A stretch of 64,000 bases of DNA. It comes from Gammaproteobacteria bacterium (GTDB lineage Bacteria > Pseudomonadota > Gammaproteobacteria > Xanthomonadales > Wenzhouxiangellaceae). The stretch spans positions 1 to 64,000 of the forward strand of contig PXBD01000005.1 in assembly GCA_003565625.1 (NCBI GenBank), read 5' to 3'. The notes beneath the pieces are model-generated. The model saw only the letters and a program-made list of their open reading frames with translations, ran no database searches and was not told the DNA's origin. The position numbers and the translations under genes were made by a program. Of this stretch, positions 1-64,000 are shown one piece after another (position 1 is the first letter of the stretch; every line of letters starts with the position of its first letter).

Positions 1-765
1 AGCCAGACCCTCTGAGCGCATCTGGGCGCGCGAGCCCTCGTCCATCGAATCCACGATTAGTCGATGCCGGTAAACCCGATCACCCGGACCGTCGGAAGTA
101 TCGACCGGATCAATTATGATGCGGCGGCCCCTTCCTCGGAGTGCACCGGGTTTTCGGGTACGGGGGCGGCGATCATCGCGCACGTCGCGCAGTAGCGGCA
201 TAAGACCATCTATGACTTTCCGGTCATATTTCCCCCGTAATGGCTGTTCATGCTCCAGCAGGCTTTCCAGCGCCGTGCACAGCGCGTCCGGTGTCGCGGA
301 GTCCTTAATCGTCTTGTCAATCCTCGGATCCGAATGCTGGCCCTGGGCGACCCGACGGCAGGACCGGCCGGCAGACGAGACCGGCGACCGGTCGCTACAC
401 TCCAGGATGTAGTGCTCACGCGAGGCGACCGAGGCGAGGAAGATAGCCTGTAGCTTGCGGGCTACATCAGCATCTGAGCCGGCGCTCGGCTGAGCCGCCA
501 GCGCGGCAAAAATCGGATGGTCAGTGATGATGCCGCGGCGCGGTCCCAGACCAAGTCGAGGCAAGTCTACGGACTCGCCCTGAGCAACCACTGCACTGAC
601 ATCCTTGGCAACCCAGCCGATATCGTCTTTCTGACCTACAATGGCCTGCAGGCAGGGCTGAATCTTAGACAGCGAGTGGCAAACTTTTGGCCAGTCCGGA
701 TCCGGGTTCTCCGGGACATTGAGCAGCGTCAGCAGCCTACTCACGGGATCAGACATAAGGGTCAT
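1..765 (-). CDS. Hypothetical protein, C-terminus beyond left edge (>=255 aa)
   Basis: Manual reverse-strand translation from ATG at 765 stays open to base 1: MTLMSDPVSRLLTLLNVPENPDPDWPKVCHSLSKIQPCLQAIVGQKDDIGWVAKDVSAVV...RRIIIDPVDTSDGPGDRVYRHRLIVDSMDEGSRAQMRSEGLA. Absent from the ORF track because no stop lies in the window. Confidence 0.7.
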   Translation of the reverse strand, partial: MTLMSDPVSRLLTLLNVPENPDPDWPKVCHSLSKIQPCLQAIVGQKDDIGWVAKDVSAVVAQGESVDLPRLGLGPRRGIITDHPIFAALAAQPSAGSDADVARKLQAIFLASVASREHYILECSDRSPVSSAGRSCRRVAQGQHSDPRIDKTIKDSATPDALCTALESLLEHEQPLRGKYDRKVIDGLMPLLRDVRDDRRPRTRKPGALRGRGRRIIIDPVDTSDGPGDRVYRHRLIVDSMDEGSRAQMRSEGLA

Positions 766-968
766 GCCCGGCCTGCGGGCCGAATCGCTGCAGGATCGAC
801 AGGATTTGGGAAGCAGGAGTCAAATTTTTAATGCTTTTGTGCCTCTACATTTTGGGCACAATATAACGGCAATGGACCTTAAGCGTCAACCGGAAAAACC
901 CGGGGAAACTCCATTTTTCAGCTATTTACGTCGCTTTTCAGCCCCCGTCATACCTCTATAGGACTTGG

Positions 969-1014
969 GTTCACACGGCAGGGGTCGCTGGTTCGAACCC
1001 AGCATCGCCCACCA
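969..1014 (+). other. 3' fragment of tRNA-Val (anticodon loop to CCA), candidate att site
   Basis: TTCACAC loop, GGCAG 3' anticodon stem, GCTGG-TTCGAAC-CCAGC T-arm, ATCGCCC acceptor strand, A discriminator, CCA. The 5' flank (ctTGGG) does not pair with GGCAG and no GGGCGAT acceptor strand is present upstream. Confidence 0.8.
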
Positions 1015-1497
1015 TCAATTTCCAGCCTAAAGACCGATATAAACCACCTTCTGGCAGGAGCCAAAACCGCAGAATCAGCCCGAGATATCCCAATGATTCC
1101 GCAGGTCCGGCAGGCCTTGGAACAACAGCGCAAGATCACGCCGCTAGACAGGGAGTGGGTGTTTAGTGCACCGGAAGGCGGTCCTCTAGATGCGAAAAAC
1201 TTCTGCAAACGCGTCTGGTCGCCCCTACTCAAGCACCTGGGCCTGCCCTATCGACGGCCCTACCAGACTCGACATACCGCTGCCACGCTGATGCTCGCAG
1301 CCGGTGAGCAGCCGCAGTTCGTGAGTTCAATATTGGGGCACAGCAGCACGCAGATGCTCTACAGCACCTATTCTCGACATGTGCGCAATATGACACGCCG
1401 CGATGGTTCGGCCATGGCGAAGATGCTGTCCACATCACAGGAGTCGCCATCATCCCTGCTAGGCATTTTCCTCGGGATGTTTCCAAAGCAGAGCTGA
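1015..1497 (+). pseudogene. Tyrosine recombinase/integrase, 5'-truncated (C-terminal catalytic part only)
   Basis: Frame open from the tRNA fragment; AKTAESARDIPM...YQTRHTAATLMLAAGEQPQFVSSILGHSSTQMLYSTYSRHV carries the HxxR, GHSS and Tyr elements of the catalytic domain; the upstream domain and first catalytic Arg are missing. Confidence 0.8.
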
Positions 1498-1546
1498 AAT
1501 GGCTGCAATGGCCTAGTGTACCCCGTCATTTGCTCAGCGCCGGGAC

Positions 1547-1928
1547 TGTTGGGCTCGCCATTCGAGTGCAGGGTGGCGCGAAAGGTCCACTTTGATCCAG
1601 CATGACTGGTCGGTGCCCGAACCAGCGCCAGGTTCTGGCGCCCGCTGATCGCCCGGATCCGCTGTTCCAGCTCCGGGCGTTCGGCCATCATGGTGGACCG
1701 TTCGAGCGCGCCGATGTAATTGAGATCGATGTCAACCGAAAGTCGCGGCAATCTGAAATGATAAAGGTTGAGTGCGGTGCCACCCTTCAAGGCTAACCGC
1801 CCAGACAGATATGGATCACTAAACAGGGCCTGAAGCAGCTGCAGCAAACGGTCAACTTTCTCCAGAAACTCGATGCGGAAGCCACTTTCGGCAGCCAGCC
1901 GGTGCAGGGATTCAGCCGACAAGCTCAT
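1547..1928 (-). pseudogene. AbiEii/AbiGii-type nucleotidyltransferase toxin, C-terminally truncated
   Basis: LALKGGTALNLYHFRLPRLSVDIDLNYIGALERSTMMAERPELE matches the AbiEii nucleotidyltransferase core; recognisable similarity ends near base 1547 (HAGSKWTFRATLHSNGEPN), then unrelated residues to 1368. Confidence 0.75.
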
Positions 1929-2746
1929 GCCAGCTCATCCCAGCTTTGTTCGGCTAGGGAGACGGGAACCACCAGATTCCAGCCGGAGAGGTAGCGCGTG
2001 GATTCGCTGCTGGTGCGATCGAGGTAATGCGGACTGGCCGGTGAACGCGCGCGCAGCTTTTCGAGCGTCTGGTCGTCGACCATCAAACGAGAACGGTTGA
2101 CCTCCAGGTACCAGCCGACCTTGGCAGCCGTGGTGGCATTACCCAGAGCCTCGACATAGTGACACATGGCTGGCAAGTCCAGGTACTCGATCATGTCAAG
2201 TGAGCGCCAGACCTCCTCCCAACCACCACACAGCTCGGGTCGATCCAGGGCATCCACAAACGTACGCTCCAGCCCGGAAAACTTCAGTGGAACGCCGGAA
2301 CGATCCAGGGTTTCAATGCCGATCCCATCCTGACCGCTCCGCGTCAGGGCCGGCGGGGTTGAAACCGGCCGATACAGGGTGCCCCTGAACTTGAACGGAC
2401 GCAATTTGCGTTCGGCGAGAAACTGGAGCTCATTGAAACTGCTGTAGGCTCGCCCGTGCAACTCAAGGGCACTGTGATAGGCAAGGGTAGCGCCGGGCGT
2501 GATGTGCCCGGCAATCAGAAACGGATCGACCGGGCAGCTGTCCGGCTCGGAACCCGGAGGGACGACCCAGTAAAGTCCACGGCGAACCGGAAGAATGTGT
2601 CCTCGCTTGCGGTGGTAGTCCAACGAAGCCTTGCGGCCAGTGCCGCGAATATTGGTCGCGGCCTCGAACTGATCGACGCGAAACAGCTTGTGTCGCTTGA
2701 TAAAGGCCCCTGGCTCCATGAATTGATGAGTATCTGCTGAACGCAT
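1925..2746 (-). CDS. AbiEi-type antitoxin / transcriptional regulator
   Basis: ~273 aa with N-terminal winged-helix-like region; ATGA overlap with the downstream AbiEii start; type IV TA gene order. Confidence 0.75.
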   Translation of the reverse strand: MRSADTHQFMEPGAFIKRHKLFRVDQFEAATNIRGTGRKASLDYHRKRGHILPVRRGLYWVVPPGSEPDSCPVDPFLIAGHITPGATLAYHSALELHGRAYSSFNELQFLAERKLRPFKFRGTLYRPVSTPPALTRSGQDGIGIETLDRSGVPLKFSGLERTFVDALDRPELCGGWEEVWRSLDMIEYLDLPAMCHYVEALGNATTAAKVGWYLEVNRSRLMVDDQTLEKLRARSPASPHYLDRTSSESTRYLSGWNLVVPVSLAEQSWDELA

Positions 2747-2750
2747 AAAT

Positions 2751-2779
2751 ATTTTATGCTTCCAGAGCACAACTATCAA
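2751..2779 (-). promoter_or_regulatory. Predicted sigma70-type promoter for abiE operon (TTGATA-N17-TAAAAT)
   Basis: Reverse strand TTGATA (2779-2774), 17 nt spacer, TAAAAT (2756-2751), directly upstream of ATG 2746. Confidence 0.6.
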
Positions 2780-2809
2780 GTTGCGTCTACCTGATCGGGC
2801 TACCTGCTG

Positions 2810-3331
2810 TTATTGCCGTAAGCCGGTTTGATGCCATGCCAAGCCCAGCAACAGATACCAGGCGGCAAACGCGCTGGTTCCGTGCCACTGGGTCAGGTTG
2901 TGGACCCGCGACGGGTCTTCCATCAGGGCAGCCACGACGACACTGTTGGCGGCCAGGCCCAGTACCACCACCGCAATGACCAGCATCAGCCAGGGCAGCC
3001 AGACAGACAAGCCAACCGGTCGCAACCGCAACAGCGCCGTGGCGAGCAGATGCAGGCTGAACACGGGTACCCGGCCGCCAGCGGCGAGCAACCTGAGCCA
3101 CTGGACGCTCAGCCACCAGGTCAGGATCAACAGCATCCCGGTCGGGATGATGGTGGCGCGGAACACGAAAACCGCCGGCTCGCGCCGCCCGGACGCGCTG
3201 ATGCTGATGCAGCCGTCGATGAATACCCGGCAGTCCGGGACCAGCTCGAAAGCCCGCGACAGCATCAGCGACATCGCCACGCCGACAAACGACAGAACAA
3301 AAATCAGGGGCGGCAACCAGCGCAGTTTCAT
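2810..3331 (-). CDS. Multi-pass membrane protein, possibly Frag1/DRAM/Sfk1-like
   Basis: MKLRWLPPLIFVLSFVGVAMSLML... several hydrophobic helices and FIDGCISISASGRREPAVFVFRATIIPT. Confidence 0.5.
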   Translation of the reverse strand: MKLRWLPPLIFVLSFVGVAMSLMLSRAFELVPDCRVFIDGCISISASGRREPAVFVFRATIIPTGMLLILTWWLSVQWLRLLAAGGRVPVFSLHLLATALLRLRPVGLSVWLPWLMLVIAVVVLGLAANSVVVAALMEDPSRVHNLTQWHGTSAFAAWYLLLGLAWHQTGLRQ

Positions 3332-3603
3332 GCCGTCATTGTCCCGAACCCGAACGGTCGACTCAAGCTCAGACGGCCTCAGCGCATCAGGCGACGGGCA
3401 TCCTGACCGGCAGGCGTTCGGCGCGCCAGACCATATCGCCGTGCTCGGCCGACATTCTCCAGCTTCAGTATGCCGCGGCCCGGGCAACGATATCCGGGTA
3501 CTGCCCAATCACGCGCACATAGGCCACTGCGTGTCTTGCGGGTCAGCCGCGCACGCTGACCGCAGTCCAGCGCCTCGGGCGTTACGTTGAAATCCTCAAG
3601 ACG

Positions 3604-3627
3604 CCCGGCCCACATCGGTGGGCCGGG
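3604..3627 (-). terminator. Hairpin downstream of thiolase gene
   Basis: 10-bp stem CCCGGCCCAC-ATCG-GTGGGCCGGG; no strong U-tract. Confidence 0.4.
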
Positions 3628-3639
3628 GTTCGTGGGGTC

Positions 3640-4827
3640 TTACATGCGCTCGAAAATGGCGCTGATGCCCTGACCGCCGCCGATGCACATGGTGACCAGG
3701 GCGTACTGACCCTGTATCCGCTGCAGTTCATAGAGCGCCTTGATCGTCAGGATGGCGCCGGTGGCGCCCACCGGGTGACCCAGGGCGATGGCCCCGCCGT
3801 TGGGGTTGGTCTTGTTCGGGTCCAGACCCAGCCCCTTCATGACGGTAAGCGCCTGTGCGGCAAAGGCCTCGTTGGACTCGATGACGTCCATCTGCTCCAG
3901 CTGCAGGCCGGCGCGATCCAGGGCGATCCTCGAGGACGGAATCGGGCCTTCGCCCATCACCTCGTTGGGCACACCGCTGATGCCGTAGGAGAGCATGCGG
4001 GCCATGGGCTTGTGACCGGCCTTCTCGGCAGCGGCGCGGTCGGCCAGGACTACGGCGGCAGCGGCATCGTTGATACCGGAGGCATTACCGGCGGTGACGG
4101 TGCCACCATCCTTCTTGAAGGCAGGCCGCATTCTGGCCAGGTCTTCCACGGAGACACCGAAGCGGGGATGCTCGTCGGTATCGAACACCGTTTCGCCCTT
4201 CCGGCTCTTGACGGTGACCGGCACGATCTGATCCTTGAAGTAGCCTCCCTCAATGGCGGCCTGGGCGCGCCGCTGCGACTCGACAGCAAACTCATCTTGC
4301 TGCTGGCGGCTGATGCCCCCCTTCTCGGCCAGGTTCTCGGCAGTGACGCCCATGTGGCCCACGCCGAAAGGGTCGGTCAGCACCGCGACCATCATGTCGA
4401 TCATCTTGGTGTCGCCCATGCGCGCACCGAAACGGGCGCTGGGCATCAAGTACCCACCCCTGGACATCACTTCGCTGCCGGCACCGACGCCGAAGTCGGC
4501 ATCGCCGAGAAGGATGGACTGGGCGGTGGAGACGATTGCCTGCAGGCCGGAACCGCACAACCGGTTGACCGTGACGGCAGTGGTCTCGTGGGGCAAACCA
4601 CCCTGAACCGCGGCGACCCTCGAAACGTAGGCCGAGCGGGACTCGGTAGGGACACAGTTACCCAGGGTGGTGTAGCCCACTTTTGCCGGGTCCACCCCGG
4701 CCCGCGCGACCGCCTCCTTGATGACCAGCCCTCCGAGCTCGGACGGCTCGAACCCGGACAGGCTGCCGCTGAATCCACCGATGGCGGTGCGGGCAGCGCC
4801 CAGAACAACTACTTCTCTATCGGACAT
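3640..4827 (-). CDS. Acetyl-CoA C-acyltransferase (thiolase II family)
   Basis: MSDREVVVLGAARTAIGGFSG..., NRLCGSGLQAI active-site region, GGAIALGHPVGATGA, CIGGGQG; GGAGG RBS upstream. Confidence 0.95.
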   Translation of the reverse strand: MSDREVVVLGAARTAIGGFSGSLSGFEPSELGGLVIKEAVARAGVDPAKVGYTTLGNCVPTESRSAYVSRVAAVQGGLPHETTAVTVNRLCGSGLQAIVSTAQSILLGDADFGVGAGSEVMSRGGYLMPSARFGARMGDTKMIDMMVAVLTDPFGVGHMGVTAENLAEKGGISRQQQDEFAVESQRRAQAAIEGGYFKDQIVPVTVKSRKGETVFDTDEHPRFGVSVEDLARMRPAFKKDGGTVTAGNASGINDAAAAVVLADRAAAEKAGHKPMARMLSYGISGVPNEVMGEGPIPSSRIALDRAGLQLEQMDVIESNEAFAAQALTVMKGLGLDPNKTNPNGGAIALGHPVGATGAILTIKALYELQRIQGQYALVTMCIGGGQGISAIFERM

Positions 4828-5003
4828 GCGTTTCCTCCTGACTTGTTGGGGCAATATGCCTGTCGCCCTCGCCCCGGGGCCTTGGAACGGCACTCCGGAT
4901 CACGACGGCGTCTAGGAAGAAGACTAACGCAGAACACCGTTACCAATCATCCCTTTTGGGCCTGTCTGGCTGAGTCATCCGGTCTGTGTTGGCATCCGAG
5001 CCC

Positions 5004-5943
5004 TCACAACCCCAGTTCCCATGTCTTTCGCGCTTGCTCAATCGCCTGGCGGCTGTCATCCGGGTGACAGCCCCACAGCCGTTCCGGGATCAACTCGAGA
5101 TCAGATTGACCCTCCAGCATGGCACGCATCGCGTTGCTCAGTGCCCGACCCAACCAGGCCAGATGCGGTGCCGCGGCCGGCGGCGTTGGCGGAAGCAGGA
5201 GCAGGCGGCCCGATGCCTGCACACTGGTCGGATGATCAAAGGCCTGGCGCAGAGCGAACAACAGCTCCGCGGCCGAAGCATGACGCTGCTCGACTTGCGA
5301 GTGGGTGGCCCGGTCGAGAACCTGCCCCAACATACCCGGGAGTCGGCGGGCCAGTTCGCCCAGCTGATGAGACAGGACCGCGGCGATCCGCTCAGCGGAA
5401 CTGTCGCCGCAAAAAACCGCTCCCCCGCTCGCGGCCTGAAACAGCACGGCGCCCACCGAAAACAGGTCACGGTGTACTGCTGGTCATCGGGCAGACCGAT
5501 GTCATGAATCAGACGGGCCATCCCGCTTGAGTTTCTGCGACAGCGACTCGCCCTCGATATATTCCATCACCAGCCAGGCCAGATGATGGCGCTCGCCGAC
5601 ATCGAAAAAGGTCGCGATATTGGGATGCTGCAAACGCATGACTGCAGCGGCTTCGCGGCGCAGGTAATCCCAGTCATCGAAGCACAGCTGCTGATCAATC
5701 AGCTTGATCGCGACGGGGCGCTCCAGCGCGCTGTCGTGCGCGCGGTAGAGCACGCCCATGCCGCCGCGACCCAACTCGGCCTCGATCCGATAATGGTCAA
5801 AAATCTCGCCCGGGCTCAAATGGGAAGGTCGTGCCTGCCGATCGGCGTGACCGGCGCGACCACGGTGGGCTGATCCGGTTCTGTCACGGATTCGCCATCA
5901 GCCAGTTGCTGCAAGACCTGGGTCAGATCAGGATCAATACTCA
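5004..5943 (-). pseudogene. Ser/Thr protein kinase, degraded
   Basis: Segments MSIDPDLTQVLQQLADG.. / SPGEIFDHYRIEAELGRGGMGVLYRAHDSALERPVAIKLI...MEYIEGESLSQKLKRD / GMARLIHDIGLPDDQQYTV / FSVGAVLFQAASGG... lie in different frames; catalytic-loop HRD and metal-binding Asp segment deleted. Confidence 0.85.
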
Positions 5944-6810
5944 TGTCGGCAGAGATTGTCCGGACAGCCAGGCAGCGAACCGGGTCGGCGGGTTCAAGGC
6001 CTCCTCAAAGCGCTGCCGACCCTCTGGCAAGTCTGCCTGAGCACTATTGAAATAGTCAAACATGGCAGTCAGTTGCGCGCCCAGGAACAGGCGCGTCAGG
6101 AGCCAGGGCAAGCGTTTGGCCTGAACCGGTCGGCCGAGTTGCCGGCTGATCACTTCGGCCTGCTCCATGCTGCTCAGGCAATCGGCATAGAGCGGGATGA
6201 ACTCGCCGGAATCTTCCGGAGGCCTGCGCAGATACTGTGCGGCGAATCGACCGATATCATCCACCGCTACCAGCGCCTGCGGCACGTCAACTCGGTAAGG
6301 CGTGGTCAGATGCCCTTTCGCCAATCCCCGCCAGGCCTGTGGATAGAGCAGGTTCTCCATGAAACCTCCGGGTCCGAGCACGGTGTGATGCAAACCACTG
6401 TCGGACAACTCCTGCATGAGTTGATGCTTGCTGTCGAAATGCGCAACCCCGGTCTGCTGCCTCGAGTACAAGGTCGCCGAGAACAGCAGGTAGCCAAGAC
6501 CGGCCCGAACAGCGGCCTCGATAAACTGACGTCCGCGCCGGAGCTCGGTCGCCTCATCCGTCATCGGGAGCATCAGAAAGGCCGCGCTGACCCCATCCAG
6601 CGCCGAGACCAGGCTGTCAATCCGATCCAGGTCTCCAACAACCACATCACAACCCTGCTCTCGCAAAGTGCCTGCAGCCGCCCCATCCCCATCACGCACC
6701 ATGACGCGAACGCTGGCACCGTCTGCCAGCAGATGCCGCACCACGGCCGAACCCTGCTGGCCAGTGGCCCCGGTGACCAGAATCGGGTTCATCAATACGC
6801 TCCTTGTCAA
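5941..6810 (-). CDS. NmrA-like NAD(P)-binding protein
   Basis: MNPILVTGATGQQGSAVVRHLLADGASVRVMVRD Rossmann motif and NmrA-like layout; likely start at MNPIL (6792). Confidence 0.85.
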   Translation of the reverse strand: MTRSVLMNPILVTGATGQQGSAVVRHLLADGASVRVMVRDGDGAAAGTLREQGCDVVVGDLDRIDSLVSALDGVSAAFLMLPMTDEATELRRGRQFIEAAVRAGLGYLLFSATLYSRQQTGVAHFDSKHQLMQELSDSGLHHTVLGPGGFMENLLYPQAWRGLAKGHLTTPYRVDVPQALVAVDDIGRFAAQYLRRPPEDSGEFIPLYADCLSSMEQAEVISRQLGRPVQAKRLPWLLTRLFLGAQLTAMFDYFNSAQADLPEGRQRFEEALNPPTRFAAWLSGQSLPT

Positions 6811-6929
6811 TATCCTTCGTCGCTGTCCCAGCCCGTCAAAGTAGGGCCCAACCGAACCGGACTGTCTGGGGCAACAGTTGATCCGTCGATATCAGTCTCC
6901 TTGTTCGATAGCTTAGCGCCACCCCAGAT

Positions 6930-7967
6930 CTACTGAAACCGACTCCCAAAAATCTGGTCCGGCCGGTCGTCTACCCGGAAGGTGACGATCACAGTACACT
7001 CCGCACTCACTCTGGCAGTCGTGAATTTCAGCCCACTCAGGCTACCCGGCCCGCAAGTATCTGCATTGATCTGGTCAATGAGATACCCGCGCTCTGGCTG
7101 GATCTGGATGATCGCCTGCTCGTTCTCGACAACGCGCTGAGATGCAGACTCAATTGACACCGAGCCACCCTCGCCCTCGACTTGGGCCGTCACAAGGTAG
7201 GTATCCGCAAAGACGGCCTGCAGGGTCACAGAGCTCGCTGGCATGTAGACGGTTGTCTGGGCAGCAAAGATATCTTCAACGGTGCCAGTCTGACCCGCCC
7301 AGTTCACGAAGCGCTGATCACCCGACGGTGGATTGCTGCTGATTGCCACGAGTGCGCCGGCCTCGAACTGCGGGAACCCATCGAAGCCGACCGAACCGTC
7401 CCTGACATCAAGTTCGTAGCGCTCCTCGGACACCGCGCGATAAACCGCGCGTACGCTGACAGAAGTTGCTGGCATGATCAGAGTGATCAGCGGCCGGTTC
7501 ACATTCGAAACCTGCGCGGTCTGGCCTTCCCAGCGTTCAAAAATCAATCCTTCCGAACTCCGGTCTGCCGCCGTAATGATCACTTCCTGACCGGGCAGAT
7601 AGTCGCCCGATCCCTGACCTTGCTCCACCACCAAAGTCTGCTCTCCGCTCAACTCGCGGTAGGCTGCGATTATTTCGACATCGGCATCCGGCATATACAC
7701 AAAGGTATCGGGCCGGTTCACATTGTCCACGTGCGTGGTCTGCCCGACCCACTGGTCAAAGACAAAACCCGCTGGCGCGGCCGGCGCAATCAGGCTGACT
7801 TCCCGACCGGCACGGACCGAGCGCTGATCAATGATGTCCTGCTCCCTAGCGGCCCAGTCCGCCGACGTCAAAGAAATGTGAAAACGAGTAAGGGGAATTG
7901 ACCGGATCAGGACCAAGTCAGCGCCAAAGCGGGAGGGGGACAGGATACCCTTGATACCGAACCGCAA
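6930..7967 (-). CDS. B-repeat protein (InlB B-repeat / bacterial repeat-domain-like)
   Basis: Three clear repeats with F..W.GQT..V.N/D...T..MP...V...A.YR plus a divergent C-terminal unit; start is a TTG with no signal peptide. Confidence 0.65.
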   Translation of the reverse strand: MRFGIKGILSPSRFGADLVLIRSIPLTRFHISLTSADWAAREQDIIDQRSVRAGREVSLIAPAAPAGFVFDQWVGQTTHVDNVNRPDTFVYMPDADVEIIAAYRELSGEQTLVVEQGQGSGDYLPGQEVIITAADRSSEGLIFERWEGQTAQVSNVNRPLITLIMPATSVSVRAVYRAVSEERYELDVRDGSVGFDGFPQFEAGALVAISSNPPSGDQRFVNWAGQTGTVEDIFAAQTTVYMPASSVTLQAVFADTYLVTAQVEGEGGSVSIESASQRVVENEQAIIQIQPERGYLIDQINADTCGPGSLSGLKFTTARVSAECTVIVTFRVDDRPDQIFGSRFQ

Positions 7968-8028
7968 ATAACCCTGCCGTCCAATCGGTCGCGCTATGCT
8001 GTACGTTTATGGCACAAGAAGCTAGCGG

Positions 8029-8502
8029 ATGAGAAACCCACCGAGCTCCCTGCTGAGCCTGTTGGCCCTGCTGATTTTCCTGGTCCTGAGTTTTGCCGCC
8101 TCAACGCCCGGTATTCTGTTCGGTCCCGGCGAGTGGTACGACAGCCTGAATCGACCGTTTTTCACGCCCCCCAACTGGCTGTTCGGCCCGGCCTGGACCG
8201 TCTTGTACATCCTGATGGCCATCGCCGCAACGCTGGTCTGGCGCCAGGTCGGTCTGCGCTCGGCAGCGATGGGCTGGTGGTTCATTCAACTGGTGCTCAA
8301 CACCCTGTGGACCCTGCTGTTTTTCGGCCTGCAGGCACCCGGCCTGGCGCTGGTCGAAATCACCCTGATGTGGGCCGCCATTCTGGTGTGTATGCTCAAG
8401 TTTCGGCCGATCTCGACAACCGCCTTCTGGCTCATGGCCCCCTACCTGGCCTGGGTCAGCTTCGCCTGGCTGCTGAACGGGGGGTTCTGGTGGCTGAATT
8501 GA
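8029..8502 (+). CDS. tspO: TspO/MBR family tryptophan-rich sensory protein
   Basis: PGEWYDSLNRPFFTPPNWLFGPAWTVLYILMAIAATLVW and WTLLFFGLQAPGLALVEI. Confidence 0.95.
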   Translation: MRNPPSSLLSLLALLIFLVLSFAASTPGILFGPGEWYDSLNRPFFTPPNWLFGPAWTVLYILMAIAATLVWRQVGLRSAAMGWWFIQLVLNTLWTLLFFGLQAPGLALVEITLMWAAILVCMLKFRPISTTAFWLMAPYLAWVSFAWLLNGGFWWLN

Positions 8503-8528
8503 CCCTCGCCCCGGAGAAACCACAGGCT

Positions 8529-9323
8529 ATGGAGCGCATTCGCGACCGGGTCACGCTGAGCTTCGAGCAGCATGTTGCCCGGGTAGCGCTCAGTCGGCCC
8601 GAAAAGTACAACGCCCTGGACCTGGACATGATGCATGCCCTGGTCGAGAGCGCGCGTCGGGTGCGGAAACAGCCCGACATTCGAGCGGTGATTGTTCACG
8701 GGGAAGGCCCGGCTTTTTGCGCCGGACTGGATTTTGCCAGCGCAACCCGGCAACCGGCGCGCATTCTGGCCGGGTTCCTGCCGTGGCTCCGAAAAGACAA
8801 TCTGTTCCAGCGCCTGTGCCTGAGCTGGCGCGACCTGCCGATGCCGGTGATTGCGGCCACCCACGGCTACTGCTTCGGTGGCGGACTGCAGCTGGCGCTG
8901 GGCTGCGACTTCCGCTTTTCGACTCCCGACTGTGTCTTTTCGGTGATGGAGATCGAGTGGGGATTGATCCCAGACATGGGTGCTTCGGTGACCCTGCGCG
9001 ATCTGGTGCCGATTGACGTGGCCATGGAGTTGGCCATGACCGGCCGCAGGTTCAGTGCCGACGAGGCCAGAGACCTCAACCTGGTCAGCCGCGTGGAGGC
9101 CGAGCCGCTGGAGGCCGCCGGGGAGTTCGCCAGCCGCCTCGCCAGGCAGTCGCCCGATGCCGTGCGCGCAACCAAGCGCCTGTTCCGCGAGACCCGGCAT
9201 GTTTCGCAACGCCACGCCCTGCACCAGGAACGCAGACTGCAACTCCAGATGCTGTTGGGCAAAAACCAGCGCGAGGCGATGCGCGCCCGACAGGAAAAAC
9301 GCGACCCGGACTTTCGATTATGA
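8529..9323 (+). CDS. Crotonase/enoyl-CoA hydratase family protein
   Basis: VALSRPEKYNALDLDM, GPAFCAGLDF, YCFGGGLQLALGCDFRF; the 8133 ORF start is a 5' extension overlapping tspO. Confidence 0.93.
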   Translation: MERIRDRVTLSFEQHVARVALSRPEKYNALDLDMMHALVESARRVRKQPDIRAVIVHGEGPAFCAGLDFASATRQPARILAGFLPWLRKDNLFQRLCLSWRDLPMPVIAATHGYCFGGGLQLALGCDFRFSTPDCVFSVMEIEWGLIPDMGASVTLRDLVPIDVAMELAMTGRRFSADEARDLNLVSRVEAEPLEAAGEFASRLARQSPDAVRATKRLFRETRHVSQRHALHQERRLQLQMLLGKNQREAMRARQEKRDPDFRL

Positions 9324-9369
9324 TGCGTCTCCCTCGACAATCGGTTGCACGACGCTAGGAGTTCACCCC

Positions 9370-9588
9370 ATGAGCAAATCCCTTCGATCCATCGGTCTGT
9401 GTCTGGCTATCGCTTTCCTGGCCGCCCTGGTGCTGACCGGCTGTCGCGAACCCGGGCCTGCTGAAGAAGCCGGTCAGGAAATCGACGAAGTGGTCGAAGA
9501 CGCCGGCGAGGCACTCGATGAGCTCGGCGAGGAAACCGATCAACTCCTGGAAGACATCGAGGAAGAAGCCGAGGACAGGATCGACTGA
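9370..9588 (+). CDS. Small acidic lipoprotein
   Basis: LAALVLTGC lipobox followed by a Glu/Asp-rich tail. Confidence 0.65.
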   Translation: MSKSLRSIGLCLAIAFLAALVLTGCREPGPAEEAGQEIDEVVEDAGEALDELGEETDQLLEDIEEEAEDRID

Positions 9589-9603
9589 TCCTCGCGTCTT
9601 GCC

Positions 9604-10473
9604 ATGCCTCACCAGCAGCCGGTCGTCGAGGTTGTCACTTCCGACCAGCATCGTTTTGAACTGATCCAGGTGCCCGCGCGCCCGGCGCGTGCCAGTCTGC
9701 TGTTCCTGCCCGGCATGGGGGTCAGCGCGCGCCAGTACATTGCTTTCGGTCAGGCCCTGAGCCGGCAGGGGATCGAAACCTTTATCCATGAATGGCGCGG
9801 AATCGGTTCCTCCAGCCTGCGCGCAGACCGGCGCAACGACTGGGGCTACCGGGAGCTGCTCGAGCAGGACCTGCTGGCTGCGCTGGCCCAAGTCCAGAAT
9901 CGAATCGATAAGCGGCCGCTGATTCTGGGCGGTCACAGCCTGGGGTCACAACTGGCGTGCCTGCTGGGTGCCCTGCGCCCGGCCGGCTGCTCGGGCGTGC
10001 TCATCGTCGCCGGTGGCGCACCCTACTGGCGGGCGTTTTCCGGCTGGATGCGCGCAGGCCTGCCGGCCGTGTTCTTTGGCATGCCGGCAATCGCCGCGCT
10101 CTTTGGTCACTACCCGGGACGACGCCTGGGCTTTGCCGGGCGCGAGGCTCGCGGCGTCATCCGCGACTGGACGAGAAGCGGGCGCAGCGGCATCTACGCC
10201 CCGGAACATATGACAACCGATCTGGAAGCCGGCATGCAGGCTGTGGACCAGCCCGTACTGGGCCTGCGCATGGCAGATGACTGGTTCGTGCCGGCCTCGT
10301 CGCTGGACTGGCTGCTCGGCAAACTGGGCAGCCGCCAGGTTCAGCGGCATCACCTTGGGCGCGAGAGCCTGTCGGGGCCGGCCGATCATTATCGCTGGAT
10401 GCGCGAACCCGACGCCAGTGCCCGGTGCATCGCAAAGTGGCTGGAGGAATACGTCCTGCGCAATGAGCGTTGA
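9604..10473 (+). CDS. Alpha/beta hydrolase
   Basis: LLFLPGMGVSARQY, GGHSLGSQLA nucleophile elbow, C-terminal DHYRW. Confidence 0.88.
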   Translation: MPHQQPVVEVVTSDQHRFELIQVPARPARASLLFLPGMGVSARQYIAFGQALSRQGIETFIHEWRGIGSSSLRADRRNDWGYRELLEQDLLAALAQVQNRIDKRPLILGGHSLGSQLACLLGALRPAGCSGVLIVAGGAPYWRAFSGWMRAGLPAVFFGMPAIAALFGHYPGRRLGFAGREARGVIRDWTRSGRSGIYAPEHMTTDLEAGMQAVDQPVLGLRMADDWFVPASSLDWLLGKLGSRQVQRHHLGRESLSGPADHYRWMREPDASARCIAKWLEEYVLRNER

Positions 10474-10497
10474 ACAGCTACTCCAAGTTGCTGCTGG

Positions 10498-11265
10498 TCA
10501 AAAGGGAATGGCTTGCCCATCCCAGGCGAAAAAGCCGCCGCTGTCCTCGGCCTCCAGATCATCAATCACCGCCAGCAGACGATCGGCGACGAACGCAGGC
10601 GTGAACAAGCGTTCCGGCGGGACGTTGGACTGAAACGGCGCCGACAGCCCCGTATCGGTCGTGCCGGGATGCAGGGCGGCAATCACAATGTTGCGAAAAC
10701 GCCGCCTGGCCTCGATTGAAGCCGTCCTGAGAATCTGGTTCAGCGCGGCCTTGCTGGCCCGATAGGCATACCACCCGCCCAGGCGGTTATCCTCGATGGA
10801 TCCGACCCGGGCCGACAAGGCGGCAAACACGGCCTTGCCATCGCCTGCCATCAGCGGCAGAAAATGGCGCAGCATCAGCGCCGGGCCGAGGGTGTTGACC
10901 GCAAACACGCGCTCCAGGGCCGCCGCGTTCAGGTCTTCCAGGCGTTTTTCCGGGCGCACGGCCGTACCGTCGTGCAGCAGACCGGCCACGTTCAGCACCA
11001 GGTGCGGACGAATCCCGCTAGCGCGCAAGCGCTCGGCTGCCCGCTCGATGGATTCCGGTTCGGTGACATCCAGGGCCAGGCATTGCAGTCGCCCACCATG
11101 CTCAGCGCTCAGCGCCGGCAAGGCCCCGCTGCCCGGGTCACGGGCGGTTGCCACGACGCGTTCGACGGCGGGCAGGGTCAGCAGTGCTTCGACCAGGGCC
11201 AGGCCAATGCCACGGCCGCTACCCTGGACTACGGCAGTAAATGAGGATGGCAGAGAAGACGGCAT
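10498..11265 (-). CDS. SDR family oxidoreductase
   Basis: VQGSGRGIGLALVEALL, NVAGLLHD, YAYRASKAALNQ. Confidence 0.92.
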   Translation of the reverse strand: MPSSLPSSFTAVVQGSGRGIGLALVEALLTLPAVERVVATARDPGSGALPALSAEHGGRLQCLALDVTEPESIERAAERLRASGIRPHLVLNVAGLLHDGTAVRPEKRLEDLNAAALERVFAVNTLGPALMLRHFLPLMAGDGKAVFAALSARVGSIEDNRLGGWYAYRASKAALNQILRTASIEARRRFRNIVIAALHPGTTDTGLSAPFQSNVPPERLFTPAFVADRLLAVIDDLEAEDSGGFFAWDGQAIPF

Positions 11266-11299
11266 ACGGACTCCACGTGGCGTGTTGACCGACTACCGT

Positions 11300-11833
11300 A
11301 TGATAAGAGCCGTGAAAGGCAGCCTCCATCAATATCGTCGTGTGTGTCTTGCGCCTCTTTGGCTAGCGCTGACCCTGGCCTTGTTGGCCGGTTGCGGCTC
11401 TGGCGGGCGCGAGATTCGCGGTGAATTGCCCCTGCTCAGCGTAGAAGGGCTGATCGTGAACTCAGGCGATGTCACCCTGCTGGTCGGCCTGCGCAACGTC
11501 AACGATCGCAGCCTGCATCTGCACGAGGTAGAGGCCCGCCTGAGCGTGAATGAACAGCCGTTGCTGGACGGCAGTCATCGTCCGCAGGTCGACATCAGCG
11601 CGCGCGGTCGCGAGGTCATTCAACTGCGCGCGCCGGGACTAAAAGGAGGCCTGGAAGCGCTGGCTGAACTCGGTCTCTCCTCGGCTGACCGCGAGCCGGA
11701 ACATGGCGTTGTCCCGGTCAACGTGGCCTGGCAACTCGAACTGGTCCTGATCGACGAGCGCGGTCGCAGTCGCGATGCCCAGGCCAGCGGTTTCTTTCAC
11801 CCGGTGCCGGGACGGCCCGGCCACTACCGATAG
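11300..11833 (+). CDS. LEA type 2 (WHy-domain-like) lipoprotein
   Basis: LALLAGCGSGG lipobox; beta-rich domain (LLVGLRNVNDRSLHLHEVEARLSVN). Confidence 0.6.
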   Translation: MIRAVKGSLHQYRRVCLAPLWLALTLALLAGCGSGGREIRGELPLLSVEGLIVNSGDVTLLVGLRNVNDRSLHLHEVEARLSVNEQPLLDGSHRPQVDISARGREVIQLRAPGLKGGLEALAELGLSSADREPEHGVVPVNVAWQLELVLIDERGRSRDAQASGFFHPVPGRPGHYR

Positions 11834-11846
11834 GAGCTCGATTGAG

Positions 11847-12221
11847 ATGACGACGGCGTTCTGGTGCGTGCTGGTGGCAGCAGTGTTGCCCTACCTGATG
11901 ATCGGGGTGGCCAAGATCGGGGCGCGCGGGTTTGACAATCGGCGCCCGCGCGACTGGTACGACCGGACCGAGGGCTTCCGGCGACGGGCCGTCTGGGCCC
12001 AGAACAACAGCTTTGAAATTTTTCCGCTGTTTGCCGCTGCGGTCATCATCGCCCACCTGGCCGGGGCAGAGCAGGCTACGGTCGACGGCCTGGCCATTGC
12101 CTTTGTCGCCAGCCGGATCGCGTACGCCATCAGTTACCTGGCCGACCTGCATCTGCTGCGCTCGCTGGTCTGGACCGCCGGGTTTTTTTGCTGCGTTGCG
12201 CTGTTCATCGTCGCCGCCTGA
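11847..12221 (+). CDS. MAPEG family protein
   Basis: RRAVWAQNNSFEIFPLFAAAVIIA and ASRIAYAISYLADLHLLRSLVW. Confidence 0.88.
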   Translation: MTTAFWCVLVAAVLPYLMIGVAKIGARGFDNRRPRDWYDRTEGFRRRAVWAQNNSFEIFPLFAAAVIIAHLAGAEQATVDGLAIAFVASRIAYAISYLADLHLLRSLVWTAGFFCCVALFIVAA

Positions 12222-12317
12222 GCGCCGGGTTCGTACTTCCGGCACATTGACGGCACAGCGCAGACCGCCTACGCTAGCCAATTACTTCCATTTCATCGAT
12301 TGAAAGGACATCGTCCG

Positions 12318-12881
12318 ATGAGCTTACGTATCACGCTGGACTTCACCGACAAGGATCTGGAGCGCTTTCGCTACCTTGCGCGCACCGCCATGGAAACCTC
12401 GCGCGACCTGGATGAGGCAGAAATCATCAAGGGCGCCCAGGAATTGCTCGAGAAGGTCAACGAAGACGTCGGCTCGGATTACATTCGTGGGCGCCTGAAT
12501 CAAATCAACGTCCTCATCGCCATGCTGCAAGACGAGGGCTGGGGTATGCAGGAGGTCGGTCGTGGGCGCGTGCTGGCAGCACTGGCCTACTTCAACAACC
12601 CCGACGATCTGATTCCCGATGATGTCCCGGGACTAGGCTATCTGGATGACGCGATCATGGTCGAGTTGCTGTGCCGCGAGCTGAAGCCGGAAATGGAGGC
12701 CTACGAAGACTTCGTCGCCTACCGCGAATCGGAAGCCAAGCGCCGCGGCATGGATCCGGCCGACCTCAACCGCAGCGATTTTCTCAACGCCCGCGAACAC
12801 GCTCTGCTGGCACGCATGCGTCGTCGCCGTCGTTCCGGCGGCTCGGGCGGCCGTCGTCGGTCGCCGTTTTCTCTGTTCTAG
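12318..12881 (+). CDS. YkvA/DUF1232-domain protein with Arg-rich C-terminus
   Basis: AALAYFNNPDDLIPDDVPGLGYLDDAIMVELLCREL motif. Confidence 0.8.
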   Translation: MSLRITLDFTDKDLERFRYLARTAMETSRDLDEAEIIKGAQELLEKVNEDVGSDYIRGRLNQINVLIAMLQDEGWGMQEVGRGRVLAALAYFNNPDDLIPDDVPGLGYLDDAIMVELLCRELKPEMEAYEDFVAYRESEAKRRGMDPADLNRSDFLNAREHALLARMRRRRRSGGSGGRRRSPFSLF

Positions 12882-13345
12882 CGGTCCGGTCGGATCATTT
12901 CGATGTGCGGAATACCGTCTTCCGGGTACGGTCCGCGCACGAAATTGAACCCCAGGCTGGCATAGAACGGCTCCAGATGCTGCTGGGCAGAAATGCGCAG
13001 CGGCGCGCCGGAGTAGATTTCACCGGACAATTTCATGGCGCGCTCCATCAGTTCACGGCCCAGACCCAAACCGCGATAGTCCAGCGCCGTCAGCACACGG
13101 CCGATCGAGGGTTCGGAAAAGCGTGTGCCCGGCGCGGTCACCCGCGCATAGGCTGCCACCCGCCCGGAGCCATCCAGCGCCCATAGGTGCCGCGCCGTCT
13201 GGTCGAGCCCATCAAGCTCCGGGTAGGGGCAGTCCTGCTCGACCACGAAGACATCAACCCGGGCGGTTAGAATGGCGTACAGCTCTGTTCCTGCAAGACC
13301 GTCAAAGGTCGCCTGGCACCACTGCAGGCTGGGCAATGTTGTCAT
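12878..13345 (-). CDS. GNAT family N-acetyltransferase, ElaA-like
   Basis: ELYAILTARVDVFVVEQDCPYPELDGLDQ, IGRVLTALDYRGLGLGRELM. Confidence 0.9.
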   Translation of the reverse strand: MTTLPSLQWCQATFDGLAGTELYAILTARVDVFVVEQDCPYPELDGLDQTARHLWALDGSGRVAAYARVTAPGTRFSEPSIGRVLTALDYRGLGLGRELMERAMKLSGEIYSGAPLRISAQQHLEPFYASLGFNFVRGPYPEDGIPHIEMIRPDR

Positions 13346-13389
13346 GATCTCTCTCGCCTGGACTTCTTCTTAAAGGACAATTTTGTCGC

Positions 13390-14481
13390 GTGGACACTCA
13401 AGCACATGATATCCGCCTGGCCGCGGCTCTGGAGATCAGCAACCCGGCCGGACCGCTGCGAACCCTCAACCGATCCCAGGCCGAGGATCTCGCCGCTGCA
13501 CTCGCGGCCGACCTGGCCCGAACGCTGCCGGGTGCCGATGAGGTCATGCTGGTGCTGGCAGGCGCGCTGTTTGAACCGGCGCAACTGCTCAGACCCGGAC
13601 TGCCGGCCTGGTCGGCCCTGCTGGACCTGGCCCGCCCGAGCCTGCGCGAGCAAGGCGTGCAGCCGCAGTTGTTGGCCATCGGCACCCACCAGGGCCGCAT
13701 GCCCGACCAGCGCCTGGCGCCGCCAAGCCGGCCCGCGCCGAGCCAGTTTCTGGTCATTCCGCTGATGTTGATCAGCACAGCCGAACACGGCCCCGGCCTG
13801 GAGGCCGCGCTGGAACGCGACCTGTTCGAACGCGGCAGCATTGATCCACCGGCCCGAGCCCTGCTCCACCAGGCCCTGGGGCTTGACTCGGTGCACGGCC
13901 AGCTGCTGACCGCAACCGATCTGCTGGCCCTGCAGCATGTGCAGATGGACGCAGCCGGGCTGGGCGCCTTCTGGCCAGTCGTTGAACACGCGGTGCTCGC
14001 CCCTGAGGAAGACCAGCAGTTTGAACTCGCCGCCGGCCTGACCGCCGCCTGGCAGGCCGACAAGGCAGGGCTGGTCATCGACTTTGTCACTTTTGACAGC
14101 TTCCAGCGCCCACCGGGCGAATATGTCTTGTGGCAGCGGGCATTCCGCACCCTGACCGCGCTGATGGAAACCCATGGACTGGAGTGGCAAGTAGACTGCG
14201 GCCCGGACGTTCGACTCGAAGCCGCAGGCCGCCTGGCGATTCACAGCGCCGGGAGCTGGCCAGGCCCCGACTCGGTTACCGAACACACCGATCCCGATGC
14301 CGGGCTGATTGCCTGGACCGTTGCAGCCGGAGGAGCACTGGCGCACTGGTACCCGCTGGATGGTGGTACGGCGCGCGCCCGGCGCGAACTTCTCGAGCAA
14401 CGGCATGGATCCATCGAGCGACCCGGTGGCGTTCAGTTCTGTCCGCAAACGCTCCGGCTGCTACCCGGTACTGACCCGTGA
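13390..14481 (+). CDS. Conserved hypothetical protein (~363 aa)
   Basis: Long ORF between elaA-like and SET genes, overlapping the SET start at 14478; no family recognised. Confidence 0.7.
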   Translation: MDTQAHDIRLAAALEISNPAGPLRTLNRSQAEDLAAALAADLARTLPGADEVMLVLAGALFEPAQLLRPGLPAWSALLDLARPSLREQGVQPQLLAIGTHQGRMPDQRLAPPSRPAPSQFLVIPLMLISTAEHGPGLEAALERDLFERGSIDPPARALLHQALGLDSVHGQLLTATDLLALQHVQMDAAGLGAFWPVVEHAVLAPEEDQQFELAAGLTAAWQADKAGLVIDFVTFDSFQRPPGEYVLWQRAFRTLTALMETHGLEWQVDCGPDVRLEAAGRLAIHSAGSWPGPDSVTEHTDPDAGLIAWTVAAGGALAHWYPLDGGTARARRELLEQRHGSIERPGGVQFCPQTLRLLPGTDP

Positions 14482-14837
14482 ACCGGTCGCGGAAAACCAG
14501 GGCCATGCGGCGCTACGATGGCAATCCGGTCGCTTACGTGGCCAATTCACCCATCCACGGACGCGGCCTGTTTGCCCGACGCCCGATTGCGGTCGATGAG
14601 TACATCGGCAGCTACCGCGGCCGCGCCACCCAGACCAACGGCATGCACGTGCTGTGGATCTGGAACGAGGAGGCCAACCGCTGGGAGGGGATCGACGGCA
14701 ATAACGAGATGCGTTTCCTCAACCACGCCGACCAGCCCAACGCGGACTGGTGGGGGGCGGACCTGTACGCCATCCGCCCGATCGAGCAGGACGAGGAAAT
14801 TACCTTTGACTACGGCTGGAACGACGAAGAGGAATGA
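14478..14837 (+). CDS. SET domain-containing protein
   Basis: NSPIHGRGLFARRPIAVDEYIGSYRG, NEMRFLNHADQPNADW, EEITFDYGW are canonical SET motifs. Confidence 0.92.
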   Translation: MNRSRKTRAMRRYDGNPVAYVANSPIHGRGLFARRPIAVDEYIGSYRGRATQTNGMHVLWIWNEEANRWEGIDGNNEMRFLNHADQPNADWWGADLYAIRPIEQDEEITFDYGWNDEEE

Positions 14838-14883
14838 GTTTCGGGGTACCCTGTTGCGCCTGATTCCACCAAAAAAGCCGTAG

Positions 14884-15654
14884 ATGAAGATCGCCAGCTG
14901 GAACGTCAATTCACTCAAAGTCCGACTGCCGCAAGTCCTCGAATGGCTCGATCATCAGCGGCCCGATGTCCTCGGCCTGCAGGAAACCAAGCTCACGGAC
15001 GAAAAGTTTCCGGTCGCGGCCTTTCGCGAGCTCGGCTACCAGGTCACTTTCAGCGGCCAGCCCACCTACAACGGCGTAGCCCTGGTTTCGACCGGGATCC
15101 AGAGTGACCCGGTCACCCGCATCCCTGATTTCGATGACGAACAAAAGCGGGTCGTTGCCGCCACCGTCAACGGTGTGCGCGTCATCAATCTGTACGTCGT
15201 CAACGGCCAGGAGGTCGGCAGCGAGAAGTTCGCCTACAAGCTGGCCTGGCTGGAAGCCCTGACGCGCTGGATCGAACGCGAGCGCGACCGGCATGACCGA
15301 CTGGTGGTGATGGGTGACTTCAATATCGCACCCGACGACCGCGACGTGTATGACCCGACGGCCTGGCACGAGAAGATTCTGTGTTCAACGGCGGAACGCC
15401 AGGCCCTGAGGAAGCTGCTGGATCTGGGTCTGCACGACAGTTTCCGCCTGTTCGACCAGGCCGAATCGGTCTATTCGTGGTGGGACTACCGAGCCGCCAT
15501 GTTCCGCCGGGGCCTGGGCCTGCGCATTGACCTGGTGCTGTGCTCCGACGCGCTCAAGGAAGCCTGCACCACCAGCTACATCGACAAGGAACCGCGGCGG
15601 CTGGAACGTCCTTCCGACCACGCGCCGGCAGTGGCCGAATTCGATCTGGGCTGA
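14884..15654 (+). CDS. xthA: Exodeoxyribonuclease III
   Basis: MKIASWNVNSLKVRLPQVLEWL, LQETKL, MGDFNIAPDDRDV, SDHAPAVAEF. Confidence 0.95.
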   Translation: MKIASWNVNSLKVRLPQVLEWLDHQRPDVLGLQETKLTDEKFPVAAFRELGYQVTFSGQPTYNGVALVSTGIQSDPVTRIPDFDDEQKRVVAATVNGVRVINLYVVNGQEVGSEKFAYKLAWLEALTRWIERERDRHDRLVVMGDFNIAPDDRDVYDPTAWHEKILCSTAERQALRKLLDLGLHDSFRLFDQAESVYSWWDYRAAMFRRGLGLRIDLVLCSDALKEACTTSYIDKEPRRLERPSDHAPAVAEFDLG

Positions 15655-15679
15655 AGCCGGGTGCGCCGGCCGGCTTCAG
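15651..15679. terminator. Hairpin between convergent xthA and glutaredoxin gene
   Basis: 10-bp perfect stem CTGAAGCCGG...CCGGCTTCAG, 9-nt loop; no poly-T on either side. Confidence 0.45.
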
Positions 15680-15692
15680 CCGGCTTCGATAG

Positions 15693-16595
15693 TCAGTTCA
15701 GCAGCGCCTGGACGCCGCCTTCCAGGTTGTAGACCTCGGCAAAGCCCTGCTTGCGATAGTGCTCGGCCACGGCCTGGCTGGACACACCAACGTTGCACAA
15801 AAACACCAGCGGCAGCTGCGGATCGGCGTCCTTGAGTTCGGCCATCAGGGCAGCGTCCAGCGGCCGGGCGAATTCCAGCGGATGACTGTTGCGGTCGGCT
15901 TCCGAGCGCGTATCGACAACCATGATGCGCTCGCCGTCGTTCATCCGCTGCTGCAATTCCGCGGGCGTTAACTGGCGAACCGGCGGTGGCGCACCGGGCA
16001 GATCCAGCTTGAGCCCCTCGCCCTGTACGGTTTCCACCCAATCGATCCTGGAGCCCTTGGCGCGCTGGGCCGAGGCCAGGTCCATCAGAATGGTGATGCC
16101 GGCGGCTTCCGTGGCAATTTCATGGCCCTCGCGCGGCCCGATATTGAAATTGGCATCCCAGTCCGAGGCAATGGAAAAATGCAGGCACTGGCCGGGGTAA
16201 CCGTCAAGAAATTCCCGGATCTTGGCCGCCGCCTTGTCGCTGATCTCGATTTCCGGCGGGGTGCGATCGGGCATTTCCAGGCCGAGCAGTTCGTGCAACT
16301 CCCCTGCATTGAACATCTCGGTGACGATATCGCAGCCGCCCACCAGTTCCCCCTTGATGTAGAGCTGGGGTATGGTCGGCCAGTTGCCATAGAGCTTGAT
16401 GCCCTCGCGGATGGCTTCGTCCTCGAGCACGTTGAAGGCAGCAAAGCTCCCGCCCAACAAGCTGTCGAGCATGCCAGCGGTCTTGGCCGAGAACCCGCAC
16501 TGCGGCATTTTCGGCGTTCCTTTCATGTAGAGCACGACATCGTGCGAGGCGATCTGTTGTTCAATTCGATCTTTCAGAGTGGGTTCAAGGGTCAT
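15693..16595 (-). CDS. Three-domain fusion: monothiol glutaredoxin (Grx4-like) + A-type scaffold-like domain + rhodanese
   Basis: MKGTPKMPQCGFSAKT, then DKAAAKIREFLDGYPGQCLHFSI..., then MVVDTRSEADR...VFLCNVGVSSQAVAEHYRKQGFAEVYNLEGGVQAL. Confidence 0.88.
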   Translation of the reverse strand: MTLEPTLKDRIEQQIASHDVVLYMKGTPKMPQCGFSAKTAGMLDSLLGGSFAAFNVLEDEAIREGIKLYGNWPTIPQLYIKGELVGGCDIVTEMFNAGELHELLGLEMPDRTPPEIEISDKAAAKIREFLDGYPGQCLHFSIASDWDANFNIGPREGHEIATEAAGITILMDLASAQRAKGSRIDWVETVQGEGLKLDLPGAPPPVRQLTPAELQQRMNDGERIMVVDTRSEADRNSHPLEFARPLDAALMAELKDADPQLPLVFLCNVGVSSQAVAEHYRKQGFAEVYNLEGGVQALLN

Positions 16596-16739
16596 GGAAA
16601 ATCAAATCCGGATTGAAGTGGTCCTGTTTCGATATTGTCGTGCTTTCATATCCGACAATCAAGCCTCGTGCTGGAGCCTGAGGGTATTCTGCGATATTCT
16701 GACCGATGATCCAGGTGCCGCCTCCGGCCGATGTTGACC

Positions 16740-17999
16740 ATGAAACCACCGATCCAACCTGCCAGCCGCATCGACGAGGTGCGCTACGAGATCCGCGGGG
16801 CGCTGGCGCGCCGTGCCCGCGAACTGGACCAGCAGGGTCATGATGTCCTGCATCTGAACATCGGCAACCCGGGCGCGTTTGGCCTGCGCACGCCCGAGAC
16901 CATGCGCCGAGCGGTGGTTCGAAACCTCAAGTACAGCGAGGCCTATGGTCCGCAAACCGGCATTTTCCCGGCCCGCGAAGCGGTGGCCATGCAGTTCCAG
17001 TCGCGCGGTCTGACCGAGACCCGCTATCACCAGGTGATGATCGGCAACGGGGTCTCCGAACTGGTTGACCTGGTCCTGCGCTCCCTGCTCGAACCCGGTG
17101 ACGAAGTACTGGTTCCGGCCCCGGACTATCCCCTGTGGACCGCGGCCGTGGTCCTCAACAGCGGCAAGGCGGTGCACTATCCCTGCCCGGCCGAACAGCA
17201 GTTCCAGCCCGACATCGAGAGCATCCGGAAGCTGATTACGCCGCGCACCCGCGCCCTGGTGGTGATCAACCCGAACAACCCGACCGGTGCGGTCTACCCT
17301 GAGCCGGTTCTGCGCGAACTGGCCGCCTTGGCCGCCGAGCACGACCTGATCCTGTTTTGCGACGAAATCTACGACTCCATCTGCTATGACGACGCCCGCT
17401 TCGTGCCGATGGCACCGCTGGCTGCCGACACCCTGTGCGTCAGCTTTGGCGGTTTGTCCAAGGTCTACCGGGCCTGCGGCTGGCGGGTGGGCTGGGCGGT
17501 ATTCACCGGAACGCTGGACCGCGCCCAGGAATACATGCTGGCGGTGGAAAAACTAGCCGCCCTGCGCCTGTCGGCCAACGTGCCCGGACAGTGGGCGGTG
17601 CAGACCGCCCTGGGTGGTTATCAATCCATCGCTGACCTGGTCGCACCGGGTGGCCGGCTGCACGACTCGCGCCAGGCGGTCATCGACGCCTGCCAGCGCA
17701 GTCGTTTTCTCGACCTGGTAACGCCCATGGGCGCCATGTATGCCTTCCCGTCCGTCAAGCCCGAGGTAATGCCCGATTTCGACGACCATCGCTTCGCCGC
17801 CGAGTTGCTGGAGCACAAGCACATCCTGATCGTTCCCGGTTCAAGCTTCAACATAGCCGACCGAAACCATTTTCGAATTACCCTGCTGCCCGAAGCCGAA
17901 GACCTGGCCATGGCGTTTAGCAAGATCGAAGACCTGCTCGAGGAACTGGCCGACAAACCCCGGAACATCGACAACATTCACGACACCCAGCCTGCATGA
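16740..17999 (+). CDS. PLP-dependent aminotransferase (AlaA-like)
   Basis: LNIGNPGAFGLRTPE, NPNNPTGAVY, SFGGLSKVYRACGWRVGW. Confidence 0.92.
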   Translation: MKPPIQPASRIDEVRYEIRGALARRARELDQQGHDVLHLNIGNPGAFGLRTPETMRRAVVRNLKYSEAYGPQTGIFPAREAVAMQFQSRGLTETRYHQVMIGNGVSELVDLVLRSLLEPGDEVLVPAPDYPLWTAAVVLNSGKAVHYPCPAEQQFQPDIESIRKLITPRTRALVVINPNNPTGAVYPEPVLRELAALAAEHDLILFCDEIYDSICYDDARFVPMAPLAADTLCVSFGGLSKVYRACGWRVGWAVFTGTLDRAQEYMLAVEKLAALRLSANVPGQWAVQTALGGYQSIADLVAPGGRLHDSRQAVIDACQRSRFLDLVTPMGAMYAFPSVKPEVMPDFDDHRFAAELLEHKHILIVPGSSFNIADRNHFRITLLPEAEDLAMAFSKIEDLLEELADKPRNIDNIHDTQPA

Positions 18000-20038
18000 A
18001 CACTTCTACCACCGAACCCAACCCGCTGCTGGCCGCGGGGCTGCCCCGCTTTGCCGCTGTCCGGCCCGAGCACGCTCTGCCGGCAGTGGAGCAGCGCCTG
18101 GCCGAGTACCGGGCGCTGATCGGGCGCATCGAATCCGGGGCAGTCGAGAACGGCTATGGCGCGATTGTCGAGGCTGAATCCTTGGCCGACAACGCCCTGG
18201 CCTGCGTGTGGTCGACCATCTCGCACCTGCATGGCGTGGTCAATTCGCCAGAGTGGCGCAAAGCCTACCAGGACTGTCTCGAGCCGTTGACCCGGTTTCA
18301 TACCGAACGCAGCCAGAACCGTTCCCTGTTCAAGGCCTACGAAACCCTTCGCAAACGCGCCGACTTCGACCAGCAAGCTCCGGCGATGCGCTCGGTGATC
18401 GAGCATGAACTGACCGACTTTCGCCTCGGCGGCGTTGACCTGCCCGACCCGCAGCGCCAGCGCTTTGCCGACCTCCGGCTGCGCCTGTCCAAGCTGGGAA
18501 ACCAGTTCGGCAATCACGTATTAGACGCCACCGAGGCCTACAGCGAACATTTTACCGAGGCCGATCAGCTGGCCGGCCTGCCCGAAGGCGACATGGCTTT
18601 GCTGGCCGACATGGCCGAACGGGCCGACAAGACCGGCTGGCTGGCCAACCTCAGCTACCCGGCCTACCGCGCCATCATCACCTATGCCGACGATCGCCGG
18701 CTGCGCGAGCGCTTCCACCGCGCCTTTGTGACCCGGGCGGCCGACACCGGGCCGCACGCCGGACGCTTTGACAACTCGCCGCTGGTCGCCGAGATGCTGG
18801 CGCTGCGCCACGAGCAGGCGCGCTTGCTCGGCTTTGCCAGCCACGCAGAAATGCGCCTGGCCAAGCGCATGGCCGACAGCCCGAAGGCAGTCGAGGAGTT
18901 TCTGCTGGATCTGGCCCGCCGAGCGCGCGCCCAGGCCCGAAGCCAGCTCGACGAAGTCACCGAATTTGCCTCCCGGCTGGGGGCCGAGACCCCGCTTCAG
19001 CCCTGGGACCTGGCCTACTACAGCGAGAAGCTGCGCGAGGAAACCCTGGGCATCAACCAGGAAAAGCTCAAACCCTGGCTGGAACTGGGCCGGGTGTTCG
19101 ACGGCCTGTTCCTGGTGGCCGGTGAGTTGTTCGGTCTCCGCTTTAAGGCCGATGAGTCGGTCGAGACCTGGCACCCGGACGTGCGTTTTTTTCGGGTTAC
19201 CGACGCCAACGACAAGCCGCTTGCCGGGCTGTTTCTGGACCTGTATGCCCGGTCAGGAAAATCCGGTGGCGCCTGGATGGGGATTTGCCGTTCACGCCTG
19301 CGCCTGGGCGACCAGCAGCAGGATCAGGTTGCCTACCTGACCTGCAATTTCGCCCCGCCGGCGGCCGGCCAACCCAGCCTGCTGACCCATGGTGATGTCG
19401 TCACTCTTTTCCACGAATTCGGACACTGCCTGCATCACCTGCTGACCCAGATCGACCTGCCCGGCGTGGGCGGTATCAGCGGCGTGGAGTGGGATGCGGT
19501 GGAACTGCCCAGCCAGCTGATGGAAGGTTGGGCCTGGGATCGCCTTGCACTGGACCGCTACGCCCGCCACGTCGAAACCGGGGACCCTCTGCCGCGCCCC
19601 TGGCTGGAGGCACTGAACGCCGACCGCCAGTTCCACGGCGCGCTTGCCCTGCTGCGCCAGGTCCAGTTCGCCCTGACTGACCTGCGGCTGCATGCCGGAT
19701 CCGAGCTCGACCCGATTACGATCATGCAGGAGGTTCATCGGGAGATCGCGGTGACGCCGGTTATCGACGACAACCGCTACCTGATGAGTTTTTCGCACCT
19801 GTTCAACGGCGGCTACGCGGCCGGCTACTACAGCTACCTGTGGGCCGAGCAGCTGGCCCGGGACGCTTTCGACTGGTTCGGCGTAGAGGGCCTGTTCAGC
19901 CGCCAGGCCGGCGAACATCTTGCCCGGGAAATCCTGTCGGTAGGCGCCAGCCGACCCATGGCCGAGTCCTGGAAAGCCTTTCGCGGCCGCGCTGCACGCC
20001 TGGAGCCGCTGCTGGAATCCTACGGCGTGGCAGCGTGA
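17996..20038 (+). CDS. prlC: Oligopeptidase A, M3 family metallopeptidase
   Basis: LFHEFGHCLHHLL zinc motif; M3 layout throughout. Confidence 0.95.
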   Translation: MNTSTTEPNPLLAAGLPRFAAVRPEHALPAVEQRLAEYRALIGRIESGAVENGYGAIVEAESLADNALACVWSTISHLHGVVNSPEWRKAYQDCLEPLTRFHTERSQNRSLFKAYETLRKRADFDQQAPAMRSVIEHELTDFRLGGVDLPDPQRQRFADLRLRLSKLGNQFGNHVLDATEAYSEHFTEADQLAGLPEGDMALLADMAERADKTGWLANLSYPAYRAIITYADDRRLRERFHRAFVTRAADTGPHAGRFDNSPLVAEMLALRHEQARLLGFASHAEMRLAKRMADSPKAVEEFLLDLARRARAQARSQLDEVTEFASRLGAETPLQPWDLAYYSEKLREETLGINQEKLKPWLELGRVFDGLFLVAGELFGLRFKADESVETWHPDVRFFRVTDANDKPLAGLFLDLYARSGKSGGAWMGICRSRLRLGDQQQDQVAYLTCNFAPPAAGQPSLLTHGDVVTLFHEFGHCLHHLLTQIDLPGVGGISGVEWDAVELPSQLMEGWAWDRLALDRYARHVETGDPLPRPWLEALNADRQFHGALALLRQVQFALTDLRLHAGSELDPITIMQEVHREIAVTPVIDDNRYLMSFSHLFNGGYAAGYYSYLWAEQLARDAFDWFGVEGLFSRQAGEHLAREILSVGASRPMAESWKAFRGRAARLEPLLESYGVAA

Positions 20039-20412
20039 AAAACCACGGCACGCCGGCCAACGAATTCAAGCGCTGGTGGTTTGCCACCCGTAATTCGCTG
20101 GCCGGCTACCGCGCCGTGTTTCGCGACGAAGCAGCGTTCCGGGCCCAGGTAGTGGTCCTGGTGGTGCTGGTTCCGCTGGCCGCCTGGCTGGCCGACAGCT
20201 TCACCGGGTTCGCGCTGCTGGTCGGGGTGTGGGTGCTGGTTCTGGCCGGCGAGTTGGCCAACTCGGCCATCGAAGCCGTGGTCGATCGGATCAGCCTGGA
20301 GCGTCACCCGCTCTCGGCCAAGGCCAAGGATGCCGGCTCGGCCCTGACGCTGACCCTGATGCTGCTGGCGGGACTGGTCTGGGCCGCGGCGATTCTCGAC
20401 CGGCTGGGGTAA
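20035..20412 (+). CDS. dgkA: Diacylglycerol kinase
   Basis: GTG start overlapping prlC stop (GTGA); ELANSAIEAVVDRISLERHPLSAKAKDAGSA. Confidence 0.93.
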   Translation: MKNHGTPANEFKRWWFATRNSLAGYRAVFRDEAAFRAQVVVLVVLVPLAAWLADSFTGFALLVGVWVLVLAGELANSAIEAVVDRISLERHPLSAKAKDAGSALTLTLMLLAGLVWAAAILDRLG

Positions 20413-20419
20413 GCCAGGT

Positions 20420-21679
20420 TCAGAGCCGGGTCTGACCGCCGCCGTGCACGCGGTACTGGAAGGTGGTCAGTTGTTCCACCCCGACCGGCCCGCGGGCGTG
20501 CAGGCGGCCGGTGGCAATGCCGATCTCGGCGCCGAAACCGAACTCACCGCCGTCGGCGAACTGGGTCGAGGCGTTCCAGACCGCGATCGCGCTGTCGAGG
20601 CGGGCCAGGAAGTAGTCCGCAACCGCCCGTTCAGCGGCGACAATGCCGTCGGTATGACCTGAACCATAGCGGGCAATGTGGGCCAGGGCCTCGTCCGGGC
20701 CGGCGACGACGCGCAGGGCCAGAACGGCATCCAGATATTCGGTCTGCCAATCACTCTCCGATGCCGGGCGCAGCCGCGAGTCCAGGGCGCAGGATTCCGG
20801 GTCGGCACGGACCTCGCAGCCCAGCCCGCCCAGGCGGTCGATCAGGTCGGGCAGCAGATCAAGGCGCTCGCGATCCAGCAGCAGGGTCTCCAGCGCCCCG
20901 CAGATTCCCGGGCGACGCATCTTGGCGTTGGCCACTACGTCCACGGCCATGGCCGGGTCGGCCGAGGCGTGAACGTAGAGGTGGTTGTTGCCGTCGAGGT
21001 GGGCCAGCACCGGGACCCGCGCGTCCTGCTGGACCCGCCCGACCAGGCTTTTGCCGCCGCGCGGCACGACCATGTCCAGCCAGCGGTGGGCGGACAGCAG
21101 CGCGCCCACGGCGGCCCGGTCCTGGGTCGGCAGGAACTGCACCGCCGCGGCCGGAATACCTTCGGTGGCCAGGCCTTCGACCAGGGCCGAATGCAGCGCG
21201 CGATTGCTGTGGACCGCCTCCGAGCCGCCGCGCAGAATGACGGCATTGCCCGACTTCAGGCACAAACCGGCTGCATCCGCGGTCACGTTGGGTCGGCTTT
21301 CGTAGATCACACCGATCACGCCGATGGGGACGGCCACGCGCTGAATGCGCAACCCGTTCGGGCGCTCCCATTCGGCCAGCAACCGCCCGACCGGGTCGGG
21401 CAAAGCAGCAATTGCCTCGAGTCCGGCAGCCACCGATTCCAGGCGCTCCGGATCCAGCTGCAGGCGGTCCAGCAGGGCGGGTGAGAGACCCTGTTCCCGG
21501 CCTGTCGCCAGGTCCTGCTCGTTGGCCGCCAGAATGGTGTCGGATTGAGAGCGAACGGCCGCTGCCGCCGACTCCAGGGCGCGGCTGCGCTGGCGGTCAT
21601 CCATTGCGGCCAGTTCGCGCGCGGCCGTGCGCGCGGCCCGGCCCAGTTCTTCGATCAACAATTCATGCGGTTGATTCAC
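20420..21679 (-). CDS. proA: Glutamate-5-semialdehyde dehydrogenase
   Basis: IGVIGVIYESRPNVTADAAGLCLKSGNAVILRGGSEA; GTG start at 21679; the longer ORF is an extension into proB. Confidence 0.96.
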   Translation of the reverse strand: MNQPHELLIEELGRAARTAARELAAMDDRQRSRALESAAAAVRSQSDTILAANEQDLATGREQGLSPALLDRLQLDPERLESVAAGLEAIAALPDPVGRLLAEWERPNGLRIQRVAVPIGVIGVIYESRPNVTADAAGLCLKSGNAVILRGGSEAVHSNRALHSALVEGLATEGIPAAAVQFLPTQDRAAVGALLSAHRWLDMVVPRGGKSLVGRVQQDARVPVLAHLDGNNHLYVHASADPAMAVDVVANAKMRRPGICGALETLLLDRERLDLLPDLIDRLGGLGCEVRADPESCALDSRLRPASESDWQTEYLDAVLALRVVAGPDEALAHIARYGSGHTDGIVAAERAVADYFLARLDSAIAVWNASTQFADGGEFGFGAEIGIATGRLHARGPVGVEQLTTFQYRVHGGGQTRL

Positions 21680-22829
21680 GGTTTTCGCTCCGTTGGTCGG
21701 AAAACAGCACCAGGTCATCGCGGTGCACCATCGGGCCGCGGCCGGCCTGGTCGAGCACCTCGGCAATACGCGCGCTGTCCAGCCCCGCGATCCGGCCGGC
21801 ATCGTCGGAATCGTAAGCGCTCAGACCCTGGCCGCAGGCACCGTGCGGGCCGGTCAGCCCGACCAGGTCACCGCGCCGGAAGCAGCCGCGCACCGCGCGC
21901 ACGCCCACGGCCAGCAGACTACCGCCTGAGCGCACCGCCTGCAGGGCACCGCCATCCAGCACCAATTCACCGCACGGATGCTGCAAACCGCGCAACCAGC
22001 GCTTGCGCGCGGCCAGCGGTCGGGTCGCGGCAGGGAACCAGGTTGAAGGCCCACCGGCCTGCACAGCCCCGATCGGGTCGTCTTCGTGGCCCGAGGCCAG
22101 AATCACGCCGACCCCGGCCTCGACCGCGATCCGAACCGCAGCCAGCTTGCTGGCCATGCCACCGGTGCCCAACCCGGCTGGCCCCGTCCCGCCGGCCAGG
22201 GCCTCGATTTCGGGGGTCAGCGAATCGACCCGGCCGATCCGCCGCGCCGCGGGATCCAGGGCCGGATCGGCGGTATACAGGCCGTCGACATCGCTGAGCA
22301 GCAGCAGCTGTTGGGCACCCAGCAGCTGGGCCACGCGCGCGGCCAGGCGATCGTTGTCACCAAAGCGGATCTCCTCGGTCGCCACGGTGTCGTTTTCGTT
22401 GACCACCGGCACGATCCGGCGGGCAATCAGCATTTCCAGCGTGGCGCGGGCGTTGAGATAGCGCGGTCGCTGCTCCAGGTCGCCCAGCGTCAGCAAGACC
22501 TGGGCGGCGGTACGATCCTGTTGCGCCCAGACCTCGGACCAGGCCCCGGCCAGGTGAATCTGGCCCACCGCCGCGGCGGCCTGGGCCTCGGCCAGCGAGC
22601 GCGGACGCCTGGCCAGGCCCAGCGCCCGGCGGCCCATGGCAATGGCTCCGGACGAAACCACAACCACCTCGCCCGCGCGCTCGGCCAGACGGCGGCACAG
22701 CGTATCCATCCAGCGGCGGCGCAGCTGCCCCCGACTGTCAACCAGCAGACTGGATCCGATCTTGACGACCAGCAGGCCACTGCCTTCCAGGCTGGATGCC
22801 GGCGCCAACCCGGCGTTCGATTCCGACAA
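21663..22829 (-). CDS. proB: Glutamate 5-kinase
   Basis: VVKIGSSLLVD, VSSGAIAMGRRALG, ENDTVATEEIRFGDNDRLAARVA, C-terminal PUA domain. Confidence 0.96.
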   Translation of the reverse strand: MSESNAGLAPASSLEGSGLLVVKIGSSLLVDSRGQLRRRWMDTLCRRLAERAGEVVVVSSGAIAMGRRALGLARRPRSLAEAQAAAAVGQIHLAGAWSEVWAQQDRTAAQVLLTLGDLEQRPRYLNARATLEMLIARRIVPVVNENDTVATEEIRFGDNDRLAARVAQLLGAQQLLLLSDVDGLYTADPALDPAARRIGRVDSLTPEIEALAGGTGPAGLGTGGMASKLAAVRIAVEAGVGVILASGHEDDPIGAVQAGGPSTWFPAATRPLAARKRWLRGLQHPCGELVLDGGALQAVRSGGSLLAVGVRAVRGCFRRGDLVGLTGPHGACGQGLSAYDSDDAGRIAGLDSARIAEVLDQAGRGPMVHRDDLVLFSDQRSENRESTA

Positions 22830-22879
22830 GTTACCGATCTCGTTTCAAATCCAGTGCCCAGTGTAGCCGGGGCGGCGTT

Positions 22880-24328
22880 TCAGAACGAGCCGAACAGCGT
22901 GCCCAGGCCAATGACCACGGCCAGCGCCAGCAAGGCCCCGACCACGGCCACCATGACCACGTCGAGGTAACTTTCGCGATGGCTGCAGCCGCACACGGCC
23001 AGCATGGTCACCACGGCGCCGTTGTGCGGCAGGCTGTCAAGCGTGCCCGAAGCGATCACGGCGACCCGGTGCATCAACTGCGGATCCAGGCCGGTGGCGG
23101 CCGAGATTTCCATGAAGGTTGGACCGAGCGCCTGCAGGGCGATGGTCATGCCGCCGGAGGCCGAGCCGGTCAGGGCTGCGAGCACGTTGGTTGCCATGGC
23201 CAGCGAAACCAGCGGCCCGCCGCCGACGCCCAGCACCCATTCCCGCACCATCTCGAAGGCCGGCAGGGCCGCGACCACCGCCCCGAACCCGACCAGGCTG
23301 GCCACGCTCAGCACCGGCAGCACCGAGGCGTTGGCACCCGCATCGACACTGTCGCGCAAGTTCGGCAGGCGCCCGAGGTTCAGCGCAACCAGCGCGATGC
23401 TGCCCACCATCAGGGCCGTGGCCACCGACCAGACCCCGCCAACGCTGTCGATCGAGCTGCCGCCCCAGCGCGGGTCGGCCAGGTAGTCGGTGTCCATGGC
23501 GGGCAGAACCAGGGCGGTCATGAGCAGGTTGACGCCGACCACCAGCAGCAGCGGCAGCACGGCCAGACCAATCGGTGGCCGGTCCAGCGAGTGCGCGCCC
23601 TGGCGCAGCTCGGCCGGGTCGAATTCGCGCGCGGTGCTGGCCACCTCGCGCAGCTGGACCGGATCGTCCGCCACGGACTGATCATCGGAAAAACCCTCGC
23701 CGGCGCGCTCGCTGCGGCGCTGGCGCAGGCTCAGCCACCACAGGCCGAAGGTCAGCATCACCAGGGCGGCAATCAGGCCCAGCCCGGGCGCGGCGAACGG
23801 AGTGGTACCGAAAAACGGCATCGGAATCGCATTCTGGATCGCCGGTGTCCCCGGCAGGGCCGACATGGTGAAGGTCGAAGTACCCAGGGCAATGGCGCCA
23901 GGCAGCAGCCGGCGCGGGATATTGCCGGCCCGAAACAGCGCCAGGCCCATCGGCGCGAGCACGAAAAACGCCACAAACAGGCTCACGCCGCCGTAGGTGA
24001 CCATGGCACCGGCCAGAACCACGGCCAGAATGGCGCGCTGCGGCCCGAGCGTGTTGGTCATGAATTCGGCAATGGCATCAACCGAACCCGAATCGTCCAT
24101 CAGCTTGCCGAACAGCGCGCCGAGCAAAAACAGCGGAAAGAACTGGGCGAGAAACCCGGCTGCCGAACCCATGAAGGTCTGGGTCCAGTGGGCCAGCAGC
24201 GGCTCACCGGCGAACAGGGCGGCGATGGCGGCCGCCAGTGGAGCCAACAGGAGGATGGTCCAGCCCCGGTAGGCCAGCACCATCAGGACAATCAGCCCCA
24301 GCAGGATTCCGGCCAGCCCGAGCAGCAT
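22880..24328 (-). CDS. GntP family permease
   Basis: ~482 aa, many TM helices; LGALFGKLMDDSGSVDAIA and ALPGTPAIQNAIPMPFFGTTPFAAPG. Confidence 0.88.
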   Translation of the reverse strand: MLLGLAGILLGLIVLMVLAYRGWTILLLAPLAAAIAALFAGEPLLAHWTQTFMGSAAGFLAQFFPLFLLGALFGKLMDDSGSVDAIAEFMTNTLGPQRAILAVVLAGAMVTYGGVSLFVAFFVLAPMGLALFRAGNIPRRLLPGAIALGTSTFTMSALPGTPAIQNAIPMPFFGTTPFAAPGLGLIAALVMLTFGLWWLSLRQRRSERAGEGFSDDQSVADDPVQLREVASTAREFDPAELRQGAHSLDRPPIGLAVLPLLLVVGVNLLMTALVLPAMDTDYLADPRWGGSSIDSVGGVWSVATALMVGSIALVALNLGRLPNLRDSVDAGANASVLPVLSVASLVGFGAVVAALPAFEMVREWVLGVGGGPLVSLAMATNVLAALTGSASGGMTIALQALGPTFMEISAATGLDPQLMHRVAVIASGTLDSLPHNGAVVTMLAVCGCSHRESYLDVVMVAVVGALLALAVVIGLGTLFGSF

Positions 24329-24329
24329 C

Positions 24330-25358
24330 TCAGTCTTCCCGCGTCAGCGCGTCGAAATCGAAGCTGGAGCGCCGCCCCAGATCTTCCCCGTGGGCGTCAA
24401 GAAAAGCCTCGGCAGCCGACCGGCCGCGCTCGAACAGTTCGGTCAGAAACGGCCACTCGGCGTTGAGCTTGGAGGAGTGGCTGAGAGTGACCATGAACTC
24501 GCTGCTGATCCGGTGCATGCGCATTTCCCGCCACAGCCGTGCTTCCTCGCTGCCGGGATCCACCACGCCGCGCAGTATCGCCATCATGCGCAGTTCCTTG
24601 AGCAGCGGTGCATTGAACGAAATTTCGTTGACCCGGCTGGCGATTTCACGCGCCTGGCGCGGAATGCCCGGCCGCTCCACCGGGTTGATCTGGATCAGGA
24701 TGGTGTCATTGCTGTCGCATTCGCGCACCAGCGGCGTCATGCTGGGATTGCCCGAAAAACCGCCGTCCCAGTAGGGGACGCCGTCGATCTCTACGGCCTG
24801 GTACAGCGTCGGCAGACAGGCCGAGGCGAGGAGCACGTCGGCCGAGACTTCCTCGCGCCGAAACACGCGGCCGCGCCCGGTTTCCACGTTGGTGGCATTG
24901 ATGAACAGTTTCACCGGACCCGACGCCAGGCAGTCGAAATCGATCAGGTCACACAGGATGTCGCGCAGCGGGTTGCCGGCCGCCCCGCCGAGGGTGTAGG
25001 GCGAGATCAGGCGCGCGGTCAGATCCAGCCACAGGTAGGCAGGGGTGTTGTCCAGCGTCCAGTTGCCGAGCAGGCGATCCACAGGCCCGCGTTGAAAGGG
25101 ACTGAAGCGGGCCGCGTCGGCCACCAGGCGCCAGAATTCACGCAGCAATCCCCGCGCTTTTTCGCGATCGCCCGTGGCCAGGCCGCAGGCCAGGATGGCC
25201 GCGTTCATCGCTCCGGCCGAGGTCCCGGAAATGCCCTCGATGGGCAGGCGCTCTTCCTGCAGCAGGCGGTCGAGCACGCCCCAGGTAAACGCGCCATGGG
25301 CACCGCCGCCCTGCAGCGCGAGGTCGATGGGGATCATGTCTTTGGAGGTCTGTGCCAT
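24330..25358 (-). CDS. Patatin-like phospholipase
   Basis: LALQGGGAHGAFTWGVLDRLL, GISGTSAGAMNAA, YWDGGFSGNP. Confidence 0.94.
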   Translation of the reverse strand: MAQTSKDMIPIDLALQGGGAHGAFTWGVLDRLLQEERLPIEGISGTSAGAMNAAILACGLATGDREKARGLLREFWRLVADAARFSPFQRGPVDRLLGNWTLDNTPAYLWLDLTARLISPYTLGGAAGNPLRDILCDLIDFDCLASGPVKLFINATNVETGRGRVFRREEVSADVLLASACLPTLYQAVEIDGVPYWDGGFSGNPSMTPLVRECDSNDTILIQINPVERPGIPRQAREIASRVNEISFNAPLLKELRMMAILRGVVDPGSEEARLWREMRMHRISSEFMVTLSHSSKLNAEWPFLTELFERGRSAAEAFLDAHGEDLGRRSSFDFDALTRED

Positions 25359-25365
25359 ACCAGCT

Positions 25366-25385
25366 CATTGCATTTTTGTGCAATG
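25366..25385. repeat. Inverted repeat CATTGCA-N6-TGCAATG upstream of the patatin gene
   Basis: Perfect 7-6-7 dyad 8 bp from the start codon. Confidence 0.6.
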
Positions 25386-25439
25386 CACTATACCCGCTGT
25401 GGCTTGAGCGGGCAAGCATGGCGAGGCGTTCAGGGATGG

Positions 25440-26507
25440 TCAGTCCGTGCTCAGCCCGGACCATTGCCGCAGCAGCGGCAGCAGAATCGAGACAAGCTGG
25501 GCCGGGCGTTCGGACAGCCGTCCGGCCGGCAAGTGCGTTTCGAGATGCGCGAGGCGGTCGCGCTCGACGCTGTGCCAGCTCTCTCCGGCCGGGAAACCAG
25601 GACCGATGGCGGTCTGTTGATACCCGTCCTGATCGCCCAGGGTCCAGTTGGTCGCCTCGAAGTTGACGACCGGAATGCCGGCCTCATCAAACGCCATCTG
25701 GTCCGAGCAGCAACCCGTCCCGGCGGGGTAGTCCGCATTCAGGCCGGGGTTGGTGCGCAGCTCGATACCAAGCTGGGCAGCGATCTCCCGGGCCTGCTCG
25801 CGGGCAGCACCTGCGGCCCGATCAGCCGCATACGTTGCCGGCCCGGCATGGACGTAGAGCGAATCGCCGGTGATGATGCTGTCGATATTGATCATCAGCA
25901 CGACACGGTCGCGCTCCGGTTCTTCCATGGCAGACACCGCGTGGCGCGCACCGAGCAGCCCGACTTCCTCGGAACCGAAGGCGAAAAAGCGGATGGTGTG
26001 CTCGGGCTCGGTGCCGGCCAGGCGCGCGGCCAGTTCCAGGATCACCCCGATCCCGGAGGCGTTGTCGTCCACACCCTGCAGTTGCGGCCCTCCGATCCCG
26101 GCCTCGGCCTGGGCTTCGGTCCGGGCCACGGCGGTGTCGTAGTGGGCCCCGATGATGACCAGTCGGTCGCTACGGCCCGGCAGTTCGGCGACCACGTTGA
26201 CCGACAGCGCGTCGCGTTCATCGTCGGCCTGCCCGCCCAGCGGATGAAAACTGTAGCGGACCGGAAACTCCTGCAGCTTCGGGGTATAACCGAATTCGGT
26301 CAGCCGGCCTGCCAGGTAGCGCGCGGCCGCGCGCTCCTGTTCGCTGCCCGACATCCGTCCCGGGAAACGCTCGGCCAGGGTTCGCATTTCACGCTCGGCC
26401 AGTGCCCCCTTGACCTCCAGCCCGTCTGCCGACGCCCCGGCGGCGAGACCCAGCAGCAGAGCAACGCCGAGCATGGATGGCAACCATTGACTCTTCAAGC
26501 TGGGCAT
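25440..26507 (-). CDS. M28 family metallopeptidase, exported
   Basis: IIGAHYDTAVA, GVDDNASGIGVILELA, FFAFGSEEVGLLGA; N-terminal signal peptide. Confidence 0.92.
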   Translation of the reverse strand: MPSLKSQWLPSMLGVALLLGLAAGASADGLEVKGALAEREMRTLAERFPGRMSGSEQERAAARYLAGRLTEFGYTPKLQEFPVRYSFHPLGGQADDERDALSVNVVAELPGRSDRLVIIGAHYDTAVARTEAQAEAGIGGPQLQGVDDNASGIGVILELAARLAGTEPEHTIRFFAFGSEEVGLLGARHAVSAMEEPERDRVVLMINIDSIITGDSLYVHAGPATYAADRAAGAAREQAREIAAQLGIELRTNPGLNADYPAGTGCCSDQMAFDEAGIPVVNFEATNWTLGDQDGYQQTAIGPGFPAGESWHSVERDRLAHLETHLPAGRLSERPAQLVSILLPLLRQWSGLSTD

Positions 26508-26567
26508 GACGGCATTCCTCAAGACGGCGGGTGATTCACATTCTGCCACGGTAGCGGTGCGCCTCGA

Positions 26568-27869
26568 TCAATTGTTCTGCTCGCGCCTGCGCAGGCGCGC
26601 CAGCACCACGAAGGTGATCGCACCCCCCAGCGTCAGGGCAAACGGAAACAACAACACCCAACGCCCCAACCCGGCCTGCCAGGACTCGAGCCACTGATAC
26701 ACCAGCACCCCGGCCAGCGGCGCCAGCAGCCCACGGATTCCGGTCAGGGTGACATGAATCCCCATGTATAGGGTCGACTGATCGTCGCTGGCAAAATCGT
26801 TGTGGCCCAGGTTCCAGCCCAGCTTGCCCCCGGCAAACGCCGCCCCGAGCGCCAGCGAACCGACCCAGAACAACCAGGTCTGGGCAGCGACAGCGGCGAG
26901 CGTGAACAGACCCAGCGCGAGGACGAAAGTCCAAGCCTGGCGCGCCCGATAATCGAGGATGTGGACCGCGTCGAGGCGGCGCGCCCAGATCGGGGTAAAC
27001 ACCGCCAGGGTCAGCAGCGGCAGCGTAGTCGTGATCATCACCTGGCTGAAACGGCCGAAGCCGAACTGGTCGGTCAGCAGGATGACCAGCAGGGCGATGA
27101 CCATCAGGTTGCCGCTGCCGAAGGCGAACATGGTCAGCATGTAGCGTCGGTACCAGCGGTCGCTGGCCAGGATCTGCAGACTGGCCCGGAACTGGCCACC
27201 CCGGCGGTCGGCGCGCTGGCTCAGTTCCTGGCGGCGCAGCTGGCCACCATGCCGGATCCGGACCTGGCGGTAGCGGCGCGCCGCCACGAGCCCGAGCACG
27301 CCGGCCAGCGGAAACAACACCCGCCAGGCATCCGGCCACCACGCCATCAACGCGCCGATCAAGCCGGCGGTCAAGGCGATGATCAGCGAGTAGATCACGG
27401 TGATCCGGCCGGTGATCTGGCCGCGCACGTGGCGCGGGAAATTGGCCCGCCAGATCGCCGCCCGCAAGGTGATGACGCCGGCCCAGCACAGCCGGCTGGC
27501 CAGCATGGCCGCGGTCACCAGAACCAGTCCGACCGCGCTCACCGGCACCAGTGCTATGACAATCAGAAACAGCGCGGTAAGACCTTTCAGCGCCGCTACC
27601 CAGGCCGTTCGGTCACCGCCTTCGGCCAGCCCGGAGATCCACAGCGAGGCGATGTTGGCAAAGGCTGGCGCGCCGGCCACCAGGGCTACGGCCAGATTGA
27701 CCCAGACCGGATCGGCGACACCGTCGAACTGGGTCTTGACAATGACCCCGACCAGCCCGCCCTCCAGCGCGCCCAGGGCCACGGCCATGGCCGCGTTGGC
27801 GCTGACCTCGCGCGGCATCAGGGTGCGGGCAACGAAAGGCAGCGGAGCGGTTTTGGCGGTGGGCGACAT
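26568..27869 (-). CDS. MFS transporter
   Basis: ~434 aa with about 12 TM helices and charged inter-helix loops. Confidence 0.8.
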   Translation of the reverse strand: MSPTAKTAPLPFVARTLMPREVSANAAMAVALGALEGGLVGVIVKTQFDGVADPVWVNLAVALVAGAPAFANIASLWISGLAEGGDRTAWVAALKGLTALFLIVIALVPVSAVGLVLVTAAMLASRLCWAGVITLRAAIWRANFPRHVRGQITGRITVIYSLIIALTAGLIGALMAWWPDAWRVLFPLAGVLGLVAARRYRQVRIRHGGQLRRQELSQRADRRGGQFRASLQILASDRWYRRYMLTMFAFGSGNLMVIALLVILLTDQFGFGRFSQVMITTTLPLLTLAVFTPIWARRLDAVHILDYRARQAWTFVLALGLFTLAAVAAQTWLFWVGSLALGAAFAGGKLGWNLGHNDFASDDQSTLYMGIHVTLTGIRGLLAPLAGVLVYQWLESWQAGLGRWVLLFPFALTLGGAITFVVLARLRRREQNN

Positions 27870-27940
27870 GGCGCTGGATTGTACGTTGCCGGCGTGCGCG
27901 CCGTGACCCGGCCAGGCCCGGCTCGCGCTACCATTTAAGG

Positions 27941-28417
27941 ATGACCGGTTCGGCAACCATTGATTTTGCGGCAGAACGCCAGTGGCTGGAATCTTTGCTG
28001 CGCACCACCATCCCGATGGCCGCGCACATGGAGTTGACCATCGGCCGGCTTGACGAGGACGGCATCCGGCTTGATTTTCCGCTTCCGCCCAGCGTCAACG
28101 ACAAGGGCACGGCCTTTGGCGGTGCGCTCGCCAGCGCCATGATCCTGGCCGGCTGGTCGCTGCCGCGGCTGCTGCTGCGACGCGGCGGGATACCGGCAGA
28201 GCTGGTCATCGGTCGCTGCGAACTGCGCTACGTCCGTCCGGTATCCGGGCCCTACGTGGCCGAGTGCGCCTGGCCTGACCAGCCCGTCCAGCAAGATTTC
28301 CTGACCGATACCGACGCGCTCGGCAAGGGTCGGCTGGACCTGAGCGTGCGCGTGCTGGCAGACAACGAGGTGGCAGCTTCGCTGCAGGCCCGCTATGCTG
28401 CGCTTATCACTCGTTAA
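27941..28417 (+). CDS. Thioesterase-like hotdog protein (YiiD C-terminal type)
   Basis: NDKGTAFGGALASAMILAGW. Confidence 0.82.
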   Translation: MTGSATIDFAAERQWLESLLRTTIPMAAHMELTIGRLDEDGIRLDFPLPPSVNDKGTAFGGALASAMILAGWSLPRLLLRRGGIPAELVIGRCELRYVRPVSGPYVAECAWPDQPVQQDFLTDTDALGKGRLDLSVRVLADNEVAASLQARYAALITR

Positions 28418-28433
28418 TGGAAAAATCCGCCCG

Positions 28434-28853
28434 ATGCGCCCATTCGCAACCACTCTGGCCCTGGTCATCCTGACCAGTGTGCTGCTCGGCGCCTGCGCCG
28501 GCGGCTCGGTGCAGAACGAACGAACCGAAACTCTGGATACCTGGGAAAGCCTGGTGCGCTGGAGCCAGTTTGATGCCCTGGTCGATTTCATTCATCCCGA
28601 CTACCTCGCCACCAATCCGGTCACGGGGCTGGATGTCGAGCGTCTGCACCAGTTTCGGGTCACCGAGTACCGCATCCGCCAGGTGCTGGTCGAACCCGAT
28701 GGCCAAAGCCTGGAACGGATCGCCCGCATCCGTCTGTATCATGTCCACAGCGCGCGCGAACGGGTGGTGGATCATCGCGAGGACTGGCGCTACGATGAAG
28801 ACCTCGGGCGCTGGATGCTGCACGCCGGGCTGCCCGACCCGCGCCAGCGCTAG
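28434..28853 (+). CDS. Hypothetical lipoprotein
   Basis: VLLGACAGG lipobox; ~139 aa. Confidence 0.65.
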   Translation: MRPFATTLALVILTSVLLGACAGGSVQNERTETLDTWESLVRWSQFDALVDFIHPDYLATNPVTGLDVERLHQFRVTEYRIRQVLVEPDGQSLERIARIRLYHVHSARERVVDHREDWRYDEDLGRWMLHAGLPDPRQR

Positions 28854-28891
28854 TCCTGGCGCCAGTTTTTCAACTTCCAGGGAGCCCCGTC

Positions 28892-29578
28892 ATGCGCACC
28901 ATCGCCGTCATCAACGCCAAGGGTGGCTGCGGCAAGACCACCATCGCCACATCGCTGGCCTCCGCCCTGGCCTGGGAAGCCCACGTCGTCGCCCTGGCCG
29001 ACATGGACCCGCAGCGCTCGAGCAGCGACTGGCTGGGCCAGCGCCCCGCCAGCGCACCGCCGATTGCGCCGGTCACCGAGGCCCACAGCCAGCCTCCGTC
29101 GGATACCGATACCCTGATTCTCGACACCCCGGCCGGCCTGTCGGGCAGCGAACTCGAGCAGATCATTCGCCGCTCTCAGACCGTGCTCGTGCCGGTCTTG
29201 CCTTCGCCGGTGGACATGCGCGCCGCCTGGCGTTTCTTGAGCCACATACAGGAACTCAAACCCGTCCGATCGGGCCAGACGGCGGTCGGGCTGGTGGCCA
29301 ACCGGGTTCGGCCCAACACCATCATTTACCGCGAGCTGACCGGTTTTCTGGACGGCTTCCGGGTCCCCGTTATTGGCCGGCTGCGCGACACCATGAACTA
29401 CGTGCGCGCCTTCGACAAAGGCCTGGCCGTGGCCGACCTGCCGCCCTACCTGGCCTGGCCGGACTGGGAAGAATGGGAAACCGTTCTGGCCTGGATTCGC
29501 AGTGGCCAGTCGCAGGGCCGCGCCGGTGCGCCCGGCGGCCTGCTGGCTGCGGCCATGCAACGCCTGACCGGGGGTTGA
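28892..29578 (+). CDS. ParA family ATPase, no adjacent parB
   Basis: VINAKGGCGKTTIATSLASAL deviant Walker A; LADMDPQRSSSDWL; LILDTPAGL. Confidence 0.93.
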   Translation: MRTIAVINAKGGCGKTTIATSLASALAWEAHVVALADMDPQRSSSDWLGQRPASAPPIAPVTEAHSQPPSDTDTLILDTPAGLSGSELEQIIRRSQTVLVPVLPSPVDMRAAWRFLSHIQELKPVRSGQTAVGLVANRVRPNTIIYRELTGFLDGFRVPVIGRLRDTMNYVRAFDKGLAVADLPPYLAWPDWEEWETVLAWIRSGQSQGRAGAPGGLLAAAMQRLTGG

Positions 29579-29672
29579 CCCGAAGCTGCCCCAAGCCGCG
29601 CCGGGCAGCAAAAATTAAGGGCAATGTCGGGCTTGGTCGGCTTGACCGAAATCAACCTTTACCAGGGCAAAG

Positions 29673-29696
29673 CGTTATATATTTCAGAATATAACG
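29673..29696. promoter_or_regulatory. ModE-type operator (CGTTATAT-N8-ATATAACG)
   Basis: Perfect 8-8-8 dyad 20 bp upstream of modE. Confidence 0.88.
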
Positions 29697-29715
29697 ACTG
29701 GGAGCGTTCCAGAAC

Positions 29716-30519
29716 ATGCTGCAAACCGACCTCGACGGCCGTTTCTGGCTCAACGTCGATGGCCATGCCTTTGCCGGCAGCGGCCGAATCACGCTGCTCG
29801 AGCAGGTCCACGCAACCGGCTCGATCGCTGCAGCCGCGCGCGCCATGGGCATGAGCTACAAGGCGGCCTGGGACGCAATCGACGCCATGAACAACCTGGC
29901 CGAGCAGCCGCTGCTGCTGCGCCAGGCCGGCGGTCGACACGGTGGCGGTACCCGACTGACCGCCCATGGCGAGCGCGTGATCCAGCAGTATCGTCAGGTC
30001 GAGGCCGCCCATCGGCGCTTCCTGAACGAACTGGCCGAGACCAGCGGCGAGCTGGGCGACCCCTGGGCCCTGATGAGAAGCCTTTCCATGAACACTTCGG
30101 CACGCAATCACCTGCTCGGCAAGGTCAGCGAACTGCGCCGCGGGACGGTCAACGACGAAGCGGTGATCGACATCGGCCAGGGCCTGCAAATGCGCGGCAC
30201 CCTGACCCGCGAGTCCAGCCACGCGCTGGGCCTGGATCGGCCCGGACGCCCGGTCCACCTGCTTATCAAGGCCCCTTTCGTGATGCTGGCAGAACCGGTT
30301 GGAGACGCGAACTATTCGGCCAGCAACCGCTTCCCGGGCACCGTCACAGACCATCTCCACGGCGCGGTCCAGTCCGAGGTCCGGGTCGAGATCGGACATG
30401 GCCGCACCCTGACCGCCATGGTGCCGCGCGAAATCGCCGAGCAGGCCTGGCTGGCCCCGGGCCAGGCGGTAACGGCGCTGATCAACCCGGCCCACATCGT
30501 GCTGGCGACCAGCGATTGA
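29716..30519 (+). CDS. modE: Molybdate-responsive regulator ModE (HTH plus Mop/TOBE repeats)
   Basis: GSGRITLLEQVHATGSIAAAARAMGMSYKAAWDAIDAMNN and tandem molybdate-binding-type domains. Confidence 0.95.
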   Translation: MLQTDLDGRFWLNVDGHAFAGSGRITLLEQVHATGSIAAAARAMGMSYKAAWDAIDAMNNLAEQPLLLRQAGGRHGGGTRLTAHGERVIQQYRQVEAAHRRFLNELAETSGELGDPWALMRSLSMNTSARNHLLGKVSELRRGTVNDEAVIDIGQGLQMRGTLTRESSHALGLDRPGRPVHLLIKAPFVMLAEPVGDANYSASNRFPGTVTDHLHGAVQSEVRVEIGHGRTLTAMVPREIAEQAWLAPGQAVTALINPAHIVLATSD

Positions 30520-30551
30520 ACGCCCCGACGCGCGCTTGAGGATCCAAACCC

Positions 30552-31328
30552 ATGAGCTCCTGGTTTCACATGATCGCACTGGCCGCATGGCTGCTCATCC
30601 TGCCACCGGTTGGTCACGCTGAATCCTTCACCATCGCCGCTGCCGCCGACCTGCGCTTTGCGCTCGATGAGATTGTCGAACGCTATCGCGAGAAACACCC
30701 GGAGCAGCAGGTCCGGGTCATTTACGGCTCGTCGGGAAAGATGACCACCCAGATCATCAACGGCGCGCCGTATGACCTGTTCTTTTCGGCCGACATCGCG
30801 TTTCCCGAACGCCTGCAGGCCGCCGGCATGACCACCACCGACCCGGCCGTCTACGCCATCGGCCGCATCGTCCTTTGGAGCAATACCCTGGATGCCTCCA
30901 AACTGGACCTGGAAGACCTGGCCCGCGACCCGCGCATCCGGCGGATCGCCATCGCCCAGCCGGCCCACGCGCCCTACGGCTTGCGCGCCCAGGAAGCCCT
31001 GCAGTCGGTCGGTGCCTGGGAAGCAGTCCAGCCCCGGCTGGTGTTCGGGGAGAACATCGCCCACGCCGCGCAGATGGTGGAATCGGGCGCGGCCGATGTC
31101 GGCATCATCGCGCTGTCGCTGGCCCGCTTTCCGGAACTGGCCCGGCACCCGTATCACCTCGTGGACGAATCCCTGCATAATCCGCTGACCCAGGGTTTCG
31201 TGGTCACCCGGCGCGCCGCGGATCATCCCGGTGTGCTGGCTTTTGCTGATTTCATGGCCAGCGCGACCGCCCATGCCATCATGCAGCGCTTCGGCTTCGT
31301 CATGCCGCAGCCAGCTGCCCCGAACTGA
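30552..31328 (+). CDS. modA: Molybdate ABC transporter substrate-binding protein
   Basis: FTIAAAADLRFALDEIV, YGSSGKMTTQIINGAPYDLFFSADIAFPERL. Confidence 0.95.
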   Translation: MSSWFHMIALAAWLLILPPVGHAESFTIAAAADLRFALDEIVERYREKHPEQQVRVIYGSSGKMTTQIINGAPYDLFFSADIAFPERLQAAGMTTTDPAVYAIGRIVLWSNTLDASKLDLEDLARDPRIRRIAIAQPAHAPYGLRAQEALQSVGAWEAVQPRLVFGENIAHAAQMVESGAADVGIIALSLARFPELARHPYHLVDESLHNPLTQGFVVTRRAADHPGVLAFADFMASATAHAIMQRFGFVMPQPAAPN

Positions 31329-31340
31329 GCGAGGGTCGAA

Positions 31341-32027
31341 ATGTTTGGTCTCAGCCCGGCAGACTGGCAGGCGATTGAAGTCACCCTGCGCCTGTGCTTC
31401 TACACCACGGTGATCCTGCTGATCATCGCCACGCCGATCGCGTGGTGGCTGGCCGGCGGGCGCTCGCCGGCGCGGGTGGCGGTTCAGGCTGTTGTCGCCC
31501 TGCCGCTGGTCCTGCCGCCGACGGTGCTGGGGTTTTACCTGCTCATCGTCCTGGGCCCGCGCGGCTTCATCGGCGGCACCCTGGAAAACCTGGGCCTGCA
31601 GCACCTGGCGTTCAGCTTCGAGGGAATTCTGATCGCCTCGGTGATTTACTCGATGCCGTTTGCCGTCCAGCCGCTGACCGAAGCCTTCAACAACCTCGGC
31701 CGGCGCCCGGCCGAAGTGGCCGGCAGCCTGGGCGCCGGAATCATCGACCGGTTCTTCACCGTGATTCTCCCGCTGACCAAGGGCGGCTTCGTGGTCGCAG
31801 CCACCCTCACCTTTGCCCACACCCTGGGCGAGTTCGGCGTCATTCTAATGCTCGGCGGCAGCATTCCCGGCGAAACCAAGGTGCTCTCGGTTCTGATCTA
31901 CGACCACGCCGAGGCAATGAACTACCAAGCCGCCCATCGCCTGTCGTTCATGCTGCTGGTGTTTTCCTTCATCACCCTGTTCCTGGTCTACAGCTTCACC
32001 CGCCGTTTCGAGGTCGCCAAGGTATGA
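31341..32027 (+). CDS. modB: Molybdate ABC transporter permease
   Basis: ALPLVLPPTVLGFYLL, AHTLGEFGVILMLGGSIPGETKV. Confidence 0.96.
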   Translation: MFGLSPADWQAIEVTLRLCFYTTVILLIIATPIAWWLAGGRSPARVAVQAVVALPLVLPPTVLGFYLLIVLGPRGFIGGTLENLGLQHLAFSFEGILIASVIYSMPFAVQPLTEAFNNLGRRPAEVAGSLGAGIIDRFFTVILPLTKGGFVVAATLTFAHTLGEFGVILMLGGSIPGETKVLSVLIYDHAEAMNYQAAHRLSFMLLVFSFITLFLVYSFTRRFEVAKV

Positions 32028-33094
32028 CGTTGGCGGTGCGCGCCCGGTGGCGTCGCGGGGCGGATTTCACCCTTGATGTGGATCTGGAGCTGGCGCCTTC
32101 CGGCGTCACCGCGCTGTTCGGACGATCCGGCTGCGGCAAGACCAGCCTGCTGCGCATCATTGCCGGGCTGGAGCGCACCAGCGATGCCGAAGTGCGCTTT
32201 CGCGGGCAACGCTGGCAGGAAGGCCGGCATTTTCTTCCGCTCCACCGCCGCCGTGTCGGCCTGGTCTTCCAGGAACACAGTCTGCTCGCGCATCTGTCGG
32301 TGCGCGGCAACCTGTTGTACGGCTACCGCCGCACCCCGGCTCGCCAACGGCGCCACCACCCGGATGCAGTGACCGTAATACTCGGTATCAACGGGCTGCT
32401 GGATCGCCGCATCGATCAGCTTTCCGGCGGCCAGCGACAGCGTGTCTCGCTGGGCCGGGCCCTGCTGAGCAGCCCGCAGTTGCTGCTGCTCGATGAACCC
32501 ATGTCAGCGCTCGATACCCAGACCCGACGGGAGATTTTGCCGTTTTTCAGCGATCTGGCCGCCCACGCCGATGTCCCGATCGTGCTCGTGACCCACTCCC
32601 CGGACGAGGTGCAACGGCTCGCCGATCACGTTGTGTTCATGGACGACGGTCGGATCGAATGCGTCGAATCACTGAAAGACACCCTGGCCCGACCGGACTC
32701 GCCCCTGTTCGGCAACAGCGGCCCGGCCTCGGTACTCGAAGGCCGGCTGCTTGCAGGCAGCGGCGACGGACTGACCCGGTTCGGCAATGACAGGATCGAG
32801 TTGTTCCTGCAGACCAGTCAGCCACCACCGGCCGGGACTTCGCGACTCAGCATCCAGAGCAGCGATGTCGCCATTTCGACCCACCGACTGGCAGGAATCA
32901 GCGTCCTTAACCAGCTGGAAATGACCATCCGGCAGCTGGATCGCCTGCGGCCCGGGCGCGTGCTCGTGACCGGAAACCTCGCCGACGGACAAGCCTTGAG
33001 CGCGGAAATCACGGAACATTCCGCCGCCAGGCTGGGGCTGGAACACGGCCAGCGGTGTTATGCCCTGATCAAGTCGGTCGCGTTACTCGACTGA
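32024..33094 (+). CDS. modC: Molybdate ABC transporter ATP-binding protein
   Basis: ATGA overlap with modB; GRSGCGKTSLL, LSGGQRQRVSLGRALL, C-terminal Mop domain; the 31394 ORF start is an out-of-frame extension across modB. Confidence 0.95.
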   Translation: MTLAVRARWRRGADFTLDVDLELAPSGVTALFGRSGCGKTSLLRIIAGLERTSDAEVRFRGQRWQEGRHFLPLHRRRVGLVFQEHSLLAHLSVRGNLLYGYRRTPARQRRHHPDAVTVILGINGLLDRRIDQLSGGQRQRVSLGRALLSSPQLLLLDEPMSALDTQTRREILPFFSDLAAHADVPIVLVTHSPDEVQRLADHVVFMDDGRIECVESLKDTLARPDSPLFGNSGPASVLEGRLLAGSGDGLTRFGNDRIELFLQTSQPPPAGTSRLSIQSSDVAISTHRLAGISVLNQLEMTIRQLDRLRPGRVLVTGNLADGQALSAEITEHSAARLGLEHGQRCYALIKSVALLD

Positions 33095-33590
33095 GATCGC
33101 AGGCAGCGGCCCGGACACCATCGAGCTCCTCTTCTGACAGGCCGTCGAGCAGTTCCTCGACCCGACCACGACCGGGCACGATCAGCGTCGGCGCCAGATC
33201 AGCCAGCGGCACCAGCACGAAGGCACGCTCGTGCATCCGCGGATGGGGCAGGGTCAATTCGGCCTCGTCGACGACCCGATCACCGAACAACAGGAGATCG
33301 AGGTCGATTGCGCGCGGCCCCCAACGCGCTTGATCGCGCCGCCGTCCCAGGCCGGACTCAATCGCCAGAAGCGTGCGCAGCAGGGCCAGCGGCTCCTGCC
33401 CGGTCTCGACCAGCGCCACGGCATTGAGAAATTCCGGCTGATCCGGCAGGCCCCAGGGTTGGGTCCAGTACGCAGGAGAGACAGCGCGCAAGGTGGTCAT
33501 CGGTAGCGCCTGCAAAGCAGCCAGCGCCATGGGCAAAGTCCGGTCCGGCTGCCCCAGATTGGCGCCGAGGCCAATCCAGGCCCGGCTCAC
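33069..33590 (-). CDS. folK: 2-amino-4-hydroxy-6-hydroxymethyldihydropteridine diphosphokinase
   Basis: IGLGANLGQP, RWGPRAIDLDLLLFGD, LPHPRMHERAFVLVPL. Confidence 0.95.
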   Translation of the reverse strand: MSRAWIGLGANLGQPDRTLPMALAALQALPMTTLRAVSPAYWTQPWGLPDQPEFLNAVALVETGQEPLALLRTLLAIESGLGRRRDQARWGPRAIDLDLLLFGDRVVDEAELTLPHPRMHERAFVLVPLADLAPTLIVPGRGRVEELLDGLSEEELDGVRAAACDLSRVTRPT

Positions 33591-34906
33591 GTCGCCCCGG
33601 CGGCTTTGCGGCGGCGCGGTCGGCGACGGCGCCGCTTGACACCATCCTCCCTCGGTGCCGCCTGCACCCGTTTTGCCTGGTCTTCGGGATCAATCTCCTG
33701 CACATCGGTCCACCACTGGGCGAGTTCGGCCAGCTCGGGCTCTTCGTAGACCCGAAGCAGGAGGAAGTCATACGCGGCGCGGAACCTGCGCTCGTTGATC
33801 AGGCGCAGCGCGCGCTTTCCACGGCGCTTGCGAAAGCGCGGCTGCATGAACCAGATTTCCTTGGCGATGGTAGAAAAGCGCCGATGCAGGGCAACCTTGC
33901 GTGCCTGGGCCACGATCGCCTCCTCACCGGCTGCGGCCAGCGCATCCACCGGCGGCATACCCTCCTCCACCATGGCCTCAGCGGCGGCGTGGACCCGGTG
34001 CCAGAGAAAGGCAGCGAACAGGAATCCGGGCGTGACCGGCAAACCTTCGGCCCCCCTCTGGTCGGTGTTGAGAAGCGCATTCTCGACCAGTTTCGGCGGC
34101 TCGGCGGGGTTTTCAAACAAGCCCGGGAACAGCTGCGGCCAGAGCGCCTCGCGCACCAGCGCCTGGTAGGTCGGCCACGCATGACCGGTCATGAACAACT
34201 TCAGAATCTCGTCGAACAGACGCGCCGGCGGGATCCCTTCAAGCAACGGTGCCATGGCCACGATCGGGCCGGCCGTGTCCGGCTCCATGGTCAGGTCGAG
34301 CTTGACCATGAAGCGAACCGCCCGCAGCAGACGAACCGGGTCCTCGCGATAGCGGGTGCGTGGATCACCGATCAGGCGCAGACGGCGCTCACGCACGTCT
34401 TCATATCCGTCGACGTGGTCGCGAATGGTCTCGGTCGCCGGGTCGTACATCAACGCGTTGATGGTGAAATCACGCCGCCAGGCATCTTCGGCTTCGCTGC
34501 CGAATACGTTGTCGCGGGTCAGGCGGCCACGCTCGACAACGCGGCCCTCTTCACCGGAGTCACCGTTGCCGGACCCACGGAAGGTGGCAACCTCGATGAT
34601 TTCCCGGCCGAAACGCACGTGCGCCAGGCGAAAACGACGCCCGATCAGACGAGCGTTGCGAAACAGATCGCGGATCTCGTCCGGCGTGGCGCTGGTGGCG
34701 ACATCGAAATCCTTCGGCCGGACGCCCAGCAGCAGATCGCGTATGCAACCTCCCACCAGGTAGGCCGCAAAACCGGCACCTTGAAGGCGTTCGATGACCT
34801 TGAGCGCGTTGGCGCTGATCAACCGCACCGGGATACCGTGCCGGGCACGCTCGATCGTGGTACAGGCCGAATCGGAATCCGGAGCGGGATGAGGGTGGGT
34901 ATTCAA
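33587..34906 (-). CDS. pcnB: Poly(A) polymerase
   Basis: [41 protein letters not shown], basic C-terminus; folK downstream. Confidence 0.95.
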
Positions 34907-35015
34907 AGATTTTTGCTACACTTTTCAGCCGGGCAGTTTACCATTATCGCCAATTGACCACTTGGGCCACCCGCATCGCTTCAAAATCGTCCCCCCAATC
35001 GGAATTCCGCAAATC

Positions 35016-35339
35016 ATGACATTTGTCGTTACCGAAAACTGTATCAAATGCAAATATACCGACTGCGTTGAGGTCTGTCCGGTCGACTGTTTCCACGAAG
35101 GCCCCAACTTCCTGGTGATCGATCCGGAAGAATGCATAGACTGCACGCTGTGCGAGCCCGAATGCCCGGTCGAGGCCATTTATCCGGAAGATGACCTGCC
35201 GGACGATCAGCGCGAATTTTTCGAACTCAACGCCGAGCTTTCGCTCCAGTGGCCGGTCATTACCGAGATGAAACCCGCTCCGGATGACGCCAAACAGTGG
35301 GAGGATGTACCCGACAAACGCAAGTTGCTGGAGCGTTAG
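35016..35339 (+). CDS. fdxA: 7Fe ferredoxin FdxA
   Basis: [55 protein letters not shown]. Confidence 0.97.
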
Positions 35340-35341
35340 GG

Positions 35342-35962
35342 TCAGCCCAGCCGCTCACGCAAGACCGAGAGCACATGCTCGGCCTGCTCCATCTCGACGA
35401 GTTCACCGTCTTGCGTCAGCAGCAGGACCCGGGAGGTCTGACCGCTGGCTGGCTCTACCTCCACGCGGAAGGCGCCGCTATGATCCACTCGTTCCGGACT
35501 GCGCCAGAACGCCAGCCGACCAAAACCGGTCCGGTCAATGACGATGGGATCGTGATTGAAACGAAAATCGTAGCGCAGGCGATCCTGTTCGATCTCCTGG
35601 ACCTGCATGCCGGCGCGATTGAGGCTGAAACCCAGTCTCCGCCAGACACTGTCAGGCTCGTCCCGGACTTCCAGGTACAGGCCGCTGGCGCCAAATCGAA
35701 TGCGTGACTGGGACGCCTCGGCCTCGGCACTGGAAAGCACCCGCGGCGGCCTCGCTTCGCTCTGACCGGCCATCTCCGGCAGGAAGTACCCGTCGACCTG
35801 GTAGGTTCTGCGGATGGTCGGGGCGTCAAGGCGCTCGGGAGCGCGCAAGGGCTCGATTTCCTCGCTGTCAAGATAGATCGGCTGGCGATCGCGCCCGGCA
35901 CAGGCGGTCAGCAACAGCGCCGGCACGATGACCAGCAACAATGTCAGGCGGGCTGATTTCAA
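35342..35962 (-). CDS. bamC: Outer membrane assembly lipoprotein BamC-like
   Basis: TTG start; LLTACAGRDRQ lipobox; YFLPEMAGQ... and YDFRFN; the 36934 ORF start is an antisense extension across bcp. Confidence 0.7.
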   Translation of the reverse strand: MKSARLTLLLVIVPALLLTACAGRDRQPIYLDSEEIEPLRAPERLDAPTIRRTYQVDGYFLPEMAGQSEARPPRVLSSAEAEASQSRIRFGASGLYLEVRDEPDSVWRRLGFSLNRAGMQVQEIEQDRLRYDFRFNHDPIVIDRTGFGRLAFWRSPERVDHSGAFRVEVEPASGQTSRVLLLTQDGELVEMEQAEHVLSVLRERLG

Positions 35963-36154
35963 TGCTTCAGGCTCCAGGAGACCAGATAAACAGACCCTGC
36001 ATTCTAACGGCCCCGCCACCCCCACGTTGCTCAAAAGGCGCAAAAGAAGCCGCAAGCTTCGGTTAAGACCGAACGATTGGGCTGCCCGGACCCCCACCAG
36101 CGACGGGCTACCTGCTACGATCCTGCTTTGGCGTTTTTCATTTTCGAGCCCCCA

Positions 36155-36619
36155 ATGACCGACTCTTACCGTGAACTGCACTCGCCGGCGCTGCCGGCCA
36201 CGCCAGACGGCCAGCTCAGCCTCGATGATCTGCGCGGCCAGCCCGTCATCGTCTACTTCTACCCGCGCGACAACACGCCGGGCTGCACTCGCCAGGGCGA
36301 GGGCTTTCGTGATCACTATGCGGCCTTCCGTGAGGCCGGCTGCGCGATCGTCGGTGTGTCCCGCGATACCCTGGCCAGCCACCAGAAGTTTGCCGCCAAG
36401 TTCGATTTCCCGTTCCCGCTGATCAGCGACAGCGACGAAATCCTGTGCCGGCAATTCGACGTCATCAAGGAAAAAAACATGTACGGCAAGAAAGTCCTGG
36501 GCATCGAGCGCAGCACGTTCCTGTTCGACGCCGCCGGCCAGCTGGTCAAGGAATGGCGCAAGGTTCGGGTACCCGGCCACGTCGAGGCCGTGCTGGAAGC
36601 TGCTCAGGCGCTGGACTGA
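36155..36619 (+). CDS. bcp: Thioredoxin-dependent thiol peroxidase (Bcp/PrxQ)
   Basis: YFYPRDNTPGCTRQGEGFRD, GVSRDTLASHQKFAAKFDFPFPLISD, EKNMYGKKVLGIERSTFL. Confidence 0.96.
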   Translation: MTDSYRELHSPALPATPDGQLSLDDLRGQPVIVYFYPRDNTPGCTRQGEGFRDHYAAFREAGCAIVGVSRDTLASHQKFAAKFDFPFPLISDSDEILCRQFDVIKEKNMYGKKVLGIERSTFLFDAAGQLVKEWRKVRVPGHVEAVLEAAQALD

Positions 36620-36668
36620 AAAGCTGCCAGGAACTGACACCCCCTCATCGTTAGGAGTATCCCGGGCC

Positions 36669-38060
36669 ATGACTGAACGCCGGCGCCTGTACCTGCTCGA
36701 CACCAACGTGCTGATGCACGACCCCACGGCCCTGTTCCGCTTTGCCGAGCACGACGTATTTTTGCCAATGATCGTGCTGGAGGAACTGGACCGGGCCAAG
36801 AAGGGCTTGTCGGAGGTCTCGCGCAACGTTCGCCAGGCCAGCCGCTTCATCGGCCAGCTGATGGGCGAAGGTGCCGACCTGGAGCAGGGCCTGGTGTTAT
36901 GCGAACCCGAAGGCCTGAACCTCCAGGTCGGCACCGGACGACTCTTTTTCCAGACCGATCAACTCGACCACGACGCTGTGCTCATCGCGGACCAGTCGGT
37001 TGCCGACAACAAGATCCTGCTGGCCGCCCTGGGGCTCACTCGCCGGTATCCGGATCAGGATGTGGTGCTGGTTTCCAAGGACATCAACCTGCGCATCAAG
37101 GCGGCCATCCACGGTATCCAGGCAGAGGATTACCACAATGACCGCGCCCTCGACGACTTGAGCCTGCTCTATACCGGAATCCGGGAAGTCCGCTCCGACT
37201 TCTGGACCCGCCATCTGCCGGAACACTCCTGGACCGAAGGCGGCCAGACCTTCTACCGCATCGACCGCGTCGACGGCGACGACTGGTATCCCAACCAGTG
37301 TCTGCGTCTGGACGGAGACAACGGCATCGAAGCCATGGTGCGCGAGGTCGACAGCGAGCAAGTGGTGCTGGAACTGGCGCGTGACTTCCGTCGCAGCGGG
37401 CACGATGTCTGGGGCATCCAGGCGCGCAATCCGGAACAGAACTTCGCCCTGAACCTGCTCATGGATTCAAGCATCGACTTCGTGACCCTGCTGGGTACCG
37501 CAGGCACCGGCAAGACTCTGCTGGCCCTCGCCGCCGGTCTGGCCCAGACCCTGGACGACAAGACCTATCGCGAGATCATCATGACCCGGGCCACGGTGTC
37601 TGTAGGCGATGAAATCGGCTATCTGCCCGGCACCGAAGAAGAGAAAATGACGCCCTGGATGGGGGCCCTGACCGACAACCTCGAAGTACTGACCGAATCC
37701 GACGGCCATGGCGGCGAATGGGGCCGAGCCGCAACCAACGACCTGCTCGCCTCGCGGATCAAGATCCGTTCGCTGAACTTCATGCGCGGGCGCACGTTTC
37801 TCAACCGCTACGTGATCATCGACGAAGCCCAGAACATCACCCCAAAGCAGATGAAGACCCTGATCACGCGGGCCGGACCCGGCACCAAGGTCATCTGCCT
37901 GGGCAATGTCGAGCAGATCGACACCCCCTACCTGACCGAAACCACCTCGGGACTGACGTTTGCCATCGATCGCTTCAAGCACTGGCCGCACGCCGGTCAC
38001 GTGACCCTCAAGCGCGGCGAGCGCTCGCGTCTGGCTGATTTCGCCTCAGAGGCCTTGTAA
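36669..38060 (+). CDS. PhoH family protein with N-terminal PIN domain
   Basis: YLLDTNVLMHDPTALFRF; GTAGTGKTLLALAAGLA; GRTFLNRYVIIDEAQNITPKQMKTLITRAG. Confidence 0.95.
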   Translation: MTERRRLYLLDTNVLMHDPTALFRFAEHDVFLPMIVLEELDRAKKGLSEVSRNVRQASRFIGQLMGEGADLEQGLVLCEPEGLNLQVGTGRLFFQTDQLDHDAVLIADQSVADNKILLAALGLTRRYPDQDVVLVSKDINLRIKAAIHGIQAEDYHNDRALDDLSLLYTGIREVRSDFWTRHLPEHSWTEGGQTFYRIDRVDGDDWYPNQCLRLDGDNGIEAMVREVDSEQVVLELARDFRRSGHDVWGIQARNPEQNFALNLLMDSSIDFVTLLGTAGTGKTLLALAAGLAQTLDDKTYREIIMTRATVSVGDEIGYLPGTEEEKMTPWMGALTDNLEVLTESDGHGGEWGRAATNDLLASRIKIRSLNFMRGRTFLNRYVIIDEAQNITPKQMKTLITRAGPGTKVICLGNVEQIDTPYLTETTSGLTFAIDRFKHWPHAGHVTLKRGERSRLADFASEAL

Positions 38061-38066
38061 CGGTTC

Positions 38067-39425
38067 TCAGGCCTCCTGGCCGGCGACGGTCATTTCGGCC
38101 ACCAGCAGGGATGGCACCTGCAGGCTGCGGCGCTCATCGTGGTCGGTACCGGCTGCGCGCAGATTGGCCAGCATGTCGCGCAGCTGTCCGGCAATCGTGA
38201 TTTCCTCGACCGGCCAGGCGATTTCCCCGTTTTCAACCCAGAACCCGGCTGCACCGCGCGAGTAATCGCCGGTGACCAGGTTGACGCCCTGGCCCATGAC
38301 TTCGGTCACGATCAAGCCGCGTCCCAACTCCTCCAGCAGCTGCTCGTGCGAACGCTGGCCGCCGGACAGGCGCATGTTGCGTACGCCACCGGCATTGGCC
38401 GTGGTCGTCAGACCCAGGCGCCGGGCCGAATAGGTACTGAGGACGTAGCGCAGCAGTTGCCCGTCGGCCACCAGCGCCGATTCGCGCGTAGCCACGCCGT
38501 CGCCGTCGAATGCCGACGACGCCGGCCCGCCGGGCTGGCGGGGCGCTTCAATCAGCGATGCCCACTCCGGCAGGACCTGCTGCCCAACCGCGTCCAGCAG
38601 AAAACTGGCTCGACGATACAACTGACCGCCGGAAACCGCCCCGATCAGGTGACCGATCAGCCCCCGCGCCACCTCAGGCACGAACAGGACCGGAAAACGA
38701 CCGGTGGGGATGCGGCGCGCGCCCAGCCGGCGCACGGTCCGCCGGGCTGCTTCGCGGCCGGTCACGTCCGGTGCGGCCAGCTGATCGAAGCGCCGCCGGG
38801 CATCCCAGTCATAATCCCGCTGCATGCCCGATTCATCGCCGGCAATCAGGATGCAGCTTTGCGCATACCGGGTGCCGCGGTTGCTGCCGACAAATCCGTG
38901 GCTGTTGGCATAAACACTGACCGAGGCTTCGGCCGAAACGCTGGCCCCCTCGGAGTTGGTGATCCGGGCATCGGCGCCGCGACCGGCCGCTTCGACCGCG
39001 CACGCCCGCTCGATAAGAGTCTCCATACTCACATCCCGGGGGTACCACAGGTCGAGGTCCGGGACATCATCTGCCATCAGCTCGGCCTCGGCCAGGCCGG
39101 CGGCCGCATCGGGCTGGGTATGACGGGCGATGGCCAAGGCTCGGTCCACCGTCTGATCGATGATCTCCGGTCGCAGATCGCCGGTGCTGGCCGTTCCGGA
39201 ACAGCCGCGGCAGTACACCGTCACCCGGACGCCGCGATCGCGCGCCTCCTCCAGCACCTCGACCTCGCCAAGCCGAACCCCGGCCTCGCGGTTGAGGCTG
39301 GAGCTTGCGCCCACCTCGGCCTGTTCGGCACCTCGGGACGCGGCCCGATCCAGCACCCGCCGGGCGATACCGGCCAGCAGTTCTGCCTCGCGTTCGGGTT
39401 GTTCGAGCAGCTCGCTCCGGCTCAC
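38067..39425 (-). CDS. pmbA: Metalloprotease PmbA/TldE
   Basis: TldE family layout; GTG start overlapping tldD stop; [24 protein letters not shown]. Confidence 0.92.
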
Positions 39426-40864
39426 GAGGTACCCCCGACGGTCAACCCGTCGATGCGCAGGGTCGGCTGGCCGACGCCGACCGGCACGCTCTGGCCTTCC
39501 TTGCCGCACACCCCGACACCGCTATCGAGCTTCAGATCCGAGCCCACCATGCCGACCCGGGTCAGCACATCGGGCCCGTTGCCGATCAACGTAGCGCCCT
39601 TGATGGCCGGGCCGATCTTGCCGTTGCGGACGCGGTAGGCCTCGGAGGCGGCAAACACGAACTTGCCCGAGGTGATGTCGACCTGGCCGCCGTTGAAGTT
39701 GACCGCGTAGATGCCATCCTCCACCGTGGCAATGATTTCCGACGGGTCATGCGCCCCCGGCAGCATGTAGGTGTTGGTCATGCGCGGCATCGGCAGGTGG
39801 GCAAAGGATTCGCGCCGGCCATTGCCGGTCGGCTGGACCCCGCTCAGCCGCGCGTTGAGCTTGTCCTGCATGAAACCGACCAGGCGCCCGTTTTCGATCA
39901 GCGTGGTGCAGCCGCTGGGCGTGCCCTCGTCATCCACATTCAGCGAACCGCGCCGCTGATCCAGGGTGCCATCGTCGACCACGGTGCATTCTGCCGTGGC
40001 AACCTGCTCCCCCACCCGACCGCTGAATGCCGAAATCCCCTTGCGGTTGAAGTCGCCCTCGAGGCCGTGACCGACGGCCTCGTGCAGCAACACACCGGGC
40101 CAGCCGGCGCCGAGAACCACGGTCATGAAGCCGGCCGGGGCCGGTTCTGCTCCAAGATTGACCTCGGCCTGGCGAACTGCCTCACGGGCGTAGTGCTGCC
40201 AGCATTCCGGCTCCATCAGGCCGGCCACGCCGAAGCGCCCGCCGCCACCGCTGAACCCTTGCTCGCGGCGCTCGCCTTCTTCCATCAGGACGCGGATATC
40301 GAGCCGCACCAGCGGCCGCTGGTCGCCGGCCAGGGTGCCATCGGTACAGGCCACCATGATCTGGTCGTGGCTGGCCGTGAGCGAGACCGTGACCTGGTTG
40401 ACCCGCGCGTCCAGCGAACGGACGTAGGCGTCAATGGTGCGCAGCAGTTCCACACGCTCGGCCGAACCGCCGCCGGCGGTCGGATCAGCCGCCTGGTAGC
40501 GCAAGGGGTAGTCGGTGACGGGGGCGATCCGAACCTGTCCGGCGCCCGCCTCGCGACTGATGGCACGGGCGCTATCGGCGGCATCCAGCAAGGCCGGCAG
40601 GGCCAGGCTGTCGGCGTAGGCAAACCCGGTCCCGGCATTGGCGACCGCACGCACGCCAACCCCCTGGTCCACGTCCCAGCTGCCATTCTTGACGCTGCCG
40701 TCTTCCAGCACCCAGCCCTCGCGCACGCGCCGCTGGAAATACAATTCGCCGAAGTCGATCCCCCGGGCCAGCAGGCGATTCAGCGCCAGGTCGATTTCCG
40801 TAGGACCGAGCCCGGCCGGAGCCAGGAGGTGCGTGCGAACTTGATCGTACATCGAGTCTGCCAT
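39422..40864 (-). CDS. tldD: Metalloprotease TldD
   Basis: [21 protein letters not shown] metal motif, [10 protein letters not shown]-like segment, [11 protein letters not shown]. Confidence 0.96.
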
Positions 40865-40912
40865 GTCTGTGCTTTCAGTCCTTAAGCGGTGTTCGGTCGC
40901 TGGCGACCGGGT

Positions 40913-43900
40913 TCAATGGTTCGGTACCGGCGCTGATTCGGGCTCGGTGCCCGCAGCACTGGCTTGTTCAGAATCTTCGTCGAGGATGGTCGCATCCACC
41001 AACTCAATCCGGGGTGAGTCCCACGGCCCGGTGATCCGGTAACGCACCTCGGCAACTCCGCGCAGCGGCCGGTCCAGCAACTGGCGCAACACCAGCCCGG
41101 CCGCAGCCCCTGCCGGACCACCGGCCAGCACGCCCAGCACCGGCAGGGTCGCCCCAAGCCCGGGCTCGACGACCAGAATCTGGTCATATTGGCGCGCGGC
41201 CATGTCGGTCTTCCCGCTGATGGTAATCACCGCGGCCGGTGATTGCATGATCACGCCGTCGGTGCGGGCCAACCCCGCACCCATTTCGAACCGGCCGCTG
41301 ATCTGGTCAAATCGCATGCCGGGTTCGAACACATCGCGAAAATCCAGCATCAGCCGTCGCGGAATGGCGCTGAAGTTGATCAGGCCCAGCAGACGACCGG
41401 CACCGGGACGGGCTTCGGGAATGCGTCCCTCGCCGACCTCCAGTTCCAGATCGCCCACCAGGCGGGCAATGGAAAAGTCAGCCGGCGAACCGGGCCACTG
41501 GACATCGAGATCGAGCTGGGCACGGCCGGCTTCGATCCCGGCATCGTAGCCGGCCGAACGCAGCGCCGAACTCAGGTTGGAGGCACTGATCCGGCCGATA
41601 AACCGGGACGTCGGCACCGGCTCGGCCCCAAGCCAGCGACCGCGGCCCTGCAGGCGCAGTTCCGGCCCGTCGAGGTCGATCAACTCCAGTTCGAGGCCAG
41701 CCCCGCCCGGGTGGGCCTCCAGCCGCAGGCGGCCCATTTCCAGCTCGCCGCGACGCAGGTCTTCGACCACCAGCGATACCGGTGGCCAACCCCGAGGACT
41801 GACACGGCTGACCTCTTTGGCCGGCATCAAATCGGCAAGTTCTTCGGCCAGGGTCTCGGCCACGGCCCCCGGCAGATACAGGCGGTCGATATCAACCACC
41901 AGGGCGAGTCCGGCATCGGCCGGCACGGGCAGATCCACCCGGCCGGCCAACTCCGGACTGTCGACCAGAGCTTGCACGGCACCGCCGCTCCGCTCGATCT
42001 TCAGTTCCGCCGCCCCGGTGGTGAGACCGGGCAGGTCGAGTCGACCGAGCGCAACCTGCAACCTGATGTTTTCGGGCATCGACAGCGCGCCGGCAGCATC
42101 GGCCGGCGCCATCATTTCCAGCCACTCGTCAAGGGCCAGCCGCTCGACCCGACCCGATAGACTCAGGCCGGCCACCGGCGGCAGGGTCGGCGGATCGGGA
42201 CCGATGGCAAGCGCGGCCGACCAGCCCTCGGCAGCGCTGGTCAACCGCCCCGACAACCGCTCCTGCCAGATAAACGCCAGCGCCTGCTCACCGGCGCCGG
42301 AGACCCATTCGGCCTGGAAGGGAAGCGGTTCAGGGTCGGGCTTGGTCAGCGGCTCCGGCCAGTCCAGGACCAACCCCTGAAGATCACTGTCCAGCTGCAT
42401 CAGCAAGCCCTCTTCGCCGCGGCCCTGCAGGCGGTAGCGCCACTGACTGCGGCCATGGATCGCCTCTGCCATGCGGCCCGGCAGACCATCCTCGGGGAGC
42501 AAATCAGCCGGGTTGAGCTCACCGGATACTTCCAGCCAGGCCGGCTCGGCAAACCGCGCGGCCAGGTCAAGGCTCAGCGACTGATCGCGCACGCGGGTCT
42601 CTATCCGGGTGGGCGCCAGCTCCTGGCGATCAAACGCCAGGCGGGCGCGGATGTCGGAGAAGCGTACGCCCAGGGCCGGCAGGAACATACTGGCGTCGTT
42701 CAACTCGGCCTGCCCGGTCAGCTGCCAATCGCTCATACGGCGCAGCGGCAGCGCCAGATCAACCGCGGCGCGCATCGGCCCGCGCCACTGCATGGGCTCC
42801 AGCACCGCCTGCCAGCCGGGCACCGGAATCTCGGCCAGAGTCGCGGTCAGATCCTCGCTGGCCAGGGTATCCGATTGCAGCGAGACGGTCAGGTCCGGCG
42901 CGGTCAGATCCTCGACCAGCAGATCGGGCACGCTCAGCGCAATCTCGCCGACCCGGGCGTGCTGCAGCCGGCCCGACAACTGCTTGCCGATGAACTCAGC
43001 CTGCCCCGCCAGGCCGCGGCCGGCAGGCCAGTCCGGCCAGTAGTCTAGGTCCACGCCACGAAATTCGACGCGGGCCTGATAGGAACCGGGGTGGAGGTCC
43101 CGGGCCAGGGTGCCGGCGCGCATGTGCAGGTGAACCTCACCGCTGGCCTCCTCGATCCAGACGAGCGCCTCGTCCAGCCAGGCCATGGCCGGCGGCGGAA
43201 TGGTGCGATAACTCAGGTAGGGGCGCGGATCGGTCGGGCCCACGCGCTCGGCCCTGATCAGCAAATCGAGAAAGGGACGCGGCGAGAGCAGATAGATCCA
43301 GCCGTCCGCCGAGGCCCGGGCAACCGGGGCGTCAACCCGGACGCCGCGCAACTCGACGCTGTCCGGGGCCAGCAAGAGTTCACCGGACAATTCATCCACA
43401 GCGACATCACCGCGGATCAGGTGGGGCCAGCGCAGCGCCGGACGCCCGGACGGCGCTATTTGCAGCCGATCGCCCTCCAGCCCCAGCGTCAGGTCCAGCC
43501 CGGTCACCGAGGGATATGGATCGGCCATTTCGAAGGTCAGGTCATTTACCTGGCCGGCGGCGGCATGAACGCTACCGAAACGATCAACTCCCAGCACCAG
43601 GTCATGCCCCTGTCCTCCGAGGAGGCTCGGCCACTGCTCCAGCCCGCCCGCCCACGGGTCCAGCACGGCATGCAGGCCGGCCAGGTCGAGCCAGTCGGCG
43701 GCCAGCACCCAGCGCGAACCAGACCGGGCCAGCGCCAGGCCACGCAATATCGACTCGTCCTCGTACCGCAACCGACCAAGCTGCCCCTGGACGACCCGAT
43801 CGCTGCGCGTGAGCAACAGTTCTCCGTCAAGCGCGTACCCGGCGGCCGCTGGTCCGATGCCAAAGTCCAGGTCCAGGCGCAGATCATCGTTGGCCTCCGA

Positions 43901-44689
43901 CCAGTCCAGCCAGGCCTCCAGATCCAGCACCCAACCGCCACGTTGCGGCACCTGGGCGGCGGCCGGCACCCAGTCAGCCAGCGCCAGCTGCTCGATTTTC
44001 AGCCAGCCCCGGGCACCGGTCCAGCGCCCTTGCGGATGATGCAGCAGCACGCGCAGTTCAGTTCCTGCCATTTCACCCTGCTCGGGTTCGAGGCTGCCAT
44101 AGAGCAGGGTCCGGTCGCCGCGGCGCTGGATTTCCCCTTCGCCCAGCCGCAGCACCAGCTCGGGCCAACCCGGCGGTCGGATCCGGACGACAGCATCCTG
44201 GATGTAGAGATCCATCCCCGGCAGCTCGGGCTGAGTCTCGGTTGCGGTGACGGCAGCCCCGGCCGCCAGCTCGGCCCCCCAGCGTCCTTCCTCGTCGGCC
44301 TCCAGCGCCACCTCCAGGCCCAGCAGCACCAGGCGCAAGAGATTGGCCTGGCGATTGAGCAGGTTGGGCAGATGAATTTCCAGGCGCGCCGCATCCAGCT
44401 CCAGGCGCTGATCCTGATCATCGGTCAACTGCAGGCCGATCAGCGTCAGGCGCGGAGTCAGCCGCGGCCACTGGGCCTCCACCTGATCGATGCTGACCTC
44501 CTGGCCAATCCGTTCGCTGAGCCGCATCTCGATCCACGGCCGCAACTCGTCGGCCAGGGGAAGCAGGGCTCGTCCCAGCCCAACCAGTATCGCCGTGGCG
44601 ATGATGACCACGGCCACTGTGGTCAGCACCAGCCCGCGCAGCTGGGGCCAGAATCCGGAACCTCGCGCTGACCGGTCGTGTTCAGTCAA
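40913..44689 (-). CDS. YhdP family AsmA-like protein
   Basis: 1258 aa, N-terminal TM, AsmA-like C-terminal segment, located after rng. Confidence 0.9.
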   Translation of the reverse strand: MTEHDRSARGSGFWPQLRGLVLTTVAVVIIATAILVGLGRALLPLADELRPWIEMRLSERIGQEVSIDQVEAQWPRLTPRLTLIGLQLTDDQDQRLELDAARLEIHLPNLLNRQANLLRLVLLGLEVALEADEEGRWGAELAAGAAVTATETQPELPGMDLYIQDAVVRIRPPGWPELVLRLGEGEIQRRGDRTLLYGSLEPEQGEMAGTELRVLLHHPQGRWTGARGWLKIEQLALADWVPAAAQVPQRGGWVLDLEAWLDWSEANDDLRLDLDFGIGPAAAGYALDGELLLTRSDRVVQGQLGRLRYEDESILRGLALARSGSRWVLAADWLDLAGLHAVLDPWAGGLEQWPSLLGGQGHDLVLGVDRFGSVHAAAGQVNDLTFEMADPYPSVTGLDLTLGLEGDRLQIAPSGRPALRWPHLIRGDVAVDELSGELLLAPDSVELRGVRVDAPVARASADGWIYLLSPRPFLDLLIRAERVGPTDPRPYLSYRTIPPPAMAWLDEALVWIEEASGEVHLHMRAGTLARDLHPGSYQARVEFRGVDLDYWPDWPAGRGLAGQAEFIGKQLSGRLQHARVGEIALSVPDLLVEDLTAPDLTVSLQSDTLASEDLTATLAEIPVPGWQAVLEPMQWRGPMRAAVDLALPLRRMSDWQLTGQAELNDASMFLPALGVRFSDIRARLAFDRQELAPTRIETRVRDQSLSLDLAARFAEPAWLEVSGELNPADLLPEDGLPGRMAEAIHGRSQWRYRLQGRGEEGLLMQLDSDLQGLVLDWPEPLTKPDPEPLPFQAEWVSGAGEQALAFIWQERLSGRLTSAAEGWSAALAIGPDPPTLPPVAGLSLSGRVERLALDEWLEMMAPADAAGALSMPENIRLQVALGRLDLPGLTTGAAELKIERSGGAVQALVDSPELAGRVDLPVPADAGLALVVDIDRLYLPGAVAETLAEELADLMPAKEVSRVSPRGWPPVSLVVEDLRRGELEMGRLRLEAHPGGAGLELELIDLDGPELRLQGRGRWLGAEPVPTSRFIGRISASNLSSALRSAGYDAGIEAGRAQLDLDVQWPGSPADFSIARLVGDLELEVGEGRIPEARPGAGRLLGLINFSAIPRRLMLDFRDVFEPGMRFDQISGRFEMGAGLARTDGVIMQSPAAVITISGKTDMAARQYDQILVVEPGLGATLPVLGVLAGGPAGAAAGLVLRQLLDRPLRGVAEVRYRITGPWDSPRIELVDATILDEDSEQASAAGTEPESAPVPNH

Positions 44690-46158
44690 AGCAGAACGAC
44701 ATCGAACTGCTCCTGGCCATATTGTTCTTCCGGCTGAAAACAGATCGTGGTGCGCAGTTGCTCGGTAAGTTCGGCAATGGTGCGGTGATGGTCTTCGAGA
44801 ATCCGGTGGACAACCGACGGGCTGGCCATGACCCGCAGTTCACCGGTTTCAAACTGGCGCACAGCGCGCAGAATCTCGCGGAAAATCTCCGAACAGACCG
44901 TATCAACGCTCTTGATTCGGCCCAGCCCACCACAGGCAGGACAAGGCTCGCACAGCCGGTGCTCAAGGCTTTCGGTCGTACGTTTGCGGGTCATTTCCAC
45001 CAGGCCCAGGTCCGAGATTTCCGAGACCGACGTGCGTGCATGATCGCGTTCAAAAGCCCGCTGCAGGGTCCGCAGAACCTGGCGCCGATGCTCGACCTCG
45101 GTCATATCGATGAAATCGATGATGATGATGCCGCCCAGGTTGCGCAGGCGCAGCTGCCGAGCGATGGCCTGGGCGGCTTCCAGATTGGTCTTGTAGATCG
45201 TGTCTTCAAGATTCCGGAAACCGACAAATGCACCCGTGTTGACGTCAACGGTGGTCATGGCCTCGGTCTGGTCGATCGTCAGGTGGCCGCCCGATTTCAA
45301 TGTCACCGTGCGGCTCAGCGCCCGCTCGATTTCATCTTCAACCCCGTAGAGATCAAACAGCGGCCCGTCGGCTGCGTACCACTCGATGCGCTCCAGCCAG
45401 TCGGGAAAGAATTCCTCGGCGAACGTCCGGGCCTCGGCCAGGGTCGCGGCATCGTCGATCCGAACCTTTTCAACCCCGCCGTGCATCAAATCGCGCAGCG
45501 ATCGGAACGGCAGCGACAGGTCTTCGTAGACGCATTGTCCTGGCTGCGCGGTTTGCATGGCGCCATCAATGCGCCGCCACAGCCGGCGCAGGTAGTCCAG
45601 GTCACGCGCCAGGGCGGGCTCTTCGACATCCTCGGCGTTGGTCCGGAGAATGAAACCGGCCTTGCTGTCCTCACCGACCAGTTTCCGGACCAGACCACGC
45701 AGGCGCTCGCGCTCCTCCTCGGCCTCGATCCGCACCGACACCCCGATGTTGTCGACTTCCGGCAACAGCACCAGGTAACGCGACGGAATGCTCAGCTGGG
45801 TGGTCAGGCGTGCACCCTTGCTGCCCAGCGGGTCCTTGATGACTTGGACCAGCACGCTCTGGCCCTGACGAATCAACTCGGTGATGGGGGGCGGCTCCAC
45901 CGGCTCCCCGGCCTCGGTCAACTCCGGCTGACGCGGCACGATGTCGTTGACATGCAGGAAAGCCGTGCGATCCAGGCCGATATGCACGAATGCCGCCTGC
46001 ATTCCGGGCAGCACGCGCTCGACCCGACCCATATAGATGTTGCCAACATAGCCGCCGTCTCCCGAGCGCTCCAGGTAGAGTTCCTGGAGCAGACCGTTCT
46101 CGACGACGGCAACGCGACTTTCAGTCGGCGTGACGTTGATCAGGATTTCGTCGCTCAC
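44686..46158 (-). CDS. rng: Ribonuclease G
   Basis: MSDEILINVTPTESRVAVVENGLLQELYLER, IFIDFIDM-like IIIIDFIDM, CPACGGLG. Confidence 0.96.
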   Translation of the reverse strand: MSDEILINVTPTESRVAVVENGLLQELYLERSGDGGYVGNIYMGRVERVLPGMQAAFVHIGLDRTAFLHVNDIVPRQPELTEAGEPVEPPPITELIRQGQSVLVQVIKDPLGSKGARLTTQLSIPSRYLVLLPEVDNIGVSVRIEAEEERERLRGLVRKLVGEDSKAGFILRTNAEDVEEPALARDLDYLRRLWRRIDGAMQTAQPGQCVYEDLSLPFRSLRDLMHGGVEKVRIDDAATLAEARTFAEEFFPDWLERIEWYAADGPLFDLYGVEDEIERALSRTVTLKSGGHLTIDQTEAMTTVDVNTGAFVGFRNLEDTIYKTNLEAAQAIARQLRLRNLGGIIIIDFIDMTEVEHRRQVLRTLQRAFERDHARTSVSEISDLGLVEMTRKRTTESLEHRLCEPCPACGGLGRIKSVDTVCSEIFREILRAVRQFETGELRVMASPSVVHRILEDHHRTIAELTEQLRTTICFQPEEQYGQEQFDVVLL

Positions 46159-46255
46159 TGGTTTTTCCGGCAGCCGGCGAATCGCCGCCAGCGAAGATGA
46201 ACATGGGGCCGAAGCATAGCACCCGGATGCGATCCGGGCGCATGCGCCAAGGCGA

Positions 46256-46834
46256 TCAATCCTGGATCAGGCCGGCTTCGCGCAACAGCTCGGCGGTCTC
46301 GAACAGCGGCAAACCAACCACCCCGGTATAGCTGCCTGCAATTCGCTCGACCCACAGCCCGGCCCGGTTCTGAATACCATAGCCACCGGCCTTGTCCAGG
46401 CCCTCGCCGGAGGCCACGTAGGCATCGATCCAGGCCTCGGGCAACAGGCCAAATTCGACCCCGGTGACACTCAAGCGTTCGGTCCTGCGTCCGTCCGGCC
46501 AGGCCAACACGACGGCCGAGAGCACTTCATGCTTGCGCCCCGACAAGGCTCTCAACATCCTCCGGGCATGGTCTGCATCCACCGGCTTGCCCAACACCCG
46601 GCCGTCGGCCACAACGGCGGTGTCGGCAGCCAGGACAAAAGCATCGGGGTGCAAGGCATGGACGGCAGCGGCCTTTGCGCGCGCCACGCGGCGCACGTAA
46701 TCGGGCGGCGCTTCGCCCTCCTGAGTGCTTTCATCGACCGCGGCCACTACCACGGTGAACGGCATCCCGATCCGATCCAGCAATTCACGGCGGCGCGGCG
46801 AGGCCGAGGCCAGAACCAGGTAGCGCTCAAGCAC
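46256..46834 (-). CDS. maf: Maf family nucleotide pyrophosphatase
   Basis: LVLASASPRRRELLDRIG, VLAADTAVVADGRVLGKP, AGGYGIQNRAGLWVERIAGSYTGVVGLPL. Confidence 0.95.
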   Translation of the reverse strand: MLERYLVLASASPRRRELLDRIGMPFTVVVAAVDESTQEGEAPPDYVRRVARAKAAAVHALHPDAFVLAADTAVVADGRVLGKPVDADHARRMLRALSGRKHEVLSAVVLAWPDGRRTERLSVTGVEFGLLPEAWIDAYVASGEGLDKAGGYGIQNRAGLWVERIAGSYTGVVGLPLFETAELLREAGLIQD

Positions 46835-47288
46835 GATGGTACGGGTGCCCGCTCAGAATCGTACTGGCCCGATACAGCTGCTCGGCGACCAACACCCGCA
46901 CCAGCATATGCGGAAATACGGCCGGGCCCAGCGACCAGCGCTCGCGGCAGGTCGCCAACACCTCGGGCGCCAGACCGTCAGCACCGCCGATGAACAGCCA
47001 GACCGGGTCACCCCCGATTTGCCATTCGGCCAGCCGCTCGGCCAGGTACTCGGTCGACCAGCCCTGGCGTGAGCCATTCAGGCCAACCCGCCAGGCGCGC
47101 CCGGGCGCCCGAGCGAGCAGGCGTTGGCCTTCAACGGCGCTTTCGCGGCCGGCCCCCGACCGCCCGGCCGGGGAGACTTCGACCAGTTCAAGCCTCAGGT
47201 GCGGGGGAAAACGACTGGCGTACTGCGACCATCCGGCCTCAATCCAGCCGGGCATCCGCTGTCCCACGGCCGCCACAACCAGCTTCAC
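46827..47288 (-). CDS. rlmH: 23S rRNA (pseudouridine-1915-N3) methyltransferase
   Basis: MKLVVAAVGQRMPGW, WLFIGGADGL, ILSGHPYHRA. Confidence 0.94.
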   Translation of the reverse strand: MKLVVAAVGQRMPGWIEAGWSQYASRFPPHLRLELVEVSPAGRSGAGRESAVEGQRLLARAPGRAWRVGLNGSRQGWSTEYLAERLAEWQIGGDPVWLFIGGADGLAPEVLATCRERWSLGPAVFPHMLVRVLVAEQLYRASTILSGHPYHRA

Positions 47289-47304
47289 GATCGGTGCGGC
47301 CGAA

Positions 47305-47679
47305 TCAGGCCTGTGCGGATGAGGATCGGACCGGCGGCGCAGCCGACCACAACTTCTCCAGGTTGTAGAAGGCCCGGGTCTGCGGGAGCATCAGGTGCAC
47401 AACGACATCGGCAAGGTCGACCAGCACCCATTCGGCTTCGCGGTCGCCCTCGACGCCCAGCGGTGTGCAGCCCGAAGCCTTGGCGCGCTGGACCAGCCGA
47501 TCTGCCATGGCCTTGACCTGGCGGCTGGAGGTGCCGCTGGCCACGATCATGTAGTCGGCGAAGGTCGAACGATCGGTCAGGTCGAGGACTTCTATGCCCT
47601 CACCCTTGCTGTCTTCCAAGGCAGCGACAGCCAGCTCGCAAAGCTGGCGGGAATCTGGTACGGATGGCGATGATTTCAA
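47305..47679 (-). CDS. rsfS: Ribosome silencing factor
   Basis: IEVLDLTDRSTFADYMIVASGTSSRQVKAMAD, WVLVDLADVVVHLMLPQTRAFYNLEKLW. Confidence 0.95.
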   Translation of the reverse strand: MKSSPSVPDSRQLCELAVAALEDSKGEGIEVLDLTDRSTFADYMIVASGTSSRQVKAMADRLVQRAKASGCTPLGVEGDREAEWVLVDLADVVVHLMLPQTRAFYNLEKLWSAAPPVRSSSAQA

Positions 47680-47717
47680 GAAAGTAATGCGGGCATAAAG
47701 GTAGGGGTTGACATAGT

Positions 47718-48413
47718 CTACTCGTTTCGGGGCGAGGTTTCATCCGAGCTCGGGGCAGCATCCGCCGGCGCCGTACCATACAGGCCGTGCTTGCGGATGT
47801 AGGACAGCACCGTCGCAGGCAGCAGGAAGCGCGGATCCCAACCCCGCTCCAACTGGTGGCGAATATCGGTCGACGAGATCGCCAGCTGGGTCACTTCCAC
47901 ATGGCAAACGAGGCCGGCCGGCGAGTCCATCAAATCGCGCGCCCGCTTGACGTGCCGCCCGGCCAGGGCATCGGCCAGTTCCTCAGCGTAGCTCGGTTCG
48001 CTGCGCGGGCGCGTCATGACCACCAGGTGGGCCAGGTCCAGCAGTTCCCGCCAGCGTTCCCAGCGGTGGAGCTGGTTGGCCGCATCCTGCCCGACGCACA
48101 GCAGCAGCGGCACTGATGTCACCTCCGTGCGCACGCTGGCCAGGGTATCGGCCATGTAGGAAGGGCCGTCGCGCAGAACCTCGCGCTCGTCCACATGCAG
48201 GTCGGAATACGAAGCGACGGCAAGCTCCAGCATGGCCAGGCGATGAAACGGCTCGGCCCAGGTGCCGGTTCGGTGCGGCGGCTGGCCGGCCGGCACGAGG
48301 CGAAAATTGCTGACCTTGAGGCGCTCGGAGATTTCCGCTGCGGCCCGCAGATGGCCATAGTGCACCGGATCGAAAGTACCGCCGAAAATGGCCACGGCCC
48401 GGTTCCGGATCAT
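47718..48413 (-). CDS. nadD: Nicotinate-nucleotide adenylyltransferase
   Basis: AIFGGTFDPVHYGHLRAAAE, ISSTDIRHQL. Confidence 0.94.
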   Translation of the reverse strand: MIRNRAVAIFGGTFDPVHYGHLRAAAEISERLKVSNFRLVPAGQPPHRTGTWAEPFHRLAMLELAVASYSDLHVDEREVLRDGPSYMADTLASVRTEVTSVPLLLCVGQDAANQLHRWERWRELLDLAHLVVMTRPRSEPSYAEELADALAGRHVKRARDLMDSPAGLVCHVEVTQLAISSTDIRHQLERGWDPRFLLPATVLSYIRKHGLYGTAPADAAPSSDETSPRNE

Positions 48414-48420
48414 TCGCCGC

Positions 48421-49443
48421 CTACGCGCCATGGCCGCTTTCACCCGTGCTGGCGACCCCGACGCACAGGCGTTCCAGGCTCACCCAGAACTCGTGCCGGT
48501 CGTTCGACTTGGCCATGCGGTCCAGATCCGACAAACTACCCACGGCGCGACGCACCGAGGCTGACGGCAAGCGCGCGGCTGCCGTCAGGAGAGGACCCTG
48601 GCGGGAACGCCAGACCTTGAGTTCGCGCAAGGCCCGATCGTCTCCCAGCCGTGGACGCCAGGCCTGAAAGGCGGCCAGAACCTGGAGTTCGCGGGCCAGC
48701 GCGGCAATGATCATGGGCATGGCCGTATCGGTTTCGCGCAGGCCGCGGATGCAGCGCAGCGCGGCACCGGCCTGACCTGCAAGCACCAGCTCTACGAGAC
48801 GAAAACTGTCGAATCGGGCACTGTCGGCAACCGCTGCGCGCAGCTCATCGACACCCAAATGGCTGCCGTTGCCGAACAGCAGGGCGAGGCGCTCGATTTC
48901 CTGGGCAGCGGCCAACAGATTGCCCTCCAGGCGCTCGGCCAGGAAACGGCATGCACCCGGCTCGGCCCGCAGGCCGCGCGCGCCCATCCGCCGGCTGATC
49001 CAGTCGGGCAACTGGCCCGGCTTGACCGCCCAGCATGGGACGTACACTCCGGCCGATTCGATGGCCCGGGCCCAGGCGCTTTTTTCCTGCTGAAGATCCC
49101 AGGCGTTGCACTTGAGCAACAAGACATCATCGCTGTCGGCTGCCGCCCATTCGCGCAGGGCAGCGCCGCCCTCGCGCCCGGGCTTGCCCGAGCGCAGCCG
49201 AACTTCGACCAGCCGGCGGCTGGCGAACAACGAAAGATTTTCGGTGGCCGCTCCAAGCTGGCTCCAGTCGAAGCGGCCATCCGCATCCAGCACGATGCGC
49301 TCGGCGATGCCCTCGGCGCGAGCGGCGGCCCGGATTGCATCGCAGGCCTCTTCGACCAGCAGATGCTCCGGGCCTGCGACCAGGTAGGCTCGGTCCAGGC
49401 CTCGTCGCAGACGTTCAGGAAGGCGATCCGGGTAGGTCTTCAT
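48421..49443 (-). CDS. holA: DNA polymerase III subunit delta
   Basis: RAYLVAGPEHLLVEEACDAIRAAA; position between lptE and nadD. Confidence 0.93.
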   Translation of the reverse strand: MKTYPDRLPERLRRGLDRAYLVAGPEHLLVEEACDAIRAAARAEGIAERIVLDADGRFDWSQLGAATENLSLFASRRLVEVRLRSGKPGREGGAALREWAAADSDDVLLLKCNAWDLQQEKSAWARAIESAGVYVPCWAVKPGQLPDWISRRMGARGLRAEPGACRFLAERLEGNLLAAAQEIERLALLFGNGSHLGVDELRAAVADSARFDSFRLVELVLAGQAGAALRCIRGLRETDTAMPMIIAALARELQVLAAFQAWRPRLGDDRALRELKVWRSRQGPLLTAAARLPSASVRRAVGSLSDLDRMAKSNDRHEFWVSLERLCVGVASTGESGHGA

Positions 49444-49930
49444 GGCGCCGGCACCGCTTCCAGCCGCCTGAGCAGCTGCGCGGCCATGGCTCGGCGCAGA
49501 TCGGCACGCAGGAATTCCTCTTCGCGGGTGGCGGCCAGAATGGCCTGCTCATCAAAGCTGTACTCACGGGTCAGGCGCAGGGTTTCGCGAGCAATCAGTT
49601 CTTCACCTGCGCCATCTTCCAGCGAAAAGTCCAGCTCGAAGATCAGAACGAATTCGCGCACCCGGGCCTGCCCGGAAATGGTCAGCGGCTCGCTGCGCAG
49701 ACGCTCGCGGTGAATCCGCAGCGCGGCGGCGGCCGGATCCGGCCCGGATAACAGCTCGACGCCGTCGGCCTCGAGGCGCATGGCCAGTTCGCGCACGAAA
49801 ATGCTGTTGGCGTCCGGCACCGCCAGCCACGTTCTGGCCATGGCTTCCGGCAGGCGCGCCTCGCCGCGCAACTGGAACCCGCACCCGGCCAGCAAGACCA
49901 GGGGCAACAGCATGAGGACCGAAGACCGCA

Positions 49931-49931
<1 letters not shown>
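49440..49931 (-). CDS. lptE: LPS-assembly lipoprotein LptE
   Basis: MRSSVLMLLPLVLLAGCGFQLRGEARLPE; overlaps leuS stop. Confidence 0.93.
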
Positions 49932-53199
<3,268 letters not shown>

Positions 53200-53234
53200 G
53201 CGAATATGATCCAAGGTAGCCGAGAGTCGATGAC

Positions 53235-53987
53235 GTGAACCCCGACATCCAACAGCAAATCGCACAGCGCGACTGGTTTTATCGGTTCGAGCTTCCCGAT
53301 GGCAGTGCGACTGATTCCTATCTACCCGTGTCTGCCCAACAAGTGCACGACACGCGGCTGGCGATGGTCGAGCAGTTTCTGAAACCCCTGCTGGCCGACC
53401 ATCCAGGCCTTGCCGCGCTGGATCTGGCTTCGCATCAAGGCTGGTTCAGCCTCAAGGCAGCGGCCATGGGCTGTGCCTGCGTGACCGGCCTGGAACCGCG
53501 GGAGCAGCACGTCGAGGACGCCCGGCTGATGGCGCGCGCAACCGGCAGCGAAAATGTTCGCTTTGTCCAGTCGGATATCCAGAACATCGCAGCAACCGAT
53601 ATCGAGCCAGCTGATATCGTGCTCATGCTGGGCCTGATCTATCATCTCGAAAACCCGGTCGCTGCCATCCGTACCGCACACGCCTACTGCCGCCGTGTCT
53701 GCCTGATCGAGACGCAGGTCGGTCCGCATCTTTCAGGCATGCTGGACTGGGGCAGCTACGAGTTTGTCCGCCCCATCCAGGGCTGTTTCACGGTCATCGA
53801 TGAAACCGACGAGACCCATGGCGGAGAAGCGAGCACCGACGGCATTTGCCTGGCTCCAAGTGCCGAAACGCTCGTCTGGATCATGCAGAAAGTGGGCTTC
53901 CGGGATGTCGCCCTCGTTCCGCCCCCGGAGCAGGGCTACGAGCAACACCGCCACGGCAAACGCGTTCTTGCGGTCGGCTGGGTCTGA
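53235..53987 (+). CDS. SAM-dependent methyltransferase (DUF1698/CmoB-like)
   Basis: LAALDLASHQGWFSLKAAAMGC, DIVLMLGLIYHLENPVAAI; GTG start. Confidence 0.82.
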   Translation: MNPDIQQQIAQRDWFYRFELPDGSATDSYLPVSAQQVHDTRLAMVEQFLKPLLADHPGLAALDLASHQGWFSLKAAAMGCACVTGLEPREQHVEDARLMARATGSENVRFVQSDIQNIAATDIEPADIVLMLGLIYHLENPVAAIRTAHAYCRRVCLIETQVGPHLSGMLDWGSYEFVRPIQGCFTVIDETDETHGGEASTDGICLAPSAETLVWIMQKVGFRDVALVPPPEQGYEQHRHGKRVLAVGWV

Positions 53988-54035
53988 AGGCTCAGTCTGC
54001 TGAGAACAATCGGGGGCATCACTGGCTGAAGCGGA

Positions 54036-55478
54036 TTAAAAAAAGCCGGCCAGATCCTCCAGCGGCGGCATGCGCGTCTCCAGCCGCTCGCGGATATCGG
54101 CCGCCAGGCGTTTACCTTCCTCGACGCCCCACTGGTCAAACGCATTGATCTGCCAGAACACCGACAATGCGTAGACCGCATGCTCAAAGCTGGCCAGCAG
54201 GAAACCAAGCCCTTCCGGGCTGACCTGCTCGGTGAGCAGAAGCGCTACCGGCCGCTGACCCGGGAGGCGTCGATGCGGCGCACCTTCATCGCGCCCGCGC
54301 GCGAATGCGGCCGCCTGGGCGAGCAGGTGGGCCAGCTGTCGGCGATGCCAGTCAGGCTCTCCGGCCGGGTCGGCCAGGCTGCCGACCAGCAGCAACGGGT
54401 GGGTATCCCGCCCCTGGTGCAGCGCCTGAAAAATGGAATGCTGAAGATCCGTCCCCCGCCCCCCGTAGATCAGGGCCGAGGTCGACTCCTCCAGTATCTT
54501 GTCGTCCAGGGTCACGCCCTTGCCCAGGCTTTCCATCACCAGCTGCTGCAGAAAATCGCCCAGCAGGGCCAGCCGCGGCTCATACGCCACCACCCCGAGC
54601 GTCGGCAACTTCAGGTCGCGCCGCAGACAGTGCATCAGCAGCGCCAGGACCACCGCCATCGTCGATGGATCCGGCGCGCGATGGAACTGCTGATCGGCCT
54701 CATCGGCGCCTTGCAGCAGCCGACCGAAACGCTCCGGTCCGATAACGGCAGCGGCGCTGACACCAACCGAAGACCAAAGCGAGTACCGCCCCCCGGTCCA
54801 CAGCGGAAACGGCAGCACATGGTCCGGTGACAGGCCAAAGGCGACGGCGCGGTCCACGTTGGCCGTGCTGGCCCAGCAGCGTCCCTCGAACCCCGCGCCC
54901 ATCCAGTCCCGGGCAGCGCGCGCCTGGGTCATGGTTTCTTCGGTGGAAAAGGACTTCGAGGCAATCACCAGCCCGGTTCGGGCAGGATCCAGAGAGGCGA
55001 GCAGCCTGCGAAAACGCCGGCCATCCAGGGTCGACAACCAGTGCACTCGCACCCGGCCATCGTTTTCATCCAGCGCATCGGCCACCAGCCGGGGGCCCAG
55101 ATCAGAGCCACCGATTCCGACGTGCAGCAGGTCATCGATCCCCGCATCTCCGCTGTGCAGTTGCCCTGCCAGATGCAGGACCCGACGCCGCTCGTCAAGC
55201 AATTCTTGCGGTGCATCCTCTGCCCGCAATTGCATATGCAGCGCCGGCTGCGCCTCGGTCGGGTTGACCAGCGCGCCGTTGAACAAGCGCTCCACGCCCG
55301 CGCGCAGCCCGCTTCGCCGGGGCAGCTCGAACAAGCGCTCCCGCATGCCACGATCAAGCGGCATGCGGGAATAGTCCAGCAGCCAGCCGTGCTGGAGGAT
55401 GGAAAACGTACGTCCCCGATCCGCATCCTGATCAAAAAGATCCATCACGGCGGATAATTTGTTGTTTTCTTGCGACAC
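54036..55478 (-). CDS. pgi: Glucose-6-phosphate isomerase
   Basis: HVGIGGSDLGPRLVADAL, VIASKSFSTEETM, GGRYSLWSSVGVSA; probable GTG start (VSQENNK). Confidence 0.95.
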   Translation of the reverse strand: MSQENNKLSAVMDLFDQDADRGRTFSILQHGWLLDYSRMPLDRGMRERLFELPRRSGLRAGVERLFNGALVNPTEAQPALHMQLRAEDAPQELLDERRRVLHLAGQLHSGDAGIDDLLHVGIGGSDLGPRLVADALDENDGRVRVHWLSTLDGRRFRRLLASLDPARTGLVIASKSFSTEETMTQARAARDWMGAGFEGRCWASTANVDRAVAFGLSPDHVLPFPLWTGGRYSLWSSVGVSAAAVIGPERFGRLLQGADEADQQFHRAPDPSTMAVVLALLMHCLRRDLKLPTLGVVAYEPRLALLGDFLQQLVMESLGKGVTLDDKILEESTSALIYGGRGTDLQHSIFQALHQGRDTHPLLLVGSLADPAGEPDWHRRQLAHLLAQAAAFARGRDEGAPHRRLPGQRPVALLLTEQVSPEGLGFLLASFEHAVYALSVFWQINAFDQWGVEEGKRLAADIRERLETRMPPLEDLAGFF

Positions 55479-55576
55479 GATACAGACTCCCTCAGAACAG
55501 GTGCACTGCATTCCATTCTAGCGTACCTCTCCACCAGCGCCGCTGGAACACCATGGGCTGCGGGAGAGCAACAGAC

Positions 55577-55604
55577 AAAAAAAACCCCTTCCGTGAGGAA
55601 GGGG
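55577..55604 (-). terminator. Rho-independent terminator (minus strand)
   Basis: Minus strand CCCCTTCC-TCAC-GGAAGGGG followed by T8. Confidence 0.85.
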
Positions 55605-55679
55605 CAACTTGATATCGGAGTGATGTACCTCGCTTCGCGCCCTGCGACCTTGCCCAACCGTTGCGGTTTTACCAAGGCT
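55577..55679 (-). ncRNA. Candidate sRNA or leader/attenuator upstream of pgi
   Basis: Extended -10 promoter candidate TTGGAT-N17-TAGTAT (55714-55686); 5' hairpin CCTTG..AACCG-CAA-CGGTT..CAAGG; ends in a canonical terminator. Confidence 0.5.
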
Positions 55680-55892
55680 GTATGAATACTACCACAGCCT
55701 GCGCCTCAATCCAAGCGGAACTTGCGGGCACGGTGCGCAGGCTTCGCAAAGTCGGACTGCCGGTGATCAAGGAAGTTTCCAGCGCGGGCCTGTTCACAGC
55801 GGTTTCACCGCTGCGCCAGCAAACTAAACTTGTATTCGGAGCGGTCCCTCCAAGGCCCTGACTCCCTCCCTCCGTTCCGGATGCGCACTCGA

Positions 55893-55929
55893 AGACCCCG
55901 ACCACGGCTCCCGGTCGGGGTCTTTTTTT
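55893..55929 (+). terminator. Rho-independent terminator (plus strand)
   Basis: 11-bp stem AGACCCCGACC...GGTCGGGGTCT then T-run. Confidence 0.85.
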
Positions 55930-55995
55930 GTCCATACCGAGCCAGCGGTATTGTACGCTGAGCAGACGTTTTGACAACGGACTGGACAGTGCATC

Positions 55996-56430
55996 ATGGA
56001 TTCCTTGACGATCAACACCGTGCGCACGCTGACCTGGAGCGGCCTGATTCCTTTTGCCGCACTGGCGGTAATCAACGCGACCGGCGCCCCGAACTGGCTG
56101 GAAACCCTGCTGCTAGCCTACCCCGCGCTGATCCTCGCTTTTCTCGCAGGCACCCTCTGGACCCGCCATCTGCTGGGTGAGCGCACTCGTCCACGCCTGC
56201 TGATTGCCAGCAATGCGCTGGTTTTGCTGGTCTGGCCCGCGATCCTCATGCCCCTGGGCTGGGCCACTCTGTGGATTGCCGTCATGTTTGGTGCCCACCT
56301 GGCGCTGGACGAGCCGTGGCGCGGCTACGGCATGCCGGGATGGTACCGGCGCCTGCGGCTGGCCGTCAGCAGCAGCGCCATTGCCGTGCTCATCATCGGC
56401 GGCCTGATCGGAGTCAGCCTGCATGGCTGA
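55996..56430 (+). CDS. DUF3429-like membrane protein
   Basis: ~144 aa with four to five TM helices; GLIPFAALAVINATG, YPALILAFLAGTLWTRHLL. Confidence 0.75.
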   Translation: MDSLTINTVRTLTWSGLIPFAALAVINATGAPNWLETLLLAYPALILAFLAGTLWTRHLLGERTRPRLLIASNALVLLVWPAILMPLGWATLWIAVMFGAHLALDEPWRGYGMPGWYRRLRLAVSSSAIAVLIIGGLIGVSLHG

Positions 56431-57094
56431 ACCGGTGCTCAGTATTCAGGACCTGCAGCGTCGCTTCGGAACGACAGGCCCGGTCCAGGTCCTTGATCAA
56501 CTGACGCTAAGTCTCGAGGCGGGCGAACGGGTCGCGGTGATGGGGTCTTCGGGCTCCGGCAAAACCACCTTGCTGCACCTGGCCGCCGGCATGGACACCC
56601 CGGATGCCGGCGAGGTCTGCATTGCAGGGCGCAATTTGTCGGCCCTGCCGGAGCCGGAGCGCACCCGCTTCCGGGCCCGCTTCATCGGCCTGGTGTTTCA
56701 GGATTTCAATCTCATTGACAGCCTGACGGTGCGCGAAAACATCGAGTTGCCGCTGTGGCTGAACCATGCCCTGGAACACGTTGACCGAATCACCGAACTG
56801 GCCGTGGAACTGGGCATCGAGCCCCTGCTGGAGCGACTGCCCGAAAAACTGTCCGGCGGCGAAAAACAGCGCGTGGCCATCGCTCGGGCCCTGGTGCACC
56901 GTCCGGCATTGCTGCTGGCCGACGAACCCACCGGCAGCCTGGACCAGACCACCGCCGAGGGCGTACTGGCGCTGTTTGATCGCATCACCCGGCAGCACAA
57001 CGTCACCTTGCTGATGGTCACCCACAACGACGAGGCCGCCGCGCTGTGCGACCGTGTTCTGCACCTGCGTCACGGCCGATTGAGCGATCACTGA
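56423..57094 (+). CDS. ABC transporter ATP-binding protein (LolD/MacB-like)
   Basis: GSSGSGKTTLLHLAAGMD, LSGGEKQRVAIARALVHRPALLLADEPTGSLD. Confidence 0.95.
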   Translation: MAEPVLSIQDLQRRFGTTGPVQVLDQLTLSLEAGERVAVMGSSGSGKTTLLHLAAGMDTPDAGEVCIAGRNLSALPEPERTRFRARFIGLVFQDFNLIDSLTVRENIELPLWLNHALEHVDRITELAVELGIEPLLERLPEKLSGGEKQRVAIARALVHRPALLLADEPTGSLDQTTAEGVLALFDRITRQHNVTLLMVTHNDEAAALCDRVLHLRHGRLSDH

Positions 57095-59529
57095 TGCGCT
57101 TGCTGCTGGAGTCCTCGCGGCGATTTTTCTATCGTCATCCGGGCCAGCTGCTGCTGGCTCTGGTGGGCATCGCGGCCGGGGTGGCCGTGGTGACCGGGGT
57201 GGCGCTGATGCGCGACGTATTGATCGATGCGCTCGACAGCGCCACCGAGAGCCTGAGCGGAACCGACACCGTGCGCGTGGTCGACCCCGGCGGCGCGCTG
57301 GACGAGGAAGTCTTTCGGCAACTGGCCACCACCCGGGGCGCACCCGACCTGGTGCCCGTGCTCAGCTCGCGGCTTCGCCTTGGCAATCGCATGCTGGAGC
57401 TGGTGGCAATTGACCCGCTCTCCCTTGGCCCCAGCAGCATCATTCGCCCCGCCGGAACCGCAACCGGCGCCCTGGTTGGCCAGGCCAACGCGGCCATGGT
57501 TACAGAACGAACCCTGCAGCGCCTCGATCTGGCCCCGGGCGAGACCCTTGAGGTGCGTCATTTCGGTCAGACGCTGCAGCTTGAAATCGTTGCCGTTGTC
57601 CAGGGCGGGCCAGCACTCGATGATCGCATCATCATGGATCTGGCCGCAGCCCAGCACCTGATCGGCCGCCGCGGGGAATTGAGTTTCATTGAGGCCCCGA
57701 GCAGCGCCAGCGAATGGCTGCGGCAGCAGTTGCCGGAGAACCTGATCCTGATTGACGCCGACCAGCGGCGCGAATCAGCCGCCAGCCTGACGGCCGGCAT
57801 GCGCGCCAACCTGACCGCGATGAGCCTGCTCAGCCTGGCTGTCGGCCTGTTCGTGATCTACAGCGTGCTGGCGTTCCTGCTGGTCCAGCGCCGCCGCACC
57901 ATCGGCATGCTGCGCGCCGTCGGCGTTACCCAGGGCCAAATCCAGGCCCTGCTGGCCATGGAGACACTGGTACTGGCCAGCCTGGGCGCGCTGGCCGGCC
58001 TGGTGCTGGGCACCCTGCTCGCCACCGCGCTGCTCGATCTGGTTCGCCAGCCGGTCGCCGAGCTGTACCGCATGGTGGCCTCGGCCGGCGTCCGTCCCGG
58101 GGTCGGGCTGTATGCCAGCGTCTGGCTGCTGGCCGTGGTCATGGCCCTGGCCAGCGTGCTCGGGGTGTTGCGCGAGGCCCAGCGGATTCCGCCCGGGCAA
58201 CTGGCCCGAACCGTCCATGAATCGCAGTACAACTCGGCCGGATTCTGGCAGTGGCTGCCTTGGATACTGCTGATCCTTGGTGGCGCAGTCATCGGCATGA
58301 CGCGCAGCTTGCCGCCGGTGTTGGCAGGTCTGTTCGTCATGCTGTCCGGATGCGCGCTGCTGGCGCCGGCCGGCGGCATGCACCTGCTGCGACAGGCCGC
58401 GCGCCTGGCCGGCAGCGGCCTGGTCGCCAGAGCCATCAAGATGCTGATGAGTTCCCGCCAACGCCTGGCGCCGGCGGTATCGGCTCTGAGCCTGGCGCTG
58501 GCATTGAGCGCCGGTGTCGGCATGATGGTGCTGGGGTTCCGCGCCACGGTGGATGACTGGGTCAGCCGCCTGATCAATGCCGACACCTATCTCACCGTCA
58601 GCCAGGGCACGCTGGACTCGGCCGACGTGGAAACCATCGCTGCGTGGCCGGAAGTGACCATGTTGACCAGCTCGCGTCAGTTCCGCCTCGATGACGGCAG
58701 CATGGTAGTCGGCTACGACCTCAATCCGGTCGCCTGGTCCGGTTTCGAGTGGCTGGACGGGGATGGTGAAGCTGCTCGTGCCGCCGTGGAATCCGGCGCT
58801 GCGGTTCTGGTCACCGAACCGATGGCAAGGCGCCGCAATCTCGACCCAGGCGACAGACTGGAGCTGGTCACCCTCACCGGTCCAGTCGACTTCGAGGTCG
58901 CCGCCGTCTACCGCGACTACAGCACCGATCGAGGAATGGTCGCCATGATTGGCTGGCGTTACCGCGAACTCTGGGAAGACGACCGGCGCGACAGTATCGG
59001 CCTGTATCTGGCTCCCGACGCCGATATCACCGCGCTCGAGGAGCGCATCGCCAGCCAATTCGAGACCGGCAACCTGACCTCGCGCGAATCCGTGCGCGAA
59101 CAAACCCTGGGCGTGTTCGACCGCACCTTCCGGATCTCCTGGGCACTGGCCATTCTGGTCGGCCTGATCGCCGCCATCGCCCTGATCAGCGCGCTGCTGG
59201 CGCTGGGGCTGGAGCGGGGTCGCGAATACGCCACCCTGCGCGCCGTTGGCCTGCCGCGCCGTGGTCTGGCGGGAGTGGTCCTGACCCAGACCACCAGCCT
59301 GGCGGCCATCGCCGTGGCCATGGCAATCCCGTTCAGCCTGCTGATCCATGCAGTGCTGTCGCTGGCGGTTCAGCCGCGCGCGTTCGGCTGGAGCATCGCC
59401 CTGACCTGGCCGTGGCAGCCGCTGGCGGTTCTGGTGCCGCTGGCCTTGGCAATTGGAGTGCTGGCCGGCACCTACCCGGCCTGGAAAATCGCCGGTCGCG
59501 ATCCCGCGCCGCTGCTGAGGGCCGGCTGA
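57094..59529 (+). CDS. FtsX-like ABC permease
   Basis: 811 aa with two FtsX-like TM blocks; TGATG coupling to the ATPase gene. Confidence 0.93.
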   Translation: MRLLLESSRRFFYRHPGQLLLALVGIAAGVAVVTGVALMRDVLIDALDSATESLSGTDTVRVVDPGGALDEEVFRQLATTRGAPDLVPVLSSRLRLGNRMLELVAIDPLSLGPSSIIRPAGTATGALVGQANAAMVTERTLQRLDLAPGETLEVRHFGQTLQLEIVAVVQGGPALDDRIIMDLAAAQHLIGRRGELSFIEAPSSASEWLRQQLPENLILIDADQRRESAASLTAGMRANLTAMSLLSLAVGLFVIYSVLAFLLVQRRRTIGMLRAVGVTQGQIQALLAMETLVLASLGALAGLVLGTLLATALLDLVRQPVAELYRMVASAGVRPGVGLYASVWLLAVVMALASVLGVLREAQRIPPGQLARTVHESQYNSAGFWQWLPWILLILGGAVIGMTRSLPPVLAGLFVMLSGCALLAPAGGMHLLRQAARLAGSGLVARAIKMLMSSRQRLAPAVSALSLALALSAGVGMMVLGFRATVDDWVSRLINADTYLTVSQGTLDSADVETIAAWPEVTMLTSSRQFRLDDGSMVVGYDLNPVAWSGFEWLDGDGEAARAAVESGAAVLVTEPMARRRNLDPGDRLELVTLTGPVDFEVAAVYRDYSTDRGMVAMIGWRYRELWEDDRRDSIGLYLAPDADITALEERIASQFETGNLTSRESVREQTLGVFDRTFRISWALAILVGLIAAIALISALLALGLERGREYATLRAVGLPRRGLAGVVLTQTTSLAAIAVAMAIPFSLLIHAVLSLAVQPRAFGWSIALTWPWQPLAVLVPLALAIGVLAGTYPAWKIAGRDPAPLLRAG

Positions 59530-60650
59530 TGCGTCTGGATGCCGCCGTGATTCTGACGCTGGTCGCAATGGCCATTGCCTGGCTGGCCTGGCAAACCCGG
59601 GAACCGGCAGCACCTGCCGTCGAAAGACTGAACGTCCAGGGACTGATGAGTACCGGCGGCGAACCATTCCGGCGCGTCACCGAGCCTGTTCCGATGTCGT
59701 TTCCGGACGACCATGCCCTGCATCCGGGCTACCAGTACGAATGGTGGTACTTCACCGGCAATCTCGATACGGCCGCCGGCAAGCGGCTGGGCTACCAGTT
59801 CACGTTGTTTCGCTTTGCCAGTCCGCCGGGCGAGGAACTGGATTCCGCCTGGGCGACCAACGCAACTTGGATGGCCAATCTGGCCCTGAGTGACGGCCGC
59901 CATCGGCGTTTTTACCCGGCCGAGCGATTCGCGCGCTCGGCGCTGGACCTGGCTGGAGCCGACCAGGACCGCTGGTGGCTGCGCGATTGGGAAGTGGCCC
60001 GACGCGGCGGCAGCTGGCACCTGAACGCAGAGCACGACGATTTTGCTCTGGCACTGGAACTGACAGCCACCCGGCCGCTGGTGCTGCAGGGCGATGCTGG
60101 CTACAGCCGCAAGGGGCCGGATCCGGGCAATGCCTCGCGCTACTATTCCATCCCCCGGCTGGCCACCTCCGGCACCGTCCGAATCGGGGACGAGACGCTG
60201 CCCGTCGAAGGCCTGTCCTGGCTGGACCGGGAATGGGGCTCCAACGCACTGGGCGAGGATCAGGTCGGCTGGGACTGGTTTGCCCTGCACCTCGACGACG
60301 GCCGCGACGTCATGCTGGCCCGTATCCGCTACGTCGACGGAACCACCTCGGAATGGTCCTACGGACAGCTGGTCTTCCCCGACGGCAGCCATCGCTACCT
60401 GGCCGCAGAAGAATACGAAGCCACCGTCTCGCGCTGGTGGACCGATGCCAACGGTTCACGCTGGCCGCTGGACTGGGATATCGAAATCCCGTCGGCCGAT
60501 CTGGACATCCAAACCCGGGCGGTATTCGACCATCAGCACTGGCAGGGCTCGGTCGATTACTGGGAGGGCATGATCGACGTAATCGACATCGCCGACGGCC
60601 GAAAGATCGGCCGTGGTTACCTGGAACTGTCCGGATACGGAGAGGGATAG
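59529..60650 (+). CDS. AttH/lipocalin-like hydrolase (carotenoid 1,2-hydratase-like fold)
   Basis: YEWWYFTGNLDTAAGKRLGYQFTLFR, YYSIPRLATSG, WLDREWGSNAL..GWDWFALHLDDG. Confidence 0.9.
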   Translation: MRLDAAVILTLVAMAIAWLAWQTREPAAPAVERLNVQGLMSTGGEPFRRVTEPVPMSFPDDHALHPGYQYEWWYFTGNLDTAAGKRLGYQFTLFRFASPPGEELDSAWATNATWMANLALSDGRHRRFYPAERFARSALDLAGADQDRWWLRDWEVARRGGSWHLNAEHDDFALALELTATRPLVLQGDAGYSRKGPDPGNASRYYSIPRLATSGTVRIGDETLPVEGLSWLDREWGSNALGEDQVGWDWFALHLDDGRDVMLARIRYVDGTTSEWSYGQLVFPDGSHRYLAAEEYEATVSRWWTDANGSRWPLDWDIEIPSADLDIQTRAVFDHQHWQGSVDYWEGMIDVIDIADGRKIGRGYLELSGYGEG

Positions 60651-60669
60651 ACCGTTTCCATCCCCCGCT

Positions 60670-61953
60670 TCAGGGGCTGCGGTAGACGCGTCCCTCGCGC
60701 ATCACGAATGGCACGTCCATAAGAACCGCCACGTCCGCGATCGGATCGCCGTCAACCGCGATGACATCGGCCAGGAAGCCGGTGCGCAAGCGGCCCAGGT
60801 CCTCGGTCCGGCCAAGCAGCTCGGCCGCGTTCACGGTGGCCGAGCGCAGCGCATCGGCCGGCGACATGCCGGCCTCGACCATGTACTGAAACTCCAGCGC
60901 ATTGTCGCCGTGCGGACATACCCCGCAGTCGGTGCCGAAGGCGATCCGGACGCCGGCGGCCTGCGCTCGGCCAAAGGTGTCCTGGATCAGCGGCCCGATC
61001 TCGGCCGCCTTGGCCGCCACAATCGGCGGGAAATAGCCTTCCACGGCAGCCATGTCGGCGACGAAGCGACCGGCCGAGATCGTGGGCACGTACCAGGTGC
61101 CGTGCTCGATCATCAAGGCGATGATGTCGTCGTCCATGTAAGTCCCGTGCTCGATCGAGTGCACGCCGGCGCGGATCGCCCGGCGCATGCCCTCGGCGCC
61201 ATGCGCATGCGCGGCCACGTGCATTTCGTAATCGGCGGCAATGCGCACGATTTCGCCAATCTCGGCCTCGGTGAACTGCGGGTTCTGGCCGCTGCGCGCA
61301 ACACTGAGTACGCCACCGGTCGCGGTAATCTTGATCAGGTCGGCGCCGTCCTTGTAGCGCTGGCGCACCGCCTGACGGCCATCCCGTTCGCCGTTGACGA
61401 CCCCCTCGCGCGGACCCGGGTCGCCCATCAGGTCGCGCCGAAACGCGTTGGTCGGGTCGGCATGGCCGCCGGTGGTAGCCAGGGACTTGGCCGCGGTAAG
61501 AATGCGCGGGCCCGGTAAAATGCCCTGGTCGATGGCATTCCGCAACGCGATACTGGCGTTGAACGAATCCCCGAGATCACGGATCGTGGTGAAACCGGCT
61601 TCGAGCGTGACCTGGGCAAAGTGAGCCCCACGCAGAGCGACATCAGCCTCGTTGTTGGTAAAGCGGCGGATATAGCTGTCCGGCGAAGACTGGCTGGTCA
61701 CGTGGGTATGCATGTCCATCAGGCCCGGCAGGCAGGTCAATTCGGTCAGGTCCAGCGCTTCAGCGTTGGTCGGCGCGTCTGCCAGGCCGGCGTGAACCGC
61801 CTGGATCCGACCATCAGCGACTACCAGCGTATGGGCGCCCAGCGTCGTGCCCGCGTCGACGTCGACCAGGGCACCGCAGCGCAACCAGACTTCGCCAGCC
61901 AGGGCGGGCGATGCCGCCATCAGGCCGATCAGCACAACCGCAATCGTTTTCAT
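60670..61953 (-). CDS. Metal-dependent amidohydrolase, exported
   Basis: LPGLMDMHTHVTSQ, VAAHAHGAEGMRRAIRAGVHSIEHGTY, FGTDCGVCPHGDNALEF; N-terminal signal peptide. Confidence 0.93.
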   Translation of the reverse strand: MKTIAVVLIGLMAASPALAGEVWLRCGALVDVDAGTTLGAHTLVVADGRIQAVHAGLADAPTNAEALDLTELTCLPGLMDMHTHVTSQSSPDSYIRRFTNNEADVALRGAHFAQVTLEAGFTTIRDLGDSFNASIALRNAIDQGILPGPRILTAAKSLATTGGHADPTNAFRRDLMGDPGPREGVVNGERDGRQAVRQRYKDGADLIKITATGGVLSVARSGQNPQFTEAEIGEIVRIAADYEMHVAAHAHGAEGMRRAIRAGVHSIEHGTYMDDDIIALMIEHGTWYVPTISAGRFVADMAAVEGYFPPIVAAKAAEIGPLIQDTFGRAQAAGVRIAFGTDCGVCPHGDNALEFQYMVEAGMSPADALRSATVNAAELLGRTEDLGRLRTGFLADVIAVDGDPIADVAVLMDVPFVMREGRVYRSP

Positions 61954-61996
61954 TTCCGAATCATCCTCGCGCGAACCAATCGGCAATGGTACCCGA

Positions 61997-62812
61997 TCAG
62001 GACAACCAGCCTGCGATCAGGATCAGGCTCAACGCCACCAGCCAGATCATCAACATGCGCCAGACGATGTGATGTCCGGTGGTCACCCCTTCTTCAAACG
62101 ACGCGCGAGAATCCACGATCACCGCACCGACTTCGTCGAGAACCTCCGGCTGCAAGGTCCATGGAGACCGCCCTTGCCGGTGCGCATGCCAGGCATGACG
62201 AACGCGATCGTAGTCACCGCCCAGGCCCGCGCTGATGAGCATCAACAGCAACACCGGCCAGTCCAGCACATCGCGCAGGCGCAGCAGCCAGCCCGACTGG
62301 GCCGGAGCCAGGCCGGGCAGGTTCAGACTGATTCGGGTCAGGCGGTACAACAGGACTCCGGGTATGCCCAGCAGCACGAACCAGAACAAGGCCCCGAACC
62401 AGCGCGCCTGGGCGGCGTGGAACAGCGCGGCAGCGGCTTCCGGCGCCCCGGCATCGCGCTGAATTCGCATGATTCGACGCACTTTCAGATAGCGCGGATC
62501 GTTGCCGCCGGCCATCAGGATCTGGACATCGTGGTCCAGATCGCGGGGCCCCAGACTGTAGACGAACACGGCCAGCGCGGCAAAAAACCAGCCCGGCCAC
62601 CCTAACCAGGAATACGCCAGCCAGTCCAGGGCGAGGGCAAGGGCCAGGGCCACGACCACCACGGCGATCGCCGGCGCCGGGGCAGCGCCACCCAGTCGCG
62701 AACGACGCAGCGCGCCCAGCAGTCGGCCGAACCAGCCGAACCGGCGCAGCCGGGAGACCGGGCGCACGAGATGGCTGAGCAGCAGGCCCAGCAGCACGAT
62801 GAGAATGGTCAT
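61997..62812 (-). CDS. AmpE/CobD-like membrane protein
   Basis: WFFAALAVFVYSLGPRDLDHDVQ; four TM helices. Confidence 0.7.
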   Translation of the reverse strand: MTILIVLLGLLLSHLVRPVSRLRRFGWFGRLLGALRRSRLGGAAPAPAIAVVVVALALALALDWLAYSWLGWPGWFFAALAVFVYSLGPRDLDHDVQILMAGGNDPRYLKVRRIMRIQRDAGAPEAAAALFHAAQARWFGALFWFVLLGIPGVLLYRLTRISLNLPGLAPAQSGWLLRLRDVLDWPVLLLMLISAGLGGDYDRVRHAWHAHRQGRSPWTLQPEVLDEVGAVIVDSRASFEEGVTTGHHIVWRMLMIWLVALSLILIAGWLS

Positions 62813-62860
62813 GCGACCAGCAGAAGCCGCCGGCGCCGACGACCCGGAAACTGGTGCGAG

Positions 62861-63205
62861 TCAGGCAAGCCCGAACGACGAGCCGCAGCCACAGGTCGTG
62901 GCAGCGTTCGGGTTGCGGATGACGAACCGCGCGCCCTGAAGACTTTCGCTGTAATCGATCTCAGCACCCTCCAGGTACTGGAAGCTGAGCGGGTCCACCA
63001 CCAGGGTCACGTCATCGCGGGTGACCGCGACATCGCCGTCGTCGGTCGCCTCGTCAAACGTGAAACCATACTGAAAACCGGAACAGCCGCCACCGGTGAT
63101 ATACACGCGCAACTTGAGCGCCGGGTTGGCTTCCTCGAGAATGAGTTCCCGCACCTTGGCGGCGGCGGCCTGAGTAAAAACAAGAGGTTGTGCTTCGGAG
63201 GCCAT
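62861..63205 (-). CDS. erpA: Iron-sulfur cluster insertion protein ErpA
   Basis: [31 protein letters not shown]. Confidence 0.96.
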
Positions 63206-63265
63206 AGTTGTTGCGATTGCCGTTGGAAATTTCTACAACCACGAATATACCACTGCAAGGTGCGG

Positions 63266-63293
63266 AAAAAAAAGCGGCCTTGCTCTGGCCGCT
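63266..63293 (-). terminator. Rho-independent terminator (minus strand)
   Basis: Minus strand AGCGGCC-AGAGCAA-GGCCGCT followed by T8. Confidence 0.85.
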
Positions 63294-63382
63294 GCAGCGG
63301 TGTTGCCCCAAACCGGATGATCGTGCACTTGTTATATCACCAACTCATGATGTTGTATTTTCATGAATTTTTCGTAATGCGC
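63266..63382 (-). ncRNA. Candidate sRNA or erpA leader/attenuator
   Basis: Promoter TTGACG-N18-TATAAC (63418-63389) followed ~100 nt later by a strong terminator, with no plausible CDS between. Confidence 0.55.
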
Positions 63383-63388
63383 ATGGCT

Positions 63389-63418
63389 GTTATACCGTGC
63401 CGGCACAAGGTACGTCAA
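63389..63418 (-). promoter_or_regulatory. Predicted sigma70-type promoter
   Basis: TTGACG, 18-nt spacer, TATAAC on the minus strand. Confidence 0.6.
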
Positions 63419-63477
63419 GTTGTAATCCGCCCCCCCTTGCCCGACAATGCCTGCTGTTGCGATTCTGGAGAGTTCCG

Positions 63478-63897
63478 ATGTTGTGGCTGGAAGCTTCCCA
63501 CATCATTTTCGTGGTGACCTGGTTTGCCGGTCTGTTCTACCTGCCGCGCCTGTTTGTCTACGCTGCCGAGAATCCACAGGGCGAGACTTTTGAGCTACTG
63601 CGCATCATGCAGCGCCGTCTGCTGATGATCACCCACATCGGTGGCGGGCTGGCGGTGCTTCTCGGACTGGGCCTGCTGATTGCCGAACCATGGCACCTCA
63701 GCACGGGTGGGTGGATGCACGCAAAGCTGGTTCTGGTGGCGGGCCTGATCGGATATCACCTGTGGTGCTGGCGGCTGGTCGGTGTGTTCGCCCGCGGCGC
63801 CAATCGCAACACCTCGCGCTGGTACCGCTGGTTCAACGAAATTCCGGCGTTGTTCCTGGTACTGATCGTCGTGCTGGTGGTGGTCAAACCGTTCTGA
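63478..63897 (+). CDS. hemJ: HemJ-type protoporphyrinogen oxidase
   Basis: WLEASHIIFVVTWFAGLFYLPRLFVYAAE, ARGANRNTSRWYRWFNEIPALFLVLIV. Confidence 0.92.
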   Translation: MLWLEASHIIFVVTWFAGLFYLPRLFVYAAENPQGETFELLRIMQRRLLMITHIGGGLAVLLGLGLLIAEPWHLSTGGWMHAKLVLVAGLIGYHLWCWRLVGVFARGANRNTSRWYRWFNEIPALFLVLIVVLVVVKPF

Positions 63898-63905
63898 GCC
63901 CGGAG

Positions 63906-64000
63906 TCATACAAGCTTGCGTTGCAGAAGATCGCGCGCCATGTACAGGGCGGCAATGCTGCGACCCTCGCTACAGTCTTCGCGCTGAATCAAGGTTACCA
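63906..64000 (-). CDS. C-terminal end of a CDS truncated by the right edge
   Basis: Minus-strand frame ...VTLIQREDCSEGRSIAALYMARDLLQRKLV* open to the edge. Confidence 0.4.
   Translation of the reverse strand, partial: VTLIQREDCSEGRSIAALYMARDLLQRKLV

Follow-up and report, generated by a model that had tools for sequence, protein, structure and literature searches.

The minus-strand reading frame at the left edge of the window (the whole stretch of 64,000 nucleotides analysed here, from a Wenzhouxiangella assembly) was identified as the front part of gene A. This gene heads a conserved pair, A-B, in which B encodes a giant tyrosine recombinase. The identity of the gene as part of the A-B module is firm. 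The mechanism that we propose for it, in which A and B, in most lineages with a small third protein S, would act as a mixed complex in the recombination of islands lodged in tRNA genes, is moderately supported, and we consider this reading somewhat more likely than not. A is very probably part of the apparatus that mobilises the island and not of its cargo, because it always stands beside the giant recombinase at the end of tRNA-lodged islands. The preliminary description had called the gene cargo or recombination-associated; the second part stood, the gene heading a conserved recombinase pair beside a displaced tRNA half, and assignment to the cargo was rejected on account of the constant recombinase pairing and the position at the att end.

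The frame runs from base 765 to base 1 on the minus strand (255 codons) and is open at the window edge. Its stop-free run of 273 codons was reached in none of 300 shuffles, its differences from the homologue in Wenzhouxiangella sediminis XDB06, a relative from the same genus, are richest at third positions (111, 88 and 143 at codon positions 1, 2 and 3), and homologues matched at E values of 1e-51 to 1e-53. By these sequence measures, bases 1–765 of the minus strand are coding, which bears out the earlier report of a frame to the left of a tRNA-Val fragment that closes outside the window. That report had placed the start at the ATG at 765; the extent of the frame was confirmed, and the alignment favoured the second methionine, at window base 756, since homologues begin MSD and the first codons, MTL, are not common to them. 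Translation of the window gene thus probably begins at base 756. The feature (1..765, minus strand; 252–255 codons) is predicted to be the N-terminal third of gene A, whose homologues in two congeners have 771–772 amino acids, and the C-terminal recombinase-like domain would lie beyond the end of the contig. As window base 1 is also base 1 of contig C45 (118,867 bp), it is the assembly (2.8 Mb in 95 contigs, 89.5% complete) that truncates the gene, and not merely the window. Neither the remainder of A nor gene B was found elsewhere in this assembly; B was presumably once present in this genome.

Full-length homologues of A were found in the two congeners G027 (772 amino acids) and G002 (771 amino acids), both ~43% identical, so the frame is not one that closes beyond the edge without relatives. 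In both genomes A is overlapped by a gene for a protein of 1149 amino acids with an integrase domain, the tyrosine recombinase B. A comparison of neighbourhoods next to tyrosine recombinases, which the preliminary description had proposed, gave the same order throughout: in every one of the 33 proteobacterial loci whose contig extends far enough, B followed A, either overlapping it or within ~150 bp. Three of these 33 loci carry the pair as one open frame matching both A and B, encoding fusions of 1825 (L048:6633-12110), 1862 (L145:4288-9876) and 1151 amino acids (L151:4128-7583). A proteins have 740–890 amino acids and B proteins about 1000–1150. A single-protein search with A returned matches in 8 of 369 genomes of the class, and a profile search with A in 20 of 399 sampled proteobacterial genomes (5%). 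Copies, annotated or unannotated, were present in records of Vibrio, Aeromonas, Ketogulonicigenium and Acinetobacter. In a plasmid collection, a B-like gene occurs on more than 220 Acinetobacter plasmids; the two that were examined have the order small gene, A, B, and one copy adjoins type I-F cas genes. There were no matches in phages or viral contigs, and a phage origin was rejected. A was not recognised by models from Pfam, NCBIfam, PHROG or PADLOC, no match to named families including GMT, SE and BIM was found, and a literature search, with most subscription journals outside its range, yielded no description of the A-B module. The view that this edge was the best place to look for an undescribed system is thus supported by a conserved module that has neither a name nor a family model.

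Judged by its sequence, B is a very large tyrosine recombinase whose active site is intact. It matched PF00589 (4.6e-5) and a PHROG integrase family (4.5e-11), as well as the solved structures of XerA (4.9e-11), Int and XerH, and the catalytic residues R610, K650, R732, H774 and Y784 were present in all 26 aligned sequences, the His-II position 729 in 24 of 26. With A, a XerA structure profile gave a weak match (3.2e-4), confined to the C-terminus and in the expected place. Comparison by hhalign of 26-row alignments produced weak matches of A, at 0.0014 with B and at 0.0023 with P4-type integrases, both collinear with the catalytic motifs; the profile comparison of A with B on small alignments gave no match. 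A retains the catalytic Arg and Lys in 26 of 26 sequences, Arg-II in 24 of 26 and the GH motif in 25 of 26. Its His-II is Asn in 24 of 26, and the nucleophile position (739 in P0001) is Tyr in 7 of 25, otherwise mostly Phe or His; the Wenzhouxiangella A proteins have His there. An AlphaFold model of A from a two-row alignment reached a pLDDT of 34, and the fold of A thus rests on the weak profile matches, which suggest a recombinase-fold protein with the nucleophilic tyrosine missing in most relatives; for the window copy this would apply by homology only. In most other loci the small gene S overlaps or closely precedes the start of A. Two members of S matched ParB_N and others HTH, in both cases weakly. 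Between A and att, S was absent from the window, G027 and G002, the Wenzhouxiangella branch. An S-like frame of 371 amino acids upstream of A in genome G114 (L042:12623-13735) contains a similar motif twice, as if S had been duplicated.

Next to gene A in the window lies an att site. Over 48 bp, positions 970..1017 on the plus strand match the 3' half of a tRNA-Val(CAC) that is intact on contig C25, with 98% identity. They represent the displaced 3' half (attR), which extends from the anticodon loop to CCA, and the tRNA-Val fragment described earlier is thus real. It lies 205 bp from the frame at 1–765, and the intact copy ends ~72 bp from the end of C25. The element-terminal DNA between gene A and att (813..969, unstranded) ends ACTTGG at the crossover and is partly conserved in two other Wenzhouxiangella elements, with 65–68% nucleotide identity to the equivalent place in G027 and G002. 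The two ends of the tRNA-Val site are on different contigs, C25 and C45. In the congener G004, the hydrolase gene adjoining the tRNA-Val, that tRNA and the ECH, hydrolase, SDR and MAPEG genes found to the right of the window fragment lie within ~12 kb, which indicates that the end of C25 and the start of C45 lie on either side of a single site, the island of which was not assembled. From this arrangement, which differs from ordinary core synteny on the left, the left of the window att is the island side, as had been claimed. Directly outside att, at 1018..1497 (plus strand), is the C-terminal remnant of a P4-type (arm-type) integrase (PF00589, E 1.7e-9), with 62% amino acid identity to the integrase of the W. 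sediminis island; only the C-terminal part is present, and there was no Arm-DNA-bind_2 match in this genome. It is most simply explained as left over from an earlier island in this tRNA, outside the A-B element as integrated.

Several minor observations concern this site. An AbiE pair is located to the right of att (1368-2779, minus strand); AbiEi is complete, and AbiEii matches over its first 117 residues only and then continues antisense into the integrase remnant, so that the toxin-like gene looks truncated. In G004 and G027 (L095 and L092) an intact tRNA-Val(CAC) is followed by another displaced 3' half 1.4–1.8 kb further on; these repeats appear to delimit very short elements, or what is left of elements, that lack a recombinase of the A-B family. 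A 48-bp match on contig C68 was rejected as a homologue of A, having no similarity to A in any frame.

The arrangement seen in the window recurs elsewhere. In the window and in 9 of 32 other loci, the 1 kb upstream of A contains a tRNA 3' half directed away from the gene; the reverse orientation was found in none (sign test p 0.002; the 10 loci include three congeners, and the G069 tRNA is intact). About two-thirds of A-B loci have no tRNA fragment near A, and the plasmid copies have none next to it either. Five elements of 27–66 kb could be delimited at both ends, with the intact tRNA on the same contig and the displaced 3' half at the other end: those of W. sediminis at tRNA-Pro(CGG) (27.4 kb), Aeromonas caviae at tRNA-Asp(GTC) (46.5 kb), G648 at tRNA-Gly(TCC) (66.4 kb), G517 at tRNA-Arg(CCG) (60.5 kb) and G579 at tRNA-His(GTG) (32.9 kb). 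In all five, A-B is opposite the intact tRNA, beside the displaced 3' half and reading inward, and the repeat starts at the anticodon loop, which marks the crossover; tRNA repeats of A-B islands measure 43–54 bp. For the W. sediminis island an empty site was available in the congener G024, which joins both island flanks at a tRNA-Pro(CGG) free of any insertion; the left flank stops ~100 bp short of the tRNA, and W. sediminis has ~2.3 kb more left-flank sequence without counterpart in G024. The features of a tRNA-integrated island, namely an intact tRNA, a displaced 3' half and an empty site in a relative, were therefore all found. The cargo of the W. sediminis island comprises genes for metal resistance, namely a cation diffusion facilitator, an ArsR-type regulator, DsbD, ZIP, an RND pump and an outer-membrane channel, and that of the Aeromonas island a tellurite Ter operon, DndF, DndG, a type II restriction enzyme and several transposases.

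In the mechanism that we favour, A would be made together with B, and in most lineages with S, and A and B would form a mixed synaptic complex at the island att. Within this putative physical complex the labour would be divided, A placing the DNA and B cutting it. In the target tRNA, strand exchange would occur at the anticodon loop, leaving the island between the rebuilt tRNA and the displaced 3' half, next to which A-B would lie on the inner side. The loci and plasmid copies that have no tRNA fragment by A, and the lack of S in the Wenzhouxiangella branch, weigh against this mechanism. A P4-type integrase is often present on the same islands, and it is for this reason that we can only infer that A-B, rather than that integrase, makes the crossover. 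Such integrases target tRNA 3' ends by themselves, and the one on many A-B islands probably takes part in recombination. Genomes contain 0–3 arm-type integrases, and a P4-type integrase was found in 13 of 33 A-B loci, compared with ~0.2 expected (probability ~2e-20 under a simple model). Of the five two-ended islands, four carry it complete and one carries a remnant; it stands beside B in Aeromonas and G517 and ~9 kb away in W. sediminis.

This co-location, together with the general tRNA targeting of such integrases, favours a different account, in which the P4-type integrase alone integrates the island and S-A-B is a companion that controls the direction of excision, maintenance of the circle or exchange of cargo. 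In G579 the integrase is in the classical place, adjoining the intact tRNA, and ROD21-like islands position an integrase and a directionality factor near each att (PMC6035254). In G648, however, the only such integrase found is a 188-aa remnant at that place while A-B is intact, most plasmid and some chromosomal A-B loci lack a P4-type integrase nearby, and the six catalytic residues of B are nearly invariant, beyond the need of a helper; we consider this account rather doubtful. Possible, and put forward tentatively, is the fuller proposal that S-A-B is an integrative machinery in its own right, in which a degenerate recombinase, a giant active one and a ParB-like helper would form a hetero-complex targeting tRNA anticodon loops, widespread in Proteobacteria and without name or family model.

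Two further explanations were given little credence. The defence genes on these islands (DndFG with the type II restriction enzyme in Aeromonas, cas genes at the Acinetobacter copy) and the weak ParB_N or HTH matches of S would fit a defence or maintenance system that is carried by the island and uses the recombinase fold. This is improbable: neither A nor B had a PADLOC match, position and orientation at the att end are fixed, and the module is constant while the cargo varies between metal, tellurite and Dnd genes. About as improbable is that A-B is a separate transposon-like unit prone to insert beside the att of other islands. The plasmid copies without a tRNA fragment next to A would agree with it, as would the block of 6.07 kb, A-B plus flanks, that is 96% identical between G027 and G002 beside differing cargo; yet that block ends almost at the att junction, one of its ends being the tRNA junction itself, and a search for terminal inverted repeats beside A found none.

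The best reading of A-B islands is as a tRNA-targeted variant of integrative islands driven by tyrosine recombinases, with a multi-protein att module on a plan like that of SEs and GInts. Strand-biased circularizing elements (SEs) encode an ordinary and a large tyrosine recombinase, a protein with the recombinase fold but an incomplete catalytic set and a small auxiliary protein (PMC10214605), a parts list similar to that of the A-B islands, which are likewise integrative. They differ in gene order (intA-tfp-intB-srap, as against S-A-B with a separate integrase) and in their target, SEs, which circularize by strand-biased copy-out, having a 6-bp footprint at few selected sites and A-B islands tRNA repeats of 43–54 bp. 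On the SE-bearing plasmid pSEA1 the B profile had no match up to E 1 and A none, and identity with SEs was rejected on this negative test of IntA/Tfp/IntB/Srap homology. GInts (ginABCD) have several recombinases, of which GinC is catalytically degenerate, and a small GinD at one end of islands of 2.5–70 kb with variable cargo; they insert at protein genes with imperfect repeats of 10–17 nt, and their main text does not mention tRNA (PMC5385486). The degenerate recombinase, small protein and position at the island end are shared, but the GInt is a four-gene operon of three integrases and GinD, whereas here the module is (S)-A-B and the third recombinase is separate and inconstant; this distinction was drawn from the published description of GInts. 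Tn554 TnpA/TnpB/TnpC, RIT trios and BIM pairs are also adjacent, often overlapping recombinase genes, with proteins of 611–828 amino acids for Tn554-like long recombinases and 315–410 for RIT (PMC3414803), and the likeness of Tn554 to A-B, in adjacent genes and long recombinases, is again one of description. On pMOL30, which carries BIM, A had no match and B a weak one of 40 residues (E 0.006), so identity with BIM was rejected on a negative profile test for bimAB homology.

P4-type islands likewise target tRNA 3' ends, displace a 3' half and often carry an arm-type integrase. A-B differs from the described P4-type module in lying at the end opposite the intact tRNA, and to our knowledge A, B and S fall outside that module. 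Should A-B prove to be the integrase, SEs and GInts would be joined by a third design with several recombinases, which would raise directly the question of why an active recombinase needs a degenerate partner. A marks tRNA islands with metal, tellurite and anti-phage genes, and used as a marker it could let island finders call elements that are currently missed.

The Gamma-mobile-trio (GmtX/Y/Z) is a further multi-gene recombinase module on proteobacterial islands. The GmtY model NF040693 (441 positions) did not match A or B, there was no GMT model among their NCBIfam matches, and identity with GMT was rejected by the GmtY search of nine genomes. One of the nine (G171, contig 9, L052) contains a true GmtY, well above the cut-off and away from the A-B pair. 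On contig 1 of G027 (L061, L062), identical 46-bp tRNA-Pro 3' halves at 1122054 and 1129125, ~7 kb apart, each precede similar sequence, as would be expected from a second element stacked at the same tRNA, and the arm-type integrase there appears interrupted. The Aeromonas caviae record NZ_AP026896.1 (L050; 4.94 Mb) is filed as a plasmid with 18 features only; it holds a tRNA set like that of an rRNA operon and looks like a chromosome.
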